Of a DNA stretch of 64,000 bases, positions 1-64,000 are shown in pieces (position 1 is the first letter of the stretch; every line of letters begins with the position of its first letter). Below the pieces are notes generated by a model. The model had not been told where the DNA came from. It ran no database searches and worked only from the letters and a program-made list of their open reading frames with translations. The stretch covers positions 62,001 to 126,000 of the forward strand of contig NZ_BDJB01000008.1 in the NCBI RefSeq assembly GCF_002117915.1. Reading direction: 5' to 3'. Made by a program: the position numbers and the translations under genes. The stretch comes from Sphingomonas sp. TZW2008. Its GTDB lineage: Bacteria > Pseudomonadota > Alphaproteobacteria > Sphingomonadales > Sphingomonadaceae.

Positions 1-1
1 T

Positions 2-619
2 CCGATCCTCCAGGCGCACGGCCAGTCGGGCTTCAACGAGGTCTTCTTCACCGATCTGCGCGTGCCCGACAGCCAGCGCCTCGGCGGCGTCGGCCAGGGC
101 TGGACGGTATCGCTGACAACGCTGATGAACGAGCGGCTGTCGATCGGTGCCGGCATGTCGACCGGGTTCGAGACGCTGCTCGACTATGCCGTCCGCGCGC
201 CGGGCAGCGAGGGCGGCCGGCTGATCGACGACCCGTCGATCCGCTCGCGCGTTGCGGATTGGGCGACCAAGGCGAGCGGGCTCAAATATACCTCGATGCG
301 CGCGCTCACCGCGCTGTCGAAGGGTCAGGAGCCGGGTCCGGAGAATTCGATCGGCAAGCTCGTCGCCGGCGCCACCAGCCAGGATATCGCGACCTTCGCG
401 ATGGATCTGCAGGGCGAGGCGGGTGTCCTCACCGATCCCGCGCGGGCGGCGCACGCCGCGCGTTTCCAGGCGACGCTGATGCGCTCGCCCGCGACGCGGA
501 TCGAAGGGGGCACCGACGAGATCCTGCGCAACATCATTGCCGAACGCGTGCTCGGGCTGCCGGGCGATGTCCGCGTCGACAAGGACGTGCCGTTCGAGAA
601 GATCCCGACGCGCGCCTGA
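2..619 (+). CDS. Acyl-CoA dehydrogenase, C-terminal part (5' truncated by the window)
   Basis: The frame is open from base 2, so the gene starts outside the window; about 205 residues are visible. The product should be an FAD-dependent acyl-CoA dehydrogenase that introduces the alpha-beta double bond of acyl-CoA thioesters. The visible part begins in the middle beta domain (FNEVFFTDLRVPD), continues through the C-terminal helical domain, and ends with the family signature GGTDEILRNIIAERVLGLP, which lines the flavin and acyl-CoA site. The family is usually about 380-400 residues, so roughly half is missing. Substrate chain length cannot be read from this part. The phosphotransferase-like gene at 30201 belongs to a family that often accompanies acyl-CoA dehydrogenases, but it is 30 kb away. 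Confidence 0.93.
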   Translation, partial: PILQAHGQSGFNEVFFTDLRVPDSQRLGGVGQGWTVSLTTLMNERLSIGAGMSTGFETLLDYAVRAPGSEGGRLIDDPSIRSRVADWATKASGLKYTSMRALTALSKGQEPGPENSIGKLVAGATSQDIATFAMDLQGEAGVLTDPARAAHAARFQATLMRSPATRIEGGTDEILRNIIAERVLGLPGDVRVDKDVPFEKIPTRA

Positions 620-811
620 TCCCATCCGCGTCCGGCGGTGCGCGAGCGTCGCCGCCGGATGCGGCTATTACTTCAAACCGCTGCCCAGCGGGGAAGCACG
701 CGACCGCCGCCTCCGGCAAGCCGATCGACGCGGGATACGGCTCTTCTATCGCGAGACTGACCGCCGCGCTCGCCTGTACAGCTACCCCGGTTGCCGCGCG
801 GACTGATGCGG
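620..811. other. Intergenic stretch, no recognisable feature
   Basis: About 190 bases between the acyl-CoA dehydrogenase stop and the end of the small leftward frame at 812. Overlapping open frames exist on both strands but none reads like a protein I recognise. The phrase GATGCGGCTATT occurs twice (near 658 and 806), which may be chance or a trace of decayed sequence. No hairpin with a T-run was seen. Confidence 0.4.
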
Positions 812-1114
812 CTATTTCCGCGGTTCGCAGCCCGGCGCGATCGACGCTGCGGTCACCACCTCCGGCAAACCCATCGCCGCCCGCAGGTTCGCACCTACCG
901 TTGCAAACATCGCAGCGCGATCGTTGCCGGGCGTGATGCGACGCGCGACCAGCATCGCGCGCTCGTGCCCGCGCGCCAGCGCCAAGTGAACGTCGCGCGC
1001 TCGAAGGTCGATCGACCGCCGCGCCGCCTCGCGCTCCGCAGCCGCACGGTCGCGGTGATAAGCCGCCTGAAGACTTCCGCTATCCTTCGGCACTCGCCGA
1101 TCCCCGCCTGCCAC
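812..1114 (-). CDS. Small hypothetical protein, charged and helical
   Basis: A 100-residue frame with a GTG start. The central part (AAYHRDRAAAEREAARR followed by DVHLALARGHERAM) has the regular Ala/Arg/Glu pattern and the Y-x-x-R plus H-x-x-L-A layout I associate with short helical proteins scattered through sphingomonad genomes. I cannot assign a function. It lies alone between the acyl-CoA dehydrogenase and the phasin gene, and no strong Shine-Dalgarno is visible before the GTG. A start further inside, such as the GTG at codon 8, is also possible. Coding status is uncertain: the composition is plausible for this genome, but overlapping frames on the plus strand are also open. Confidence 0.45.
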   Translation of the reverse strand: MAGGDRRVPKDSGSLQAAYHRDRAAAEREAARRSIDLRARDVHLALARGHERAMLVARRITPGNDRAAMFATVGANLRAAMGLPEVVTAASIAPGCEPRK

Positions 1115-1307
1115 CGTGAGAGGCCAAGGTCGGCCGAGGTTGTAAAGATTTCGTTACCACGTATTAAAAAGCGCAAAGGTTAGAATGGTTTGCGCGTACC
1201 GCCCCTTCGAGCCCCGAGCTCGTACGCGGCCGGACGTGCTGCCTTGAAGCTAACGCATTGCTGCTCACCGGGCGGCACCGACGAGCGGCGCCGCCCCGCC
1301 GTGTGCC

Positions 1308-1772
1308 TTACCGCTCGGACGCCCCGCGCAGCGGCGCGACCGCCTCTCGGCCGAAACGCATGATGAGTTCGCCGATCTCGCGCGCCTGCGTCATGTTGCG
1401 CTGATTCTGATCGCGGAGGTAATCGCCCTGAATCTTCATCACCTGCGACAGGTCGTTCGCGCCCGCGGCCGCACGCATTGCCGCGAACGCCTCGCGCGCA
1501 TTCTGCTCCGCTTGGTCGATCATCGCGAGACCGATCGTCTTGTTGCCCTCGGCCACTTTCTCGCCCGTTGCCTTCATCGCGGCGCCGGCGCGCCGCGCCG
1601 GATCGGCGACCTTCTCCTCGAACGTTTCACGCGCCTTCTGCGCGCCCGCCTTCATCCGATCGGCGGCGCCCGTCGCAGCGCCCGCACCCGCACTCGCATC
1701 AGCGCTCGCACTCGACGTATCCGCCGCCGAGCCCTGCGCACCCGTCGTCTGCATATCCTTTTCGTCAGCCAT
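1308..1772 (-). CDS. Phasin family protein
   Basis: 154 residues. An Ala/Ser-rich, low-complexity N-terminal third is followed by an amphipathic helical region (about residues 38-150) typical of Phasin_2 proteins, which coat polyhydroxyalkanoate or neutral-lipid granules. The ATG at 1772 overlaps the stop of the upstream wax ester synthase gene (TGATG), and AAGGAG lies seven bases before it, so the two are translationally coupled. Another in-frame start, a GTG, lies one codon upstream but would overlap the upstream gene more. Pairing with an acyltransferase that makes storage lipid suggests a granule-surface role. Whether the granule is PHA or wax ester/triacylglycerol cannot be told from sequence. 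Confidence 0.82.
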   Translation of the reverse strand: MADEKDMQTTGAQGSAADTSSASADASAGAGAATGAADRMKAGAQKARETFEEKVADPARRAGAAMKATGEKVAEGNKTIGLAMIDQAEQNAREAFAAMRAAAGANDLSQVMKIQGDYLRDQNQRNMTQAREIGELIMRFGREAVAPLRGASER

Positions 1773-3268
1773 CACTTCGCTCCTTTGCGGTTCGCCGCCT
1801 TCTTCATACCGAGCGGCTTATCGATGATCTGCACGGCCGGCACCGGCACCGGCCGTGCCGCCGCGGCGCGCAGCGCGTCGAACGTCGAACGCAGCGCCGC
1901 GACATAAGTCGCAGGATCGGGCAGCATGTCGCGATCCGCAGTGAAGCTGATCGCGATCGTATCGCCGTAGCTATAGACCGGATGGATGATCCCCATGCCG
2001 TCGAACACCGGCCCGGTGCCGTACATGCCGACCATCTTCGCGCCGCAGAAATACAGCGGCACGCGGCTCCCCGGCACGTTGGTGACGACGCAGTTGAACG
2101 CCGGCGCATGTGCGTTCGCCGCACCCACGCGCGTGTAGAGCCGCGCGCCCAGGCCGGCGAGCGCGCTCGGCATCAGCTGCGAATAATCGGCGAGGTTCTT
2201 CGCCCCCACCGCATTGGTCATCGCCTTGGAATTCTTCGCCTCATCATGCACGAAGCGCAGCCGCTCAAGCGGGTCCTCGATCTGCGTCCCCAGGCCGACG
2301 ACCATCGCTGAGACGAGGTTGCCCATCGCCGCCTTCTCACCCTCGCCGCGGACCGAGATCGGCGCCATCGCCGTCATCGTATCCTTGGGCAGCTCGCCAC
2401 GCCCGATCAGATAGCTGCGTAGCGCCCCGCCGACGATCGACAGCACAACGTCGTTCACCGTCGCGCCCGGAACGGCGTCCTTGATCGCGCGGATGTCCTT
2501 CAGCGGGAACGGCGCCGCATCCCACACGCGGTGCGCGCCGACCTTGCCATTGAACGGCGTGCGCGGCGCGGGCCGCGCGTTGCGCACCGAAACATCGCCC
2601 TTGCCCACCTGCGCGGCGAGCTTCCCCATGCCCGGCAATGACCGGCCGATCGTCTCCATCACCCGCATCGGCTGGACGAGGTTGTTGAGGTAACTGCGCG
2701 CCAGCAGGTCGGCGACCTGCGGCATATTCTCCGCCTTCCACGGATCCTCGCCCTCGGGCGGTGTCACGTCGGGCGAGATCGAGTGCACCGCGGCCGACAT
2801 CTCGACGCCGCTCATCCCGTCGATCGCCGCATGGTGCACCTTGCTGACGATCGCGAAGCAGCCCGGCGGCAGCCCCTCGATATTGTCGAGGCCTTCGACG
2901 ATCGTGAATTCCCACAACGGCTTGGTCAAATCCATCGGGCGCGAGTGGAGCCGCGCCGCCTGGATGCATAATTGCCGCCAATCCCCCGGCTTGGGCAGCG
3001 CGATGTGGCGGACGTGATATTCGATGTCGAACTCGGGATCCTCGATCCAATAGGGGTGGTCGAGGTCGAACGGCACGCGCACCAGCCGTTGGCGGAACGA
3101 TCGCGCCCCGCGCAGCCGCGCCTCGATGAACGCCAATATGTCTTTGAACCGAACGAACCCGCCGGGCGCGGTCGACGGATCGTAGATCGCCACCGATCCG
3201 ATATGCATCGGTGTGTGGGGCGTTTCGAGATAGACGAATGACGCATCTTGCGCGGACAATTGCAGCAA
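1772..3268 (-). CDS. Wax ester synthase / diacylglycerol acyltransferase (WS/DGAT)
   Basis: 498 residues, within the usual 450-500 range. Bifunctional enzymes of this family transfer acyl-CoA to fatty alcohol or diacylglycerol at the inner membrane or lipid-body surface. The catalytic motif HHxxxDG is present as HHAAIDGMSG near residue 140, and the second conserved block NDVVLSIVGGALRSYL follows near residue 260. I chose the TTG at 3268 because AAGGAG sits six bases upstream and the product then begins MLQLSAQDASFVYLE, as in relatives. A TTG at 3283 would put the ribosome site inside the coding region. The gene is coupled to the phasin gene and follows the PAS-domain gene by about 100 bases on the same strand. 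Confidence 0.93.
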   Translation of the reverse strand: MLQLSAQDASFVYLETPHTPMHIGSVAIYDPSTAPGGFVRFKDILAFIEARLRGARSFRQRLVRVPFDLDHPYWIEDPEFDIEYHVRHIALPKPGDWRQLCIQAARLHSRPMDLTKPLWEFTIVEGLDNIEGLPPGCFAIVSKVHHAAIDGMSGVEMSAAVHSISPDVTPPEGEDPWKAENMPQVADLLARSYLNNLVQPMRVMETIGRSLPGMGKLAAQVGKGDVSVRNARPAPRTPFNGKVGAHRVWDAAPFPLKDIRAIKDAVPGATVNDVVLSIVGGALRSYLIGRGELPKDTMTAMAPISVRGEGEKAAMGNLVSAMVVGLGTQIEDPLERLRFVHDEAKNSKAMTNAVGAKNLADYSQLMPSALAGLGARLYTRVGAANAHAPAFNCVVTNVPGSRVPLYFCGAKMVGMYGTGPVFDGMGIIHPVYSYGDTIAISFTADRDMLPDPATYVAALRSTFDALRAAAARPVPVPAVQIIDKPLGMKKAANRKGAK

Positions 3269-3370
3269 CAGCCTCTCCTTCAACGCTCTTTTGGCATTGC
3301 GGCGATGCTGCGCGGGCTCAGCGCGAAGAGCAAGCCCCGTAAGTTCAAGCTTGTCGATGAGGCCGAGCCG

Positions 3371-3820
3371 TCAACTATACAGGGCGGAGACGTCCTGCTT
3401 AGTTCCGCTAAGCGAAACGGTCCGGCCGTCCCGCAGGCCCGGCGCGGCCGTCAACCTAACCCAACGCATTGTCGCGCCGTCGGGGCAGATCTCGATATCA
3501 ACGGTGAAGCCGCGGCGATGGCGAATCGCATGGGCGCGCAGCCGCTCCATCACCGCTCGCGAGCTCTCGGCGTAACGGCGCACGGCATCGCCCCGTGGGA
3601 TCGCATGGTCACGGCCGAAGCCAAACAGATCGAATACCCCATCGCTCCACGTCAGCGCACCCGTCGCCAGATCGCAGGACCATCGTTCGGCCGGCCCGAC
3701 CGCGCCGATCATCGTCCCGAAAAGGCCGTGCGCGAAATGCGTCTCCGCGTCGCACGCGGCCCAGCTGTGGTGCAGGGCCAAGGGTTCGGTCGGCTTCATG
3801 ACCACGTCCGTGGCAGACAT
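3371..3820 (-). CDS. PAS-domain protein, single domain
   Basis: 149 residues with an ATG start. Residues about 45-145 fit a PAS fold of the PAS_3 type: WSCDLATGALTWSDGVFDLFG at the start, a central charged helix, then the MRWVRLTAAPGLRDGR and VSLSGTKQDVSAL strands. No kinase, GGDEF or DNA-binding output domain is attached, so it may be a stand-alone sensor or act through a partner. It starts 22 bases after the P450/reductase gene on the same strand and may be co-transcribed with it. The ligand is unknown. An oxygen, redox or small-molecule role beside a P450 is only a guess. Confidence 0.75.
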   Translation of the reverse strand: MSATDVVMKPTEPLALHHSWAACDAETHFAHGLFGTMIGAVGPAERWSCDLATGALTWSDGVFDLFGFGRDHAIPRGDAVRRYAESSRAVMERLRAHAIRHRRGFTVDIEICPDGATMRWVRLTAAPGLRDGRTVSLSGTKQDVSALYS

Positions 3821-3842
3821 CGGCTAACGAACCGTTGCCGCG

Positions 3843-6800
3843 TTACTTGCCAAAACCGAACACGTCCTGATGGAACCGGCCCTCGGCGATCAAGCTTTCA
3901 AGCCATTCCGAACCCTGCGCATGCTCGTCGCCCACCTGCTGCATCTGGATCCGGATCAGCGTATCACGCACCGCCGGGGCCATAAATTTGCCGTCCCCGC
4001 ACAGATAGATCGACGCGCCCGCCTGGAGCGCCGCCCACACTTTCTCCTGCTCGGCCCACAGCGCATCCTGCACGAATTTCCAGGGGCTTGCGGGCGACGC
4101 CGAGAACGCGGTGTAAAGATCGATCACCCCGTCCGCGGCCCAACCCTCCATCTCGTCGCGGCAGAACCAGTCATGCTCTGGGTGGCGGCAGCCGAAGAAC
4201 AGCAGGCTCGTCGCCACGTCCTCACCCGCCGCCTTCTGCTGCGCGCGCTCTTGCAGAAAGCCGCGCAGCGGTGCAAAGCCAGTCCCCGGGCCGATCAGGA
4301 TCATCGGCACCAACACGTCTGCCGGCGGCGCGAACGGCGGGTTCGGCCGACGAACGTAGCCGAACACATGATCCCCCGCCGCGACGCTGCCCATATAGCC
4401 CGAAGCGAAGCCGCGATGCTCGCCCAGTCCCGACCAGGCCGGCGCCGCCATCGTGCCGACGATCAGGTCCGCGACATCGGGCGCCACCAGCGGCGACGAG
4501 GCGATCGAGTAGAAGCGCGGCGCGACCGGCGCCGACAGCTCGACCAAGTTCTCGAACGACAATTCCGCCGCCGGATGCGCGTCCAGCAAATCGACCAGCG
4601 TCAATCGCTTCGCCGCCACCGCATCTTCGTAATCAGCATCGAGCGCCGCGAGCTCGCGCTTGGTATCCGGGCACGGCGTCTGCGCAGCCACGATGCCGAG
4701 CGCACGCTTCGGCAGCGGATCGGAAAGCTCGACGAAATCGGTCAACAGCTGCGCGACCGTCACCGTCTGGCCGAGCGGCAGATGCTTAAACCGCCCACCC
4801 TGCCCCCCATCGCTCTTGGCAAGCCGCACCTGCCGCGCGCCGTCCAGCCCCAGCCGGTCGATCGCGCGCGCTACCAGCTCGGGCCGGTTGCGCGCATAGA
4901 CCGCGATATGGTCACCGGTGTGATACACCTGTCCTTCGGGCAGGCGGATGCGGATCAGCCGCGTCGACGGGCGCGGCGGTTCCTTCGCGAAATCCCACAG
5001 CCCATCCGCCGGCCGAACCAGCTCGTCGTTGCTCACGATCTCCAGCCGCTGCGCGTGCTCGGGCAGCGCCTGCGCGCGCGTGTCCGCGGCATCGACCAGC
5101 GTCAACGAAAGCGACGCCTTGGCCTCGCTCGGCCCGCTCTCGCTGCCCAACGCCTGCCACACGCCGCGGACGAAGTCGCTCACCGCGCCATCGAAATCGC
5201 CCTGCCCGTCCGCCTCCGCGCGTGGCACGAGGACGGTCGCGCCAGCCTTCTCGACGGCGGCTGCGATACGCTTCGGAAACACTTGATAATTGGGCCATTG
5301 GCTGTTGCCGACGCCAAGCACCGCGACGCGCGCGCCGCTCCAGTCGGCATCCTCGAACAGCCCGGCGTCGAGAGCGCGCTCCACCTCGACCGCGCTGTCG
5401 GGCGCGCGGCCGTTGTAGGTCGCAGTGACGATCACGATCACCTTGTCCTGCGGTGCCGCGCCGCCCTTGAAGCTTTCGTCTAGCGACCGAACGACCACGT
5501 CGAACCCGTCGAGCCGGGCACGTTCCGCAATCTCCTCGGCGATGTCCCGCGCGGTGCCCAGCGACGATCCGTAGAGCACGGCGAACTGCTGCCCAGTGCC
5601 CGCTACAGATCCGACCGCCACGTCGTTCGCCGGCTCAGGCGTTACACTTGCGAGCTGAAGCCGCTCGTGCGGCTGGCGCAGCCGGATGCGCATCCAGAAA
5701 TCATCGGGCTTGATCGACAGCGTTTCCTTGATCGCCAGCTTGTACGAATGCGGATCGCCGATCGCGAAGCGCCGCAGCAGCATCGCCATCGCGATCTTCG
5801 CCTCCACCATCGCGAACTGGCGGCCGATGCACGCACGCTCGCCGTTGCCGAACGGCTTGTAGGCGTGCGGATGCCGCGCCGCCTCGTTCTCGGGCAGCCA
5901 GCGATCGATGTCGAAGCTCTCCGGGTCGGGCCAGGCGGCGGGGAAGCGATGCAGCCCGGGCGCGAACACGTTGACCGGGCGATCCTTGCGCATCAGCCAC
6001 TTGCCGCCGATCATTGCGTCTTCGAACGGAGCGACGCTGAACGCCGGCGCGGTCGGCCACAGCCGCAGCGCCTCCTTCAGGATACGCTCGATCACCTCGA
6101 GCTTGGCAACATGCGTATAGTCCGGTCGCACATCGCCCGGCATCACGCGATCGACCTCGGCGTACGCCTGCGCCAGGATCGCAGGATTGCGCAGCAAGTA
6201 ACTGAACGCAAACGTCAACATTCCGCTCGTCGTCTCGTGGCCGGCAATCAGGAAGGTCAGCACCTGATAGCGGATGTTGACGTCGTCGAGCCCCTCGCCC
6301 GTCTCGGGGTCGACGGCGGTCAGCATCAGGTTCAGCAAATCCTTGCCGTCGGTCGGGTGCACGCGACGGTCGGCGATGATGCCGTCGACCAGCGCGTTCA
6401 TCTCCTCGATATCGGCCTCATACTGTGCCTTGGCTTTCTTGGCGAAGCGGTTCTGGATCGGCAGCCGCGTGATCGTTGACAGGGCCTCGCTCAGCGCGCG
6501 GCCGAGCGCGAGCAGGAAACTGTCGAGCTCGTCGCGCTCGAACGAGTTGAAGCGGTGGCCGAACCCCGCAATCGCGATCGAATCGAGCGTCAGCCGCGTC
6601 ATGTCGTCGGCGACGAGCACGTCGGTTCCCGCCGCGCGCTCCCACTTGGCGACGAGCTGGTCGCACACCTCGACGATCATGTCGAAATAGCCACGCATCG
6701 CGCGCTGACTGAACGCGGGCAGCAGGATGCGGTGCGCCTTGCCCCAGTTCGGCTCCTCGCTGAACGCGGTGAACAGACCGTCCCCGGCGAACTTGCGCAC

Positions 6801-7064
6801 GACGCGCAGGCCTGGCCCCGGCATCTTGCGAAACCGCGTCTCGTCGGAAAGCTCGGCGACGAGATCGGGGTTGGTGACGAACAACGACACGCGGCTGCCG
6901 AAGCGCAGCTTGAAAATGCCTTCCGGAAAATCGCGGCTGACGCGCAGCAGATGCCCGATCAGCCCGGCGCGCGCGATCTGGTGGAGGTGGCCGACCACGG
7001 GCAGTCCTGGCGGCGTTGGGATCGGGGTGCGGGCCTCGCGCGGTTCGCTCGCGTTGGTCGCCAT
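3843..7064 (-). CDS. Self-sufficient cytochrome P450 : NADPH-P450 reductase fusion (CYP102/P450 BM3 type)
   Basis: 1073 residues, close to the 1049 of P450 BM3. The N-terminal P450 domain (about 1-470) has the I-helix AGHETTS, the K-helix KEALR and the heme-thiolate loop FGNGERACIGRQFA with the cysteine ligand. A flavodoxin/FMN domain follows (LYGSSLGTARDIAEEIAER), then FAD- and NADPH-binding reductase domains (PRFYSIASSP, then a GPGTGFAPLRGFLQER pyridine-nucleotide loop). The family hydroxylates medium- and long-chain fatty acids at subterminal positions using NADPH and oxygen. The ATG at 7064 is preceded by AGGAG; the frame stays open upstream to about 7544, but that part does not resemble the family. 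The neighbouring lipid genes fit a fatty-acid substrate. Confidence 0.96.
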   Translation of the reverse strand: MATNASEPREARTPIPTPPGLPVVGHLHQIARAGLIGHLLRVSRDFPEGIFKLRFGSRVSLFVTNPDLVAELSDETRFRKMPGPGLRVVRKFAGDGLFTAFSEEPNWGKAHRILLPAFSQRAMRGYFDMIVEVCDQLVAKWERAAGTDVLVADDMTRLTLDSIAIAGFGHRFNSFERDELDSFLLALGRALSEALSTITRLPIQNRFAKKAKAQYEADIEEMNALVDGIIADRRVHPTDGKDLLNLMLTAVDPETGEGLDDVNIRYQVLTFLIAGHETTSGMLTFAFSYLLRNPAILAQAYAEVDRVMPGDVRPDYTHVAKLEVIERILKEALRLWPTAPAFSVAPFEDAMIGGKWLMRKDRPVNVFAPGLHRFPAAWPDPESFDIDRWLPENEAARHPHAYKPFGNGERACIGRQFAMVEAKIAMAMLLRRFAIGDPHSYKLAIKETLSIKPDDFWMRIRLRQPHERLQLASVTPEPANDVAVGSVAGTGQQFAVLYGSSLGTARDIAEEIAERARLDGFDVVVRSLDESFKGGAAPQDKVIVIVTATYNGRAPDSAVEVERALDAGLFEDADWSGARVAVLGVGNSQWPNYQVFPKRIAAAVEKAGATVLVPRAEADGQGDFDGAVSDFVRGVWQALGSESGPSEAKASLSLTLVDAADTRAQALPEHAQRLEIVSNDELVRPADGLWDFAKEPPRPSTRLIRIRLPEGQVYHTGDHIAVYARNRPELVARAIDRLGLDGARQVRLAKSDGGQGGRFKHLPLGQTVTVAQLLTDFVELSDPLPKRALGIVAAQTPCPDTKRELAALDADYEDAVAAKRLTLVDLLDAHPAAELSFENLVELSAPVAPRFYSIASSPLVAPDVADLIVGTMAAPAWSGLGEHRGFASGYMGSVAAGDHVFGYVRRPNPPFAPPADVLVPMILIGPGTGFAPLRGFLQERAQQKAAGEDVATSLLFFGCRHPEHDWFCRDEMEGWAADGVIDLYTAFSASPASPWKFVQDALWAEQEKVWAALQAGASIYLCGDGKFMAPAVRDTLIRIQMQQVGDEHAQGSEWLESLIAEGRFHQDVFGFGK

Positions 7065-7230
7065 GTCACACTCTCCTGCTGCCGCTCGCCCCGGGCTTCC
7101 GACACGCCCGTACGTCACCCGGCAAAGAACACAGCCACCCGATGCGCGCAAGTTGCCGCCGGGGAAGGCTGCGCGCTTCCCGCCGCCGGTGAAGCAGGGT
7201 AGGTTGTCGGCAACCTTGAAGGACCGATCG

Positions 7231-7749
7231 ATGCCCCGCGTACCCGCCCGATATCTAACCCTGCTCGCCCTCGTGGGGCTGCCGGCGTCCGCCTCGGCGC
7301 AAGCCGCGCCCACCGACCCGGCCTGCGCGACCGTTCGCGTCGCGCTACCGGCCGAACTCGCCGGTTGGTCGCAGCAGCAGCCGGTCAGCGCGGGCACGAA
7401 GCCCGGCGAGGGCGCGACGGTGTCGATCGGCCAGGCCGCACTCGTCTCGCTCCATCCGGCGCGCCACCTCGCGCTCGCCCCTGCCGCGAAGGCGGCGGAC
7501 GGCAACGGCGGCACGCTGTCGCTCGCGATCACCGCACCCGGCACCTATCGCATCGCGCTTGGCGGCAAAGCATGGGTCGATCTGGTGCAGGGGGGCAAGG
7601 CGGTCTCGTCCGTCGCCCATGCGCACGGCCCGCGCTGCAGCGGCGTTCAGAAGATGATCGACTTCAAGCTTGCCCCCGGCACCTATGCGATCCAGTTGTC
7701 GGGTAGCCCCGGCGAGACGATCGCGCTGCTCGCGGCGAAGCTCGCATGA
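7231..7749 (+). CDS. Secreted hypothetical protein
   Basis: 172 residues with a signal peptide (LTLLALVGLPASASAQA) and an ATG at 7231 preceded by GAAGGA. The mature part is beta-rich, with GTYRIALGGKAWVDLVQGGK, then HAHGPRCSGVQKMIDF, then APGTYAIQLSGSPGETI. This resembles a short periplasmic protein family common in sphingomonads whose function is not known to me. The two cysteines (about residues 32 and 138) could form a disulfide. From memory, relatives sometimes carry the database name homogentisate 1,2-dioxygenase. Nothing here supports that: it is far too short and lacks the cupin iron ligands. Its stop overlaps the start of the cyclophilin gene, so the two are co-translated. Confidence 0.8.
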   Translation: MPRVPARYLTLLALVGLPASASAQAAPTDPACATVRVALPAELAGWSQQQPVSAGTKPGEGATVSIGQAALVSLHPARHLALAPAAKAADGNGGTLSLAITAPGTYRIALGGKAWVDLVQGGKAVSSVAHAHGPRCSGVQKMIDFKLAPGTYAIQLSGSPGETIALLAAKLA

Positions 7750-8435
7750 CGCGCGCGTCATTCGTCCTCGCCGTCGGGCTCGTAATGCTCGCGACACCGC
7801 TCGTCGCGCAGACCGCGACCGACGTACCACCGCCAACGGCATCGGGCGCGCTACCTGCCACGCAAACACCCCCGCAGCCTACACCAACCCCTCCCAAACC
7901 CCTCTCCCGCGTCACCATCGCCACCGCCGCCGGCCCGATCGTGCTCGCGCTCGAGCAGGAAAAGGCTCCGATCACCGCCGCGAACTTCCTCAAATATGTT
8001 GATGGGAAGCGGCTCGACGGCACCGTCTTCTACCGTACGGTCAAGGTGCAGCCCGGCTACGGCTTCATCCAGTTCGGCACGCAGAACGACCCCAAGCGCA
8101 CGCTGCCCCCAATTGCTCACGAACCGACCACCAAGACCGGCCTAACCCATTCGGATGGCGCGATTTCGATGGCGATGGCGTCGCCCGGCACCGCGCGCGG
8201 GGATTTCTTCATCATCGTTGGCAACACGCCCGGCATGGACGCCACCGCGACCGATCCTGGCTATGCCGTCTTCGGCCACGTCGTCGAGGGAATGGACGTC
8301 GTCCGCCGCATCATGGACATGCCTACCTCGCCGACGAAGGGCGAAGGCATCATGAAGGGCCAGATGCTCGAGCCGACCGTCCCGGTAAAATCCGCGCGCC
8401 GCGCTACCCTATCATCGTCGGAGCCAGCCAAGTGA
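7746..8435 (+). CDS. Exported cyclophilin-type peptidyl-prolyl cis-trans isomerase
   Basis: 229 residues. A signal peptide (SFVLAVGLVMLATPLVAQ) and a Pro/Thr-rich linker to about residue 52 are followed by a cyclophilin domain: VTIATAAGPIVLALE, APITAANFLKYV, DGTVFYRTVK and the GDFFIIVGNTPGMD strand. Such enzymes assist folding of exported proteins in the periplasm. The catalytic arginine of the FHR motif appears as the R in FYRTV. The ATG overlaps the upstream stop by four bases (ATGA), and the oxidoreductase gene downstream starts at its stop codon, so three genes form one rightward unit. Confidence 0.9.
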   Translation: MTRASFVLAVGLVMLATPLVAQTATDVPPPTASGALPATQTPPQPTPTPPKPLSRVTIATAAGPIVLALEQEKAPITAANFLKYVDGKRLDGTVFYRTVKVQPGYGFIQFGTQNDPKRTLPPIAHEPTTKTGLTHSDGAISMAMASPGTARGDFFIIVGNTPGMDATATDPGYAVFGHVVEGMDVVRRIMDMPTSPTKGEGIMKGQMLEPTVPVKSARRATLSSSEPAK

Positions 8436-9439
8436 AAGCCATCACCCTCGCCGCCCCCGGCGGCCTCGACAAGCTCACCCTCTCCGACCTGCCCGATCCC
8501 GGCCAGCCCAGGCGTGGAGAAGTCCGCGTAGCGCTCCACGCCAGCTCTCTAAATTTCCACGATTATCTCGTCTGCGCAGGGATGTCGCAGACTGCTGACG
8601 GCCGCATTCCGCTCGCCGACGGTGCGGGCATCGTCGAAGCCGTCGGAGAGGGCGTGAGAGACTTCACCGTGGGCGACGCGGTCGTTTCCTGCTTCTTCCC
8701 GGAGTGGCAGAGCGGCCCGCCGCTCGTTGGCGACTTTCGCGGTGTTCCCGGCGATGGGATTGACGGTTTCGCGCGCGAACACGCCGTCCTTCCCGCCACT
8801 GCCTTCACCAAGGCGCCGGCGGGCTGGAGCCACGCGGAAGCCGCGACAATCACCACTGCCGGCCTTACCGCGTGGCGCGCGCTGGTGGTCGATGGCGGGC
8901 TCAAGGCGGGCGACACGGTGCTCGTCCTCGGCACCGGCGGGGTGTCGATCTACGCGCTCCAGATCGCCCGCGCGATGGGCTGCGAGGTCATCGTCACGTC
9001 GTCCTCCGACGAGAAGCTCGCACGGGCCAAGGCGCTCGGCGCGACACATACGGTGAACTACAAGAAGCAGCCGAAGTGGGGCCGCACCGTCCACGATCTT
9101 ACCGGCGGACGGGGCGTCGACATCGTCGTCGAGGTCGGTGGGCCGGGTACGCTCGCGCAGTCGATCGAGGCGGTCCGCATCGGCGGCCATATCGCACTGA
9201 TCGGCGTTCTCACCGGCGCGGCGGGCGAGGTACCGACTGCTGCGCTGATGGTGAAACAGGCGCGATTGCAGGGACTTGTCGTCGGCAGCCGAGACGAACA
9301 GGAAGATTTCGTTCGCGCCCTCGAGGCAGCAGCGATTCACCCTATCATCGATCGTACCTTCGCGCTTGCCGATCTTGCCGAGGCGTTCCGCTATCTGGAA
9401 GGCGCGGGGCACTTCGGGAAGATCGCCGTTACCTGGTAG
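8432..9439 (+). CDS. NAD(P)-dependent alcohol dehydrogenase/quinone reductase, MDR superfamily
   Basis: 335 residues with a GTG start overlapping the cyclophilin stop (GTGA). A GroES-like N-terminal domain (ASSLNFHDYLVCAG, ADGAGIVEAVGEGV) precedes a Rossmann domain with the dinucleotide loop LVLGTGGVSIYALQIA (about residues 166-181) and the C-terminal FRYLEGAGHFGKIAV. The structural-zinc cysteine cluster of classical alcohol dehydrogenases is absent, and the catalytic-zinc cysteine position reads N (LNFHD), so it is better described as a zinc-less NADPH:quinone/enone reductase type. Substrate unknown. Confidence 0.87.
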   Translation: MKAITLAAPGGLDKLTLSDLPDPGQPRRGEVRVALHASSLNFHDYLVCAGMSQTADGRIPLADGAGIVEAVGEGVRDFTVGDAVVSCFFPEWQSGPPLVGDFRGVPGDGIDGFAREHAVLPATAFTKAPAGWSHAEAATITTAGLTAWRALVVDGGLKAGDTVLVLGTGGVSIYALQIARAMGCEVIVTSSSDEKLARAKALGATHTVNYKKQPKWGRTVHDLTGGRGVDIVVEVGGPGTLAQSIEAVRIGGHIALIGVLTGAAGEVPTAALMVKQARLQGLVVGSRDEQEDFVRALEAAAIHPIIDRTFALADLAEAFRYLEGAGHFGKIAVTW

Positions 9440-9500
9440 CGGCAGGTTTGCACCCGGCAGTGACGCGGCTTAGGGTAGCGGCTCAGCGAAAGGATAGCGC

Positions 9501-10730
9501 ATGAACGCCCCCCTCACCCGCATCGACTGGAGCGCTGCCGGCGCAGCGGAGCTAGCCGACGCCGTCGCCCTGCGCCGCGCGATCCACGCCGAGCCCGAGA
9601 TCGGCAACGACTGCCCGAAGACGTCGGCGAAACTGAAGGCGGCGCTCGCGGGGTTGCCGCTCGAAATCCACGACAGCACCTCAACGACGGGCTTCGTCGC
9701 AATCCTGCGCGGCGGACGCGCCGGAGCATCGGGCAGCAACATGCGCACGGTGCTGCTGCGCGGTGACATGGATGCGCTGCCGATGACCGAGGAAACCGGG
9801 CTCGATTTCGCGTCCACCATCCCCGGCGCGATGCACGCCTGCGGGCATGACGCGCATTCGGCGATGCTCGCCGGCGCCGCCCGTGCACTGTGCGCACGTA
9901 AAGACCAGCTACCTGGTACGGTCGTCTTCATGTTCCAGCCGGGGGAGGAGGGCCATCACGGCGCACGGCACATGATCGAGGACGGCTTGCTCGACATCGC
10001 CCGTCCCGAAGCGGCCTTCGCGTTGCACATCTCGCCCAACGCGCCCGCTGGTGTCTTCGTTGGCCGCGAAGGACCGCTGCTCGCCTCCACCGACACGCTA
10101 CACGCGACGATCCGCGGCAAGGGCGGCCACGCCGCGATGCCGCATGACGCGATCGATCCCGTGCCGGTCGCGTGCGAGATCGTCGGCTCATTGCAGAGCT
10201 ACGTCGCACGCCGTGTTCCGGTCGCCGATCCTGCCGTGCTCACGATTACCCAGATCCACGCCGGGAGCAGCCACAACATCATCCCCGACGATGTGACCTT
10301 GATGGGCACCCTTCGCACCTTGTCTGAACATACGCGGGAAAGTGCGCGGGCAGCCTTTGGCGAGATCGCGCGCGGCATCGCTGCCGCTCACGGCTGTACG
10401 GCGGACGTGTCGATCGACGCGGGCTACCCCGTCACCTTCTGCGATCCGCGCGCCACCGCCATGATGCGCGACGTGGCGAGCACGCTCTCGGGCGAGCGCG
10501 GCTGGTCGCAGATGCCGGCCCCGATGATGGGCGGCGAGGATTTCTCTTACGTCCTTCGCGACATCCCTGGGGCGATGGCATTCGTCGGTATGGCGGCCGC
10601 TGGCTCCGATCCGCGGACCAACCCGCCGTTGCACAATACGCGCATGACGATCGACGAAGACGTCATGGCGACGGGCATCGCCATGCACTGCACGCTCGCT
10701 GAGCGTTTCCTCGAACGCGGCTTCGACTAG
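9501..10730 (+). CDS. M20-family amidohydrolase (hippurate hydrolase / N-acyl-amino-acid deacylase type)
   Basis: 409 residues, the normal size. The family hydrolyses N-acyl or indole-acetyl amino acid amides with a di-metal centre. Visible metal-site motifs are RGDMDALPMTEETG, MHACGHDAHSAML (conserved Cys-Gly-His-Asp), FMFQPGEEGHHGARHMIEDG with the catalytic glutamate pair, and GGEDFSYVL near the C-terminus. The dimerisation domain (about residues 190-310) contains GKGGHAAMPHDAIDPV. The ATG follows AAGGATAGCGC. It stands alone and converges with glmS. The exact substrate is unknown; peptidoglycan or N-acetyl-diaminopimelate deacylation are alternatives. Confidence 0.92.
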   Translation: MNAPLTRIDWSAAGAAELADAVALRRAIHAEPEIGNDCPKTSAKLKAALAGLPLEIHDSTSTTGFVAILRGGRAGASGSNMRTVLLRGDMDALPMTEETGLDFASTIPGAMHACGHDAHSAMLAGAARALCARKDQLPGTVVFMFQPGEEGHHGARHMIEDGLLDIARPEAAFALHISPNAPAGVFVGREGPLLASTDTLHATIRGKGGHAAMPHDAIDPVPVACEIVGSLQSYVARRVPVADPAVLTITQIHAGSSHNIIPDDVTLMGTLRTLSEHTRESARAAFGEIARGIAAAHGCTADVSIDAGYPVTFCDPRATAMMRDVASTLSGERGWSQMPAPMMGGEDFSYVLRDIPGAMAFVGMAAAGSDPRTNPPLHNTRMTIDEDVMATGIAMHCTLAERFLERGFD

Positions 10731-10732
10731 AA

Positions 10733-10765
10733 ACCGGCGCCCCCCTTTTCGGGGAGACGCTCGGT
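10733..10765. terminator. Hairpin between convergent M20 gene and glmS
   Basis: ACCG, GCG and CCCC pair with GGGG, CGC and CGGT around a TTTTC-containing loop, with small bulges. It lies exactly in the 36-base gap between two convergent genes, so it may stop transcripts from both sides. There is no clean T-run on either side. Confidence 0.42.
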
Positions 10766-10766
10766 G

Positions 10767-12584
10767 TCACTCGACGGTGACCGACTTCGCCAGATTGCGC
10801 GGCTGATCGACGTCGGTACCTTTCGCCACGGCGACGTGATAGGCGAGAAGCTGCACCGGTACGGCATAGACCAGCGGCGCGATCAGTGGGTGCACCTTGG
10901 GCATCTCGATCGTGGCGATGGTGTTCTCGCCCGCCTGCGCGATACCCTCGGCGTCGGAGATCAGCACCACTTGCGCGCCGCGCGCCTGCGCTTCCTGCAT
11001 GTTGCTCACCGTCTTGTCGAACAGCGGCCCCGACGGCGCGATCACGATAAGCGGCACCTGATCGTCGATCAGCGCGATCGGGCCGTGCTTCATCTCACCC
11101 GACGCGTAACCTTCGGCGTGGATGTAGCTAATTTCCTTGAGTTTCAGCGCGCCTTCCAGCGCCAGCGGAAACTCGGGGCCACGGCCAAGGTAGAGCACGT
11201 CGCGCGCCGCTGCGATCTTGGGCGCCATCTGCTCGATGTCCTGATCGTGCGACAGCGCGAGGCTCATCGCTTCCGGCACCTGCTGAAGATGCTCGACGAC
11301 GTCGGCCTCGTTGGCGAGCCGGCCCTTGGCGCGCGCCAGATTGGTCGCCAGCGCCGCCATCACCGCCAACTGGCAGGTGAAGGCCTTGGTCGATGCAACG
11401 CCGATCTCAGGCCCGGCGTGCGTCGGCAGCAGCAGGTCAACCTCGCGCGCCATCGAACTGGTCGGCACGTTGATGATCCCGCCCGTGGTAACGCCGCCCG
11501 CCTTCATATGGCGGAGCGCAGCCAGCGTATCGGCGGTCTCGCCCGACTGCGAGATCACCAGCCCCAGGGTATTGGGCAGCAGCACCGGATCGCGGTAGCG
11601 ATACTCGCTCGCGACATCGACCTCGACAGGGATGCGCGCGAGCTGCTCGATCCAGTACTTCCCGATCATCCCGACGTAACTGGCGGTCCCGCAGGCGACG
11701 ATGACCACGCGCTCGACGGTGGAAAGGTCGAACTCCATGTCGGGCAGCGCGACCTTCGCCTCAAGCGGCCGAAGGTACGAGCGCAGCGTCTGCGCGACGA
11801 CGACGGGCTGCTCGTAGATCTCCTTCTGCATGAAGTGGCGATGATTGCCCTTGTCGATCATCTGCCCCGAGGCGCCGGAGTTGACGATCGGCCGCTCGAC
11901 ACGCTGATTGTCGCGATCGTAAATCTCGACGGCATCGCGCGTGATGGCGACCCAATCGCCTTCCTCAAGATACGCGATCCGCTGCGTCAACGGCGCGAGC
12001 GCGAGCGCGTCCGACCCGAGGAAGTTCTCGCCCTCGCCAAATCCCACGGTCAGCGGCGCACCGAGCCGCGCGCCGAGCAGCAGATCGGGATGCGTACGAA
12101 CCATCACGCCGAGCGCGAATGCGCCGTGGAGGCGCGGCAGCACAGCGGCGAGAGCAGCGCGCGGTTCGGCCCCGCCTTCCACCTCGCGCGCGATCAGGTG
12201 CGCCACCACTTCGGTATCGGTCTGGCTGCGAAACTCGCGGCCCTCGGCGATCAGCTCGTCGCGCAGCGGCTTGAAGTTCTCGATGATGCCGTTGTGCACG
12301 ATCACGACGTCGCCAACGATATGCGGATGCGCGTTGTCGACCGTTGGCGCGCCGTGCGTCGCCCAGCGCGTATGCGCGATCCCGCTGTCGCCCGGCAGCG
12401 GATCCTCGGCGAGCCGCTGCGCCAAGTTCTTCAACTTGCCCGGCGCGCGGCGCCGATCGAACGCGCCATCGTTGATGGTACAGATCCCGGCGGAATCATA
12501 GCCGCGATATTCCAGCCGCTTGAGTCCGTCGAGCAGCCGATCGGCAACCGGCCCCTGCCCCAGTACGCCAACGATCCCACACAT
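10767..12584 (-). CDS. glmS: Glutamine--fructose-6-phosphate aminotransferase (isomerizing)
   Basis: 605 residues. GlmS makes glucosamine-6-phosphate from fructose-6-phosphate and glutamine, the first step to UDP-GlcNAc for peptidoglycan and lipopolysaccharide. The N-terminus is MCGIVGVLGQGPV, with Cys2 the glutamine-hydrolysing nucleophile after Met removal. The glutaminase domain contains HTRWATHG and HNGIIENF, followed by two SIS sugar-phosphate domains (ISQSGETADTLAALRH and LGRGPEFPLALEGALKLKEISYIHAEGY), and the C-terminus is AKSVTVE. Its ATG directly abuts the glmU stop with no gap, so glmU-glmS is one operon. I saw no glmS ribozyme, as expected outside Firmicutes. Confidence 0.99.
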   Translation of the reverse strand: MCGIVGVLGQGPVADRLLDGLKRLEYRGYDSAGICTINDGAFDRRRAPGKLKNLAQRLAEDPLPGDSGIAHTRWATHGAPTVDNAHPHIVGDVVIVHNGIIENFKPLRDELIAEGREFRSQTDTEVVAHLIAREVEGGAEPRAALAAVLPRLHGAFALGVMVRTHPDLLLGARLGAPLTVGFGEGENFLGSDALALAPLTQRIAYLEEGDWVAITRDAVEIYDRDNQRVERPIVNSGASGQMIDKGNHRHFMQKEIYEQPVVVAQTLRSYLRPLEAKVALPDMEFDLSTVERVVIVACGTASYVGMIGKYWIEQLARIPVEVDVASEYRYRDPVLLPNTLGLVISQSGETADTLAALRHMKAGGVTTGGIINVPTSSMAREVDLLLPTHAGPEIGVASTKAFTCQLAVMAALATNLARAKGRLANEADVVEHLQQVPEAMSLALSHDQDIEQMAPKIAAARDVLYLGRGPEFPLALEGALKLKEISYIHAEGYASGEMKHGPIALIDDQVPLIVIAPSGPLFDKTVSNMQEAQARGAQVVLISDAEGIAQAGENTIATIEMPKVHPLIAPLVYAVPVQLLAYHVAVAKGTDVDQPRNLAKSVTVE

Positions 12585-13937
12585 TTAGCGAGCTTCCTTT
12601 CGCGTGCGCATCGCTTCGCGAAAGCGCGATGCCCAATTCTTCTTCGTCGTCTGCGGCGGCCGGACGAGCGCCAGTGCATCCGGCTCGACATCGCCGGTGA
12701 TCGTCGATCCGGCGGCGACGATCGCGCCGTCGCCGATCGTCACGGGCGCGACCAGCGCGGAGTTCGAGCCGATGAAGGCGCCCGCCCCGATGACCGTCCG
12801 GTACTTGAGGAATCCGTCGTAATTGCAGGTGATCGTGCCAGCACCGATGTTCGCCCCGGCGCCGATCTCAGCATCGCCGAGATACGTCAGGTGATTGGCC
12901 TTCGCGCCCGCGCCCAGCACCGATTTCTTCATTTCGACGAAGTTGCCGACGCGTGCGCCACGCTCCATCACTGCACCGGGCCGCAGCCGCGCGAACGGGC
13001 CGACCGAAGCGCCTGCGCCGACACGCGCGCCTTCCAGATGGCTGAACGCATGGATCGTCGCGCCGTCGTCCACGGCGACGCCCGGTCCGAAGACGACATT
13101 CGGCTCGATCACGACGTCGCGGCCGATCGTGGTGTCGTGGCTGAACCAGACGGTGTCCGGTGCGATCAGGCTAACGCCGTCAGCCATCGCGGCGGTGCGT
13201 CGGCGCTTCTGCCACTCGCCCTCGACCGCCGCGAGTTCACCACGGCTGTTAACTCCAGCTACCTCGTCCGCCGCCGTCTCAATCACCGCCGACGCGTTTC
13301 CGTCCGCGCCCGCGAGCATGACGATATCGGGAAGGTAATATTCACCCGCGGCATTGGCGTTGCCGATCCGCGCGAGCAGCGCGAACAGCTGCTCGCCGCG
13401 CACCGCCATCAGGCCGGAGTTGCACAGCGTTTCCGCGCGCTCCTCGTCAGTCGCGTCCTTGAACTCGACCATGCGGTCGATCCGCCCGTCACCCTCCGCG
13501 ATCACGCGGCCATAGGCCCCGGCTTCGGCAGGGCGGAAGCCGAGCACCACCGCCGCCGGCGCGTCCGCCGCGTGCAACCGGTCGATCATCCGCCGCATCG
13601 TCGCCGCCGTCACCAACGGTACGTCGCCGTAGAGAATCAGCACATCGCCGATGAACCCCTCGAGCGCCGCCTCCGCCTGTCGCACCGCATGGCCGGTGCC
13701 GAGCTGCTCGGCTTGGTGCGCGACATGTACGCCGAGCGCCGCGACGGCGCGCTCCACCTGCTCTCGGCCGGCGCCGACCACCACCACGGTCCGCTCCGGC
13801 TCGAGTGCAGCGACGCTGTCGAGCAGATGCAGCAGCATCGGCCGGCCGGCGAGCGGATGCAGCACCTTGTGCAGGTCGGATTTCATGCGCGTGCCCTTGC
13901 CCGCGGCAAGGACGATGGCAGCAAGCGGGCGGTTCAT
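12585..13937 (-). CDS. glmU: Bifunctional N-acetylglucosamine-1-phosphate uridyltransferase / glucosamine-1-phosphate acetyltransferase
   Basis: 450 residues. The N-terminal Rossmann-like uridylyltransferase carries the G-x-G-T-R-M motif (AAGKGTRMKS) and ILYGDVPLV. The C-terminal left-handed beta-helix acetyltransferase carries repeated hexapeptides (IGRDVVIEPNVVFGPG, GAGTITCNYDGFLKY). GlmU makes UDP-GlcNAc from glucosamine-1-phosphate, acetyl-CoA and UTP. The ATG at 13937 gives MNRPLAAIVLAAGKGTRM; the open frame continues upstream to 14000 but that would overlap the divergent phosphatase start. It is the first gene of the glmU-glmS operon. Confidence 0.98.
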   Translation of the reverse strand: MNRPLAAIVLAAGKGTRMKSDLHKVLHPLAGRPMLLHLLDSVAALEPERTVVVVGAGREQVERAVAALGVHVAHQAEQLGTGHAVRQAEAALEGFIGDVLILYGDVPLVTAATMRRMIDRLHAADAPAAVVLGFRPAEAGAYGRVIAEGDGRIDRMVEFKDATDEERAETLCNSGLMAVRGEQLFALLARIGNANAAGEYYLPDIVMLAGADGNASAVIETAADEVAGVNSRGELAAVEGEWQKRRRTAAMADGVSLIAPDTVWFSHDTTIGRDVVIEPNVVFGPGVAVDDGATIHAFSHLEGARVGAGASVGPFARLRPGAVMERGARVGNFVEMKKSVLGAGAKANHLTYLGDAEIGAGANIGAGTITCNYDGFLKYRTVIGAGAFIGSNSALVAPVTIGDGAIVAAGSTITGDVEPDALALVRPPQTTKKNWASRFREAMRTRKEAR

Positions 13938-13999
13938 CCGCGCGCCTGTGCCACCAGATGCTTGCCATTTCCATAGCTTGTCGGCACCGCTTCCGCGCA

Positions 14000-14671
14000 A
14001 TGGACCGCATACCCTTTGACATCGTCGGCTTCGACCTCGACGGCACGCTTCTCGACACCAGCGGCGATCTTGCTGCCGCGGTCAATCACGCGCTGGCGCA
14101 GGACGGCCGCCCGCCGCTATCAGTCGCCGCGATCAAGCCGATGATCGGTGGCGGGGCGCGGCACATGCTGGCGCAAGGGCTGGCAGCGACGGGGGGCGGC
14201 GACGACGCGCTGCTCGATCGGTTGCACCGCATCCTGCTCGATCATTACCAGGCGAACATCTGCGTGCTCACCGCGCCCTATCCCGGCGCAGTCGCCGCGC
14301 TTGACGCTATCGCGGCGCGCGGCGCGAAGGTAGCAGTCGTGACCAACAAGCTGGAAGGCTTCGCGCTGGAGGTCCTGCGCGGCGTCGGTCTCATCGATCG
14401 CCTCGCGTGCGTCATCGGCGGCGACACCATGGGTCCGGGGAACGCCAAGCCATCGCCTATCCCTATTAAAGCGATGATCGAGCGGTCGGGCGGTGGGCAA
14501 GCGGTGTTCATCGGCGATTCGATCTACGACATATCGGCGGCGCATGCCGCCGGCGTTCCCGCCATCGCCTGCCGCTTCGGCTTCCTGATGCAGCCCGTCG
14601 AGGAGCTCGGTGCGGAGGCGATCATCGACCACTTCGACGATCTGGTGCCGACGCTCGAGCGATTGGCATGA
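14000..14671 (+). CDS. gph: Phosphoglycolate phosphatase, HAD superfamily
   Basis: 223 residues. HAD motif I is FDLDGTLLDT near the N-terminus, motif II is VVTNK, motif III is the lysine in GNAKPSPIPIK, and motif IV is FIGDSIYDISAAHAAG. An alpha-helical cap follows motif I, as in Gph. The family dephosphorylates 2-phosphoglycolate, formed for example during repair of 3'-phosphoglycolate DNA ends. The ATG at 14000 is 62 bases from the divergent glmU start. The next gene starts at its stop codon (ATGA), so the two are co-translated. A related HAD activity on another small phosphoester cannot be ruled out. Confidence 0.88.
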   Translation: MDRIPFDIVGFDLDGTLLDTSGDLAAAVNHALAQDGRPPLSVAAIKPMIGGGARHMLAQGLAATGGGDDALLDRLHRILLDHYQANICVLTAPYPGAVAALDAIAARGAKVAVVTNKLEGFALEVLRGVGLIDRLACVIGGDTMGPGNAKPSPIPIKAMIERSGGGQAVFIGDSIYDISAAHAAGVPAIACRFGFLMQPVEELGAEAIIDHFDDLVPTLERLA

Positions 14672-15024
14672 GGGCGATGCATCGCGGAGGTTGGCAGCTG
14701 CTGCTGCTCGGCGCGACGCTTTTTGCCGTGACGATGGCGGTCCTCCCCCATCCACCGCACGTGCCGATCGACGGCGACAAATATCAACACATGCTGGCGT
14801 TCGGCACGCTGACGATCCTGGCCGTCATGGCCTATCCCGCCACCCCGCTGCTGCGGATCGGCGAGCGCCTGTCGTTCCTTGGCGCGATGATCGAAGTCGT
14901 CCAGTCGATACCGGCGCTTCACCGCGATTGCGACATCATGGACTGGGTCGCCGATACCGCGATCATCGCCGGTGTCCTGGTGGTCGTCGCGCTCAGCCGT
15001 CGGCGGCGCCGCGTCGCCACTTGA
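14668..15024 (+). CDS. VanZ-like small membrane protein
   Basis: 118 residues and about four hydrophobic segments (LLLLGATLFAVTMAVLPH, YQHMLAFGTLTILAVMAY, RLSFLGAMIEVVQSI, DTAIIAGVLVVVAL). The DKYQHMLAFGTLTIL and EVVQSIPALHRDCDIMDWVAD motifs match the VanZ-like family: a conserved His in helix two, and an acidic Asp-Trp motif before the last helix. Biochemical function is unknown. The start overlaps the phosphatase stop. Its 3' end overlaps the convergent nucleotidyltransferase gene by 32 bases, which is why its C-terminus is arginine-rich. Confidence 0.75.
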   Translation: MRAMHRGGWQLLLLGATLFAVTMAVLPHPPHVPIDGDKYQHMLAFGTLTILAVMAYPATPLLRIGERLSFLGAMIEVVQSIPALHRDCDIMDWVADTAIIAGVLVVVALSRRRRRVAT

Positions 15025-16018
15025 TCCACAGATGCCGTGCGAGCAGCGCCAGCGGCATGCGCATCCAGTGCGACCGGACGTAGAACGCCAGCCGCGTCGC
15101 CGGGCGCGTCCCCCTGCCCCAGCCGTCGCGGGCGAGCAGGCGGCGGATGAACAGCCGGTCGGTGGCTGTCGCACGTCGCCATGCCGCGGGCACCGGCGTA
15201 CGGAACAAGGCGTGGCTTAATCGCAGCGCGCGCGCGACGACGGCCTCCGCATCATGTTCCGCCGCGCGCGCCGCCAGCTTCAGCCAGAACGTCTCGTCGC
15301 CGTCGCGGAACTCGCGCAGCAGCCGGTCGATGTCCCACAGGTTGCGCAGGCCACCGCTGAGGTCTCCATCGGCAAGGAGATGGATCGCCGCGTGGATCAC
15401 CATATCCTCGGCCGAGAGCATGGCGAGACCGTTACCGAGCGGTACGGCCGCGGCGATCAGCTTATCGGCGTCCGGTGACAGCCGCGCGGTTGGCGGCAAA
15501 ATGGTATGATGCACGTCGATCATCCGGTCGCGCTCGGGATGGATCATCGGGGGCAATTCGTGCATCCAGCGTCGGTAATAGGCGTCGTCGTACGGATCGG
15601 GCTTGACCCACATCCATCCGCCGGTGAGCAACGCCTGCTCCGCGGCGTCCAGCGCTGGCCGCGGCACCAGAATGTCGAGATCGCCGATCGATCTCCCCTG
15701 CCCCGCGTCGAGACCAGCAGCGGCAAACGCCGTTCCCTTCAGCAGGATCAGCGGCGCGACGACACCCGCGAGCGCACGGCGCGCCATCTCCGCCTCCCAC
15801 AGCGCCTGTCGCCTGCCTTCGAGCGCGGTAGCGCGCGCGCCGTCGAGAACCGACAGGACGCTTGGCGGCAAATCCATACCCGCCAGTCGTATCGCGAGCG
15901 TGCCGATCAGTTGCTCGGCGCGCGCTGCTGCAAGGATCTCGGTCCATGCACCCGGCCCGACCGTCCCGGCTTGGGCGGGATCGACGAGGAGCGCGACGAG
16001 CCTCGCCGCCGCGATCAC
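14993..16018 (-). CDS. Nucleotidyltransferase-fold protein (NTP_transf_5 family), fourth gene of the HPr-rel-A cassette
   Basis: 341 residues from the GTG at 16018, which overlaps the kinase stop as GTGA; a GTG one codon upstream is the alternative. The core ILLKGTAFAAAGLDAGQG-RSIGDLDILV contains the K-G and D-x-D pattern of the polymerase-beta nucleotidyltransferase superfamily, with a later conserved acidic/His stretch (RMIDVHHTIL). This fits PF14907. Members are found in natural-product clusters, including some lasso-peptide clusters, and in HPr-rel-A loci. The transferred group and acceptor are unknown. Position as last gene of a tightly overlapping operon with an HprK-like kinase and a PqqD-like protein argues for a peptide or protein modification role. 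No lasso cyclase or transglutaminase-like protease is nearby. Confidence 0.82.
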   Translation of the reverse strand: MIAAARLVALLVDPAQAGTVGPGAWTEILAAARAEQLIGTLAIRLAGMDLPPSVLSVLDGARATALEGRRQALWEAEMARRALAGVVAPLILLKGTAFAAAGLDAGQGRSIGDLDILVPRPALDAAEQALLTGGWMWVKPDPYDDAYYRRWMHELPPMIHPERDRMIDVHHTILPPTARLSPDADKLIAAAVPLGNGLAMLSAEDMVIHAAIHLLADGDLSGGLRNLWDIDRLLREFRDGDETFWLKLAARAAEHDAEAVVARALRLSHALFRTPVPAAWRRATATDRLFIRRLLARDGWGRGTRPATRLAFYVRSHWMRMPLALLARHLWIKWRRGAADG

Positions 16019-16863
16019 CACAAATCCTCGATCATCGCCGCCGCCGATGCCGTATCGGGATAATCGATCGCCGCGCGCGTCACATCGCGCACCAAGCGCG
16101 TCAGCGCGTCGAACCCCCGTTCGCCGAGCCCCACGTAGTTGGTCGACGCCTGCGTCAGCCGAACGAACGCCTCGCCCGCTCCCACCGCGCGCGTTTCCGC
16201 CGCGCGGCCGAATTGTGGGAACAGCAGCAGCGTCGGCATCACTGCCTCGGTCATGCCCGCGAGAGCTTCCGGCTGCGGAATCAGATGTCGGATGTCACCC
16301 TTCGGCGTACCCGTCAGCAGCGGCCCGAACGTCGCATCGGGCAACGCCGCGCGCGCCACACCGATCGCCGCATTCTTCAAACTTACGGGTCGGGGAAAGG
16401 GATGCACAAGCCCAGTCGCGGGATCGATCAGCACGAACTCGTCGGCAAGCAGCCGCCAGCCGCGCAACTGCAGCAGCACGGCGAGCGTCGACTTTCCCGC
16501 GCCCGACTCGCCCGTCATGATCACGGCCCGCCCGTCGCGCGCGACCGCTGCGGCATGGAGCAGCAGGAACCGCCGCTGGCCCAGCGCCATTTGCAGGTTC
16601 ATCCCCATTTCAGCGGCAAGCAGACCATGTCGCAACGGCAGCGGCGCGGCGTCGGGTATCGCATAGTCGCCAGCGATCGTTACCGACGGTCGGACCCAGC
16701 GTCGCCACGGTCTTGAAGCTTCGAGCCTCACGGTGAAATCGGGCACACCGTTGAGGCGTGGGTAGTCGTGATAGAGCGCTTGCAACGCCGCAATCGGCGC
16801 GTGCCACTCGGACCCCACGCGAAAGCCGATCGGGCCGACGCGAACCGCGAAACGATGTCTCAT
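16015..16863 (-). CDS. HprK-related kinase A
   Basis: 282 residues. The product resembles the C-terminal kinase domain of HPr serine kinase/phosphorylase. It has a P-loop, MTGESGAGKSTLAVLLQL, near residue 117, followed by the downstream acidic site LLADEFVLID. The usual HprK N-terminal domain is replaced by a short unrelated region, and no HPr or PTS gene is visible nearby. NCBI/TIGRFAM naming calls such proteins HprK-related kinase A of the HPr-rel-A system. The ATG at 16863 overlaps the stop of the PqqD-like gene (ATGA). By analogy with HprK-like kinases that phosphorylate lasso precursor peptides, the substrate may be a small peptide or protein, but that is inference. Confidence 0.87.
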   Translation of the reverse strand: MRHRFAVRVGPIGFRVGSEWHAPIAALQALYHDYPRLNGVPDFTVRLEASRPWRRWVRPSVTIAGDYAIPDAAPLPLRHGLLAAEMGMNLQMALGQRRFLLLHAAAVARDGRAVIMTGESGAGKSTLAVLLQLRGWRLLADEFVLIDPATGLVHPFPRPVSLKNAAIGVARAALPDATFGPLLTGTPKGDIRHLIPQPEALAGMTEAVMPTLLLFPQFGRAAETRAVGAGEAFVRLTQASTNYVGLGERGFDALTRLVRDVTRAAIDYPDTASAAAMIEDLW

Positions 16864-17126
16864 GCCCGCTCGATCAATCCCGCGACGGCGAGCGCGTCGA
16901 GCGTTTCCAGAAGCGCGGCGCGGTCGCCCTCGACGATTTCGAACGTCTCTTCCACCGCCTCCAGCGTCAGCCACCGCCCGCCGAGCGCGTCGAGCAGGTC
17001 GAGCGTCGTCGGCGCGACGAGATGGGTGATCCCCGACGCGCGGTGGAACACCGCCGCCAGGTCGTCGAGCGCGACGATCGCCAATCCGTCCGCTGGCGGC
17101 GCGCGATAGCGCGTCGCGCCGTTCAT
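16860..17126 (-). CDS. PqqD-like protein of the HPr-rel-A system
   Basis: 88 residues. The fold is a short winged-helix PqqD domain: a beta-rich N-terminus (YRAPPADGLAIVALDDLAAVFHRASGITHLV), then LLDALGGRWLTLEAV and the last helix LLETLDALAVAGLIER. PqqD proteins and RiPP recognition elements bind precursor peptides and hand them to modifying enzymes. The gene begins one base after the stop of the Tat-signal protein and ends overlapping the kinase start, so it is translated in series with both. That layout makes the upstream protein a reasonable candidate for its binding partner. Confidence 0.82.
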   Translation of the reverse strand: MNGATRYRAPPADGLAIVALDDLAAVFHRASGITHLVAPTTLDLLDALGGRWLTLEAVEETFEIVEGDRAALLETLDALAVAGLIERA

Positions 17127-17127
17127 C

Positions 17128-17547
17128 CTACTTGCGAGGCATCTGCAGCGAGGCGAAGCAGGTGAACCCCGCCGATCCGCTGCGCAGGCTCTGAACGTAT
17201 TTGAGATAGGCGCGGCTGCGCTCGTAATCGACGCCGGGAAGCGTACCCCCGGTCGCAAGAGCGCGACGGACGTCCTCGCCCTTCAGCGGCCGACCCGGCG
17301 GCGCGAACGCGCCCTGTGTCCCCGCGGGCACCACCTTGCCGTCCTTGTTGATATACCCGCCGGTCCGGCCGGGATCGGGCACCGGGATTTCGCACGTCAG
17401 GATCGATCCATACGCCTGCGCCATCGCCGGGCGGATCGAAACGACCGCGACCGCGCCGACCGCGCCAAGCCGCAGCACGCGCCGGCGCTGCGGCGCGACG
17501 GGATCGTCTTGGCTCTCGGGTTCGCTCATCGGACGCTTATCCACCAT
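17128..17547 (-). CDS. Small Tat-signal protein, first gene of the HPr-rel-A cassette
   Basis: 139 residues. I chose the ATG at 17547 because GGAAGG lies five bases before it; a second ATG at 17529 has no good ribosome site. Residues 20-43 look like a twin-arginine signal peptide: QRRRVLRLGAVGAVAVV then RPAMA, with likely cleavage after Ala43. The mature part of about 96 residues has two cysteines (about Cys52 and Cys130), Gly/Pro-rich stretches (PDPGRTGGYINKDGKVV) and a basic C-terminus (LQMPRK). I do not recognise a domain. Export in folded form and operon linkage to a kinase, a PqqD-like protein and a nucleotidyltransferase suggest it may be their substrate, but this is not shown. Confidence 0.75.
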   Translation of the reverse strand: MVDKRPMSEPESQDDPVAPQRRRVLRLGAVGAVAVVSIRPAMAQAYGSILTCEIPVPDPGRTGGYINKDGKVVPAGTQGAFAPPGRPLKGEDVRRALATGGTLPGVDYERSRAYLKYVQSLRSGSAGFTCFASLQMPRK

Positions 17548-17705
17548 CGCGCCCTTCCATAATCCTAATGCGCGCACAAGAAGTCCCGCGGCGGCGTTCC
17601 GATGCGGGACGTTAACCATCGTCGCGCGCGCGGCTGTCGCTGCCTGCGCGGCCGTGCCATAGCCGCCGCCGGGAACAGGCGGGCCGGGCAAGGAACACGA
17701 GCGAC

Positions 17706-18935
17706 ATGGGCGAGATCATCTCTCCGCGTGGCTGGACGGCGATGAGCATCGTTCTGGCGACGGCGCTCGCCGTGGCGTTGATCGGTGCGGGGCTCGACGC
17801 GGTCGCACTCGTCGTGGTCGGCGGCGCGGCGGCGGTGCTCGCCACGACCGCTGGGCGCCGGCCCGACATCGAGCCGGACGCCCTCGTGCCCGCCCCAAGC
17901 CACGAGCAACCTGCGCCGATCCTCGACGCAGTCGCCGATCCGCTGCTCGTCCTCGCCGGATCGCGCGTCACCGCCGCGAACAGCGCCGCGCTCACCCTGC
18001 TCGGCACGCATATCGTGGGCGAGGACACGCGCACCGTGATCCGCCATCCGGCGGCCACGGCGGCACTTGCCGGCAGCGATGGCGAAGGAGCAGTCGAACT
18101 CGTCGGTTTGGGCACCGCCGACCAGCGCTGGGAGATGCGCGTCGCGCCGCTCGACGCGGGGCGCCGGCTGGTCCATCTCGTCGATCGCAGCGGCAGCCAC
18201 GCCGCGGAGCGGATGCGCGTCGATTTCGTCGCCAACGCGAGTCACGAACTACGCACGCCGCTCGCCTCGATCCTCGGCTACGTGGAGACGCTGTCCGACG
18301 CGGCGGGCGAGGATCCTGCGATCCGCGCGCGCTTCCTCAAGATCGTGTTCGACGAGGCGCGTCGGATGGAGCGATTGGTCGACGATCTGATGAGCCTGTC
18401 GCGGATCGAAGCGGAGAAGTTTCGCGCGCCGTCGGAGGCGGTCGACCTTGGCGCGCTGGTGGACGAGACGCGCGACGCGCTGGCGGACGGACACGACGGG
18501 CGCGGCCGCGACATCATCCTCGAGCATGAACCCGCCCCGATCCCGGTACTCGGCGACCGCGTTCAACTCTCCCAATTGCTTCACAACCTCATCGGCAACG
18601 CGATGAAATACGGGCGCGCGGGCACACCGATCCGCGTCTCGCTGACGCATGGCGGCGACGTCGTCCGCCTCGTCGTCGCCGATCAGGGCGAAGGCATCGC
18701 GCCCGAGCATATTCCGCGGCTGACGGAGCGTTTCTACCGTGTCGATCCCGGTCGTAGCCGCTCGGTCGGCGGCACAGGCCTCGGCCTCGCGATCGTCAAG
18801 CACATCGTCGAGCGGCACCGCGGGCGGTTCGAGATCACCAGCCGCCCGAACGAGGGCACGCACGTCACGGTCACCCTGCGCACGCCCTCTGCGGCGGCGC
18901 GCGCACCCGCCGCCACGGGTGTCATCAACCGGTAA
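17706..18935 (+). CDS. phoR: Phosphate regulon sensor histidine kinase
   Basis: 409 residues. Two N-terminal hydrophobic segments (about residues 12-45) precede a PAS-like region, then the HisKA domain with the phospho-acceptor histidine in VANASHELRTPLAS (about His180), and an HATPase_c domain with the N-box HNLIGNAMKYG, DQGEGIAPEHIPRL and the G-box GGTGLGLAIVKHIVERH. PhoR phosphorylates PhoB when phosphate is scarce and is held inactive by the Pst transporter with PhoU. AAGGA lies before the ATG. It heads the phoR-pstSCAB-phoU-phoB cluster, and its last codons contain the predicted Pho box for pstS. Confidence 0.95.
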   Translation: MGEIISPRGWTAMSIVLATALAVALIGAGLDAVALVVVGGAAAVLATTAGRRPDIEPDALVPAPSHEQPAPILDAVADPLLVLAGSRVTAANSAALTLLGTHIVGEDTRTVIRHPAATAALAGSDGEGAVELVGLGTADQRWEMRVAPLDAGRRLVHLVDRSGSHAAERMRVDFVANASHELRTPLASILGYVETLSDAAGEDPAIRARFLKIVFDEARRMERLVDDLMSLSRIEAEKFRAPSEAVDLGALVDETRDALADGHDGRGRDIILEHEPAPIPVLGDRVQLSQLLHNLIGNAMKYGRAGTPIRVSLTHGGDVVRLVVADQGEGIAPEHIPRLTERFYRVDPGRSRSVGGTGLGLAIVKHIVERHRGRFEITSRPNEGTHVTVTLRTPSAAARAPAATGVINR

Positions 18936-18947
18936 CGCTGGTGTCAC
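18919..18947 (+). promoter_or_regulatory. Predicted Pho box (PhoB binding site) upstream of pstS
   Basis: Three seven-base blocks at exact 11-base spacing: GTGTCAT (18919), CGGTAAC (18930), GTGTCAC (18941), separated by four-base spacers. The classical PhoB site is CTGTCAT direct repeats with 11-base periodicity; the first and third blocks match at six of seven and five to six of seven positions, and the middle one is degenerate. It overlaps the phoR stop codon and ends 37 bases before the pstS start, so the promoter would lie at the end of phoR. Confidence 0.62.
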
Positions 18948-18984
18948 ACAGGCGCAGCGTCGCCTTGGTGCGGCGGATACCGGG

Positions 18985-20034
18985 ATGCCAATGATTCGTG
19001 CCGTCATGCCGATCGTGCTGCTAGCGCTTGTCACGGCGTGCCACGATCAGGCGAGCGGCGGCGCGGGCGCGCGCGCGCAGATCACCGCGGTCGGATCGTC
19101 GACGGTCTATCCGTTCACGACGATCGTCGCCGAACAATATCTCGCCAACAATTCCGACGCCCGGCCGCCGGTGATCGAATCGACCGGTACCGGCGCCGGC
19201 ATGAAGCTGTTCTGCGCGGGCATCGGCGCGGCCCATCCCGATATCGAGAATGCGTCGCGCCGGATGAAGCGCAGCGAGTATGACGCCTGCGCGCGGAACG
19301 GCGCGCGCGAGCTTCTCGAGATCCAGATCGGGATCGACGGCGTCGCCTTCGCCGAGGCGAAGAACGGACCGCGCATGGCGCTGACGCCAGCCGATCTCTA
19401 TCGCGCGCTGGCGGCGACGCCGAGCGGGCGACCGAACACCGCGCGGACGTGGCGTGATGTCAATCTATCGCTGCCGACGATCCCGATCCAGGTCTACGGC
19501 CCGCCGGCGACGAGCGGAACGCGCGACGCGCTTGCCGAACTGATCCTCGCGAAGGGATGCGAGGCAGTCGACCCGCAGGCGAAGGCACTGAAGGCGCGCG
19601 ACGAGGAGGCGTTCAAGGCCCGCTGCCAGCGCGTGCGTGAGGACGGCGCCTATGTCGACGCCGGCGAGAACGACAATCTCATCGTGCAGAAGCTGACCGC
19701 CAATCCCAATGCGATCGGGGTCTTTGGCTATTCCTATCTTGAGGAGAATGCCGGCGCGGTGAACGCCGTGCCGATCGCCGGTATCGCGCCGACGGAGGCA
19801 TCGATCGCCGACGGCAGCTATCCCGGCGCCCGCCCGCTCTACCTCTACGTCAAGAAGGCGCATCTCGATGCCGTACCGGGCCTGCGGCAGTTCATTCGCC
19901 ACTATGCCCGGCTGTGGGGCGCGGACGGGCCTCTGGCGCGCCGTGGCCTGATCGCGGCGCCCGCCTACGTTCAGGCACGCGCCGGGGCGATAGTGCGCAG
20001 CGAAACGCCGCTCGATCCGGCCGAATTGCCATGA
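18985..20034 (+). CDS. pstS: Phosphate ABC transporter, substrate-binding lipoprotein
   Basis: 349 residues from the ATG at 18985; an ATG at 18991 is equally possible. The N-terminus MIRAVMPIVLLALVTAC is a lipoprotein signal with a VTAC lipobox, so the protein is probably anchored in the inner or outer membrane facing the periplasm. The binding-protein fold starts ITAVGSSTVYPFTTIVAEQY and includes the phosphate-binding GSST and ESTGTGAGMKLFC loops and GPPATSGTRDALAEL. It resembles the sphingomonad/alphaproteobacterial PstS branch rather than E. coli PstS. Its stop overlaps the pstC start (ATGA). The Pho box lies just upstream. Confidence 0.93.
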   Translation: MPMIRAVMPIVLLALVTACHDQASGGAGARAQITAVGSSTVYPFTTIVAEQYLANNSDARPPVIESTGTGAGMKLFCAGIGAAHPDIENASRRMKRSEYDACARNGARELLEIQIGIDGVAFAEAKNGPRMALTPADLYRALAATPSGRPNTARTWRDVNLSLPTIPIQVYGPPATSGTRDALAELILAKGCEAVDPQAKALKARDEEAFKARCQRVREDGAYVDAGENDNLIVQKLTANPNAIGVFGYSYLEENAGAVNAVPIAGIAPTEASIADGSYPGARPLYLYVKKAHLDAVPGLRQFIRHYARLWGADGPLARRGLIAAPAYVQARAGAIVRSETPLDPAELP

Positions 20035-21407
20035 GCATCGGCGTCCTCACCCTCGTCGTCGCCGCGCTCGGGCTGATCGCGTGGTTCGTCGCCCGCGCGC
20101 GCGCCGCGGTGTTCCGCAGCGGCTCGGTCGGCCGGTTCAGCGCGTTGCCGGCGCACCATGGCTGGTACGTCGCGCTGTGGACGATCCTGCCGCCGCTCGT
20201 TTTTCTTACGATCTGGTGGTTCGTCGCGCCGGCGCTCGTCACCGATGCGGTGATCGCCACCCCGGCCGCTGCCGCCCTCCCCCCGCCCGGCTTCGTGCGC
20301 GCCGCCATCCTGTCCGAAGCGCGCAACCTGTCGCGCGGCGATGCCTTCGGCGCTTTCCACGATCTGTCGGAGGTGCTTGCACCTGCCTATGCGACGGCGC
20401 AGCGCCGCTACGACTGGATCGCGACCGGGCTCGCCGCACTTCTCGCCTTTGCCGGGTTCGCCTTCGCGATCATCCGCGTCCGACCCGATTTCGCCGCGCG
20501 TACCAAGGTCGAACGGATCGTCATGCTCGCGCTGCTCGCCGCATCGCTGATCGCGATCCTGACCACCGTCGGCATCGTCGCCAGCCTGCTGTTCGAGAGT
20601 GCGCGTTTCTTCGCGATCGTGCCGATCACCGACTTCCTGTTCGGCACGCACTGGTCGCCGCAAGTGATCGACGCGCGCGATCCCGGCGCGAGCCTCGGCG
20701 CCGTGCCGCTGTTCTGGGGGACGTTCTTCATCGGCGCGGTGATCGCGATGATCGTCGCGATTCCGTTCGGGCTGATGAGCGCGATCTATCTTACGCAATA
20801 TGCCAAGGCATCGACGCGGCGATGGATGAAGCCGCTGCTCGAGATCCTCGCCGGCGTGCCGACCGTCGTCTATGGCTATTTCGCTGCGCTCACCGTCGCG
20901 CCCGCCGTGCGCGACTTTGCCGTCGCGATCGGGATCAGCTGGGCGAGCAGCGAGAGCGCGCTCGCCGCCGGGCTCGTCATGGGCGTGATGATTATCCCCT
21001 TCGTCTCGTCGATGGCTGACGATTCGCTCGCTGCCGTGCCAAGCTCGATGCGCGACGGCAGCCTCGCGATGGGCGCGACCCCGTCCGAGACGATCCGACG
21101 GGTGCTCGTCCCTGCGGCGCTGCCCGGCATCGTCGGCGGCGTGCTCCTCGCTGTCAGCCGGGCGATCGGCGAGACGATGATCGTCGTCATGGCCGCGTCG
21201 GGCGTCGCCGCGCTGACGCTCAACCCCTTCGCCAGCACCACAACCGTCACCAAGCAGATCGTCGACCTGCTCACCGGCGAGGCGGAGTTCGACAGCGCCA
21301 AGACGCTCGCCGCCTTCGCCCTCGGGCTGACGCTCTTCGTAGTGACGCTGCTGCTCAACATCGTCGCGCTCGTCGTCGTCAAACGCTATCGTGAAGCCTA
21401 TGACTGA
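20031..21407 (+). CDS. pstC: Phosphate ABC transporter permease PstC
   Basis: 458 residues. This is longer than enterobacterial PstC because of an extra N-terminal region of about 190 residues with several hydrophobic stretches (LTLVVAALGLIAWFVARARA, WYVALWTILPPLVFLTIWWF, GLAALLAFAGFAFAIIRV). The C-terminal permease part has the binding-protein-dependent transport signature around AMGATPSETIRRVLVPAALPGIVGG, which contacts PstB. The long form is typical of sphingomonad and caulobacter operons. The start overlaps the pstS stop and the stop overlaps the pstA start. Confidence 0.94.
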   Translation: MSIGVLTLVVAALGLIAWFVARARAAVFRSGSVGRFSALPAHHGWYVALWTILPPLVFLTIWWFVAPALVTDAVIATPAAAALPPPGFVRAAILSEARNLSRGDAFGAFHDLSEVLAPAYATAQRRYDWIATGLAALLAFAGFAFAIIRVRPDFAARTKVERIVMLALLAASLIAILTTVGIVASLLFESARFFAIVPITDFLFGTHWSPQVIDARDPGASLGAVPLFWGTFFIGAVIAMIVAIPFGLMSAIYLTQYAKASTRRWMKPLLEILAGVPTVVYGYFAALTVAPAVRDFAVAIGISWASSESALAAGLVMGVMIIPFVSSMADDSLAAVPSSMRDGSLAMGATPSETIRRVLVPAALPGIVGGVLLAVSRAIGETMIVVMAASGVAALTLNPFASTTTVTKQIVDLLTGEAEFDSAKTLAAFALGLTLFVVTLLLNIVALVVVKRYREAYD

Positions 21408-22650
21408 GCGCGCGCCGACCGATTGGCGGACCGATGCGATGCGCCGCCGCATCGCACGGCGCTACGCCGCCGAGCGTCGCTTCCGCGCGCTCGGGCTGGG
21501 CGCGATCCTGCTGTCCGCCGGGTTCCTCGCCTTTCTCATCGTCACCATGATCGCGCAGGGCGCCTCGGGTTTCACCGAGACGCGCCTCGCGCTGCCGATC
21601 GATTTCGGGCGCGCGAAGCTCGCCGTCACGCCCGAGCAGCTGCGCGGCGCGCGTGCCGATCTCGCGCTCGCTGGAGCAGGACTGGAAGGCGTCGTCGACA
21701 GCGCAGCGGGTGCGGCCTTCGGGGCGAACGGCGGCGCGGCGCTGCTGTCGGACGGCGCGTGGCTGCGCGTAAGGGACGCGATCAAGGCCGATCCCTCGCT
21801 GCTGCGCCGGACGGCGACGCTCGACGTGCCCGTCGCGAGCGACATCGACATGGCGTACAAGGGCGCCGGCAGCGCGACCGCCGAACAAACCGTCGCCGTC
21901 CTGCGCGGCTCACTGTCGCGCGGCCTTAACATCGGCTTCTTCGACGGGGCGGATTCGACCGATCCGACGCGGGTCGGCATCTGGGGCGCGCTGAAAGGAT
22001 CGCTGCTGACGATGGCGGTCACGCTGATCCTCGCCTTTCCGATCGGCGTCCTTTCCGCGCTCTACCTCGAGGAGTATGCGCCACGGAACCGCTGGACAGA
22101 TCTCATCGAAGTATCGATCAACAATCTCGCCGCGGTGCCCTCGATCATCTTCGGGCTGCTCGGCCTCGCCGTGTTCCTCGGTACGCTCGGCCTGCCCCGC
22201 TCGGCGCCGATCGTCGGCGGGCTCACTCTCGCGCTGATGACGATGCCCGTCATCGTCATCGCCGGGCGCAACGCGATCAAGGCGGTGCCGCCCTCGATCC
22301 GCGACGCCGCGCTCGGCATCGGCGCCAGCCCGGTGCAGGTCGTCTTCCACCACGTTCTGCCGCTCGCGCTGCCGGGCATCCTCACCGGCACGATCATCGG
22401 CATGGCGCGCGCGCTCGGTGAAACCGCGCCGTTGCTGATGATCGGCATGCGCGCCTTCATCGCCGCCCCGCCCACCGGGCTCGGTGATCCCGCGACGGTG
22501 CTGCCCGTTCAGATCTTTCTCTGGTCGGACGAGGTGCAGCGCGGGTTCGTCGAGAAGACGTCCGCCGCGATCATCGTCCTCCTCGTCTTCCTGCTCGCGA
22601 TGAATGGCCTCGCCATCTATCTGCGCAACCGCTTCGAGACCCGCTGGTGA
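21400..22650 (+). CDS. pstA: Phosphate ABC transporter permease PstA
   Basis: 416 residues, also longer than the enterobacterial protein. One N-terminal membrane segment ([23 protein letters not shown]) is followed by a periplasmic insert of about 110 residues and then the five-helix permease domain with IPFG-type loops and the coupling motif [23 protein letters not shown]. It pairs with PstC to form the channel of the phosphate importer. The ATG at 21400 overlaps the pstC stop; an upstream GTG at 21391 is less likely. Its stop overlaps the GTG of pstB. Confidence 0.94.
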
Positions 22651-23405
22651 CGCACAAGATCACGGCCCACAACGTCAACGTTTTCTACGGCGACAAACAG
22701 GCGATCAACGACGTCTCGATCGACGTCGATCAGGAGGACGTCACAGCCTTCATCGGCCCGTCGGGCTGCGGCAAATCCACTTTTCTGCGCACGCTCAACC
22801 GGATGAACGACACCGTCGCCTCCGCGCGCGTCACCGGCGACATCCGCCTCGATGGCGAGGATATCTACGCGCGCGAGATGGACGTGGTGCAGCTGCGCGC
22901 GCGCGTCGGCATGGTGTTCCAGAAGCCCAATCCCTTCCCCAAGTCGATCTATGAGAACGTCGCGTACGGTCCCCGCATCCACGGTCTGGCGAGCGGCAAG
23001 GGCGATCTCGATCGGATCGTCGAACAATCGCTCACCCGTGCAGGTTTATGGGGCGAGGTGAAGGACCGCCTGTCGGACAGCGGCACCGCCCTGTCGGGCG
23101 GCCAGCAGCAGCGGCTGTGCATCGCGCGCGCGATCGCGGTCGATCCCGAAGTGATCCTGATGGACGAGCCGTGCAGCGCGCTCGATCCGATCGCCACCGC
23201 GCGGATCGAGGAGTTGATCCACGATCTGCGCGGGCGTTACGCGATCGTTATCGTCACGCACAACATGCAGCAGGCGGCGCGCGTCAGCCAGAAGACCGCC
23301 TTCTTCCACCTCGGCGAGCTGGTCGAATACGGCGACACCAACGACATCTTCACCAACCCGCGCGAGCGGCGCACCACCGATTACATCACTGGCCGGTACG
23401 GCTGA
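22647..23405 (+). CDS. pstB: Phosphate ABC transporter ATP-binding protein
   Basis: 252 residues with a GTG start overlapping the pstA stop. ABC ATPase motifs are all present: Walker [10 protein letters not shown], the Q-loop [17 protein letters not shown], the signature [17 protein letters not shown], Walker [14 protein letters not shown] and the H-loop VTHNMQQA. It powers phosphate import through PstC-PstA, and with PhoU it signals phosphate sufficiency to PhoR. The C-terminus [12 protein letters not shown] is characteristic of PstB. Confidence 0.98.
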
Positions 23406-23416
23406 GAGGGCAGACG

Positions 23417-24096
23417 ATGGCCGCAGGACAGCAACATACCGTCAAGGCGTTCGACGAGGATATCGGGCGGCTGCGCGGGCTAATCAGCCAGATGGGCGGC
23501 CTCGCCGAACACGCGATCGAGGGGGCGATGCGCGCGCTCCAGCGCGGCGACCTCGACCTCGCGCTCGAGGTGCGCACCGCGGATCGTAAGATCGACGCGA
23601 TCGAGGCAGAGGTCGAGCGGCTCGTCGTCCGCATTATCGCGCTGCGCGCGCCGATGGCGAACGATCTGCGCGAAGTCGTCGCCGCGCTAAAGATCGCCGC
23701 GGTGGTCGAGCGGATCGGCGACTATGCCAAGAACATCGCCAAGCGCGTGCCTCTGATCGAGGGCGAGCACCGCATCGAGCCGATTTCGGTCATCCAGGCG
23801 ATGGGCCGGATGGCCGCCGAAATGGTGCACGACGTGCTCGACGCCTTCGCACAGCGCAACGCCGACGCCGCGGTCGAGATCTGCGAGCGCGACGTCGCGC
23901 TCGACGATTTCTACGACGCGATCTTCCGCACGCTCGTCACCTACATGGTCGAAAATCCGAAAACGATCAGCGAGGTCGCGCACCTCCTGTTCGTCGCCAA
24001 GAATCTCGAACGCATCGGCGATCACGCGACCAACGTCGCCGAGATGGTCTATTTCGCAGCGACCGGCACGCAGATGGCCGATCGCGAAAAGGGGGA

Positions 24097-24100
<4 letters not shown>
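23417..24100 (+). CDS. phoU: Phosphate-specific transport system accessory protein
   Basis: 227 residues. Two related three-helix repeats each carry the acidic metal-binding pattern (RRLKIAAVVERIGDYAKNIAKR-type first repeat, AKNLERIGDHATNVAEMVYF second repeat, both with E-R-x-x-D). PhoU links the Pst importer to PhoR and represses the Pho regulon when phosphate is plentiful. The ATG at 23417 lies 11 bases after pstB. Its stop overlaps the phoB start (ATGA). Confidence 0.96.
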
Positions 24101-24792
<692 letters not shown>

Positions 24793-24837
24793 TCAGGGAA
24801 GTGATTTCAGCTGCTTCAAGTGCTCTGTCGTCGAATC

Positions 24838-24871
24838 GCTAGCGAAACGAAGGATACTTCGCGCTGCTAGC
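24838..24871. terminator. Nested hairpin downstream of phoB
   Basis: GCTAGCG and CGC-T-GCTAGC flank an inner CGAAG-GATA-CTTCG stem-loop, 46 bases after the phoB stop. It could end the pho transcript, but no T-run follows, so the terminator call is tentative. Confidence 0.35.
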
Positions 24872-24927
24872 GCGTTCCCCGGCTGCGTTTCTACGCATTC
24901 AAGCGTATCCAGACGGGAGAAATCCGC

Positions 24928-25404
24928 ATGAAGTCCCTCTTCTTGGCAGCAGCCGCGATCATCGCTGTGCCCGTGTCCGCACAGATGCAGCCGGCCGCGC
25001 CGGCCGACCAGACGGCCCCGGCGGCAACGCCCGATACCGCCGCCACGCCGCCCGCCGATCCGGCTGCGATGCCGGCCGATCCGGCGGCGACTCCGGCCGA
25101 TCCCGCGATGCAAGCTCCGCCCGCGCCAACTGGCACCGACACGATGTCGACCACCGGTAGCACCGGCATGAACAACGGCATGGCATCGACCGCACCGATG
25201 GGCGACCCGAACGCTGCGGATCCCGCCGGCGGCTATCAGCCCAGCGCCCCGCCGATCCAGGGCACGCCGGCACCGGGCGCCACCGTGCGCTTCCAGCCCG
25301 CGGCGGATCCGAACACCGCCTATCCGCCGCCGGCCCCGATGAAGAGCTATCCGATCTGCAAGAAGGGTCAGTACGACAATTGCATGCAGCGCGGCGGCAA
25401 GTAA
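24928..25404 (+). CDS. Secreted Pro/Ala-rich hypothetical protein
   Basis: 158 residues. A signal peptide (MKSLFLAAAAIIAVPVSAQ) is followed by a low-complexity region of about 100 residues built from repeated ADPAA, TPAD and Pro/Ala/Met phrases, then a short conserved-looking C-terminus, MKSYPICKKGQYDNCMQRGGK, with two cysteines that may pair. Proteins with such a tail and variable Pro/Ala spacer occur in sphingomonads without a known role. GGGAG lies 12 bases before the ATG. Monocistronic between phoB and an SDR gene, with hairpins after its stop. Confidence 0.7.
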   Translation: MKSLFLAAAAIIAVPVSAQMQPAAPADQTAPAATPDTAATPPADPAAMPADPAATPADPAMQAPPAPTGTDTMSTTGSTGMNNGMASTAPMGDPNAADPAGGYQPSAPPIQGTPAPGATVRFQPAADPNTAYPPPAPMKSYPICKKGQYDNCMQRGGK

Positions 25405-25427
25405 GCCCGCTGCAGGCACGCTGATCG

Positions 25428-25445
25428 ACGGGTGGTTGCACCCGT
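25428..25445 (+). terminator. Short hairpin after the secreted Pro/Ala-rich protein
   Basis: ACGGGTG-GTTG-CACCCGT, a perfect seven-base stem with a four-base loop, 24 bases after the stop. No T-run follows; the second hairpin at 25464 has one and may be the real terminator. Confidence 0.35.
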
Positions 25446-25463
25446 TCGAATGACCAGTATGGG

Positions 25464-25498
25464 AAGGCGCTCCAGTTCACATGAGGGGAGCGCCTTTT
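25464..25498 (+). terminator. Terminator-like hairpin with TTTT tail, abutting the SDR start
   Basis: AAGGCGCTCC (25464) pairs perfectly with GGAGCGCCTT (25487) around a 13-base loop, followed by two further T residues, giving a four-T run in all. It ends two bases before the ATG of the SDR gene at 25501, and its 3' arm contains the only good Shine-Dalgarno sequence (GGGGAG). It may terminate the upstream transcript, or mask the ribosome site of the SDR if the transcript reads through. Confidence 0.5.
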
Positions 25499-25500
25499 CC

Positions 25501-26400
25501 ATGTCCATCCGTTTCGACGACAAGGTAGCCATCGTAACGGGCGCCGGCGGCGGCCTCGGCCGCGAATATGCGCTCGAGCTCGCGCGGCGCGGTGCCAAAG
25601 TCGTCGTCAACGATCTCGGCGGCGATCGTACCGGCACTGGCGCTTCCGACGCGGCGCACAAGGTGGTCGAGGAAATCAAGGCCGCGGGCGGCGAGGCGAT
25701 GGCCAATGGCGCCAGCGTCACCGAGTACGAGCAGATGGTCGAGATGGTCGCCAAGGCGAAGGAAGCCTGGGGCGGCGTCCACGTCCTCATCAACAATGCC
25801 GGCGTGCTTCGCGACAAGTCGTTCACCAAGATGGACCCGGCCGACTTCGCTTTCGTCGTGCAGGTCCACCTTCTCGGCTCTGCCAACGCGACCAAGGCGG
25901 TGTGGGACACGATGCGCGAGCAGAATTACGGCCGCATCCTGATGACCGCCTCGTCGACCGGCCTCTACGGCAATTTCGGCCAGACCAACTACGGCGCCGC
26001 CAAGCTTGGCCTCGCCGGCTTCACCAAGTCGCTCTACCTCGAAGGTGCGAAGAACAACATCAAGGTCAACACGCTTGCCCCCGTCGCGGGCACGCGCATG
26101 ACCGAGGATCTGTTCCCCGAGCAGCTGTTCCAGGCCTTCTCGCCCGACAAGGTCGTCCCCGCTGCGCTCTACCTCGTCAGCGAGGACGCGCCGACCAATC
26201 AGATCGTCGGGGCCGGTGCGGGCGTCTTCCAGGCCGCCTATGTCACGCTGACGCCGGGCGTCGCGCTGCAGGGTGACGATCTGTCGCCCGAGGGCATCGC
26301 CAAGCACTGGGCCGAGATCACCGATCGCAACGGCGAGATCGTCCCTGATTCGGGCGCAGGCCAGTCGCAGATGATCGGAAAGAAGCTGCAGGGCGGCTGA
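25501..26400 (+). CDS. SDR-family NAD(P)-dependent oxidoreductase (3-hydroxyacyl-CoA dehydrogenase-like)
   Basis: 299 residues. The cofactor loop is TGAGGGLGREYALELARRGA, followed by VNDLGGDRTGTG, NNAGVLRDKSF and the catalytic Ser-Tyr-Lys set in ASSTGLYGNFGQTNYGAAK. The NDLGGD insertion and the C-terminal extension beyond residue 220 match the hydroxyacyl-CoA dehydrogenase part of peroxisomal multifunctional enzyme type 2 and its bacterial relatives, so a beta-oxidation step on bulky or branched acyl-CoA is likely. The ATG at 25501 gives the family N-terminus MSIRFDDKVAIVTG; an in-frame ATG at 25450 would lie upstream of the hairpin. Confidence 0.9.
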   Translation: MSIRFDDKVAIVTGAGGGLGREYALELARRGAKVVVNDLGGDRTGTGASDAAHKVVEEIKAAGGEAMANGASVTEYEQMVEMVAKAKEAWGGVHVLINNAGVLRDKSFTKMDPADFAFVVQVHLLGSANATKAVWDTMREQNYGRILMTASSTGLYGNFGQTNYGAAKLGLAGFTKSLYLEGAKNNIKVNTLAPVAGTRMTEDLFPEQLFQAFSPDKVVPAALYLVSEDAPTNQIVGAGAGVFQAAYVTLTPGVALQGDDLSPEGIAKHWAEITDRNGEIVPDSGAGQSQMIGKKLQGG

Positions 26401-26431
26401 TCGGCCGTTCGAAGAGTATGTTGCGGTAATT

Positions 26432-26472
26432 CGCCGGGTGATCAGCGACGGTTGCTCACTCCTCACCCGGCG
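26432..26472. terminator. Inverted repeat between convergent SDR and HD genes
   Basis: CGCCGGGTGA (26432) and TCACCCGGCG (26463) form a perfect ten-base stem with a 21-base loop, in the 130-base gap between two convergent genes. Probably a bidirectional terminator; there is no T-run on either strand. Confidence 0.5.
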
Positions 26473-26530
26473 TACCCTTGGGCATTATCGGTCCGCGACG
26501 GATCGATGCGGCCCGCCCTAAGGCGCTGCG

Positions 26531-27148
26531 TTACGTCTCGAGCGCGGCGATGCAGCGCGCCAGATTGTCCCGCGCCCGTGCTTCCCACCGGTCGTAAGCC
26601 CATTGCGTGATGAATAAGCGCTCGCGCTCCAAGAAGCGCCGCAGCACGCCGCTACGCCCGGTTCGGTATGCGTCGGGCACGACATGCGCATATTCCGCCG
26701 CAATCCCGGCGTCGTAGCAATCGAACGTATCCGCCTCGAAACCAAGGATTGCCAGATCGATGTCGAGCAGCAGCGCCGCATCGGGGCTGTCGTCGCCATC
26801 TGGAACGCGATGATCGATCGTCGCCACGATCGCGGCGCACGCGCGGGCGACGCTGCGCTCGTTCGCGAGGCCCGGAAACTCAGCTGCGCATAGTGCTGCG
26901 CTCAGTTGCTCGTTACGGCCTGCCGCCGCCTGCGGATCATACACGGAATCATGCCACAGGATGAAGCCAATCGCGGCAACGGGGTCGGCGATCGCTACGC
27001 CGTCCGCTTCGGCCGCCGCGAGCGAGGCGATCATCGCCAGCGGATGCGACCAGCCGTGATAGCGCCGCCACGGTTCGTCATAGCGGCAACGTATCGCCAT
27101 CCCCGCCGGCGTGGCGCACAGCTCGGCCGCGAGTGCGGCGATCGGCAT
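26531..27148 (-). CDS. HD-superfamily predicted metal-dependent hydrolase
   Basis: 205 residues. RRYHGWSHPLAMIASL and ILWHDSVYDPQAAAGRNEQLSA carry the histidine and His-Asp metal ligands of the HD fold, and DIDLAILG occurs later, matching the COG4339 group of predicted phosphohydrolases. The substrate is unknown. The ATG at 27148 overlaps the stop of the DUF2794 gene (TGATG). It is the last gene of cysE-DUF2794-HD, all joined by the same type of overlap. Confidence 0.8.
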   Translation of the reverse strand: MPIAALAAELCATPAGMAIRCRYDEPWRRYHGWSHPLAMIASLAAAEADGVAIADPVAAIGFILWHDSVYDPQAAAGRNEQLSAALCAAEFPGLANERSVARACAAIVATIDHRVPDGDDSPDAALLLDIDLAILGFEADTFDCYDAGIAAEYAHVVPDAYRTGRSGVLRRFLERERLFITQWAYDRWEARARDNLARCIAALET

Positions 27149-27489
27149 CAATTCTCGACCAGCTTCATCAGCCGGCGTTCGATCGGCGCAAGCACGGGGC
27201 CCAGCTCGTGCCCGCGCTTCACCACTTGCCCCGCTTCACCGATCAGCGCCCACATCCCCTGTCGGTTGCGCAACGCCGGGTTCTTCTCGACACGGAACTC
27301 GGGTCGCTCGGTCGCGCGCCGAAACGCCGCGAAGACCGCTACGTCGCGACCCAGATCGATCGCATAGTCGCGCCAGTGCCCCGCCGCGACCATCCGGCCA
27401 TAGAGATCGAGGATACGGTTCAGTTCGGGCCGCTCGAACGCGACCTGCCCCGGTCGCCCGGCGTTGGGAAAGGGAGTGACGACGCCCAT
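27148..27489 (-). CDS. DUF2794 family protein
   Basis: 113 residues. The conserved core FERPELNRILDLYGRMVAAGHWRDYAIDLGRDVAVFAAFRR, with later EFRVEKNPALRNRQG, fits the DUF2794 family of alphaproteobacteria. Function unknown. The ATG at 27489 overlaps the cysE stop, and its stop overlaps the HD gene start. Confidence 0.87.
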   Translation of the reverse strand: MGVVTPFPNAGRPGQVAFERPELNRILDLYGRMVAAGHWRDYAIDLGRDVAVFAAFRRATERPEFRVEKNPALRNRQGMWALIGEAGQVVKRGHELGPVLAPIERRLMKLVEN

Positions 27490-28190
27490 CAGGCTCGGTT
27501 ACGCGCCACGGGCGGGGTCTGTTCCCCCGCCGCCCCGTCGCCAACCAGCGCGTCGAGCCGAGCCTTCATCAATTCGAGCTCGCAGCGCAGGATCTCCACC
27601 TTCTGCGTCGCCGGATCGAACAGCTCGCTGCACGGCGTGCCATAGGCCATGAACGGACGCTCGGGCGCCTTGCCGCCCTCCACCGTCGTCGGCCGCGCCG
27701 GGATGCCCACCATCACCGCGCCCTCGGGGACGTCACGCGTCACCACCGCATTGGCGCCGACGCGTGCGCGTCGCCCGACGGTAATCGGCCCCAGCACCTG
27801 CGCGCCCGATCCGATGATCGCACCGTCGAGCAGCGTCGGATGCCGCTTGCCCGCGATGCCGTTGTCGGGGCTTGTCCCGCCCAGCGTCACACACTGGTAG
27901 ATGGTCACGTCGTCGCCGATCTCCGCCGTCTCACCGATCACGACGAAGCCGTGGTCGATGAAGAAATTACGTCCGATCGTCGCGCCGGGATGGATGTCGA
28001 TCGCGGTCAGGAAACGCGACAGGTGATTGATCATCCGCGCGAGAAGGAACAGCCGGCGGCGGTACAGCCAGTGCGCCACGCGATGCCAGCCAAGCGCCCA
28101 AACGCCCGGATAGGTTAGCACCTCGAGCCGGGAATGCGGCGCGGGATCACGCGCGCGGATCGAATCGAGGTAATCGGCCAGTCGCGCCAT
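27489..28190 (-). CDS. cysE: Serine O-acetyltransferase
   Basis: 233 residues of the shorter EpsC-like type. The enzyme acetylates L-serine with acetyl-CoA as the first step to cysteine. The left-handed beta-helix starts at IDIHPGATIGRNFFIDHG, with catalytic His in DHGFVVIGETAEIGDD, then the CoA-binding hexapeptides YQCVTLGGTSPDNGIAGKRHPTL and VGRRARVGANAVVTRDVP. A C-terminal tail with a coiled-coil look follows (CELELMKARLDAL). First gene of a three-gene operon. A sulfur-related role for the downstream genes is not evident. The divergent TauE-type exporter starts about 140 bases away. Confidence 0.95.
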   Translation of the reverse strand: MARLADYLDSIRARDPAPHSRLEVLTYPGVWALGWHRVAHWLYRRRLFLLARMINHLSRFLTAIDIHPGATIGRNFFIDHGFVVIGETAEIGDDVTIYQCVTLGGTSPDNGIAGKRHPTLLDGAIIGSGAQVLGPITVGRRARVGANAVVTRDVPEGAVMVGIPARPTTVEGGKAPERPFMAYGTPCSELFDPATQKVEILRCELELMKARLDALVGDGAAGEQTPPVARNRA

Positions 28191-28332
28191 CAGCGCCCCC
28201 TTGTCGTTCGCGTCGATCTAGGTTGGGGGCGGAACGATTTCCAGCGGCGATGAAGTTATCGCTTCTTGCGGCAAAGCACATCGTTCTTGTAGGATATCGA
28301 CGGTTACGCCACGCGGCGTTTTCTCAACCGCC

Positions 28333-29112
28333 GTGGGGGAAACGGGCTTGGACTTGTCGTTGGTCACCCTCGAAGGGCTGGTGCCATTTATCCTCGTCGG
28401 GTTCGGCGCGCAGATCGTCGACGGGGCGCTCGGCATGGCGTTCGGCGTGATTTGCAACACGTTGCTCGTTGCGGTGATCGGCCTGCCCCCCGCACGCGCG
28501 TCGGCGAACGTCCATATCGTCGAGGCATTCACCACCGCCGTCTCCGGCATCAGCCACGTCCTTCACGGTAACGTCGACCGTTCGCTGTTCCTGCGGCTGC
28601 TGATCCCCGGCATGATCGGCGGTATCGGCGGCGCGTATCTCATCACCAACGTCGACGGCGACACGGTGAAGCCGTTCGTCCTCGCCTATCTCGTCGCGAT
28701 CGGCATCTACCTCCTCGTCCGTGGACTGTTTTTTCCGCCCAAGACGCAGAAGCCCAAGGTGGTCGAGCCGCTCGGCCTGATCGGCGGCTTCCTCGATGCC
28801 GCGGGCGGCGGCGGCTGGGGCCCGGTCGTCACGTCGAACCTGCTCGTCCAAGGCGTCGAGCCGCGCCGCGTGGTCGGCACCGTCAATTCGGTCGAATTCT
28901 TCCTCACGATCACCGTCTCGGCGACCTTCATCTACCATCTTGGGATCGCTGATTTCGCAATGGCCACCGTCGGGCTGCTGATCGGCGGCGTCTGTGCCGC
29001 GCCGTTCGGCGCGATCGCCGCCAAGCGGATCCCCACGCGCACCATGCTGATCCTCGTCGGCGTCGTACTGATGATCACCAGCATCTACGGCTTCGTCAAC
29101 GCCGTCCTGTGA
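28333..29112 (+). CDS. TauE/SafE-type sulfite or sulfonate exporter family protein
   Basis: 259 residues with about eight predicted membrane helices in two repeats, each with the family glycine-rich motif (VDGALGMAFGVICNTLL in the first and GGFLDAAGGGGWGPVVTSNLL in the second). Members move sulfite, sulfoacetate or other anions across the inner membrane. Divergent from cysE, which hints at sulfur metabolism. The start is uncertain: the GTG at 28333 is kept, but the TTG at 28348 has GGGGGA at better spacing and gives MDLSLVTLEGLVPF. Confidence 0.88.
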   Translation: MGETGLDLSLVTLEGLVPFILVGFGAQIVDGALGMAFGVICNTLLVAVIGLPPARASANVHIVEAFTTAVSGISHVLHGNVDRSLFLRLLIPGMIGGIGGAYLITNVDGDTVKPFVLAYLVAIGIYLLVRGLFFPPKTQKPKVVEPLGLIGGFLDAAGGGGWGPVVTSNLLVQGVEPRRVVGTVNSVEFFLTITVSATFIYHLGIADFAMATVGLLIGGVCAAPFGAIAAKRIPTRTMLILVGVVLMITSIYGFVNAVL

Positions 29113-29182
29113 CGGCCGAATAGTGCTGTTCGCAATCGATCGGGCAAGTTAAGCGGCGACGCATGATCGATCGGGACGATTG

Positions 29183-30085
29183 ATGGCCGCGACCTACCTG
29201 CCAACGCTCAAGCAGCTGCAATATCTCATCGCCCTGAAGGATCAGGGCCACTTCGGCCGCGCGGCGGAAAGCGTGTTTGTTACCCAGTCGACGCTATCGG
29301 CGGGCATCCGTGAGCTCGAAACGCTGATCGGCGTCACGCTCGTCGAGCGCACGCGGCGTGTCGTCCGCTTCACCCCGCTCGGCGAGGCCATGGTCGCCAA
29401 GGCACGCCGCGTCGTGCGCGAGGCGGAGGAATTCGGCGACATGGCACGCGCCGCCGGACGCCCGCTGTCGGGCGAGCTGCGGATGAGCGTCATCCCCACC
29501 ATCGCACCGTTCCTGCTGCCGCGGGTGCTCCCGCGACTGCGCGCCGACTTTCCGGACCTGCGGCTGTTCCTGCGCGAGGAAACGAGCGCCGCGGCGTGCG
29601 ATTCGCTGCAGAGCGGGCGTGCCGACTGCGTCCTTCTCGCCCTGCCCTATGCGTGCGGCGAAGTGACCGCCGCGCCGCTGTTCGACGACCGCCTGTTCCT
29701 CGCTTTTCCGGAGGGCGAGTTGCCCGAAGGCGCGGCGCCGATTTCCCCCGCCGATATCGACGAGACGCGACTGCTGCTGCTCGAGGACGGGCACTGCCTC
29801 AAGGATCACGCGCTCGCCGCGTGCAACCGCCCCGAATTGCGTGCCGAGGCGACGATGATGGGCACGTCGCTCCACACCATCGTCCAGATGGTCGACAACA
29901 AGCTTGGCATGACGATGCTGCCCGAACTCGCGATCAGCGCGGGCATCCTCGATCATACCGGCATCGCCGCGCGCCCGCTCGGCGGCGAGAACCCGAAGCG
30001 CACCGTCGCGCTGGCGTGGCGCCGTGCCAGCCCACGCGAGCGGGATTTCCGGCTCCTCGCTGAAATCCTTGCCACCTTTCACTGA
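29183..30085 (+). CDS. oxyR: LysR-family hydrogen peroxide sensor
   Basis: 300 residues. The N-terminal helix-turn-helix (GHFGRAAESVFVTQSTLSAGIRELE) is followed by the effector domain. The OxyR redox site is present: LLEDGHCLKDHALAACN, with Cys205 and Cys214 at the same nine-residue separation as Cys199 and Cys208 of E. coli OxyR. This distinguishes it from ordinary LysR regulators. It should activate catalase, peroxiredoxin and related genes on peroxide stress; none of these targets is next to it. The ATG at 29183 is preceded by an overlapping TTG (29180), which is the less likely start. Confidence 0.93.
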   Translation: MAATYLPTLKQLQYLIALKDQGHFGRAAESVFVTQSTLSAGIRELETLIGVTLVERTRRVVRFTPLGEAMVAKARRVVREAEEFGDMARAAGRPLSGELRMSVIPTIAPFLLPRVLPRLRADFPDLRLFLREETSAAACDSLQSGRADCVLLALPYACGEVTAAPLFDDRLFLAFPEGELPEGAAPISPADIDETRLLLLEDGHCLKDHALAACNRPELRAEATMMGTSLHTIVQMVDNKLGMTMLPELAISAGILDHTGIAARPLGGENPKRTVALAWRRASPRERDFRLLAEILATFH

Positions 30086-30200
30086 CGCGCTTTTCCCGCT
30101 TCATTTTCCCGCCCGGTTCGCGCTAGGTGAAATTAAGCCGCCTGCATTAATCGGCGGCGGTCGGGAGAGCGTTCATGGTCATACGTCGGGCAATCACGGC

Positions 30201-31250
30201 ATGAGCGGCTCGTCGGGCGCGAGGCTGAGCGAGGTCGGCGAACGGCATCGCCTCGACGAGGCGAAGCTCGCCGAGTGGCTCGATCGCAACGTCGACGGGT
30301 TCGGCCGCGGGATGCAGGTCCGCCAGTTCGTCGGTGGCGCGTCGAACCCCACATTCATGCTGTCGACGGACGCGGGCGACTATGTCCTGCGCAAGAAGCC
30401 GCCCGGCCAGCTCCTCGCCAGCGCGCATCAGGTCGATCGCGAATATCGCGTGATGGCGGCGTTGCGCGACACGCCCGTCCCCGTCCCCAATATGCGTGCG
30501 CTGTGCGATGACCCGGCGATCATCGGCACGCCCTTCTACGTGATGGATTATCTCGAAGGGCGCATCTTCCGCGACGCGACGCTCCCCGACTTGACGCCAG
30601 CCGAGCGCAGCGGGGTCTACGATCAACTCAATCAGACGCTCGCATCGCTACACCAGGTCGATCATCGCGCCGTCGGGCTGGAGGATTACGGCCGCCCGAC
30701 CGGCTATTTTGACCGCCAGATCGCCCGCTGGATCAAGCAGTATCGCGGTGCCGAGACGCAGCCGATCCCGGCAATGGAGGCGCTGATCGCCGAGCTACCC
30801 GGCCGCGTGCCGCGTGACGAGGCGGTCTCGATCGCACACGGTGACTATCGGCTCGAGAACGTCATGTTCCACCCGACCGAACCGCGGCTGATCGCGGTAC
30901 TCGATTGGGAGCTGTCGACGATCGGTCATCCGCTCGCCGATCTCGGCTACAATTGCTTCATGTGGCATTCGACGTCGCCCACCTGGGGCACGTTGCAGGG
31001 CGTGGATTTCGCCACCAGCGGCATCCCGACTGAAGCGGACTATGTCGCGGCCTATTGCTGCCGCACCGGACGCGGCGACGCGATCGAGGACTGGAACTTC
31101 TATCTCGCTTTCGCCGTCTTCCGCCTCGCCTCGATCAGCCAGGGGGTCTACGCCCGCGCGCTCGCCGGGGTGACGCCGAACGCCGGCGAAGCGATCAACG
31201 GCACGCCGATGCTCGCCGAGCAGGCGCTCGCGATCCTGCGCAGGAGCTGA
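30201..31250 (+). CDS. Phosphotransferase-like protein (APH / ACAD10 N-terminal type)
   Basis: 349 residues of the aminoglycoside-phosphotransferase/choline-kinase fold. FVGGASNPTFMLSTDAGDYVLRKKPPG is the nucleotide-binding N-lobe, IAHGDYRLENVMFHP is the catalytic loop and VLDWELSTIGHPLADLGYN the metal-binding Asp region. This subgroup is usually linked with acyl-CoA dehydrogenases and fatty-acid catabolism rather than drug resistance, so I do not call it a resistance gene. The inverted repeat GCCGCC...GGCGGC (30137-30158) upstream could be an operator. Five bases separate it from the epoxide hydrolase gene. Confidence 0.87.
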   Translation: MSGSSGARLSEVGERHRLDEAKLAEWLDRNVDGFGRGMQVRQFVGGASNPTFMLSTDAGDYVLRKKPPGQLLASAHQVDREYRVMAALRDTPVPVPNMRALCDDPAIIGTPFYVMDYLEGRIFRDATLPDLTPAERSGVYDQLNQTLASLHQVDHRAVGLEDYGRPTGYFDRQIARWIKQYRGAETQPIPAMEALIAELPGRVPRDEAVSIAHGDYRLENVMFHPTEPRLIAVLDWELSTIGHPLADLGYNCFMWHSTSPTWGTLQGVDFATSGIPTEADYVAAYCCRTGRGDAIEDWNFYLAFAVFRLASISQGVYARALAGVTPNAGEAINGTPMLAEQALAILRRS

Positions 31251-31255
31251 ACCGG

Positions 31256-32395
31256 ATGACCGACGCGATCGACGCGTTCGTTCTCGATGTGCCGCAAGCG
31301 GCGCTCGACGATCTTGCCGCCCGGCTCGCGCTTACGCGCTGGCCCGAACGCGAGACGGTCGACGGCTGGCAGCAAGGCGTGCCGCTCGACGCCGCCCGTG
31401 CATTGGTCGATTACTGGCAGCACAAATATGACTGGCGCCGCTGCGAGGCTGCGCTCAACGCCGTCGGCCAGTTCACGACGGTGATCGACGGGCTCAGGCT
31501 GCACTTCCTCCATCGCCGGTCGCCGGAGCCGAACGCGCTCCCGATCGTCATCACGCACGGTTGGCCGGGTTCGGTGATCGAGTTCATGAAAGTCATTGGT
31601 CCGCTGACGGATCCGGTCGCGCATGGCGGCCGCGCCGAGGACGCGTTCCACGTCGTCTGCCCGTCGCTGCCCGGCTACGGCTTCTCCGAGCGCCCGACCG
31701 AGGGCTGGCCGGTGCCGCGCATCGCCAAGGCGTGGATCGCGCTGATGAAGCGGCTGGGCTACGATCGCTTCGTCGCGCAGGGCGGCGACTGGGGATCCGC
31801 CGTCACCACCGCGATCGGCGCGTGCGGCGATCCAGCGGTAGCCGGCATCCATCTCAACATGCTCGTCGTTCGCCCCACGCCGGAGGACATGGCGGACCTC
31901 ACCGCTGAGGAGAAAGACTCGCTCGAGCGCCTCCAGCGCTACATGAAGGACGGCAACGGCTATTCGCAGCAGCAGGCAACGCGGCCGCAGACGCTCGGCT
32001 ACGGGCTCGTCGATTCGCCCGTCGGCCAGGCGATGTGGATCTACGAGAAGTTTCGCGAGTGGGCCGATTGCGACGGCACGCCCGAGACCGCGCTGACCCG
32101 CGACGAGATGCTCGACGACATCATGCTCTACTGGCTCACCGGCACCGGCGCCTCATCGGCGCGGCTCTACTGGGAGAGCTTCGGATCGTTCGGCGCGGGC
32201 GAGGTCAAGGTGCCGACCGGCCACAGCATCTTCCCGAAGGAGATCTTCAAGGCCTCGCGCCGCTGGGCCGAGCGGCAATATACCGACATCATCCACTGGA
32301 ACGAACTGCCGCGCGGCGGTCATTTCGCGGCGTTCGAGCAGCCCGATCTGTTCGTCGAAGAGGTCCGCGCGACGTTCCGGTCGCTCCGCCGGTAG
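31256..32395 (+). CDS. Epoxide hydrolase, alpha/beta-hydrolase fold with EHN domain
   Basis: 379 residues. The N-terminal EHN-type domain (LDDLAARLALTRWPERETVDGW) is followed by the hydrolase core. The oxyanion motif is HGWPGS, the nucleophile Asp lies in QGGDWGSAVTTAIG, a lid with tyrosines lies between, and the catalytic His is in PRGGHFAAFEQPD. Such enzymes open epoxides with water to diols. The start at 31256 lies six bases after the upstream stop, so it is co-transcribed with the kinase-like gene. The natural substrate is unknown; a lipid-derived epoxide would fit the neighbour. Confidence 0.92.
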   Translation: MTDAIDAFVLDVPQAALDDLAARLALTRWPERETVDGWQQGVPLDAARALVDYWQHKYDWRRCEAALNAVGQFTTVIDGLRLHFLHRRSPEPNALPIVITHGWPGSVIEFMKVIGPLTDPVAHGGRAEDAFHVVCPSLPGYGFSERPTEGWPVPRIAKAWIALMKRLGYDRFVAQGGDWGSAVTTAIGACGDPAVAGIHLNMLVVRPTPEDMADLTAEEKDSLERLQRYMKDGNGYSQQQATRPQTLGYGLVDSPVGQAMWIYEKFREWADCDGTPETALTRDEMLDDIMLYWLTGTGASSARLYWESFGSFGAGEVKVPTGHSIFPKEIFKASRRWAERQYTDIIHWNELPRGGHFAAFEQPDLFVEEVRATFRSLRR

Positions 32396-32465
32396 CGCCG
32401 ATGAGCGAGGCTGATTCGCAAACTGTGCTAGCCAGCAGCCATTCCTCCGCTGGCGCTACGTTCCC

Positions 32466-32494
32466 GCGTCCGGCGCGCAATGCGCCCGCGACGC
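32466..32494. terminator. Nested hairpin between convergent epoxide hydrolase and gatB
   Basis: Outer GCGTC/GACGC and inner GGCGC-GCAAT-GCGCC pair in the 106-base gap between the two convergent genes. No T-run follows. A second, weaker inverted repeat (GCCAGC/GCTGGC) lies nearby at 32436-32455. Confidence 0.38.
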
Positions 32495-32501
32495 TTGCGC
32501 C

Positions 32502-33965
32502 TTACCCTAGCGCCTTCTTCAACAGCGCGTTGACGACGCCGGGATTGGCCTTCCCGCCCATCGCCTTCATTGTCTGACCGACGAAGAAGCCGAACAGCGC
32601 CTCCTTACCGCCGCGATACTGTTCGAGCTGGTTCGGGTTCTTCGCCAGCACTTCGGCGATCACCCCTTCGATCGCGCCGATGTCGCTGGTCTGCTTCAGC
32701 CCGCGCTCCTCGACGATCTTGCCCGGCGCGTCGCCCGTCTCGAGCATCACCTCGAACACCTGCTTAGCGAGGCTGCCCGACAGCGTACCGTCGGCCACCA
32801 GTGCGAGCAGCTCGGCCGCCTGCCCCGGCGTCACCGGGGACTGGGTAATGTCCATGCCGATGCGGTTGAGCGCGCCGAACAACTCGCCCGTCACCCAGTT
32901 CGACGCCGCCGCAGGCGCCGCGCCCGCCTCGAGCAGCGCGTCGAACCAGCGCGCCGTCTCCACCTCGGCGGTCAGCACGTCGGCATTGTACGGCGTGATG
33001 CCGAGTCCCTCGTAGCGCTTGCGCTTGGCGTCGGGCAGTTCGGGCAACGACGCGCGGCACTCGTCGAGAAACGCATCGTCGAGTTCGAGCGGAAGAAGAT
33101 CGGGATCGGGGAAGTAGCGATAGTCGTGCGCGTCTTCCTTCGAGCGCATCGACCGGGTCGTCCCGCTGTCGGGATTGAACAGCCGCGTCTCCTGCACGAT
33201 CCGCTCGCCGGCCTCGATCGCGGCGACCTGACGCTTCGCCTCATATTCGATCGCCGCCATCACGAAGCGAACTGAATTGACATTCTTGGTCTCGGTCCGC
33301 GTCCCGAACTCATCGCCCGGCTTGCGCACGCTGACGTTCACGTCGGCGCGCATCGATCCCTGATCCATGTTGCCGTCGCACGAGCCGACGTACCGCAGGA
33401 TCGCGCGTAGCTTCGTCAGGTAAGCGCCTGCTTCGGCGGGGGATCGCATGTCGGGCTTCGACACGATCTCCATCAGCGCCACGCCCGATCGATTGAGATC
33501 GACGTAGGACAGGCGCGGATGCTGATCGTGCATCAGCTTGCCCGCGTCCTGCTCGACGTGGATGCGCTCGACGCCGATCGTCTTGACGGTGTCGCCGTCC
33601 TCGATTTCCACCGTCCCCTCACCGACCAGCGGATGGTAGAGCTGCGAGATCTGGTAGCCCTGCGGCAGATCGGCGTAGAAATAATTCTTGCGATCGAACC
33701 GCGACCATTTGTTGATCTGCGCGTCGATCGCCATGCCGGTGCGCACCGCCTGGCGGATGCACTCGCGGTTCGGCACGGGCAGCATGCCGGGCATCGCCGC
33801 GTCGATCAGGCTCACCTGCGAATTGGGCTCCGCACCGAACGCCGTCGCCGCGCCCGAGAACAGCTTGGCGTTCGACGTCACCTGCGCGTGCACCTCGAGG
33901 CCGATCACGACCTCCCATTCGCCGGTGTCGCCCTTGATGCGATACGGTGCGCTTGCGTCAGCCAT
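32502..33965 (-). CDS. gatB: Aspartyl/glutamyl-tRNA(Asn/Gln) amidotransferase subunit B
   Basis: 487 residues. The N-terminus [13 protein letters not shown] is the standard GatB start region, followed by the kinase/cradle domain that binds the misacylated tRNA, with [13 protein letters not shown] and [17 protein letters not shown]. The C-terminal YqeY-like domain ends [14 protein letters not shown]. GatB phosphorylates the Glu or Asp on mischarged tRNA before GatA transfers ammonia. The start chosen is the ATG at 33965 ([10 protein letters not shown]); an ATG three codons earlier is possible. It lies 38 bases downstream of gatA. Confidence 0.98.
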
Positions 33966-34003
33966 TGGCCTCATTCCCGAATACGAACGTCATCATCACG
34001 TGG

Positions 34004-35488
34004 TCACCACCACGCCTGCGGCCGGGCGACGAAGCCGGCGCGCTCCTCGATCGCCAGCGCGGCGTTGAGCACGCCCTGCTCGTCGAGCGCCTTGCCGATC
34101 ACCTGCAAGCCGAGCGGCAGGCCGTGCTTGTCGAGCCCGCCCGGCACGCTCATCGCCGGCAGCCCGGCGAGGCTCGACGGCACGGTGAACACGTCGTTGA
34201 GATACATCGCGAGCGGATCGGCGCTCTTCTCGCCGAGCGCGAAGGCGGCCGACGGCGCGGTCGGCGTCAGCAGCACGTCGCACGTCTCCCATGCCCGATC
34301 GAAATCCTGCGCAATCAGTGTGCGCACCTTCGATGCCTGCGTGAAATAGGCGTCGTAGAAGCCCGCCGACAGCACGTAGGTGCCAATCAGGATGCGCCGC
34401 TTCACTTCCTCGCCAAAGCCGGCGGCTCGCGTCGCGGCGTACATCGCCTGAAGGTTCGCGCCATCGGGCAGGTCGCGCTGGCCGTAGCGCACGCCGTCGT
34501 AGCGCGCGAGGTTCGACGAGGCTTCGGCCGGCGCGATGATGTAATAGGCCGGCAGCGCGTATTTGGTGTGCGGCAGCGATACCTCGACCACCTCGGCGCC
34601 GGCGTCCTTCACCCACGCGATGCCCTGCTGCCACAGCGCCTCGATTTCCTCGGGCATGTTGTCGACGCGATATTCGCGCGGGATGCCAACGCGCTTGCCG
34701 GCGAGGCTCGCGTTCAACCCCTGCTCCCACTTCGGCACCGCGACGTCGAGCGAGGTCGAATCCTTCGCGTCGAAGCCGCTCATCGCCTCCAGCATGATCG
34801 CGCAGTCGCGCACGTCGCGCGCCATCGGCCCTGCCTGGTCGAGGCTCGAGGCGAAGGCGATCACGCCCCAGCGCGAGCAGCGGCCATAGGTCGGCTTGAT
34901 CCCCGAGATGCCGGTGAACGCGGCGGGCTGGCGGATCGAACCGCCGGTGTCGGTGCCGGTCGCACCGGGGCACAGCCGCGCCGCGACTGCCGACGACGAT
35001 CCGCCGGACGACCCGCCCGGCGCCAGCGCCGCATTGCCGCCGTCGTTGCGCCGCCACGGCGAAATGACGTTGCCGAACGCGCTCGTTTCGTTGGACGAAC
35101 CCATCGCGAACTGGTCCATGTTGAGCTTGCCGAGCATGCCTGCACCCGCGTCCCACAGGCGCTGCGACACGGTCGATTCATATTGCGGCGTAAAGCCTTC
35201 GAGGATGTGGCTCGCCGCGGTCGACGGCACGCCCTTGGTGCAGAACAGATCTTTCATGCCGATCGGCACGCCGGCCAGCGGCCCCATCGTCTCGCCCTTC
35301 GCCCGCGCGGCATCCGCAGCGTCCGCTGCCGCCAGCGCATGGTCGGGCGTCTCAACCAGAAACGCGTTGAGCGGCTTCGCCGCCGCCACCGCAGCGTTGA
35401 AGGCGATCGCCACCTCGCGCGCCGAGAAGCTTCCGTCGCGCACGCCGTCGCGGATCTCGCGAATGCCAAGGTCGGTAAGGTCGGTCAT
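34004..35488 (-). CDS. gatA: Aspartyl/glutamyl-tRNA(Asn/Gln) amidotransferase subunit A
   Basis: 494 residues. The amidase signature ([29 protein letters not shown], split around the central GGSSGG and [11 protein letters not shown]) supplies the catalytic Lys-cisSer-Ser triad that frees ammonia from glutamine. The N-terminal Lys comes from IGMKDLFC. It is the second gene of gatCAB, which lets the organism make Gln-tRNA and/or Asn-tRNA by transamidation. There are 46 bases between the gatC stop and its ATG. Confidence 0.98.
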
Positions 35489-35534
35489 GATCGAAACTCG
35501 ATAGAGGAGAATGGCCGGCGCGGCCTCACCCGCG

Positions 35535-35837
35535 TCACTCGATCACCTTTGGCACGGTGAAGAAGCCGTGCTCGGCCTGCGGCGCGTTCGCCAGCACCGC
35601 CTCGCGGATGCCGCCGCCGGTCAGCGCATCGGCGTTGACCACATCGTCGCGCAGCCGTTGCTTGTTGGCGATGACCGCCGTCATCGGCGCGACGCTGCTG
35701 GTGTCGACTTCGCCCAGCTGCTCGATCCAGCCGAGGATGTTGTTGAGCTCGGGTACGAGGCGTTCGGCGCTCTCGTCGTCGATCGCGATGCGGGCGAGGC
35801 TCGCGACCTTCTTCACGGTGGCGGTATCTACGGACAT
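35535..35837 (-). CDS. gatC: Aspartyl/glutamyl-tRNA(Asn/Gln) amidotransferase subunit C
   Basis: 100 residues, the normal size. [20 protein letters not shown] and [16 protein letters not shown] are the conserved helices, and the C-terminus ends FFTVPKVIE. GatC stabilises GatA and bridges it to GatB. First gene of gatCAB, divergent from the DUF3089 gene by 84 bases. Confidence 0.97.
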
Positions 35838-35921
35838 GGCCGGCGCGCTACCATTGCTGCGCTGCGCAACGCAATGCCGCACTGTTGCGTACGCCGCGCG
35901 GCTCGGGCAGGCGCAGCGATC

Positions 35922-37022
35922 ATGGCCCGCAAGTTCCTCTACGTCGTCGCCTTCCTGATCGCGCTCGTGATCGTGGGGGCGCTCGCCTATCGCATCTGGG
36001 GCAACGACATCATCCGCTGGACCTTCGTTCCCGGTCGCCCGTTCGAGGAACAGGCCCAGGTCGCCGAGCGCCGTTACGACCGCCCCGACATGTGGCTGTC
36101 GCGCCCAGGGATCGCCAACGATCCGTCGCGGTGGACGCCGGCCGGCTACGCGCCGCGCAAGGATGCCGGCGGGGCGGCGGTGTTCTTCATTCACCCTACC
36201 TCCTATCTTAGCGACGATCACTGGAACGCGCCGCTCGGCGACAAGGAAGCGAACGATCGCGCCGCGCTGTTCCTGCGCGGCCAGGCGAGCGCCTTCAACG
36301 AGGTCGGCGAGATCTGGGCGCCGCGCTATCGTCAGGCGACGTTCGGCTCCTTCCTCACCGATGCCGCCGATGCGCAGCGCGCGCTCAACCTCGCTTACGG
36401 CGATATCCAGGTCGCGTTTGCCGCGTTCCTGCGCCAAATCAGCCCCGATCGCCCGATCGTGCTCGCCGGGCATAGCCAGGGCGCGCTGCACCTCACCCAT
36501 CTGCTCAAGGACAGGGTGGCGGGTACGCCGCTCGCTCGCCGTATCGTAGCCGCCTATGTCGTCGGCTGGCCGGTCAGCCGCACCACCGATCTCGCCGCGA
36601 TGGGCTTTCCGGAATGCACGCAGGCGGCGCAGCGCGGCTGCATCCTGTCGTGGGAAAGCTTTGCCGAGCCCGCCGATACGACGCTGATCACCGACACCTA
36701 CGATCGCACGCGCGGCTTCGACGGCCAACCACGTCGCGGCACGCCGTTCGTCTGCACCAATCCGTTGACCGGCACCGCCAATGCCGTCGCGCCCGCCAGT
36801 GCCAATGCCGGCACGCTCTTTCCCGCCGCCGATCTCGCCACCGCGCAGATCACCGCCGGGCGCGTGCCAGCGCGTTGCGGCGATCGCGGCTTTCTGCTGA
36901 TCGGCGAGGCGCCCGACGTCGGCCCCTACGTGCTGCCCGGCAACAACTATCACGTCTACGACTACAGCCTGTTCTGGGCCAACGTCCGCGCGGACGTAGC
37001 ACGCCGCGCCGCCGCGCGATGA
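35922..37022 (+). CDS. DUF3089 family serine hydrolase, membrane-anchored
   Basis: 366 residues. One N-terminal membrane segment ([20 protein letters not shown]) is followed by an alpha/beta-hydrolase-like domain of the DUF3089 family. [20 protein letters not shown] is the conserved opening, and the nucleophile elbow is [16 protein letters not shown]. The active-site His is probably in [12 protein letters not shown]. It may be an esterase acting in the periplasm; the substrate is unknown. The ATG at 35922 was chosen because it places the membrane segment at the N-terminus. Its stop overlaps the ruvX start (ATGA). Confidence 0.86.
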
Positions 37023-37477
37023 TCACCCTTGCCGCCGCCGACTTCCGCGCCGCGCTGCCGAACGGCGGCCGCCTCCTCGGGCTAGATCTCGGCACCAAGA
37101 CGATCGGCACCGCGCTTTGCGACGCCGGCTGGACCTTCGCAAGCCCCGCCGCGCTGATCCGGCGCCGCAAGTTCACGCAGGACAAGGCGGAGCTCGCCGC
37201 CGTGATCGCCGCGCAGCACGTTGCCGGCATCGTGCTAGGCCTGCCGCTCAACCTCGACGGCAGCGAGAGCCCGCGCAGCCAGTCAACACGTGCGTTCGCG
37301 CGCAACATCGCCGATCTCGGCCCGATCCTGCTGTGGGACGAGCGCTGGTCGACCGTCGCGGTCGAGCGCGTGATGATCGAACAGGACATGAGCCGGGCGA
37401 AGCGCGCCGAACGGATCGACAGCCTTGCCGCCGCGCATATCCTTCAAGCCGCGATCGACGCGCTGGTGCAGGGATAA
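37019..37477 (+). CDS. ruvX: Putative pre-16S rRNA nuclease (YqgF/RuvX)
   Basis: 152 residues. The RNase H-like fold opens with [18 protein letters not shown] (first catalytic Asp), then [14 protein letters not shown] and [18 protein letters not shown], and ends [16 protein letters not shown] (last catalytic Asp). Often annotated as Holliday-junction resolvase-like; the best-supported role in E. coli is maturation of the 16S rRNA 5' end. Translationally coupled to the upstream hydrolase gene. Confidence 0.94.
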
Positions 37478-37542
37478 AGGCAACGCCGACGCCATTTCGC
37501 AGGCTTGCCACCCCCCCGCCCCGCCACTATCCCGCCCCCTCG

Positions 37543-38529
37543 ATGCCCCGATCGGATCACCGCCCCGCCTCGCTCATCCCCGGCGGCGCCGTTTTCCCGC
37601 ATCGTCACCTTACCGGGATCGAGGGGCTTCAGCCGCACGAGATCACCTTCCTGCTCGACGAGGCCGAAGGCTGGATCGCCGCCAACCGCGATCGCGCCGC
37701 GCCCGACAAGCGCCTCGCCGGCCTTACCCAGATCAACGCCTTCTTCGAAAATTCGACGCGCACGCTGCTGAGCTTCGAGATCGCCGGCAAGCGGCTCGGC
37801 GCCGACGTCGTCAACATGCACGCCGCGCAGTCGAGCGTGAAGAAGGGCGAGACGCTGATCGACACGGCGATGACGCTCAACGCGATGCGCGCCGACGTCA
37901 TCGTCATCCGCCACATGTCGTCGGGCGCGGTCCGGCTGATTGCCGACAAGGTCGACTGCCCCGTCCTCAACGCCGGCGACGGCCGCCACGAACATCCCAC
38001 GCAAGCGCTGCTCGACGCGCTGACGATCCGCCGTCGCCGCGGCACGATCCACAACCAACGCGTCGTGATATGCGGCGACCTGCTGCACAGCCGAGTCGCG
38101 CGCTCCAACATCCTCGCGCTCACCGCGCTCGCCGCCGAGGTGCGCGTCTGTGCGCCGTCGACGCTGATGCCCGCCGCGATCGAGCGGATGGGGGTGACGC
38201 CGTTCACCGATTTCGACGCCGCGCTCGACGGGGCCGACGTCGTCATGATGCTGCGCCTGCAGACCGAGCGGATGGCCGGCGGCTACGTGCCGTCCAGCCG
38301 CGAGTACCGGTTGCGCTACGGCCTCACGCTCGAACGCCTCGCGCGCGCCAAGCCAGACGCGCTCGTCATGCACCCCGGCCCGATGAACCGCGGCGTGGAG
38401 ATCGATTCGGCCGTCGCCGATCACGCCCGCTCGGCGATCACCGAGCAGGTCGAGATGGGCGTAGCCGTGCGCATGGCGTGCCTAGACGTGCTCACCCGCC
38501 GGGCGCGCGGCGTGGAGGGTTGGGCATGA
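37543..38529 (+). CDS. pyrB: Aspartate carbamoyltransferase catalytic subunit
   Basis: 328 residues. The enzyme makes N-carbamoyl-aspartate in pyrimidine synthesis. The carbamoyl-phosphate loop is [20 protein letters not shown], the second-site loop is [12 protein letters not shown], and [18 protein letters not shown] and [16 protein letters not shown] follow. No pyrI is present; instead the gene overlaps a dihydroorotase-like gene, the layout of class A ATCase holoenzymes that need a non-catalytic DHO-like partner. The ATG at 37543 has no obvious Shine-Dalgarno. The open frame continues upstream, but that part does not resemble PyrB. Confidence 0.97.
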
Positions 38530-39737
38530 ACGGCGCGCTGCACTTCCGCAACGCGCGCATCGTCTGCCCGATCGTGGGCGAGCGCGAGGGCGACCTGTTC
38601 GTCGCGGGCGGGCGCATCGTCAATCAGGCGCCGGATGCCACGATCGTCGAATGCCACGGCAAGCTGCTGCTGCCGGCGATCGTCGACCTCGGCGTCGCCG
38701 CGATCGATCGCGCCGCCTTTCGCGCCGGCGGGATCGTGCGCGTCGGGCTGATGCCCGATCAGAGCCCCGTGCTCGACGAACCCGGCATCGTACAGCGATC
38801 GGCGCTTATCGGTCGGCCCGATCTGTGGATTCACCCGATCGCGGCGGCGACGCGCGGCCTTGCGGGCACCGATCTTGCCGAAATGGCGATCTGCGCCTCG
38901 GCCGGTGCGCGCGCGGTGGGCACCGGACGGCGCTGGATCGCCGACACCGGCGTGATGGCGCGCGTGCTCGCCTACGCCCGCGATTTGGGCCTCGCCGTCA
39001 TCGCCCACGCCGAAGATGCCGGCCTGGTCGGCGACGCCGTCGCCACCGCAGGCGAGACGGCGACGCGGCTTGGCCTCCCTGCCGCCTCCGCGCTCGCCGA
39101 ACCACTGGCGATCGCGCGTGACCTGATGCTTGCCGAAGAGGCCGACGCGCGGCTCCATCTGCGCCAGGTCACCACCGCCGCGGGGTTCGATCTCGTTCGT
39201 GCCGCGAAACGCCGCGGCGTCCGCGTCACCTGCGGGATTACGCCAGCGCATCTCCTGCTGTCGGACAATGCGATGAGCGATTTCCGCTCGTTCGCGCATC
39301 TCTCGCCGCCGCTGCGCAGCGACGCGGATCGCCACGCTGCGCTCGCCGCGCTCGCCGACGGCACGATTGATGTGCTATGTTCCGGCCACGATCCGCGCGG
39401 TCCGGAGGAGAAGCGCCTGCCGTTCGCCGATGCCGGCGCTGGCGCCGCTGGCGCGACAACGCTGCTGCCGCTCGCGCTCGGCCTCGTTCGGGACGAGCGG
39501 ATCTCGCTCGCTCGGCTCGCCACGCTCCTGTCGCGCAACCCCGCCGCCGTGCTCGGGCTCGATGCCGGCACGCTTGCGCCGGGACACGAGGCGGACCTGA
39601 TGCTGGTTGATCCCGATTCGCCGTGGCAGATCGATGCGGATACGCTGCCCGGCCTCGCCGGCAACACGCCGTTCGACGGGCTGCCGGTGCAGGGTCGCGT
39701 CCTGCGGCTTTTCAAGGGCGGTCGCGAACTCGTCTGA
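38526..39737 (+). CDS. Dihydroorotase-like protein, probably non-catalytic (PyrC')
   Basis: 403 residues with ATG overlapping the pyrB stop. It has the amidohydrolase fold, but key residues are missing. The metal motif Asp-x-His-x-His after the first strand reads [13 protein letters not shown], so both histidines are absent; the catalytic-Asp motif TDHAPH reads CSGHDPRG. Other conserved segments remain ([30 protein letters not shown]). This matches the inactive PyrC' partners that stabilise PyrB in class A aspartate carbamoyltransferases, as described in Pseudomonas. If so, an active dihydroorotase must be encoded elsewhere. Confidence 0.9.
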
Positions 39738-39749
39738 TCGCCGGTATCA

Positions 39750-39775
39750 GGTGACGCGCCAGTCGGCGCGTCACC
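39750..39775. terminator. Perfect hairpin between convergent pyrC' and SPOR-protein genes
   Basis: GGTGACGCGCC-AGTC-GGCGCGTCACC is an 11-base perfect stem with a four-base loop, filling the 44-base gap between two convergent stops. Likely a bidirectional terminator, again without a T-run. Confidence 0.62.
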
Positions 39776-39781
39776 GAACAA

Positions 39782-41104
39782 TCAGCGCGACGCCATCTGC
39801 ACCTTGGCCGGCGCCGCCCAGCGGGCGACCTGATCCCCCGCCGCGGTGCGCACGAAGCACGTGCCCCCCGTCGCGCGATAGCCGCGGCACAGCGCGTTGG
39901 CGTCACCCTTGGCAAAGCCGCCGACCGACAGGCGGTAGAAGGATTTGAACGTCACGCCTGCGGGCGTCTGCTCCGCGAACGCGGGGTAGCGGCGCGTCGC
40001 ACGGTTCCACGCATCCTTCGCGACGCCAGCCGACTCATAGGCGCCGAGCTGGACGAACCAATTGCCCTTGGCCGGAACGCGCGAGGCCGTGGCCGGCGTA
40101 CGAGTGAGATCGGCCGCGGCGACCTGCACCGGTGCCGACTTGCCCTTTGCGCCTGCGACCGGTCGCGCAGCGGCAACCGCCGTCGCGCCAGCCGGCAGCG
40201 GCTGCACCACCTCTCGGCGGGCGGCGAAGCTCACGCCGCCGGCGCTGGCCGGTGCGGCAGCGACCGCAGCGACTTCGACGGGCGTTTCGGACACGGGTGC
40301 TGCATCGGCGGGCACCGGCGTAACCGGCTCCGCCACTGCGACCGCCGCTACCGGGACCGCGGCGTTGAGCGCCAGCGCGACCGGCTGGCCGGGATCCTTG
40401 ACCGGCACGACGCCGAGCAGCGCCGAAACCTGGTCCGCCGCGCCCACTGGCCGCGCGAACGATGCCCACTCGACGATCCGCGCGTCGACCGCGGCCGGCG
40501 CCATGTCGATCCCTGCTACGCTGCGCGCTTCCTGCCACTGACCGGCCAGCGCCAGCACCAGCGCCAGATTCTGTCGCGTCTTGGCATCGGCGTCGGGCGT
40601 GCGCGCCGCCGCGGTGAGCAGCTCGACGCCGCCCGCCGGATCGCCGGCCAGCGCGATCGCCAGCCCGCGGTCGCGCGCCGGGATCGACGCGGCATGATCG
40701 TCGAGCGTCCTGCGCGCCTCGTCCCACTGCCCTTCGGCGATCATCGCCAGCGCCATGTTGAGTGCCGCCTTGCCGTTGCCCGGCGACAGCGCGAGCACAT
40801 CGGCATAGGCAGCGTGCGCCGAGGTAAACCGCCCCGCCTTGAGATAGGCCGCGCCAAGCAGCGCGCGATAGTCCGCGTTCTGCGGCATGCCGGCGACTGC
40901 GGCTTCCGCAAAACCGATCGCCTTCGCGGCCTTCCCGCTAGCCATCGCCTTTGCGGCCTTCGAGGCGTTGCCGGCGGCGTTCTTCGCGAGCGCGCTATCG
41001 CTTCGGCTACTGGCCGAGGCGAGGCCACCGTTGGCACAGCCGACCATCGTTCCGCCCAGCATCAGCGCGGACAGGCTGAGCCCGGCAAGCGTGTTCATCT
41101 TCAT
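39782..41104 (-). CDS. SPOR-domain lipoprotein with TPR-like repeats
   Basis: 440 residues. A lipoprotein signal (MNTLAGLSLSALMLGGTMVGC, with the cysteine at the VGC box) is followed by TPR-like helices (MPQNADYRALLGAAYLKAG, ARRTLDDHAASIPARD), a long Ala/Val/Pro linker, and a C-terminal SPOR domain (NWFVQLGAYESAGVAKDAWNRA and FYRLSVGGFAKGDANALCRGYRATG). SPOR domains bind denuded glycan of septal peptidoglycan, so a division-site or cell-wall role is likely. The ATG at 41104 has GGGGA seven bases upstream. Divergent from another SPOR protein, with a 344-base gap between them. Confidence 0.88.
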   Translation of the reverse strand: MKMNTLAGLSLSALMLGGTMVGCANGGLASASSRSDSALAKNAAGNASKAAKAMASGKAAKAIGFAEAAVAGMPQNADYRALLGAAYLKAGRFTSAHAAYADVLALSPGNGKAALNMALAMIAEGQWDEARRTLDDHAASIPARDRGLAIALAGDPAGGVELLTAAARTPDADAKTRQNLALVLALAGQWQEARSVAGIDMAPAAVDARIVEWASFARPVGAADQVSALLGVVPVKDPGQPVALALNAAVPVAAVAVAEPVTPVPADAAPVSETPVEVAAVAAAPASAGGVSFAARREVVQPLPAGATAVAAARPVAGAKGKSAPVQVAAADLTRTPATASRVPAKGNWFVQLGAYESAGVAKDAWNRATRRYPAFAEQTPAGVTFKSFYRLSVGGFAKGDANALCRGYRATGGTCFVRTAAGDQVARWAAPAKVQMASR

Positions 41105-41448
41105 GATCAATTCCCCGATCGATCGAAAGGTGTAGTGGAGGGCGGCGAGGCGCCCCGCGCGCCTGCCCCGTCTGTGAATCGCGCGGTGCGCCGCAGAAGG
41201 CGCTGCGCGGGCACCGCCGGATGCGCCGACGTGACGGAGCCTCCCTTCTGCGATGTGAATGCGAGAACGCGCATCTGCCGTGTGACACCTTATTCCTGTT
41301 CACCAACAGCCCTGGCATGAAGGTGGCTAAGGAAGCGTAAATGCGGCGCTTGGCGGGCCGATCACCGGCCGGCTATCCGGCCCTAGTCGGCCAGCACTAT
41401 CTCGGGCATGTAGCTGGCCGGACCGGGGCGCATGATGGGGTGCAACGA
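41105..41448. promoter_or_regulatory. Divergent intergenic region between two SPOR-domain genes
   Basis: 344 bases without a convincing gene. Open frames here are short and carry no recognisable sequence. It must hold the promoters of both divergent genes. I see several GC-rich inverted repeats (for example CCGGCC-GGCTAT-CCGGCC near 41369-41387) but no clear -35/-10 pair or known regulator site. Confidence 0.4.
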
Positions 41449-42459
41449 ATGAACAAGACGTATCTGATCTGCCTCGCCGGCCTTGTCATGGCGGCACCGG
41501 CGGCGGCCGACGTCAAGCAGGGCGTCGATGCGTGGAGCCGCGGCGACTATCGCACGGCGGTCGATACGTGGCGGCCGCTCGCCGCGGGGGGGGATGCCGA
41601 CGCGCAGTTCAACCTCGGCCAGGCGTACAAGCTCGGCCGCGGCGTTCCCGTCGACCTGCCCGTCGCGATCGAGTGGTTCCGCAAGGCCGCCGCGCAGGGC
41701 CACATGCAGGCGATCGACAATTACGGGCTCGCGCTGTTCCAGGACGGCAAGAAGAGCGAGGCGCTGCCGTGGCTCGAAAAGTCCGCCGCGCGCGACGAGA
41801 AGCGCACGCAGCTCGTGCTCGGCACGATGCTGTTCAATGGCGATGGCGTGACGAAGGATTGGGTCCGCGCGTACGCACTCGTCACCCGTTCCTCGCAGCA
41901 GGGCTTGCCGCAGGCGTCGCAGACGCTGGCGCAGATGGACCAATATATCCCGGAGGCGCAGCGCCAGCAGGGGCTGACGCTCGCGCGCAAGTACGAGACC
42001 GATGCGCGTGCGCTCGCCGCCGCGATGCCGCCGCCACCCACCGGCCGTTCGGTCGGCACGTCGGCGCCAGTGCCAAACAGGACGGCGAGCCGGCCGGGCG
42101 CCGGCTACGGCGTACCCGGTCGCCCTGCGGCGGATGATCGTGCGCCGACCCCGCCCCGGCCCGCACCTACTACAACGCCGGCCAAGGTCGCGGCGGCCAA
42201 GCCCGCCCCCGCGACGCGCGCGCCTGCCACGCCGCGGCCCGCGGCGGGTGGCGCGTGGCGGATCCAGCTCGGCGCGTTCCGTGACGAGGGCAATGCCCGC
42301 AGCCTGTGGTCGCAGGTCGGCGGACGCACCGGTGGCAGCCCGAGCTACGCCAAGGCAGGCGGCGTCACGCGGCTGCAGGCGACCGGCTTCGCCTCCAAGG
42401 CGGCGGCGCAGGCCGCATGCCGCAAGTCAGGTGTCAGCTGCGTCGTCGTCGCGCCCTGA
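41449..42459 (+). CDS. Sel1-repeat and SPOR-domain protein, exported
   Basis: 336 residues. A signal peptide (TYLICLAGLVMAAPAAAD) precedes at least three Sel1/TPR-like repeats (GDADAQFNLGQAYKLGRGVPVD, GHMQAIDNYGLALFQDGKK, LVLGTMLFNGDGVTKDWVRAY), a Pro/Ala linker (about residues 185-265) and a C-terminal SPOR domain (WRIQLGAFRDEGNARSLWSQVG and GVTRLQATGFASKAAAQAACRKSG). The pairing of solenoid repeats with a peptidoglycan-binding domain suggests a periplasmic scaffold at the division site. The ATG at 41449 was chosen for the signal peptide; an in-frame ATG at 41341 gives a sequence unlike any secretion signal. Confidence 0.87.
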   Translation: MNKTYLICLAGLVMAAPAAADVKQGVDAWSRGDYRTAVDTWRPLAAGGDADAQFNLGQAYKLGRGVPVDLPVAIEWFRKAAAQGHMQAIDNYGLALFQDGKKSEALPWLEKSAARDEKRTQLVLGTMLFNGDGVTKDWVRAYALVTRSSQQGLPQASQTLAQMDQYIPEAQRQQGLTLARKYETDARALAAAMPPPPTGRSVGTSAPVPNRTASRPGAGYGVPGRPAADDRAPTPPRPAPTTTPAKVAAAKPAPATRAPATPRPAAGGAWRIQLGAFRDEGNARSLWSQVGGRTGGSPSYAKAGGVTRLQATGFASKAAAQAACRKSGVSCVVVAP

Positions 42460-42469
42460 CGCCGCGGGT

Positions 42470-43351
42470 TTAGTCGACCGCCCAGTCGCGGCGGCCGATC
42501 CCTTGCGCCCAGAGCAGTGCGGTAAGATCGCCGTGGTCGATCCGCGCCGCGGCCGCCGCGGCCACCACCGGCTTCGCGTGATAGGCGACGCCCAATCCGG
42601 CGACACCAATCATCGCCAAATCGTTGGCGCCGTCACCCACCGCGAGCGTCGCCGCATCCGATAGCCCGAGGTCCGCCCGCTCGGCGCGCAGCGTCGCTTC
42701 CTTGGTACTCGAATCGACGATCGGCTTGCCGACAGTGCCGGTAAGCCGGTCGTCCGCAATCGTCAGCGTGTTTGCGATCACGCGATCGAAGCCGATCTCG
42801 GCGCCCACCGCGTCGGCGAATGCGGTGAAGCCGCCCGACACCAGCACCGTCCGGGCGCCATGCGCCCGCATCGTGCGCACCAGCGCCCGCGCCCCCGGCA
42901 TCAGCCGCACGCGCTCGCGGCGGCATTGCTCGATCGCCGCAGCATCGAGCCCGGCGAGTAGCGCGACGCGCGCATCCAGCGCGGCGGCGAAATCGAGCTC
43001 GCCGCGCATCGCCGCCTCGGTGATCGCGGCAATCTGCGGCTTGATGCCGGCATAATCTGCCAGCTCGTCGATGCACTCGACGGTGATCATCGTCGAATCC
43101 ATGTCGGCGACGAGCAGCCGCTTCGCCCGCCCCGCCAGCGGCTGGACGACCACGTCGACGCGATCGAAGACGCTCTCCAGCGCCGACCGCGCCGCCGCCG
43201 GGGCACTGGCGAACACGATGTCGGCCGCATCGCCCTCATCGATCCAACCGGCATTGGTCGGCACGCAGCCGGCGTCGGCAAGCCGATCCTGCGCCTCCGA
43301 CAGGGTCTGTGGCGTCAGCCGCCCGGCTGCTATCAGCGTCGCAGTGAACAA
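42470..43351 (-). CDS. serB: Phosphoserine phosphatase
   Basis: 293 residues. The last step of serine synthesis. HAD motif I is [20 protein letters not shown], motif [14 protein letters not shown], motif III the Lys in [11 protein letters not shown], and motif [13 protein letters not shown]. An N-terminal ACT-like region is present. I chose the TTG at 43351, which gives [13 protein letters not shown] as in relatives, with AGGGGA six bases upstream. A longer form from the ATG at 43381 is possible. Either way the 5' end overlaps the divergent miaA start. Confidence 0.93.
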
Positions 43352-44270
43352 GGACGATCCCCTTCCGAAGCTGGCGCTCATCGCAGGGCCCACCGCGAGC
43401 GGCAAGTCGGCGCTGGCGCTCGCGCTGGCCGAGCGGACCGGCGGCGTCGTCATCAACGCCGACGCGAGCCAGGTGTACCGCGATCTGCGCGTCATCACCG
43501 CCCGCCCCACCCTGGACGACGAGGCGCGCGCCGAGCACCGGCTCTACGGCCATGTCGACGCGGCGGCGGAGTGGTCGGTGGCGGCCTGGGCTGTGGAGGC
43601 ACGCCAGACGATCGCCGCTGTAACGGCCGAGCGCAGGCTCCCAATCCTTGTCGGCGGCACAGGCCTTTACCTGCGCACACTGCTTGACGGCATCGCGCCG
43701 GTGCCGGCGATCGATCCCGCCATCCGGGAAGCGGTGCGCGCGCTGCCCGTCGGGGAGGCGCACGCCGCGCTGCGCATCGCCGATCCCGCCGCCGCCGCAC
43801 GTCTCGCCCCCGCCGATACCACGCGCGTCGCTCGCGCGCTTGAGGTCGTACGCTCCACCGGCCGGCCACTCGCCGATTGGCAGGCGGAACGCGTCGGCGG
43901 TATCGCAGGAAACGTCCACTTGCTGCCGCTCATCGTCCTGCCGGATCGCGCCGAGCTATTCGCGCGGATCGATCGACGCTTGGCCATGATGTTCGACGAG
44001 GGCGCCATAGAGGAGGTCGCGGCACTGGTCGCGCGCCCGGACGTGCCCGCAGAGGCGCCCGCACGGCGCGCGATCGGCGTTGCCCAGATCGCGGCCATGC
44101 TCGCCGGAACAATCGATCGCGCCACGGCGATCGCCGATGCGCAGGCGGCGACGCGCCAATATGCCAAGCGCCAATATACCTGGTTTCGCCATCAGCCGCC
44201 CTCGTGGTGGCCCCGCGTTGTACAGCCAAACGGCGCGTCATTGGAATTATATTTCAATATTATCTGTTGA
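43344..44270 (+). CDS. miaA: tRNA dimethylallyltransferase
   Basis: 308 residues from the GTG at 43344. MiaA adds a dimethylallyl group to A37 of tRNAs that read UNN codons. The P-loop [19 protein letters not shown] must lie near the N-terminus, and the DMAPP/tRNA-binding segments [34 protein letters not shown] and [12 protein letters not shown] are all present. The open frame extends upstream to 43071 but has no family resemblance there, and no other start fits between it and the P-loop. No strong Shine-Dalgarno is visible. The serB start on the other strand lies seven bases further in, so the two genes overlap head to head. Confidence 0.92.
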
Positions 44271-44295
44271 CACGTAATTTTATATGGCCTAGCGC
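44267..44295 (+). promoter_or_regulatory. Possible sigma-70 promoter for ilvB
   Basis: TTGACA (44267) matches the -35 consensus exactly, and 17 bases later lies TAGCGC (44290), a weak -10. The stretch is the most AT-rich in the neighbourhood and leads to the ilvB start 51 bases downstream. It overlaps the miaA stop codon. Confidence 0.35.
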
Positions 44296-44346
44296 GCCGC
44301 CACTCGACGCGGCTAATGAGCCTGCATCTGGCGAAGGAATTGAATT

Positions 44347-46092
44347 GTGACTGAGAAGAGCGGAGCCGACATCCTGGTCGAGGCGCTGTGCGATCTCGGC
44401 GTGGAGGTCATCTTCGGCTATCCCGGGGGTGCGGTTCTACCGATCTACGACGCACTCTTCCGATCCAAGCGCATTCGCCACATCCTGGTGCGCCACGAAC
44501 AGGCGGCGACCCACGCGGCGGAGGGCTATGCACGCTCGACCGGCAGGCCCGGCGTTGTTCTCGTCACCTCGGGTCCCGGCGCGACCAACGCCGTCACCGG
44601 CATCACCGATGCACTGCTCGATTCGATCCCGATGGTCGTCATCACCGGCCAGGTGCCGACGACGCTGATCGGTTCGGACGCGTTCCAGGAAGCCGACACG
44701 GTCGGCATCACGCGCCACTGCACCAAGCACAATTACCTGGTGAAGGATCCAGCGCTGCTCGGCAGCGTGATTCACGAGGCGTTCCATATCGCGACCTCCG
44801 GCCGCCCCGGCCCGGTTGTCGTCGACGTGCCGAAGGACGTGCAGGTCGCCACCGCCAAATACAGCAAGCCCGGCCCGATCCAGCACAAGACCTATCGCCC
44901 CGCGGTGAAGGCCGACCGTAGCGAGATCGAGCAGGTCGTCGACATGCTCGCCGCGGCGGAGCGTCCGATCCTCTACACCGGCGGCGGGATCATCAATTCG
45001 GGACCGGGCGCGTCGCAGCTGCTGCGCGAACTCGCCCGAATCACGGGCGCGCCGGTCACCTCGACGCTGATGGGACTCGGCTGCTTCCCGGCAAGCTCGC
45101 CGCAGTTCCTCGGCATGCTCGGCATGCATGGAACCTACGAAGCCAATATGGCGATGAACCAGGCTGATCTGATCGTCGCGATCGGGGCGCGGTTCGACGA
45201 TCGCGTGACGGGACGCCTCGATTCCTTCTCGCCCAACAGCCGCAAGGTGCATATCGACGTCGATCGCTCGAGCATCAACAAGACGGTGCGCATCGATCTT
45301 GGCGTCGTCGCCGACGCTGGCCACGCGATGGAGGACATGGTCCGCATCTGGAAGGCGCGCCAGCATCCCAAGCCCGATACCGGCGAATGGTGGCGGCGGA
45401 TCGAGGGGTGGCGCGCGGTCCAGTGCCTCAACTTCCCCAACGACAACGAGGTCATCATGCCACAGCGCGCGATCCGCGCGCTGTGGGAGGCGACCCACGC
45501 GCGCGATCCGATCATCACCACAGAGGTCGGCCAGCACCAGATGTGGGCGGCGCAGCATTTCGGGTTCGAGAAGCCCAACAAGTGGCTGACGAGCGGCGGG
45601 CTCGGCACGATGGGCTACGGCCTGCCCGCCGCGATCGGCGCGCAACTCGGCAATCCCAATGCGCTGGTCATCGACATCGCGGGTGAGGCCTCGATCCAGA
45701 TGAACATCCAGGAGCTCGCGACGGCAACGCAATATCGCCTTCCGGTCAAGGTGTTCATCCTGAATAATGAATATATGGGGATGGTCCGCCAGTGGCAGGA
45801 GCTAACCTACGAGAGTCGCTATGCCGAGAGCTACTCCGATTCGTTGCCCGATTTCGTCAAGCTGTCCGAAGCCTATGGCTGGAAGGGCATCCGCATCGAG
45901 CATCCCGACGCGCTCGAGGCGGGGATCGCCGAGATGCTCGCGCATGACGGGCCGGTAATGGTCGACTGCATGGTGGCGAAGCTCGCCAACTGCTTCCCGA
46001 TGATCCCGAGCGGCGCGGCGCATACCGACATGATCCTGCAGGCGAACGAGGTGTCGGGCACGATGGACGACGAGGCCAAGGCGCTCGTCTGA
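44347..46092 (+). CDS. ilvB: Acetolactate synthase large subunit
   Basis: 581 residues with a GTG start preceded by GAAGGA. The thiamine-diphosphate enzyme condenses two pyruvates, or pyruvate and 2-oxobutyrate, in the first common step of valine, leucine and isoleucine synthesis. The N-terminal TPP-PYR domain has the catalytic Glu in VRHEQAATHAAEGYARSTG, then a central domain, then the TPP-PP domain. The usual G-D-x-S metal motif reads IAGEASIQMNIQELATA, with Glu in place of Asp; NNEYMGMVRQWQE follows. The small subunit ilvH lies 75 bases downstream. Confidence 0.97.
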   Translation: MTEKSGADILVEALCDLGVEVIFGYPGGAVLPIYDALFRSKRIRHILVRHEQAATHAAEGYARSTGRPGVVLVTSGPGATNAVTGITDALLDSIPMVVITGQVPTTLIGSDAFQEADTVGITRHCTKHNYLVKDPALLGSVIHEAFHIATSGRPGPVVVDVPKDVQVATAKYSKPGPIQHKTYRPAVKADRSEIEQVVDMLAAAERPILYTGGGIINSGPGASQLLRELARITGAPVTSTLMGLGCFPASSPQFLGMLGMHGTYEANMAMNQADLIVAIGARFDDRVTGRLDSFSPNSRKVHIDVDRSSINKTVRIDLGVVADAGHAMEDMVRIWKARQHPKPDTGEWWRRIEGWRAVQCLNFPNDNEVIMPQRAIRALWEATHARDPIITTEVGQHQMWAAQHFGFEKPNKWLTSGGLGTMGYGLPAAIGAQLGNPNALVIDIAGEASIQMNIQELATATQYRLPVKVFILNNEYMGMVRQWQELTYESRYAESYSDSLPDFVKLSEAYGWKGIRIEHPDALEAGIAEMLAHDGPVMVDCMVAKLANCFPMIPSGAAHTDMILQANEVSGTMDDEAKALV

Positions 46093-46167
46093 TCCCGCCG
46101 CCCGCCGGCTCCGCCTCAAATCTGCCCCGCCCCCGCGTAACCTGCGCGGGGGAGAAGGACTTCGACA

Positions 46168-46683
46168 GTGCATATCAAATCCGAGAAAGCCGAGCGCCAC
46201 ACGCTCGCCGTCATCGTCGACAACGAACCCGGCATCCTCGCGCGGATCGCCGGCCTGTTCACCGCGCGCGGCTATAATATCGAAAGCCTGACGGTCAGCG
46301 AGATCACCGCCGACAAGTCGGTCAGCCGGATCACGATCGTGACGTCGGCGAGCGCGCCGATGCTCGAGCAGATTGTCGCGCAGCTTGATCGGCTGGTGCC
46401 GGTCCACAAGGTCCGCGATCTCACCGCCGAGGGCGCGCACGTCGAACGCGAGCTCGCGCTGGTCAAGGTGCAAGGGACCGGCGATCACCGCATCGAGGCG
46501 CTTCGCCTCGCCGAGGTCTATCGCGCGCGCGTCGTCGATGCGACCACCTCGTCGTTCGTGTTCGAGGTGACCGGCGGGATCGAGAAGATCGACAAGTTCG
46601 TCGAACTGATGGGCGAGGTCGGACTGATCGAGGTCGCCCGTACCGGCATCGTCGCGATCGCGCGCGGCAAGGACGCCGCCTAG
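46168..46683 (+). CDS. ilvH: Acetolactate synthase small (regulatory) subunit
   Basis: 171 residues. An N-terminal ACT domain (HTLAVIVDNEPGILARIAGLFTARGYNIESL) binds the feedback inhibitor valine, and a second ACT-like half follows (ERELALVKVQG). It raises the activity of the large subunit and makes it valine-sensitive. GTG start with GGAGAAGGA about eight bases upstream. Confidence 0.97.
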   Translation: MHIKSEKAERHTLAVIVDNEPGILARIAGLFTARGYNIESLTVSEITADKSVSRITIVTSASAPMLEQIVAQLDRLVPVHKVRDLTAEGAHVERELALVKVQGTGDHRIEALRLAEVYRARVVDATTSSFVFEVTGGIEKIDKFVELMGEVGLIEVARTGIVAIARGKDAA

Positions 46684-46693
46684 CGTTTTTCCG

Positions 46694-46715
46694 TCCTCCC
46701 CGCCGGGGCGGGGAT
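46694..46715. repeat. Short GC palindrome between ilvH and ilvC
   Basis: CCCCGCC-GG-GGCGGGG forms a compact hairpin about 13 bases after the ilvH stop. No T-run follows. It could be a weak terminator, or one of the CCCCGCC-type intergenic palindromes common in GC-rich genomes. Confidence 0.35.
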
Positions 46716-46763
46716 CGATAATCACTGACGGTTGCGGGCAAAGCTTCGCCGCCGGGAGACTGA

Positions 46764-47798
<1,035 letters not shown>

Positions 47799-47833
47799 TC
47801 TTTCCTCCGGGGAACTTATCGCCCCCGCATTGT

Positions 47834-47864
47834 CCCCGCTGCCGGTTGCGACTAGGCGGCGGGG
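47834..47864. terminator. Hairpin between ilvC and the TonB-like gene
   Basis: CCCCGCTGCC pairs with GGCGGCGGGG (one T-G wobble) around an 11-base loop, ending two bases before the next ATG. It may end the ilvC transcript or reduce initiation of the following gene. Confidence 0.38.
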
Positions 47865-47866
47865 CG

Positions 47867-48622
47867 ATGCGGCCGGCGTCCCTCACCCACTCGACGTATC
47901 TTGCCCGGCCTACGTGGCGCAGCCGCGCCGCCTCGCTGTCGATCGCGCTGGCGCTGGTCGCCCTGCTTGTTCTGGTGCTGGTGCGGATGGGTGGCCTACG
48001 CCTGCCACCCCCCGGGGGCGGCCGGCTGCTCAGCACCTTTGATGTTGCGCCGCCCGGCCGGAAGGCCGCGCCGGCGCAGCGCACGACGCAGCGGCAGGAA
48101 AAGCGCGCCGAACGCCGCGTCACGCCGCCCCGCGCCGCCCCGCCACCGCCCACACTGCCCCCGCCGCCGATCGTGCTGCCCGGCGTCATCAACCTGTCGC
48201 GCGCTGATTTCGCGGCGTCGAACATCGGCCGCATCCCGCGCGCTGCCGATGACGCGGGGGGCGCGACGGCGCTCGCCGACAGCGGCGGCGGCGCGCCCGA
48301 TGGCGGCGGCGGCGGTGCCGGGCCCAACGGCGAGCGGCTCTACAATGCCGAGTGGGTGCGCGAGCCGACCCGCGCCGAGCTCGTCACCTACCTTCCCCCG
48401 CGGCGCGAGTCCGGCTGGGGGATGGTCATGTGCCGCACGATCGAGCGCAACCGCGTCGAGGACTGTCGCGAGATGGGCGAAACGCCGGGATCGGGTATTG
48501 CGCGCGGCCTGCGCCAGGCGGCGTGGCAGTTCCTCGTACGGCCACCCCGCGTCAACGGCCGCCCGCTGGTCGGTGCATGGGTGCGGATCCGTTTCGATCT
48601 GCAGGTCGGCGTCACCGGTTGA
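47867..48622 (+). CDS. TonB-like energy-transducer or related periplasm-spanning protein
   Basis: 251 residues. One N-terminal membrane segment (LSIALALVALLVLVLVRMGG), then a Pro/Arg-rich region (AAPPPPTLPPPPIVLPG) long enough to span part of the periplasm, then a glycine-rich stretch and a compact C-terminal domain (ELVTYLPPRRESGWGMVMCRTIERN, RGLRQAAWQFLVRPPRVNG, GAWVRIRFDL) with two cysteines. The layout is that of TonB family proteins, but no exbB/exbD neighbour is present and I do not see the canonical TonB C-terminal sequence, so it is only TonB-like. The ATG at 47867 is the first plausible start after ilvC. Confidence 0.6.
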   Translation: MRPASLTHSTYLARPTWRSRAASLSIALALVALLVLVLVRMGGLRLPPPGGGRLLSTFDVAPPGRKAAPAQRTTQRQEKRAERRVTPPRAAPPPPTLPPPPIVLPGVINLSRADFAASNIGRIPRAADDAGGATALADSGGGAPDGGGGGAGPNGERLYNAEWVREPTRAELVTYLPPRRESGWGMVMCRTIERNRVEDCREMGETPGSGIARGLRQAAWQFLVRPPRVNGRPLVGAWVRIRFDLQVGVTG

Positions 48623-48709
48623 TCGAAACGCGGCGTTTCACGTCGCCGCGCTTTCCTTTGTCACGCAGCTATGGTCTGCTCGCGCAACGATATCCTGGGA
48701 GACCTCTCG

Positions 48710-49345
48710 ATGCGCTTCGCCCCCGTCCTTCTGCTCTCCACCCTGCTGACCGCCGCGGTCGTCGCGCAGCAGCCGCCGATGCAGGCGCCCGGCAGCAAGA
48801 ACCCCGCCGCCATCAGCGGCGGCACCTACACCGCCGACGCCGGCCACACGCTGGTCGAATGGACCGTCGATCACCTCGGCTTCACGCCGTATTTCGGGCT
48901 GTTCGGCAACATCACAGGCACGCTGACGCTCGATCCCAAGAACCTCGCCGCCGCCAAGGTCGATGTGTCGATTCCCGTCGTCGAAGTCACCACCGCGAGC
49001 GCTGGCCTCACCAAGCATCTGCTGAAGCCCGCCGACGCCGGCAAGTCCGCGGACTTCTTCGGCGCCGCTCCCGCGCCTGCGCGCTTCGTATCGACGCGCG
49101 TCACGCCTTCGGGCCAGACCGCGAAGATCGCCGGCAACCTCACGCTCAACGGCGTCACCCGCCCGGTGACGCTCGACGCCGCCTTCTACGGCGCGGGCAA
49201 GATGCCGGCGCAAATGGGCGGCAAGGAGAATGTCGGCTTCACCGCCACCACGTCGATTCGCCGCAGCGAGTTCAACGTCGGCTACGGCATCCCGATGGTG
49301 TCGGACGAGGTGAAGCTGAAGATCACCGCCGCTTTCCAGAAGTAA
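48710..49345 (+). CDS. YceI-family periplasmic lipid-binding protein
   Basis: 211 residues. A signal peptide (MRFAPVLLLSTLLTAAVVAQ) is followed by the YceI lipocalin-like domain: GGTYTADAGHTLVEWTVDHLG, then GLFGNITGTLTLDPKNL, KSADFFGAAPAPARF and RSEFNVGYGIPMVSDEVKLKI. YceI proteins hold a polyisoprenoid or similar lipid in a beta-barrel. The ATG at 48710 was preferred to an upstream frame start at 48671 because it gives a clean signal peptide, although no strong ribosome site is seen. Confidence 0.92.
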   Translation: MRFAPVLLLSTLLTAAVVAQQPPMQAPGSKNPAAISGGTYTADAGHTLVEWTVDHLGFTPYFGLFGNITGTLTLDPKNLAAAKVDVSIPVVEVTTASAGLTKHLLKPADAGKSADFFGAAPAPARFVSTRVTPSGQTAKIAGNLTLNGVTRPVTLDAAFYGAGKMPAQMGGKENVGFTATTSIRRSEFNVGYGIPMVSDEVKLKITAAFQK

Positions 49346-49357
49346 AGCGGCCGGCGG

Positions 49358-49753
49358 TTACGCGGCGCGTCGAGCGGCGATCAGCCCTTCGAATGTGCCG
49401 CGTACCGTCGACGAGGCGGCGGCGAGATGCTGCGTCATGCGCGCGTCGAATGCATCCGCGCTGTCACTCGGCCCACGCCGCGCCATCTCCCACGCACCGA
49501 ATTCGCGTGCCTCGACGGTGCGGTCGTGCAGCACGACGATCGCGCGGTGGCGGGGATCGCGGCGGATGCGGTCGAGCACCCCCTGGACCGCGGCGTCCTG
49601 CCCCTCCAGCACCTGGAGGAACCGCCGCTCGTCGGTCCACAGCAGGCCGGTTACGCCCTCGCGCCGATTGTTGCGCATCGATTGCGCGAGGATCGCGGTA
49701 ACGTCGATATCGGCCGATGGCGCCGCCGTGCTGATGTAGAGGATCTGTCGCAC
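49358..49753 (-). CDS. BLUF-domain blue-light sensor, single domain
   Basis: 131 residues from the GTG at 49753, which has AAAGGA close upstream. The flavin-binding BLUF fold is well conserved: Tyr6 in LYIS, Asn28/Asn29 in RNNRREGVTGLLW, Gln47 in RRFLQVLEG, and Trp88/Met90 in GAWEM, the residues of the FAD hydrogen-bond switch. No effector domain is attached, so it is a short BLUF protein that must act through a partner. The open frame continues upstream to 49843, but the extra residues are not BLUF-like. It lies alone between yceI and leuA. Confidence 0.92.
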   Translation of the reverse strand: MRQILYISTAAPSADIDVTAILAQSMRNNRREGVTGLLWTDERRFLQVLEGQDAAVQGVLDRIRRDPRHRAIVVLHDRTVEAREFGAWEMARRGPSDSADAFDARMTQHLAAASSTVRGTFEGLIAARRAA

Positions 49754-49874
49754 GGGGTTCCTTTCGGGTTGCTTGCTCGACGAAGGCTTTGCGCTAACGG
49801 CCAAGCTGTTACGAAAGCATGAAATTTCAGTGGCGCTGGACATCGCGGCGAAACTGCGCCACGCCCCGGTTCCG

Positions 49875-49919
49875 ATGATCTGCCGCCACGGCCTCCTTCT
49901 TCGACTTACGCGCCCTTAG
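49875..49919 (+). CDS. Leader peptide of the leuA attenuator
   Basis: A 14-codon frame starting ATG at 49875 and ending TAG at 49917 encodes MICRHGLLLRLTRP. It contains four leucine codons, three of them consecutive (CTC CTT CTT, then CGA, CTT). CTT is uncommon in this GC-rich genome, which would make the ribosome sensitive to charged tRNA-Leu. The stop codon lies inside the first arm of the RNA structure at 49910-49970. Such leader peptides regulate leuA in proteobacteria. Confidence 0.75.
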   Translation: MICRHGLLLRLTRP

Positions 49920-49970
49920 GCGCGACCACCGCTGTGCGCCCAAAGGGCGGCACGCGATCCGCCTAAGGGC
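49910..49970 (+). promoter_or_regulatory. Leucine attenuator RNA structure upstream of leuA
   Basis: GCCCTTAGGCG (49912) is the exact reverse complement of CGCCTAAGGGC (49960). The enclosed segment forms its own stem, GTGCGCCC-AAA-GGGCGGCAC (eight pairs, one bulge, 49934-49953). The first arm can alternatively fold on itself (CGCGCC-CTTA-GGCGCG, 49909-49924). Together with the leader peptide this gives mutually exclusive folds, as expected of an attenuator. No T-run follows the last arm, so it may work by occluding the leuA start (40 bases on) rather than by classical termination. Confidence 0.68.
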
Positions 49971-50009
49971 CACGCCTCCGACACGCCCCTCCCGCGATGC
50001 GAGACACCC

Positions 50010-51668
50010 ATGCTGCGCGATCCATCGACCAAATACCGCCCCTTCCCCACTATCGACATGCCGGACCGCACCTGGCCGTCGAAGGCGATCACCCGTGCCC
50101 CGCGCTGGCTTTCCACCGATCTGCGCGACGGTAACCAGGCGTTGATCGACCCGATGGACGCCGAGAAGAAGACGAGATTTTTCGACCTTCTCGTCAGAAT
50201 CGGCCTCAAGGAGATCGAAGTCGGCTTTCCCTCCGCCGGGGCGACCGAGTTCGATTTCATCTCCGGCCTGATCCGCGAGAACCGCATTCCCGACGACGTA
50301 TCGATCCAGGTGCTGACACAGTCGCGACGCGATCTGATCGAGACGAGCTTCCGCAGCCTCGCCGGCGCGCGAACCGCGATCGTCCACCTCTACAACGCCG
50401 TCAGCCCGGCATGGCGCCGGATCGTTTTCGGCATGAGCCGCGCCGAGGTGAAGACGATAGCGATCGAGGGCGCGAAGGTGTTGCGCGACGAAGCGGCGAA
50501 GCAGCCCGATACCCGCTGGCAATTCGAATACAGCCCGGAGACCTTCTCCACCGCCGAGGTCGATTTCAGCCTGGAGGTCTGTGCCGCGATCATGGACGTG
50601 CTGCGCCCGACGCCGGCCGATCCGATCATTCTCAATCTGCCCGCCACGGTCGAATGCGCGACGCCCAACGTCTATGCCGATCAGATCGAATATTTCGGCC
50701 GCCACATCCCGAACCGTGACGCAGTCGTCATCAGTCTGCACACGCACAACGATCGCGGCACCGGCGTCGCTGCCGCCGAACTCGGGCTGATGGCCGGCGC
50801 CGATCGGGTCGAGGGCTGTCTGCTCGGCAATGGCGAGCGTACCGGCAATTGCGATCTCGTGACCGTTGCGCTCAACATGTACACGCAGGGCGTCGATCCC
50901 GGGCTCGACCTGTCGGATATCGACGGCATCGTGAAGACGGTGGAATATGCCACCAACATCACCGTCCATCCCCGCACGCCCTATGCCGGCGACCTCGTCT
51001 TCACCGCTTTCTCCGGCAGTCACCAGGACGCGATTAAGAAGGGGTTCGCGGCGCAGGAGGCGCGCAACGACGATCTGTGGGAGGTGCCGTACCTGCCAAT
51101 CGATCCAGCCGATCTCGGCCGCAGCTACGAGGCAGTGATCCGCGTCAACTCGCAGTCGGGCAAGGGCGGCGTCGCCTGGGTGATCGAGCAGGACAAGGGG
51201 CTGAAGCTACCCAAGCGGTTGCAGGCCGATTTCAGCCGCCACGTCCAGGCGCTGGCGGACGAGACGAGCCGCGAGCTCAACGCCGGCGATATCTGGGGCG
51301 CGTTCGAGCGCGCCTATCTGCCGACGGCGACGGATCGCTTCGTGCTGCGTGACTATGATGAGACGGGCAGTGTCGGGGATCGCCTATTCGTCGGGCGTAT
51401 CGCGATCGACGGCGAAGAGCGCTCCCTATCAGGGCGCGGCAACGGCCTCATCTCGGGCGTGATCGCCGCCCTCGCTGAATCGACCGGCCCGAGCCTCGAC
51501 GTCGTCGACTATACCGAACATGCGATTGGCCACGGCGCCGGTGCGCAGGCGGTTGCCTATCTCGAATGCCGCAGCGCGGACGGCCGCACGATATGGGGCG
51601 TTGGCATTGATACGGACATCGCCACCGCCAGCGTCCGTGCAGTGCTCAGCGCGGCCAATCGCGTCTGA
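50010..51668 (+). CDS. leuA: 2-isopropylmalate synthase (long, type 2 form)
   Basis: 552 residues. The first committed step of leucine synthesis, condensing acetyl-CoA and 2-oxoisovalerate. The TIM-barrel has the metal and substrate motif STDLRDGNQALIDPM, then the HxH-type ligand in SLHTHNDRGTGVAAAELG and GCLLGNGERTGNCDL. The C-terminal regulatory LeuA dimer domain (about residues 420-550) binds leucine for feedback inhibition. The start ATG at 50010 fits the family N-terminus (KYRPFPTIDMPDRTWPSK). It is controlled by the attenuator just upstream. Confidence 0.97.
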   Translation: MLRDPSTKYRPFPTIDMPDRTWPSKAITRAPRWLSTDLRDGNQALIDPMDAEKKTRFFDLLVRIGLKEIEVGFPSAGATEFDFISGLIRENRIPDDVSIQVLTQSRRDLIETSFRSLAGARTAIVHLYNAVSPAWRRIVFGMSRAEVKTIAIEGAKVLRDEAAKQPDTRWQFEYSPETFSTAEVDFSLEVCAAIMDVLRPTPADPIILNLPATVECATPNVYADQIEYFGRHIPNRDAVVISLHTHNDRGTGVAAAELGLMAGADRVEGCLLGNGERTGNCDLVTVALNMYTQGVDPGLDLSDIDGIVKTVEYATNITVHPRTPYAGDLVFTAFSGSHQDAIKKGFAAQEARNDDLWEVPYLPIDPADLGRSYEAVIRVNSQSGKGGVAWVIEQDKGLKLPKRLQADFSRHVQALADETSRELNAGDIWGAFERAYLPTATDRFVLRDYDETGSVGDRLFVGRIAIDGEERSLSGRGNGLISGVIAALAESTGPSLDVVDYTEHAIGHGAGAQAVAYLECRSADGRTIWGVGIDTDIATASVRAVLSAANRV

Positions 51669-51687
51669 CGGCGCGGGCGCGCGCGGC

Positions 51688-52020
51688 GTGGAGCGGAGTA
51701 ACGGAGCAAACCCGGCGGATCTCAGGCGATCGCGCACCGCCCGCTACATCGCACTGCGCGCGTTAGCCGGCCTCGTCCTAACCTGCTGCTCGGTCGCCGT
51801 TCACCGCGATCTTGTCTTCGCCAGCGAGGCAAGCTTCGGCGGCGGCTGGCCGCTCACCTTCCTCATCGACCGGCCGGGCGTGTCGGTGACGGGCAGATTG
51901 TCGCTGATCGAGGACGCGGTCGATCCCGCAGCGTTTGGAATCGACTGGCTGTTCTGGTCGCTCCTCGTTTCACTAGTGGGAACGACATGGCGCAGGCTCG
52001 CGCGCCGCGATGGCGCCTAG
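51688..52020 (+). CDS. Small hypothetical membrane protein
   Basis: 110 residues from the GTG at 51688, 19 bases after leuA. Two hydrophobic segments are visible (YIALRALAGLVLTCCSVAV and FGIDWLFWSLLVSLVGTTW), with a polar middle (LTFLIDRPGVSVTGRLSLIED). I do not recognise a family. The frame also runs upstream inside leuA, so the start is uncertain. Coding is supported by the membrane-protein pattern and by the position after leuA, but the 3' end overlaps folB by four bases on the other strand. Confidence 0.5.
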   Translation: MERSNGANPADLRRSRTARYIALRALAGLVLTCCSVAVHRDLVFASEASFGGGWPLTFLIDRPGVSVTGRLSLIEDAVDPAAFGIDWLFWSLLVSLVGTTWRRLARRDGA

Positions 52021-52367
52021 CGGCGGCGGACGATCTCGCAGCCGACTCGCGCATCGGGGTAGACGTCCAGCTTCATCGATCGCACGCGTACCTGTTGCAC
52101 GCGCCGATCGCCCAGGCACAGCGCGGCGATCGCTTCGACCAGCGTCTCCTGCAATGCGAAGGCGCGCCCCGCCGCCAGCGCGTGAATACCGTCGCGCACG
52201 AAATCGTAGTCGAGCACCTCGTCGATCGCATCGGCGCTCGGCGGCGCCGCGTAGCTGACCGTCATCTCGACCGCGATGCGGATGCGCTGCGGCGCTTCCT
52301 CGTGCGGATGAATGCCCAGTCGCATCGCCAGGTCGAAGCGATCGAGGATGATCGTATAGTCAGCCAT
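52017..52367 (-). CDS. folB: Dihydroneopterin aldolase
   Basis: 116 residues. The enzyme cleaves dihydroneopterin to 6-hydroxymethyl-dihydropterin in folate synthesis. The conserved pattern is IHPHEEAPQRIRIAVEM (Glu of the pterin site), then DEVLDYDFVRDGI with the catalytic Tyr, and VRSMKLDVYPDARVGCEI with the active-site Lys. The ATG at 52367 overlaps the end of the folM-like gene by eight bases, so folE-folM-folB are co-translated. Confidence 0.94.
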   Translation of the reverse strand: MADYTIILDRFDLAMRLGIHPHEEAPQRIRIAVEMTVSYAAPPSADAIDEVLDYDFVRDGIHALAAGRAFALQETLVEAIAALCLGDRRVQQVRVRSMKLDVYPDARVGCEIVRRR

Positions 52368-53124
52368 TCGCCGTCCCGTCTGTTCCGGAACGATCGCGCC
52401 CGTCGAACATCACGTCACCGTCGCGCTTCAGGAAGCGCTGCCCGGCGTCGACGTAGATCGTCTGCCCGGTAACGCTCGGCGCATCGAGCAGATACGTGAC
52501 CGCCGCCGCGACGTTCGCCGCGCCGACCGGGCGCTCGAGCAGATTGGCGCGTGCCACGCGATCGAATTCCTCCGTGCTCTGGTCACCGCTCGGCAGCGTC
52601 AATCCGGGCGCCACCGCGTTAACGCGGACGCGCGGCGCAAAGGCCATCGCCATCATCTCGGTCGCGCCGGCGAGCGCGTACTTGGTCAGGCTGTAGGAGA
52701 AGAAATCGGAGTTCGGATTGGCGAGCTTCTGGTCGAGCAGGTTGACGATCGCGCCGCTGGCGAGCGTCGGCTGCGCCGCCAGCGCGGCGGCGAGCAGCGC
52801 GGGCGCGGTGCAGTTGATCGCGTAGAGCCGCGCGGCGAGATCGGCATCGATCGCCTCGGGGCGATCTTCCTCGAAGCGCGACGCGCTGTTGACCAGGGCG
52901 TGGACAGGCCCGCCGTTCGCCGCGACGGCGCGGTCGAACAGATCACCGACGTTTGCCAGATCGCCCTTCACCGTCACCCCCCCGATCTCGGCCGCCAGCG
53001 CCTCCGCCGCGTCCTTCGAGCTGCCGTAGTGGATCACGACACGCCAACCCGCAGCGGCGCAGGCGCGGCCGATCGCGGCGCCCAACCGCTTCGCCCCGCC
53101 CGTCACCAGCACGCTGCGCGTCAC
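52360..53124 (-). CDS. folM: FolM/PTR1-type dihydromonapterin or pteridine reductase (SDR)
   Basis: 254 residues. The SDR family reductase has the T-G-x-x-x-R-x-G cofactor motif of pteridine reductases, TGGAKRLGAAIGRACAAAG, rather than the common SDR glycine motif. VNSASRFEEDRPE, the catalytic Tyr-x-x-x-Lys FFSYSLTKYALAG and VNAVAPGLTLPSG follow. Between folE and folB it most likely makes tetrahydromonapterin or reduces dihydropterin. The GTG at 53124 overlaps the folE stop (GTGA); the frame extends upstream, but the family begins here. Confidence 0.9.
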   Translation of the reverse strand: MTRSVLVTGGAKRLGAAIGRACAAAGWRVVIHYGSSKDAAEALAAEIGGVTVKGDLANVGDLFDRAVAANGGPVHALVNSASRFEEDRPEAIDADLAARLYAINCTAPALLAAALAAQPTLASGAIVNLLDQKLANPNSDFFSYSLTKYALAGATEMMAMAFAPRVRVNAVAPGLTLPSGDQSTEEFDRVARANLLERPVGAANVAAAVTYLLDAPSVTGQTIYVDAGQRFLKRDGDVMFDGRDRSGTDGTANG

Positions 53125-53750
53125 GCGCGGCCCTGCATGCCCATCAACGCCAGTACTTCCTTGCGGCTGCGCTCGTCGTCGCGGAACACGCCCATCATCC
53201 GGCTGGTCACCATCGATACGCCCGGCGTGCGCACGCCGCGTGCGGTCATGCACGCGTGGCTCGCCTCGATCACCACCGCCACGCCCTGCGGCTTCAGCCC
53301 GCTCCAGATGCAGTCGGCGACCTCCGCGGTCAGCCGCTCTTGCACCTGCAGCCGCCGCGCATAGGCGTGCAGCACGCGCGCAAGCTTCGAGATGCCGACC
53401 ACGTGGTTGCGCGGCAGATAGGCGATGTGCGCGCGGCCGATGATCGGCGCCATGTGGTGCTCGCAGTGCGACTGGAACGGAATATCGCGCAGCAGCACGA
53501 TCTCATCATATCCACCCACTTCCTCGAATACGCGAGACAAGTGGTGCGCGGGATCGTCGGCATAGCCCACGCAATATTCCTTCCAAGCGCGCGCGACGCG
53601 GCGCGGCGTGTCAATCAGCCCTTCGCGTGCGGGATCGTCACCGGCCCAGCGCAGCAATGTGCGGATCGCATCCTCGACGTGCGGTGGCACCACAATCTTG
53701 CCGTCGCTTCCGATAAGATCGCCATCCTCCGGCGTACCGTGCACCTTCAT
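53121..53750 (-). CDS. folE: GTP cyclohydrolase I (type IA)
   Basis: 209 residues. First step of folate/pterin synthesis, GTP to dihydroneopterin triphosphate. Zn ligands are the Cys and His in QSHCEHHMAPIIGRAHIAYLP and the Cys in EASHACMTARGVRTPG. ERLTAEVADCIWSGLKPQGVAV is also typical. The ATG at 53750 heads folE-folM-folB. Confidence 0.97.
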   Translation of the reverse strand: MKVHGTPEDGDLIGSDGKIVVPPHVEDAIRTLLRWAGDDPAREGLIDTPRRVARAWKEYCVGYADDPAHHLSRVFEEVGGYDEIVLLRDIPFQSHCEHHMAPIIGRAHIAYLPRNHVVGISKLARVLHAYARRLQVQERLTAEVADCIWSGLKPQGVAVVIEASHACMTARGVRTPGVSMVTSRMMGVFRDDERSRKEVLALMGMQGRA

Positions 53751-53966
53751 GCCCTCTCAAACCCCTTCCGAGTGCCTTCCGATCCCACGCGCCATACGAT
53801 GCCGGTTCGTTATTGCTACTGTTTCATTTGAGACACAGGGGTGACGTGCCGCGCACGATCATAACGCAAATTCAATTGACGAGTGAAATTTTCGGGCGCT
53901 ACGGTCCATACCGAACCATTGAACATCCGCAGATCGGCACCAAGCCGACGCGGACATCAGGAGAGG
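53751..53966. promoter_or_regulatory. Divergent region between folE and the TonB-dependent receptor
   Basis: 216 bases with no gene. TTGACG (53876) followed 17 bases later by CTACGG (53899) may be a -35/-10 pair for the receptor; the match at -10 is weak. AT-rich short repeats nearby could be regulator sites. No known riboswitch or iron box is recognisable. Confidence 0.35.
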
Positions 53967-56900
53967 ATGCCGATGCGCAGGATTGAGCTTTTTGCCGCTA
54001 CAGCCATGGCCTTGGTGGCCATGCTGCCCGCCGCCGCGATGGCACAGAGCACGCCTGCCCCGGAGAATACCACACCTACGAACGCGCCCAACATGGCGAC
54101 GCCGGACGGCGCGGGTGACGCGGCACAGGGCAATTCGGGCTATGGCTCGGACATCGTCGTCACGGCGCAGCGCCAGTCGCAAACGCTGCAGGAAGTGCCG
54201 ATCGCGGTCAGCGCCTTTTCCGCCGAAACGCTGCAGGCACAACAGATCGATAACGCGTCAGACCTTCAGCTGACGCTGCCGAACGTCACCTTCTCGAAGG
54301 GCAATTTCACCGGCTCCAGCTTCACCATCCGCGGTATCGGCGATCTGTGCGTCGGCATCTCGTGCGACGCCGCGACCGCAATCCATATCAACGGCACCCC
54401 GCTGCTTGCCACCCGCATCTTCGAGACCGAGTATTTCGATCTCGAGCGCGTTGAGGTGCTGCGCGGCCCCCAAGGCACGCTGTTTGGCCGCAACGCGACC
54501 TCGGGCGTCATCAACTTCATCTCGGCGAAGCCGCGCACCGACGCCTTCTCGGCCTCGGGCGAGCTTGAATACGGCAATTACGATTCGATCCGCGCCAAGG
54601 GCGTGATCAACGTTCCGCTGGGTGATACGATGGCGGTTCGCGTCGCGGGCTTCTACCTCAACCGCGATGGCTACACGAAGAACACCTTCCTCAACACGCG
54701 GATCGACGGCCGCGACATGTACGCGATCCGCGGCTCGTTCCGCTGGGAGCCTTCGGTCGATACGACATTTGACCTGATGGGCTATTACTTCCGCGAGGAC
54801 GACAACCGCCTGCGCATCCAGAAGCAGGTCTGCCAGCGCGATCCGACCGGCACGCTCGGCTGTCTCAATGGCCGCCGCGATCCCTCGCGTAGCAACACCA
54901 ACTCGAGCTTCACCGGCACGCTCGGCAGCCGCGAGTTCCTTGCGATCTCCGGCGGCCCGACCTTCGCCGCGCTCGGCCTCAACAGCCTCTACGGGCCGGA
55001 TTCCTACGCCGGCTATCTCGACTCGCCCGATCCGCGCGTGATCGCGTCGGCGACCGATCCGACGTACTTCACCGACGAACTGCAGATTCAGGGCCGGCTC
55101 GAGCATAATTTCGGCCCAATCAAGGCGCAGATCACCGGCTTCTACCACGAGACCAAGGTCGAATCGTCGCAGGACTATTCGCTCGGCGTCGGCAATTCGA
55201 CCGGGATCATCCCTGGCCTCACCGCGCTGTCGGCGTTCGCCGCCAATCCGGCGCTCGCACCCTATTTCCGCCCGATCGCGAACGCGCTGATCCCCAACGG
55301 CGTCAACGGCGGTGTCTGCACCTCGCTGCCCGAAGAGACCGGGCTCGGCTCGTACGGCGGGTTCAAGCGCTGCGCCGCCACCCCGCTCGCCTATGACCGG
55401 TCGAACCAGCGCACCAAGGCGTGGTCGGCCGAAGGCATCGTGTCGTCCGACTTCGACGGGATGTTCAACTTCCTGATCGGCGGCATCTACGTGCAGAACA
55501 AGCTGCGCGACGGCGACTATTACGTGAACGCCTTCCCGATCGACTATGTCACCGGCGTGCTCGGCAGCTTGCAGAGCCTCGGCGGCGCCGCGGCGGGCAT
55601 TCCGCCGAGCTTCCTCGGCACGCCGTTCTTTCGCAACGGCACGCCCGAGTTCAAGCTTAAGTCCTACGGCATCTTCGGCGAAGCCTATTTCGACTTCAAC
55701 GATCGCCTCAAGCTGACGCTCGGCATCCGCTATAACAACGACGAGAAGACGGTGCGCGCGCGCAGCACGCTCGCCAGCTTCCTGGTACCGTACAACCAGA
55801 CCGGCACCGCCTATGATTCGCCGTATTTCGGTTTGTACGATGCCGATCCGGTGACGCCCGGCGTCCAGTCCGAGCAGTTCCGTAACCGCACGTTTGACGC
55901 CTTCACCGGGCGCGCGGTGCTCGATTACAAGATCACCGACGACAACCTGCTCTATGCATCCTACTCGCGCGGCTACAAGTCGGGCGGTTTCAATCCGGCG
56001 GTTCAGGTCGCCGGCCTGACGATCCCCGATGCGTTCCAGCCGGAAAGCATCGATGCGTTCGAGATCGGATCGAAGAACACCTTCGCCAACGGCAAGCTGA
56101 CGCTGAACCTCACTGGCTTCTACTATAAGTACAAGAACCTTCAGCTGAGCCGCATCGTCGCGCGCTCGTCAATCAACGACAATATCGATGCCAACATCTG
56201 GGGCGTCGAGGCGGAAGCGGTCGTTCGGCCGGGGCCGGGCTGGGTCGTCAATTTCGGCGCGAGCTACCTGAACACCAGCGTGCAGGAAGAAAGCCCGTTC
56301 ATCAACCAGCGCGATCCGTCGGGCGGTGATCCCAACACGGTAATCATCAAGGACATCGGCGCGGCGTTCAACTGCGTCGTCCGCGGGCCGAACGCCGCAG
56401 CCGCCGAAGCCTTCGTCACCGCGGCGAATAACCAGATCAACGCCTCACGCGGCCTTACCACCGCCAACGGGCTGCGCGGACCGCAGGCGTTCCCGGCGGA
56501 TGCCAACGTCGGCGCGCGCAGCGGCGCGTTCAGCCAGTGCAGCACGCTGACGACGCTGGCGTCGAACGGTGCGTTCAATCCGGGCGGTCTCATCCAGGTG
56601 GTCGACGGCGTCGGGGTGAGCATCAAGGGCAACTCGCTGCCGCAGGCGCCGATCGCCAAGTTCTCCGCCGGCGTGCAGAAGACGTTCGACTTCGACAACG
56701 GCATGAGCTTCGTGCCGCGCGTCGACGTCACCTACACCGGCGAGAGCTACGGCAACATCTTCAACGGCCGGGTCAACCGGATCGAGGGATACGAGCAGGT
56801 CAACGCCCAGGTGCAGCTGAACGGCGCCGAGGAGAAGTGGTACCTGCGTGGGTTCGTATCGAACGTGTTCGATAATAATGCGACGACCGGTCTGTACCTC

Positions 56901-56984
56901 ACCGACCAGTCGTCGGGCCTGTTCACCAACATCTTCACGCTGGAACCGCGCCGCTACGGCATCGCCGCCGGCTTCAAGTTCTGA
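53967..56984 (+). CDS. TonB-dependent outer-membrane receptor
   Basis: 1005 residues. A signal peptide (FAATAMALVAMLPAAAMAQ) is followed by a TonB-box-like DIVVTAQRQSQTLQEVPIAVSAF, the plug domain (TIRGIGDLCVGISCDAATAIHINGTP, LRGPQGTLFGRNATSGVINF), and a 22-strand barrel ending in the characteristic C-terminal aromatic strand PRRYGIAAGFKF. The plug signature belongs to the pesticin/FyuA-like or sphingomonad-expanded group that imports various siderophores, oligosaccharides or aromatics; the substrate is not clear. The start is at 53967 with AGGAG just before it, or six bases on at 53973. An N-terminal extension of about 30 Asn/Thr/Pro-rich residues precedes the plug. Confidence 0.95.
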   Translation: MPMRRIELFAATAMALVAMLPAAAMAQSTPAPENTTPTNAPNMATPDGAGDAAQGNSGYGSDIVVTAQRQSQTLQEVPIAVSAFSAETLQAQQIDNASDLQLTLPNVTFSKGNFTGSSFTIRGIGDLCVGISCDAATAIHINGTPLLATRIFETEYFDLERVEVLRGPQGTLFGRNATSGVINFISAKPRTDAFSASGELEYGNYDSIRAKGVINVPLGDTMAVRVAGFYLNRDGYTKNTFLNTRIDGRDMYAIRGSFRWEPSVDTTFDLMGYYFREDDNRLRIQKQVCQRDPTGTLGCLNGRRDPSRSNTNSSFTGTLGSREFLAISGGPTFAALGLNSLYGPDSYAGYLDSPDPRVIASATDPTYFTDELQIQGRLEHNFGPIKAQITGFYHETKVESSQDYSLGVGNSTGIIPGLTALSAFAANPALAPYFRPIANALIPNGVNGGVCTSLPEETGLGSYGGFKRCAATPLAYDRSNQRTKAWSAEGIVSSDFDGMFNFLIGGIYVQNKLRDGDYYVNAFPIDYVTGVLGSLQSLGGAAAGIPPSFLGTPFFRNGTPEFKLKSYGIFGEAYFDFNDRLKLTLGIRYNNDEKTVRARSTLASFLVPYNQTGTAYDSPYFGLYDADPVTPGVQSEQFRNRTFDAFTGRAVLDYKITDDNLLYASYSRGYKSGGFNPAVQVAGLTIPDAFQPESIDAFEIGSKNTFANGKLTLNLTGFYYKYKNLQLSRIVARSSINDNIDANIWGVEAEAVVRPGPGWVVNFGASYLNTSVQEESPFINQRDPSGGDPNTVIIKDIGAAFNCVVRGPNAAAAEAFVTAANNQINASRGLTTANGLRGPQAFPADANVGARSGAFSQCSTLTTLASNGAFNPGGLIQVVDGVGVSIKGNSLPQAPIAKFSAGVQKTFDFDNGMSFVPRVDVTYTGESYGNIFNGRVNRIEGYEQVNAQVQLNGAEEKWYLRGFVSNVFDNNATTGLYLTDQSSGLFTNIFTLEPRRYGIAAGFKF

Positions 56985-56994
56985 TCGCGCGCCG

Positions 56995-57016
56995 CCGGCC
57001 CGTTTCGACGGGCCGG
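56995..57016 (+). terminator. First hairpin after the TonB-dependent receptor
   Basis: CCGGCCCGT-TTCG-ACGGGCCGG, a perfect nine-base stem with a TTCG tetraloop, 10 bases after the receptor stop. No T-run directly follows; the second hairpin just downstream may work with it. Confidence 0.55.
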
Positions 57017-57033
57017 TGCTGACGCTTCCTTAA

Positions 57034-57059
57034 AGGGCGGGTCGGCAACGACCCGCCCT
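57034..57059. terminator. Second hairpin, shared by receptor and S-formylglutathione hydrolase
   Basis: AGGGCGGGTCG-GCAA-CGACCCGCCCT, an 11-base perfect stem with a GNRA-type loop, two bases from the end of the convergent fghA gene. On the minus strand it is followed by TTTAAGG, so it serves that direction better; on the plus strand it backs up the first hairpin. Confidence 0.65.
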
Positions 57060-57061
57060 AC

Positions 57062-57895
57062 TCATTTCAGCCGCTCTGCTGCCCAGGCGACATGGTCGGC
57101 CATGAAGGTCGAGATGAAGTGGTAGCTGTGATCGTACCCGGGCTGCATCCGCAACGTCAGGTCGATTCCCGCCTCCGCGCACGCACGCGCGAGTAGATCA
57201 GGCTTCAGTTGTTCGTCGAGGAACGCGTCCGCATCCCCCTGATCGACCAGTATCGCCTCCAGCCGCGCCCCATCCGCGATCAGCGCGCAGGCGTCATACG
57301 CCTGCCACGCACCGCGATCGGCGCCCAGATAGGCCGTCAGCGCCTTTTCGCCCCACGGGCAGTGCAGCGGCGAGGCGATCGGCGCGAAGGCGGAGACGCT
57401 GCGGAACCGCTCCGGATTGCGAAGCGCGATCGTCAAAGCGCCATGTCCGCCCATCGAATGCCCGCAGATCGACTGCCGGGTCAGGTCGGCGACGGGGAAT
57501 TCAGTCGCAATCAGCGCGGGCAGTTCGTCCTCGATGTAGCGCCGCATGCGGTAATTGCTCGCCCACGGCGCCTCGGTCGCATCGACGTAGAAGCCCGCGC
57601 CCTGCCCCAGATCCCACGCCGGATCGTCGGCCACGCCGTCGCCGCGTGGGCTGGTATCGGGCGCGACGAAGATGATGCCGTGCTCGGCGCAGGCGCCGCG
57701 ATACTCTCCCTTGTCGGTCACGTTGGCGTGCGTGCAGGTGAGTCCCGACAGGAACCACAGCACAGGCAATCGTGTGCCATCTTGATGCGGCGGCACGTAG
57801 ACCGAGAAGGTCATGTCGGTACCGGTCGCCTCCGACGCGTGACGATACACGCCTTGGATGCCGCCGAACGCCTTGCTCTCGCTAACCGTATCCAT
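57062..57895 (-). CDS. fghA: S-formylglutathione hydrolase
   Basis: 277 residues, esterase D family. It hydrolyses S-formylglutathione in formaldehyde detoxification. The conserved opening VLWFLSGLTCTHANVTDKGEYR, the nucleophile elbow ICGHSMGGHGALT with Ser, the Asp in VDQGDADAFLDEQ and the His in GYDHSYHFISTF form the triad. The ATG at 57895 was chosen because the product then starts before the family-conserved AFGGIQGVYRH. The partner formaldehyde dehydrogenase is not in the window. Confidence 0.95.
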   Translation of the reverse strand: MDTVSESKAFGGIQGVYRHASEATGTDMTFSVYVPPHQDGTRLPVLWFLSGLTCTHANVTDKGEYRGACAEHGIIFVAPDTSPRGDGVADDPAWDLGQGAGFYVDATEAPWASNYRMRRYIEDELPALIATEFPVADLTRQSICGHSMGGHGALTIALRNPERFRSVSAFAPIASPLHCPWGEKALTAYLGADRGAWQAYDACALIADGARLEAILVDQGDADAFLDEQLKPDLLARACAEAGIDLTLRMQPGYDHSYHFISTFMADHVAWAAERLK

Positions 57896-58041
57896 TCTCG
57901 CCTGCCTTTCGCTACGCGGCCACCCACGCGACTGCCCGTAACGCGTGACAAGCGCGTCGGGGCAGCGCAGAAGACCCGGCGCGCTCTGTACAGCGTGATT
58001 CCGCGAGATGCCGAATGACCGGCGCAACAGGAAGGAAAGTA

Positions 58042-58323
58042 ATGGCTACCAAGACCAAGACCGGCGAAGAGGCCAAGAAGACCGGCGGCATCCACGCCCC
58101 GGTACAGCCCTCGCCCGAACTGGGTGCCGTCGTCGGCAACGACAAGCTGCCGCGCAGCGAGGTGATCAGCAAGGTTTGGGCTTACATCAAGTCGAACAAC
58201 TTGCAGAACCCCGAGAACAAGCGCGAGATTCTGGCCGACGAGGCGCTGAAGAAGGTCTTCGGCAAGGACAAGGTGACGATGTTCGAGATGAACAAGTACA
58301 TCTCGGCGCACGTCAAGGCCTGA
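58042..58323 (+). CDS. SWIB/MDM2-domain protein
   Basis: 93 residues. Residues about 27-90 form the SWIB fold (QPSPELGAVVGNDKLPRSEV, ISKVWAYIKSNNLQNPENKR, FGKDKVTMFEMNKYISAHV). Small stand-alone SWIB proteins occur in chlamydiae, plants and several alphaproteobacteria; the function may relate to chromatin or DNA topology but is not established in bacteria. The ATG at 58042 is preceded by GGAAGGAAAG; an upstream in-frame start at 58015 is less likely. Confidence 0.9.
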   Translation: MATKTKTGEEAKKTGGIHAPVQPSPELGAVVGNDKLPRSEVISKVWAYIKSNNLQNPENKREILADEALKKVFGKDKVTMFEMNKYISAHVKA

Positions 58324-58376
58324 CGATTTCGGGGCGCTGCGCTTGCAGCGTCCCACCCGCCGCTATTCAAGACGGA

Positions 58377-58453
58377 TGGTGCCCCCGGCGCGATTCGAAC
58401 GCACGACCTGCGGTTTAGGAAACCGTCGCTCTATCCTGCTGAGCTACGGGGGC
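58377..58453 (-). tRNA. tRNA-Arg (anticodon CCT)
   Basis: The minus strand reads GCCCCCG at the 5' acceptor arm and CGGGGGC plus discriminator A and an encoded CCA at the 3' end. The D-arm is GCTC/GAGC, the anticodon loop TTCCTAA gives CCT (decodes AGG), and the T-arm GTGCG/CGCGC encloses TTCGAAT. One unusual point: the outermost anticodon-stem pair (27-43) is A-C. The position is between the SWIB and DUF983 genes, with the minus-strand orientation of the latter. Confidence 0.93.
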
Positions 58454-58517
58454 ACTGCCAGCCTAGCTACGGCCGCCCGTCCAGCCGGTCAATCGCGATG
58501 CGCCCAGCGATTGGGGC

Positions 58518-58958
58518 TCAATCCTCGAACGATCCGTCGAGCGACTTCCACAGCTTCTGCGTCCCCGCTTCCTGCGCGCGATTGACGTATTGCGACGCGA
58601 CCAGCCAGCCCTTGATCGGCCGCAGCGGGAGCAAACAGCCTAGCACCATTACCGGTACCGAGGTGACGAGGTGCACCCACGCCGGCGGCTCGAAGCGCAC
58701 CTGCAACCATACGACGAAAAAGATCAGCGGCAGCGCGATTAGGCAGAGCGAGAAGAAGGCCGGCCCGTCGTCGGGTGAGGCGAAACGGTAATCCAGTCCG
58801 CACGTAGGGCAGCGATCAACGATGCCCAGCCACGACTTGAACATCGGGCCATTGCCGCATCGCGGGCAACACCCCTTCCATCCGGTACGAAGGATCCAGC
58901 CGAACTTGCCCTGTGCGGCTGCGGGATCGGGCACTTCGGCCGCTTTGTCTTGATCCAC
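58518..58958 (-). CDS. DUF983 family membrane protein with zinc ribbon
   Basis: 146 residues. The N-terminal part has a four-cysteine zinc ribbon (CCPRCGNG and DRCPTCGLDY), then two predicted membrane segments (FFSLCLIALPLIFFVVWLQV and VTSVPVMVLGCLLPL) and a charged C-terminus (QKLWKSLDGSFED). Function unknown; some relatives lie near cytochrome c oxidase genes, but here the oxidase-related ctaA is 4 kb away. The start is the GTG at 58958, which has AGGA eight bases before it; the GTG at 58964 is an alternative. Confidence 0.85.
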   Translation of the reverse strand: MDQDKAAEVPDPAAAQGKFGWILRTGWKGCCPRCGNGPMFKSWLGIVDRCPTCGLDYRFASPDDGPAFFSLCLIALPLIFFVVWLQVRFEPPAWVHLVTSVPVMVLGCLLPLRPIKGWLVASQYVNRAQEAGTQKLWKSLDGSFED

Positions 58959-59067
58959 GTCCACATTCCTCGACCAGAAAACACCGGCTTAGCGCCGTGA
59001 CGATCGTCGTCGCTTGGACAAATCGTCCATGCCCGGATCACACCGGGCATCCTTGACGAACAGATGG

Positions 59068-59496
59068 CTAGTTCGACTGTTCCGGTGGCACGATCGGCAG
59101 CGGTAAAGCCGCAACCGCAACGCCGTCATCGACCAGCGCCTTGGCTTCGGTGATCGTCGCCTGCCCGTGGATCGTCTCGTGCGGCTGCGCGCCGTCGTGC
59201 ATCGCGCGCGCCTGCGCCGCGAAATCCTTGCCCACCCAGCGCGATCCTTCGAGCACCTTGCGCTGCGCGGCCGCCAGCGCCCGGAGCGCGACCTTGACGT
59301 CCACCGGCGGGGCGGGCGTACGCGCGTTCGCCTTTGCCGATACGTTGGGCGCCATCACCGCCTTCTCGATCGTCGTGTCGCCGCACACCGGGCAGGCGAT
59401 CAGCTTGCGTGCGCGCTGATCGTCATACGCCGTTGACGACGCGAACCACGCCTCGAACACGTGCTCCCCAGCGCACCGCAGATCGAACACGATCAC
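59068..59496 (-). CDS. DUF1178 family protein
   Basis: 142 residues. IVFDLRCAGEHVFEAWFASS, then CPVCGDTTIEKAVMAPNV and VGKDFAAQARAMHDG match DUF1178, a family of alphaproteobacteria with a CxxC motif. Function unknown. The GTG at 59496 overlaps the stop of the nitrilase-like gene (GTGA). Last gene of the unit comF-grxC-nitrilase-DUF1178. Confidence 0.87.
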   Translation of the reverse strand: MIVFDLRCAGEHVFEAWFASSTAYDDQRARKLIACPVCGDTTIEKAVMAPNVSAKANARTPAPPVDVKVALRALAAAQRKVLEGSRWVGKDFAAQARAMHDGAQPHETIHGQATITEAKALVDDGVAVAALPLPIVPPEQSN

Positions 59497-60374
59497 CGCG
59501 GCCCGCCTACCGCCAGCGTCACGGGCGGGATTGCCCGGCGATGTTCGAGCACCGGAATGCGAGCGCGAACCTCGGCAATCCGCTCGCGATCGATCGCGAC
59601 GAGCGTCACGCCGGCGCTTTCGCCGAGATCCGCGATGACCTCGCCCCAAGGATCGACCGCTAGGGAATGGCCGAAGGTTGCACGGCCATCGGCGTGCTCG
59701 CCTGTCTGTGCCGCCGCGATCACGAAACACGCCGCCTCGATCGCTCGCGCTCGCAGCAGGATGTGCCAGTGCGCGGCGCCAGTCGGTCGGGTAAAGGCGG
59801 CCGGCACCGTTAGGATCGTCGCGCCGGCGTCGCTGAGCGACCGGAACAGGTCGGGGAAGCGAAGATCGTAGCAGATCGTCAGCCCGAGCCGGCCGAGCGG
59901 CGTATCGACCACGACCGCCGCCTCGCCGGCCGCATACGCCGACGACTCGCGCCAGCTCTCGCCGGTCGGCAGATCGACGTCGAACAGGTGAATCTTGTCG
60001 TAGCGCGCCCGGATCGCGCCGCTATCGTCGATCACAAAGCCACGGTTCGCCAGCCGACCGTCCGCTCGCCGGACTGCCATGCTGCCGATATGAACCCACA
60101 TTCCCGTACGTGCCGCCGCATTACGAACCGCCGCGAGCACATGGTCGTCATCTTCCGCAACGATCGACTGCGCCGACCGCGCCCGGTCGCGATCGAGCAG
60201 CCCCGACATCTCCGGCGTGAACAGCATCGCCGCCCCGCCCTGCGCCGCTTCGTCGATCGCGCGCACGATCACATCGGCATTCGCTGCCGGATCGATCCCG
60301 CTTGTCATCTGCAGGATCGCCGCGGTCGCCGTGTGCGCCATCGATGCGCCTGTCGCAGCGGGGCTTGGCGTCAC
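59493..60374 (-). CDS. Carbon-nitrogen hydrolase (nitrilase superfamily, Nit1/deaminated glutathione amidase type)
   Basis: 293 residues from the GTG at 60374, which overlaps the grxC stop (GTGA); an ATG 11 codons in (60341, MAHTATAAIL) may be the true start. The Glu-Lys-Cys triad is visible: LFTPEMSG, YDKIHLFDVDLP and LTICYDLRFPDLF. The pattern IHLFDVDLPTGES is typical of the Nit group that hydrolyses deaminated glutathione and similar amides. Linkage to a glutaredoxin gene fits glutathione-related repair. Confidence 0.9.
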   Translation of the reverse strand: MTPSPAATGASMAHTATAAILQMTSGIDPAANADVIVRAIDEAAQGGAAMLFTPEMSGLLDRDRARSAQSIVAEDDDHVLAAVRNAAARTGMWVHIGSMAVRRADGRLANRGFVIDDSGAIRARYDKIHLFDVDLPTGESWRESSAYAAGEAAVVVDTPLGRLGLTICYDLRFPDLFRSLSDAGATILTVPAAFTRPTGAAHWHILLRARAIEAACFVIAAAQTGEHADGRATFGHSLAVDPWGEVIADLGESAGVTLVAIDRERIAEVRARIPVLEHRRAIPPVTLAVGGPR

Positions 60375-60631
60375 GTCGCCGCGAGAAGCGGGTCGAGCCC
60401 GCCGGCGCGCTCCAGCGCGGCTAGATCGTCCGATCCGCCAATATGCTTTCCGTCGATGAAAATCTGCGGCACCGTGGTGCGTCCGCCGGCACGATCGATC
60501 ATCTCGGCGCGCTTCGGCCCGCCCATCGTGATGTCGTACTCGGCCGGCTCAACGCCCTTCGCCGACAGGAGCTGCATCGCGCGGGTGCAATAGGGGCACC
60601 ACGCCTTGGTATAGATTTCGACCTGCGCCAT
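60371..60631 (-). CDS. grxC: Glutaredoxin 3
   Basis: 86 residues. The thioredoxin-fold active site is YTKAWCPYCTRAMQLL with the CPYC motif, followed by the conserved TVPQIFIDGKHIGGSDDL segment. It reduces protein and small-molecule disulfides with glutathione. The ATG at 60631 fits the family; the stop overlaps the nitrilase start. Confidence 0.96.
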   Translation of the reverse strand: MAQVEIYTKAWCPYCTRAMQLLSAKGVEPAEYDITMGGPKRAEMIDRAGGRTTVPQIFIDGKHIGGSDDLAALERAGGLDPLLAAT

Positions 60632-60663
60632 GCGCTCCGAGTTGTGGACGCGGCCGCCGATTG

Positions 60664-61386
60664 TCAATCCGCGGCGGTCGGATCGAGCACGCGCGCCCAG
60701 CACAGAACGTGCACCCGCGCCGCCCCCGCCGCCAGCAGCGCGCGGACGCAGGCATCGCTCGTCGCGCCGCTGGTGTGGACATCGTCGACCAGCACGATCC
60801 TGCGCCCCCGCAGCGTGGCGCCCTGAGCGATCGCGAACGCGCCCGATACCGCGCGGCGACGCCCCGCCCTGCCCAGCCCACGAAGCACCGGCGTCGCGTA
60901 ACGGCGCACCAGCGCGCCATTGTCGGCCGCGACGCCCGACAGACGGGACAGCGCGATCGCGATCAGCGCCGCCTGATTGTAGCCGCGCGACCATAAGCGC
61001 CAGCGATGCAGCGGCACCGGGACGATCAGCTCGGCACCCACGGGAAGGTGTCGCAGCATCAGACGCGCGGCGGTCTCGGCGAACGCCGCCCGCCCGGCAT
61101 ATTTCAGCCGTAGCGCGACTGTCCAGGCGACCGGGCCGTAGGCGACCGCCGCGTCGAGGCCGGCGTGTCGCGGCGGCGCGGTGAGGCAGTCGCCGCATCG
61201 CGCGTCCGCCCCACGATCGAAAGCGAAGGGTGTATGGCACGCGGCGCACCACGGCGGCGTGAGGAACTGGAGCGATGGCCAGCACGCGCTGCAGACCCGG
61301 TGCGGCCGGTCGGTCACCGCGCCGCAGCCCGGGCAGCGCGGCGGCAGCGCGAGCGACAGCAGCGGTTCGGCGATGTTCCAGGCCAT
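60664..61386 (-). CDS. ComF-family phosphoribosyltransferase-like protein
   Basis: 240 residues from the ATG at 61386; an upstream ATG at 61434 would overlap the divergent methyltransferase. The N-terminal zinc-finger has CPGCGAVTDRPHRVCSACW and CAACHTPF with CGDC, then the PRTase domain with VPVPLHRWRLWSRGYNQAA and the PRPP-loop IVLVDDVHTSGAT. ComF relatives act in DNA uptake or in phosphoribosyl metabolism; the exact role is unknown. It heads comF-grxC-nitrilase-DUF1178. Confidence 0.9.
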   Translation of the reverse strand: MAWNIAEPLLSLALPPRCPGCGAVTDRPHRVCSACWPSLQFLTPPWCAACHTPFAFDRGADARCGDCLTAPPRHAGLDAAVAYGPVAWTVALRLKYAGRAAFAETAARLMLRHLPVGAELIVPVPLHRWRLWSRGYNQAALIAIALSRLSGVAADNGALVRRYATPVLRGLGRAGRRRAVSGAFAIAQGATLRGRRIVLVDDVHTSGATSDACVRALLAAGAARVHVLCWARVLDPTAAD

Positions 61387-61432
61387 CGGCGACGCTTGTC
61401 GCGCGCCGCGCGGAAGCGCACAAGCCGCCGCC

Positions 61433-62269
61433 ATGGCCGCCCCAGAGATCTTCGACCGCGCCGCACGTCGGCACCGCCGCGACCGCGCGGCAACTAACTA
61501 TGCGGCGCACGATTTCCTGCGCGCCGCCATGCTCGACGGCATCGCCGAGCGACTGGCGTCGGTGAAGCGCGCGTTCACCGACGTCCTCGATCTCGGCAGT
61601 TTTGACGGCGCCTTCGTCCCGCCACCAGGCGCCCGCGTGACTCGGCTAGACGCTGGCCACGCCTTTGCGCGGATCAGCGGCGGCGTGCAGGCGGACGAGG
61701 ATCGGCTGCCCTTCGCCGATGCGTCGTTCGATCTCGTGATTTCCGCCGGCGTACTTGATCAGCTCAACGATGTGCCCGGCGCGCTCGCACTGACGCGTCG
61801 CGTACTGAAGCCGGACGGGCTGTTCCTCGGCGCGATGCTTGGCGCCGGCTCGCTGAGCGCGCTGCGCGCCGCGTTGCGCGTCGCCGAGGCAGAGCGTCCG
61901 GTGGCGCGGCTCCACCCGCAGATCGACGTTCGCTCGGCCGGAGACCTGCTGATGCGCGCCGGCTTCGCGCTGCCCGTCGCGGATACCGAGAGTCTGCGTG
62001 TGCGCTATGCGTCGATTGGACGGCTACTTGGTGACCTTCGTGGCATGGCGGCGACCAACGTCCTTGCAAATCGCCATCTGCTCGGCCGCGCGGCGCTGGC
62101 GCGCGCTGCCGCCGCGTTCGCCGGGGCGGCCGATGCCGATGGGCGAACGAGCGAGACGTTCGAGATTGTCTTTCTTACCGGCTGGTCACCGTCGCCCGAT
62201 CAGCCGCAGCCGGCGAAACGGGGCAGCGCGACGGCATCGCTTGCGGGCGCGCTACGCGACCGCCACTAG
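61433..62269 (+). CDS. Class I SAM-dependent methyltransferase, NDUFAF5-like
   Basis: 278 residues. The start IFDRAARRHRRDRAATNYAAHDFL is the hallmark of the alphaproteobacterial homologues of mitochondrial NDUFAF5, a complex I assembly factor (arginine hydroxylase with a methyltransferase fold). The SAM fold region is VLDLGSFDGAFVPP (an altered glycine-rich loop) and later EDRLPFADASFDLVISAGVLDQLND. The glycine-rich SAM loop is degenerate, as in NDUFAF5. The ATG at 61433 is 46 bases from the divergent comF start. Confidence 0.82.
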   Translation: MAAPEIFDRAARRHRRDRAATNYAAHDFLRAAMLDGIAERLASVKRAFTDVLDLGSFDGAFVPPPGARVTRLDAGHAFARISGGVQADEDRLPFADASFDLVISAGVLDQLNDVPGALALTRRVLKPDGLFLGAMLGAGSLSALRAALRVAEAERPVARLHPQIDVRSAGDLLMRAGFALPVADTESLRVRYASIGRLLGDLRGMAATNVLANRHLLGRAALARAAAAFAGAADADGRTSETFEIVFLTGWSPSPDQPQPAKRGSATASLAGALRDRH

Positions 62270-62272
62270 GGA

Positions 62273-62662
62273 TCAGGCGTCGGCACGGCGGTTGAGATCG
62301 TGGCCGAACGCGAGCACGCCAACCCCGATGATCGTCCAAAGCGCCTCACCGTGCTCCATCAGCCCGGCATTGTGCGGCAGCGTCATGGCACCGGCCATCA
62401 TTCCCAGCCCTAGCGAGCCGACCCCGAGCGGCAGCATATAACCGTGCTGCAACGCGCCGCGCCCAAGCCCGATGACGCCGAGCGCGATCGCGACTGTCAG
62501 CCCGATCTCATGGAAGATCGGATCCACCAGCATCCCGCCGACCGCGGATAGCATGGCGACCAATACCGCGCTGGCGATGCAGTGGACGACGCACAGCCCG
62601 GATACGATGATCGCCAGCCGATCAAGTCCGGTCGAACGGTCGAGGCGAAGCGTGGTCGTCAT
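62273..62662 (-). CDS. MerC-domain small membrane protein
   Basis: 129 residues with four hydrophobic segments. LDRLAIIVSGLCVVHCIASAVLV carries the C-x-x-x-C cysteine pair of MerC-type transporters, and the second conserved half follows. Although the family is named after a mercury transporter, chromosomal copies in sphingomonads often lie beside metal homeostasis genes and do not imply mercury resistance. The predicted metal-box-like repeat at 62693 lies 31 bases upstream. It converges with the methyltransferase gene. Confidence 0.82.
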   Translation of the reverse strand: MTTTLRLDRSTGLDRLAIIVSGLCVVHCIASAVLVAMLSAVGGMLVDPIFHEIGLTVAIALGVIGLGRGALQHGYMLPLGVGSLGLGMMAGAMTLPHNAGLMEHGEALWTIIGVGVLAFGHDLNRRADA

Positions 62663-62692
62663 TCGCCACCCATGTAGCGCGGCTATGGCGAC

Positions 62693-62705
62693 GTTACAAT
62701 ATCAC
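62693..62705. promoter_or_regulatory. Zur-box-like inverted repeat between MerC-like gene and ctaA
   Basis: GTTACAATATCAC resembles the GTTATnATATnAC-type palindrome bound by Zur/Fur regulators of alphaproteobacteria, matching at most of the symmetric positions. It lies between two divergent genes, 31 bases from the MerC-like start. With a weak match and no regulator gene nearby this is tentative. Confidence 0.3.
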
Positions 62706-62764
62706 ATCATGCTGAATCGTCGCCGCGCCATTGCCGCTGCGCGGCAGCGATCGTACATGGGCGC

Positions 62765-63841
62765 ATGCTGCAGCCAAGCCCCGATTTCCGCGTATCCGCC
62801 CGGCCGCGGTCGCTTGCACGCTGGCTCTACATCGTCGCCGCGCTGATCGTCGCGATGGTCGCGGTCGGCGGCATCACGCGACTGACCGAATCAGGTCTGT
62901 CGATCACGCAATGGAAGCCGATCAGCGGCATCATCCCGCCCCTCAACGACGCGCAATGGCAGGCGGAATTTGCCAACTACCAGCGCATCCCCGAATATCA
63001 GCAAATCAACCAGGGCATGACGCTCGCCGGGTTCAAGAGCATCTTCTTCTGGGAATATGTTCATCGGCTGCTCGGCCGCGTCATCGGCCTTGCGTTCGCG
63101 CTGCCGCTCCTGTGGTTCGCGGTGCGTCGGCAGATCCCACGCGGTTTCGGTTGGCGCCTGACGGTGCTTCTGATGCTCGGCGGGATGCAGGGCGCGATTG
63201 GTTGGTGGATGGTCGCCTCCGGTCTGTCGGAGCGCACCGACGTCAGCCACATCCGACTTGCGACGCATCTATCGGCCGCGTTGCTGATCCTCGGCGGCAT
63301 CGTCTGGACCGCGCTTGACCTGCGCAACCTCGCCGCGAACCCGCTCGCGCGGCCTGCACGGCTTCACTGGCTTGGCGGCTTCGCGCTGGCGATGCTTGCG
63401 CTTCAGATCGTGCTCGGCGCGTTCACGGCGGGGCTCGATGCTGGCTATGCGTTCAGCAGCTGGCCGCTGATGGGCAACGCCTTCTTCCCCGCCGATGCAC
63501 CGATGCTCGCGCCGGCATGGCGCAACGTCGTCGACAATCCCGTCGTGGTTCAGTTCGTCCACCGCTGGTTCGCCTTCGCCGCTGCCGGCGCGTTCGTGTG
63601 GCTCGCCATGGCGGCGCGGCGCCGCGGCGCGGTCAATGCCTGGGGCGCGGTGATCCTGCTCGTCGGGCTGCAGATCGTTTTGGGGATCGCCACCCTGCTA
63701 AGCGGCGTCGAGATCGTCGTCGCCGTCGCCCATCAGGTGAACGCCGCGATCCTGCTGATCGCCGCAGTCGCCGCCGCGCACGCGCTCGGGCACCGGCATG
63801 GCGCGCCCAATTCGACGGCGTCGACGCATCTGGTATCATAA
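62765..63841 (+). CDS. ctaA: Heme A synthase (COX15/CtaA, alphaproteobacterial type)
   Basis: 358 residues and eight membrane helices. It oxidises the C8 methyl of heme O to make heme A for aa3-type cytochrome oxidase. Four conserved histidines sit in the helix pairs: WEYVHRLLGRVIG, RLATHLSAALL, VQFVHRWFAFAAA and AVAHQVNAAIL. VGGITRLTESGLSITQWKPISG is the type 2 signature near the N-terminus. The ATG at 62765 precedes a basic N-terminus. Confidence 0.96.
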   Translation: MLQPSPDFRVSARPRSLARWLYIVAALIVAMVAVGGITRLTESGLSITQWKPISGIIPPLNDAQWQAEFANYQRIPEYQQINQGMTLAGFKSIFFWEYVHRLLGRVIGLAFALPLLWFAVRRQIPRGFGWRLTVLLMLGGMQGAIGWWMVASGLSERTDVSHIRLATHLSAALLILGGIVWTALDLRNLAANPLARPARLHWLGGFALAMLALQIVLGAFTAGLDAGYAFSSWPLMGNAFFPADAPMLAPAWRNVVDNPVVVQFVHRWFAFAAAGAFVWLAMAARRRGAVNAWGAVILLVGLQIVLGIATLLSGVEIVVAVAHQVNAAILLIAAVAAAHALGHRHGAPNSTASTHLVS

Positions 63842-63867
63842 TACCCGTCATGCGGGTGGCGGTTTTG

Positions 63868-63896
63868 TTGACTTTCCGGGCGCTTCTCTACAAGGG
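63868..63896 (+). promoter_or_regulatory. Possible promoter for rplM
   Basis: TTGACT (63868) is a good -35 match 94 bases before the rplM start. A usual 17-base spacing would put the -10 on CAAGGG, while CTACAA at 63888 is a better sequence at a short 14-base spacing. Therefore only the -35 is convincing. Confidence 0.3.
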
Positions 63897-63961
63897 AGAG
63901 CGCAACGCGCCGCGCCGGTTCCGGGGCGGCGTCTTGGTTCAATGAAAAGGTCAAAGCTCCC

Positions 63962-64000
63962 ATGAAGGCGCTGATGAAGACCACCAAGGCGGCCAAGCCC
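63962..64000 (+). CDS. rplM: 50S ribosomal protein L13, first 13 codons only (cut by the window end)
   Basis: The frame ATG at 63962 encodes MKALMKTTKAAKP, which matches the N-terminal tag of L13 in sphingomonads as I remember it (MKAL, then KTTK and Lys/Pro-rich). AAAAGG lies 14-18 bases upstream. Heme A synthase followed by rplM-rpsI is a familiar order in this group. Only 39 bases are visible, so the call rests on recall. Confidence 0.6.
   Translation, partial: MKALMKTTKAAKP

Follow-up and report, generated by a model that had tools for sequence, protein, structure and literature searches.

Organization of the four-gene cassette

We analyzed a 64,000-nucleotide stretch of DNA from Sphingomonas sp. 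TZW2008 (the window), in which four minus-strand genes running from 17547 to 14993 overlap or abut one another, with gaps of +1, −4, and −4 as read directly from the sequence. One base separates the Tat-signal gene from the PqqD-like gene, and the PqqD-like/kinase and kinase/nucleotidyltransferase junctions are 4-base overlaps of ATGA and GTGA, respectively. This four-gene cassette is what NCBI calls HPr-rel-A. The earlier note had claimed such a minus-strand cassette here, and the coordinates, the junctions, and the family matches to TIGR04352 and PF14907 confirmed it. The features are listed below, with conservation counted across loci from Sphingomonadales and other Pseudomonadota, 81 in all, that were chosen by their kinase and, for the Tat-signal protein, across 21 aligned sequences.

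17128..17547, minus strand: Tat-signal protein, 139 aa, proposed substrate (ATG at 17547, stop at 17128)
17419..17547, minus strand: signal peptide predicted from sequence, residues 1-43 (arginines 22-24, A-x-A before Q44)
17392..17406, minus strand: N-terminal S-x-x-x-C box (S48 to C52), second candidate modification site (S48 and C52 in 21/21)
17146..17163, minus strand: C-terminal box T129-C130-F131-A132-S133-L134, main candidate modification site (C130 and S133 in 21/21)
16860..17126, minus strand: PqqD-like protein, 88 aa, proposed precursor-binding element (ATG at 17126, stop at 16860; TIGR04353)
16015..16863, minus strand: HprK-related kinase A, 282 aa (ATG at 16863, stop at 16015; TIGR04352)
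16486..16512, minus strand: kinase P-loop GESGAGKST (G123 and K124 in 81/81)
14993..16018, minus strand: nucleotidyltransferase NTP_transf_5, 341 aa (GTG at 16018, stop at 14993; PF14907)
15674..15694, minus strand: nucleotidyltransferase motif R109-SIG-D113-L-D115 (R109, D113, and D115 in 77/77)
17706..18935, plus strand: flank outside the cassette, divergent PhoR-type histidine kinase (TIGR02966, 299.5 bits, cut-off 334.2)
13985..14671, plus strand: flank outside the cassette, convergent HAD phosphatase of the phosphoglycolate phosphatase type (TIGR01449, 161.1 bits, cut-off 180)

In 38 of the 81 loci, a relative of the HAD phosphatase occurred on the opposite strand. A PhoR relative was found in 16 kinase-free genomes, with no HAD match in the 1.5 kb read next to it and hence no clean empty site.

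Properties of the enzymes and of the proposed substrate

The window kinase scored 236.8 bits against TIGR04352 (E = 2.5e-70), above the cut-off of 200, and its residues 88 to 144 aligned with the HPr kinase 1jb1 (E = 0.00035); H103, K124, D141, and E142 were kept in all 81 loci. Canonical HPr regulation was set aside: against the HPr kinase/phosphatase model, the kinase reached 24.5 of 240 bits. Elsewhere in the same genome there is one more, weak match to TIGR04352 (C5:389494, E = 1.8e-8). The nucleotidyltransferase matched PF14907 with 176.3 bits (E = 1.1e-51) and kept K94, R109, D113, D115, and D168 in 77/77 sequences. Its structure model (pLDDT 90.3) was matched to MenT1 (Z 12.7, rmsd 3.0, 175 residues), followed by TM1012, MenT3, and ANT(2''), and these model-based matches point to a shared fold and give no function; Foldseek returned nothing for the model at E 0.001 or better, and a sequence search of the PDB found no relative at E up to 1. 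Judged by their sequences, both enzymes look active.

The PqqD-like protein matched TIGR04353 over the whole model with E = 3.4e-8; at 34.3 bits it falls 0.7 bit short of the cut-off of 35, and all 10 of its relatives tested (72 were found) scored above that cut-off. Peptide binding is the role of PqqD-type proteins in known systems. The name given by NCBI to the PqqD member is peptide chaperone.

The proposed substrates across the family are roughly 120 to 290 aa long. Because the twin-arginine signal of the window protein (QRRRVLRLGA...PAMAQA) is without the usual F/L-K, the Tat label rests partly on its relatives, which often show RRxFLK or RRxLLK; R22 and A43 were invariant in the 21 aligned sequences. 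Across the family, the twin-arginine signal, the hydrophobic stretch, and A-x-A were recognized by eye and pattern, and the Pfam TAT_signal model reached 13.1 bits (cut-off 22.7) in one of the eight kin tested. None of the Pfam or NCBIfam models names this protein in the window copy and the eight relatives, and the window copy matched no family of either collection at E up to 1. Its structure model was poor (pLDDT 64.8, tail below 60), and comparison with PDB structures gave three matches, all with E above 8.

Most partners carry a box reading [ST]-C-hydrophobic-x-S near the C-terminus, nearly fixed while the remainder of the protein varies. The expression [ST]C..S, which was composed after inspecting the sequences, was present within the last 45 residues of 67/70 Tat ORFs versus 0/434 neighbour ORFs, and within the last 60 residues of 68/70 versus 1/434. 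A serine at most 5 residues before a cysteine, the form of the N-terminal box, occurred in 65/70 sequences against a background of 27%, by a rough script that took another cysteine in at least 5 of the 70 rows. Since S48 and S133 are both fixed in close relatives, there are two candidate serines. The C-terminal box was lacking in L085 and L092, among the 70 profile-called partners, and in all 10 partners with a different mature domain (type B); by eye, 7 of these 10 instead have C-x-x-S near the start of the mature part. In the kinase tree, a 100/96 branch parts all 10 type B loci and L092 from the other 70. This candidate C-x-x-S box is new and was absent from the earlier note.

Conservation of the cassette and its tie to the XrtA system

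In 77 of the 81 loci, a Tat-signal protein is encoded upstream of the kinase and in the same orientation, 67 of these partners being called by profile and the other 10 being type B; in the same kinase-chosen set, the kinase was present in 81/81 and the transferase in 77/81. The earlier note had named absence of the Tat protein from most related loci as a refuting outcome, and these counts do not refute it. A Tat-pattern scan of genome contigs yielded 388 relatives among 405 matches; among the best 80 of the 388, all four genes are present in 79 loci and the remaining locus is interrupted by a contig end, so the four-gene association is more than chance. The box count of 80/80 in these loci is no evidence for the box, since the fetching pattern already contained it.

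At the level of whole genomes, the kinase was found in 90 of 196 genomes of the order and the Tat profile in 60, all 60 of which also hold the kinase; in a sample of the phylum, 61 of 398 genomes carry a TIGR04352 kinase. Six genomes keep the Tat gene away from the kinase: in G035, G080, G097, G119, and G167 the PqqD, kinase, and transferase genes stay together and the Tat gene is found at another place, and in G053 the Tat and PqqD genes lie apart from the kinase and transferase. Seven further genomes possess a lone Tat paralogue besides the linked copy. The C-terminal box was kept in 13/13 unlinked copies.

XrtA or the XrtA amidotransferase was detected in 88/90 kinase genomes of the order versus 55/106 kinase-free ones, counts that ignore shared ancestry, and an XrtA hit was absent from 30 of the 61 kinase genomes of the phylum sample. 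Recurrent neighbours of the cassette belong to the XrtA glycosyltransferase, FemAB, deacetylase, and amidotransferase families. The window genome itself has XrtA (TIGR03109, 320.3 bits, cut-off 208; G000:C2:37565-38341) on a contig other than that of the cassette, in a cluster with glycosyltransferase (TIGR03087), FemAB, deacetylase, chain-length, decarboxylase, and amidotransferase genes above their cut-offs. The amidotransferase TIGR03108 was considered as a fifth cassette gene and left out because its distribution goes with XrtA and not with the kinase (of 139 genomes with TIGR03108, 132 also have XrtA and 55 are without the kinase). These data suggested that, in this order, the cassette goes with the exopolysaccharide system of XrtA (exosortase A), a point that the earlier note had missed.

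Comparison with known systems and proposed function

The HPr-rel-A definition (TIGR04352 plus TIGR04353) fits in that the kinase exceeds the equivalog cut-off and a PqqD-type gene lies directly upstream; it differs in that the Tat protein is outside both models, no substrate is named by either, and the window PqqD-like protein is 0.7 bit low. SynChlorMet (ScmC, ScmD) likewise pairs an HprK-like with a PqqD-like protein, but the window kinase matched weakly (E = 1.3e-6, 28 of 125 bits) and one of ten kin PqqD-like proteins gave E = 0.0026 (17.9 of 100 bits), both far under the cut-offs. In open-licence PubMed Central articles, we found nothing on HPr-rel-A, TIGR04352/TIGR04353, or "HprK-related kinase", nothing on HprK with PqqD and a nucleotidyltransferase or on exosortase with PqqD, and nothing relevant, by title, on a RiPP recognition element with twin-arginine.

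Closer likenesses are found among peptide-tailoring systems. The clusters for linear polyphosphorylated peptides (LPP; lppA-K-B-S-D-N in Paenibacillus alginolyticus), predominantly of Bacillota according to a 2026 paper (PMC13381572), combine a separate recognition element with a kinase, LppK, that phosphorylates one serine and not a substituted Thr or Tyr; LppB, like PqqD-type proteins, binds peptides, and deletion of lppN gave no visible change. The present cassette has in common with them a separate recognition element (here a PqqD-type protein predicted to bind the precursor), an HprK-like kinase, an NTP transferase, one to three precursor genes with a variable mature part, no lasso cyclase of its own, and a position among polysaccharide genes. 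In contrast, LPP precursors there carry YxxPxVLxHQxIxFETxxS in the N-terminal part, the short form of which ([YW]xxPx[LVIFA]) occurred in 0/69 profile-called precursors here; they are cut by an archaeal-type signal peptidase, whereas our protein bears a twin-arginine signal; and they are linked to an MsbA-like pump, none of which was present among the ten flanking genes scanned (9501-23405). A search of the whole genome with the archaeal-type signal peptidase model TIGR02228 gave no match at E 0.001, and the same search gave matches in 8 of 14 control genomes. LPP membership was rejected on the precursor motif (0/69) and the missing peptidase match.

As described in PMC9266682 and PMC8498205, the lasso kinases of paeninodin and pseudomycoidin tailoring (PadeK, ThcoK, SyanK, and PsmK) act on a C-terminal serine, and the nucleotidyltransferase-like PsmN decorates phospho-Ser, being needed for the hexoses on it. 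Of their conserved His-Lys-Asp-Asp set, H103, K124, and D141 are kept here; the next residue, which the 1jb1 alignment suggests stands for the second Asp, is Glu (E142) in 81/81 loci. The present case differs in that the proposed substrate is an exported protein whose candidate serine lies a few residues inside the C-terminus. A lasso peptide cluster was rejected: the best genome match to the macrolactam cyclase NF033535 (199.3 bits, cut-off 525) is the XrtA amidotransferase on contig C2, and PF13471, which we take to be the family of the B2-type leader peptidase, gave no genome match at E 0.001. The statement of the earlier note that no lasso cyclase is nearby holds genome-wide at that cyclase cut-off, with no B2-type match either, and its statement that HprK-like kinases tailor peptides, some with a nucleotidyltransferase partner, is supported by these known systems. 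Its remark that the cassette fits no known RiPP class is outdated, since the LPP clusters of PMC13381572 share the trio, the cassette resembling them without membership. The best reading, by analogy, is that it may work like LPP and pseudomycoidin while being a member of neither.

We consider it probable, though well short of assured, that this is a RiPP-like cassette in which a serine of a Tat-exported protein is phosphorylated and then further decorated, the chemistry, site, and role being those that we infer as follows. The PqqD-like protein would bind the cytoplasmic Tat precursor and present it to the enzymes. The HprK-related kinase would phosphorylate a serine, most likely in the C-terminal [ST]-C-x-x-S box or, alternatively, in the N-terminal S-x3-C box, and the nucleotidyltransferase might then add a group to the phosphate, a hexose or nucleotide by analogy with PsmN. 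The product would be exported via Tat, a route that carries folded, already modified proteins, and the signal then cleaved, and the mature product may act alongside the XrtA-type exopolysaccharide on the cell surface. In favour of this reading are the constancy of the Tat partner, also where it is unlinked, the box, the kept active-site residues, the split in the kinase tree, the lasso and LPP kinases, and the XrtA counts; against it stand the partners that lack the C-terminal box and the lppN deletion with its lack of visible effect.

It is conceivable, if unlikely, that the kinase and nucleotidyltransferase instead act in the synthesis or activation of a small molecule for this exopolysaccharide, such as a phosphorylated sugar or a nucleotide-linked unit, with the Tat protein as an unmodified periplasmic helper of the polymer: XrtA-type glycosyltransferase, deacetylase, FemAB, and amidotransferase genes recur as neighbours, the window genome has its XrtA cluster on another contig, and the nucleotidyltransferase fold also occurs in small-molecule enzymes such as ANT(2''). 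Peptide binding by PqqD-type proteins argues against this, the kinase clade follows precursor type, and the box in the Tat protein, kept in lone copies too, demands a protein-level reason. LppB (PMC13381572) likewise speaks for a peptide.

Still less probable is folding or quality control, in which the PqqD-like protein would be a dedicated export chaperone and the two enzymes would regulate chaperone or precursor reversibly and leave no lasting mark on the secreted product. Tat substrates commonly have a cytoplasmic chaperone of their own, and NCBI labels the PqqD member a peptide chaperone, but two catalytic enzymes (81/81 and 77/81 of the kinase-chosen loci) exceed a chaperone's needs. Known HprK-like kinases, moreover, leave phosphate on their peptides, as described in PMC9266682, PMC8498205, and PMC13381572. 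Co-inheritance as a conserved block with no shared reaction appears highly improbable: although HAD, GlmU/GlmS-like, and Pst-like genes flank the block in many Sphingomonadales loci, as vertical inheritance predicts, the Tat partner is kept even when unlinked, the cassette has different neighbours in other families, and the box is nearly fixed although the remaining Tat protein varies.

Returning to modification of the Tat-exported protein, a bolder version strikes us as doubtful: phosphorylation and glycosylation or nucleotidylation would occur in the cytoplasm on the C-x-x-S serine, the Tat proteins would then anchor or prime the XrtA-type exopolysaccharide, the unlinked paralogues would be further substrates in trans, and the whole would form a new class of protein modification. 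If the proposed modification is true, a widespread cassette named in NCBIfam by its kinase and PqqD models alone would gain a substrate and a candidate site, RiPP-type recognition and HprK-type peptide phosphorylation would reach whole Tat-exported proteins, and the exosortase exopolysaccharide system could be approached from a new side.

The four-gene block and its enzymes

The cassette was read from the window sequence as four minus-strand genes spanning 17547-14993; a single base separates genes one and two, and each later junction is a four-base overlap, the same arrangement that the earlier note had described.

Genes of the cassette in the window
First gene, minus strand: twin-arginine-like signal protein (Tat protein), 139 aa
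Second gene, minus strand: PqqD-like protein, 88 aa
Third gene, minus strand: HprK-related kinase A, 282 aa
Fourth gene, minus strand: nucleotidyltransferase, PF14907, 341 aa

Upstream and divergent lie a PhoR-type gene and then PstS-like, PstC, PstA, and PstB genes; downstream and convergent are genes for a small membrane protein and for a HAD phosphatase, followed by those for GlmU and GlmS. Within 9501-23405 of the window, which belongs to a 3.5-Mb genome, GlmS-GlmU-HAD stands on one side of the cassette and PhoR-Pst on the other, and relatives of these genes recur near about 30 to 38 of the 81 cassettes compared. The plus-strand gene at 14668-15024 encodes a 118-aa membrane-protein-like product with a weak VanZ-like match (12.2 bits against a cut-off of 20) and, running convergently, shares 32 bases with the 3′ terminus of the nucleotidyltransferase gene.

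NCBIfam names the system through its kinase and PqqD models. Its partner, the Tat protein, gave no NCBIfam or Pfam match above cut-off (window copy and eight diverse relatives), and searches of the open-licence PubMed Central literature found no paper on it. The kinase model TIGR04352 matched above cut-off in 88/196 genomes of the order, to which two slightly sub-cut-off matches (G093 and G006) were added, giving 90 kinase genomes, and in 61/398 genomes of a phylum sample, in which, among the matches listed, the window's class is represented by its own order alone. For comparison, 80 loci with flanks were selected via the kinase and joined with the window (81 loci). Kinase residues H103, G123, K124, D141, E142, K163, K188, G189, and N242 were present in 81/81 loci, and transferase residues K94, G95, R109, D113, D115, D168, and H170 in 77/77. 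Kinase residues 88-144 (P-loop and D141) gave an alignment (23.5 bits; E, 0.00035) to an HPr kinase whose structure is known, and the predicted transferase model (pLDDT, 90.3) matched MenT1 (Z, 12.7; rmsd, 3.0; 175 residues).

The Tat protein as partner of the kinase

All 81 loci gave a kinase match to iterative profiles seeded from the window proteins; a transferase turned up in 77, a PqqD-like protein in 72, and a Tat protein in 67, the last as 70 copies, with two each in L035, L103, and L106. Another 10 loci (type B) carry an upstream same-strand twin-arginine signal protein whose mature domain differs, being S-P-G-x-W-like in most. The recurrence of a Tat partner at related loci, which the earlier note had proposed to check, was thus borne out by these 67 and 10 loci. 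No adjacent precursor was seen in 4/81 loci (L034, L084, L097, and L109); the source genomes of L034 and L109 carry a Tat gene elsewhere, and the L097 contig extends just 1.4 kb upstream of the kinase. Where both were profile-found, Tat and PqqD genes lay within 120 bases on one strand in 62/66 loci; the widest gaps occurred in L044, with the Tat gene still same-strand upstream, and L057.

With precursor-type labels fixed beforehand and a midpoint root only, the tree of the 81 kinases contained a branch of support 100/96 that separates the 10 type B loci and L092 from the other 70; L085, L034, L084, and L097 fall with the latter, type A.

Two further genes were observed near some cassettes. 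A TPR-repeat protein gene lies directly 3′ of the kinase, the usual transferase place, in L082, L087, L088, L098, and L101; the transferase is farther downstream in L082, L098, and L101 and was not found by profile in L087 and L088. A trypsin-like (HtrA/MarP-like) protease gene, its family assigned from one scanned representative, is near nine cassettes (L037, L072, L074, L075, L083, L086, L091, L093, and L094), eight of which have type B precursors.

Drift of the iterative profiles could have produced a spurious partner, and three observations argue against it here: the position of the Tat gene, a reverse scan, and unlinked copies. The reverse scan, using the pattern [SAG]GFTC[FY]AS[LI] from the Tat alignment against an 84,980-species collection, gave 405 matches, 388 of them encoding relatives; all four genes were present in 79 of the best 80 of these, and the remaining one ends at a contig edge. 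The closest named relatives by Tat protein among those 80 were Sphingomonas. One record titled Arthrobacter sp. TPD3018 (QDFQ01000002.1; locus L170) holds a Sphingomonas-type cassette with 69% Tat identity and is probably misnamed or mixed. Within the order, the Tat profile matched 60/196 genomes, and 60/60 fall among the 90 kinase genomes; the other 30 are no evidence of absence because the profile was built from one subtype. An intact PqqD-kinase-transferase trio occurs in G035, G080, G097, and G119, where the Tat gene is absent from the 7 kb read and lies elsewhere, and G167 (L109) shows the same pattern; G053 keeps Tat and PqqD together, apart from kinase and transferase. Seven genomes of another family (G052, G055, G029, G070, G087, G099, and G073) carry a linked Tat copy plus an unlinked paralogue with no cassette gene within the 5 to 7 kb read. 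The C-terminal box described below is kept in 13/13 unlinked copies, which look as substrates acting in trans would.

Conserved boxes of the Tat protein

The motif [ST]-C-x-x-S occurred within the last 45 residues of 67/70 Tat copies and within the last 60 of 68/70 (exceptions, L085 and L092), versus 0/434 and 1/434 conserved neighbour ORFs, some of which are chance antisense frames. The box ended at most 19 residues from the C terminus in 65/66 among the matches listed. Position +1 was W/F/Y/L/V/I in 68/68 and +4 was L/I/F/V in 65/68, in a pattern composed after the sequences were read, to which the −1 and +3 letters themselves belong. Its presence in 80/80 named loci and the invariance of its columns in a 56-row alignment are uninformative because of the box-containing fetch pattern. 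In a 21-row alignment of members recruited through the kinase, S48, C52, C130, and S133 were each found in 21/21, and position 129 was T in 20/21, with S in the remaining one. The Tat protein may possess a disulphide and two candidate serines.

By eye, C-x-x-S, whose background is 9% of cysteines in neighbour ORFs, lies early in the mature part of 7/10 type B precursors (L072, L074, L075, L083, L090, L091, and L093) and was not seen there in L086, L094, and L095. Beyond the window's family, the signal region often resembles RRxLLKxGxxxxPxxhTL, possibly a recognition site. Long Asp-rich or Gly/Asn-rich insertions separate the two boxes in the Tat proteins of L035, L051, L060, L104, L105, and L107, as though the intervening stretch were under little constraint.

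Known systems and the exosortase A (XrtA) link

In lasso precursors, as covered in two reviews (PMC9266682, PMC8498205), HprK-like kinases phosphorylate the C-terminal Ser, and PsmN, an annotated nucleotidyltransferase, is required for the phospho-Ser to carry one or two hexoses, with addition by a host enzyme instead also considered possible. The linear polyphosphorylated peptides (LPP) of Bacillota, reported in 2026 (PMC13381572), combine a recognition element, HprK-like kinase, NTP transferase, and precursor amid polysaccharide genes; a single Ser is the kinase's target, Thr or Tyr substituted there stays unmodified, and transferase deletion brought no visible change. The present cassette shares the enzyme trio but differs in that its precursors lack the LPP motif and bear a twin-arginine signal, and in that the window's genome lacks the archaeal-type signal peptidase. 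An export route for folded proteins would suit a protein modified in the cytoplasm.

With families assigned from one scanned representative per cluster, frequent neighbours among the 81 loci included XrtA-system glycosyltransferases TIGR03088 and TIGR03087 (14 loci each), deacetylase TIGR03006 (8), FemAB TIGR03019 (8), and PrsK-type and PrsT-type genes (5 each); an asparagine-synthase-like gene is downstream in 18. The window genome's own XrtA cluster is on another contig, C2. In raw counts that ignore kinship, XrtA (E < 1e-50) and the amidotransferase TIGR03108 each occurred in 84/90 kinase genomes of the order, and either one in 88/90 versus 55/106 kinase-free genomes, with 12 genomes having weaker exosortase matches alone scored XrtA-negative; the two exceptions, G101 and G113, have fragmented assemblies. 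Across the phylum sample, XrtA (E <= 1e-20) occurred in 31/61 kinase genomes versus 40/337 others (raw counts, kinship ignored), and therefore XrtA itself is not required; a TIGR03088-type gene is a neighbour in 14 loci, 10 of which come from XrtA-negative genomes. A resemblance has been noted between two XrtA families, the amidotransferase and FemAB, and enzymes that provide secreted proteins with a linking sugar modified by an amino acid (PMC7468200); it fits a protein-polysaccharide theme and has no direct bearing on the cassette.

Taken together, the Tat protein is probably the dedicated substrate of the cassette. That it bears a lasting phosphorylation on a box Ser is close to an even prospect, and a sugar or nucleotide added onto that phosphate seems rather unlikely. 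For the organism, a role of the cassette in XrtA-type exopolysaccharide is possible, though somewhat less likely than not.
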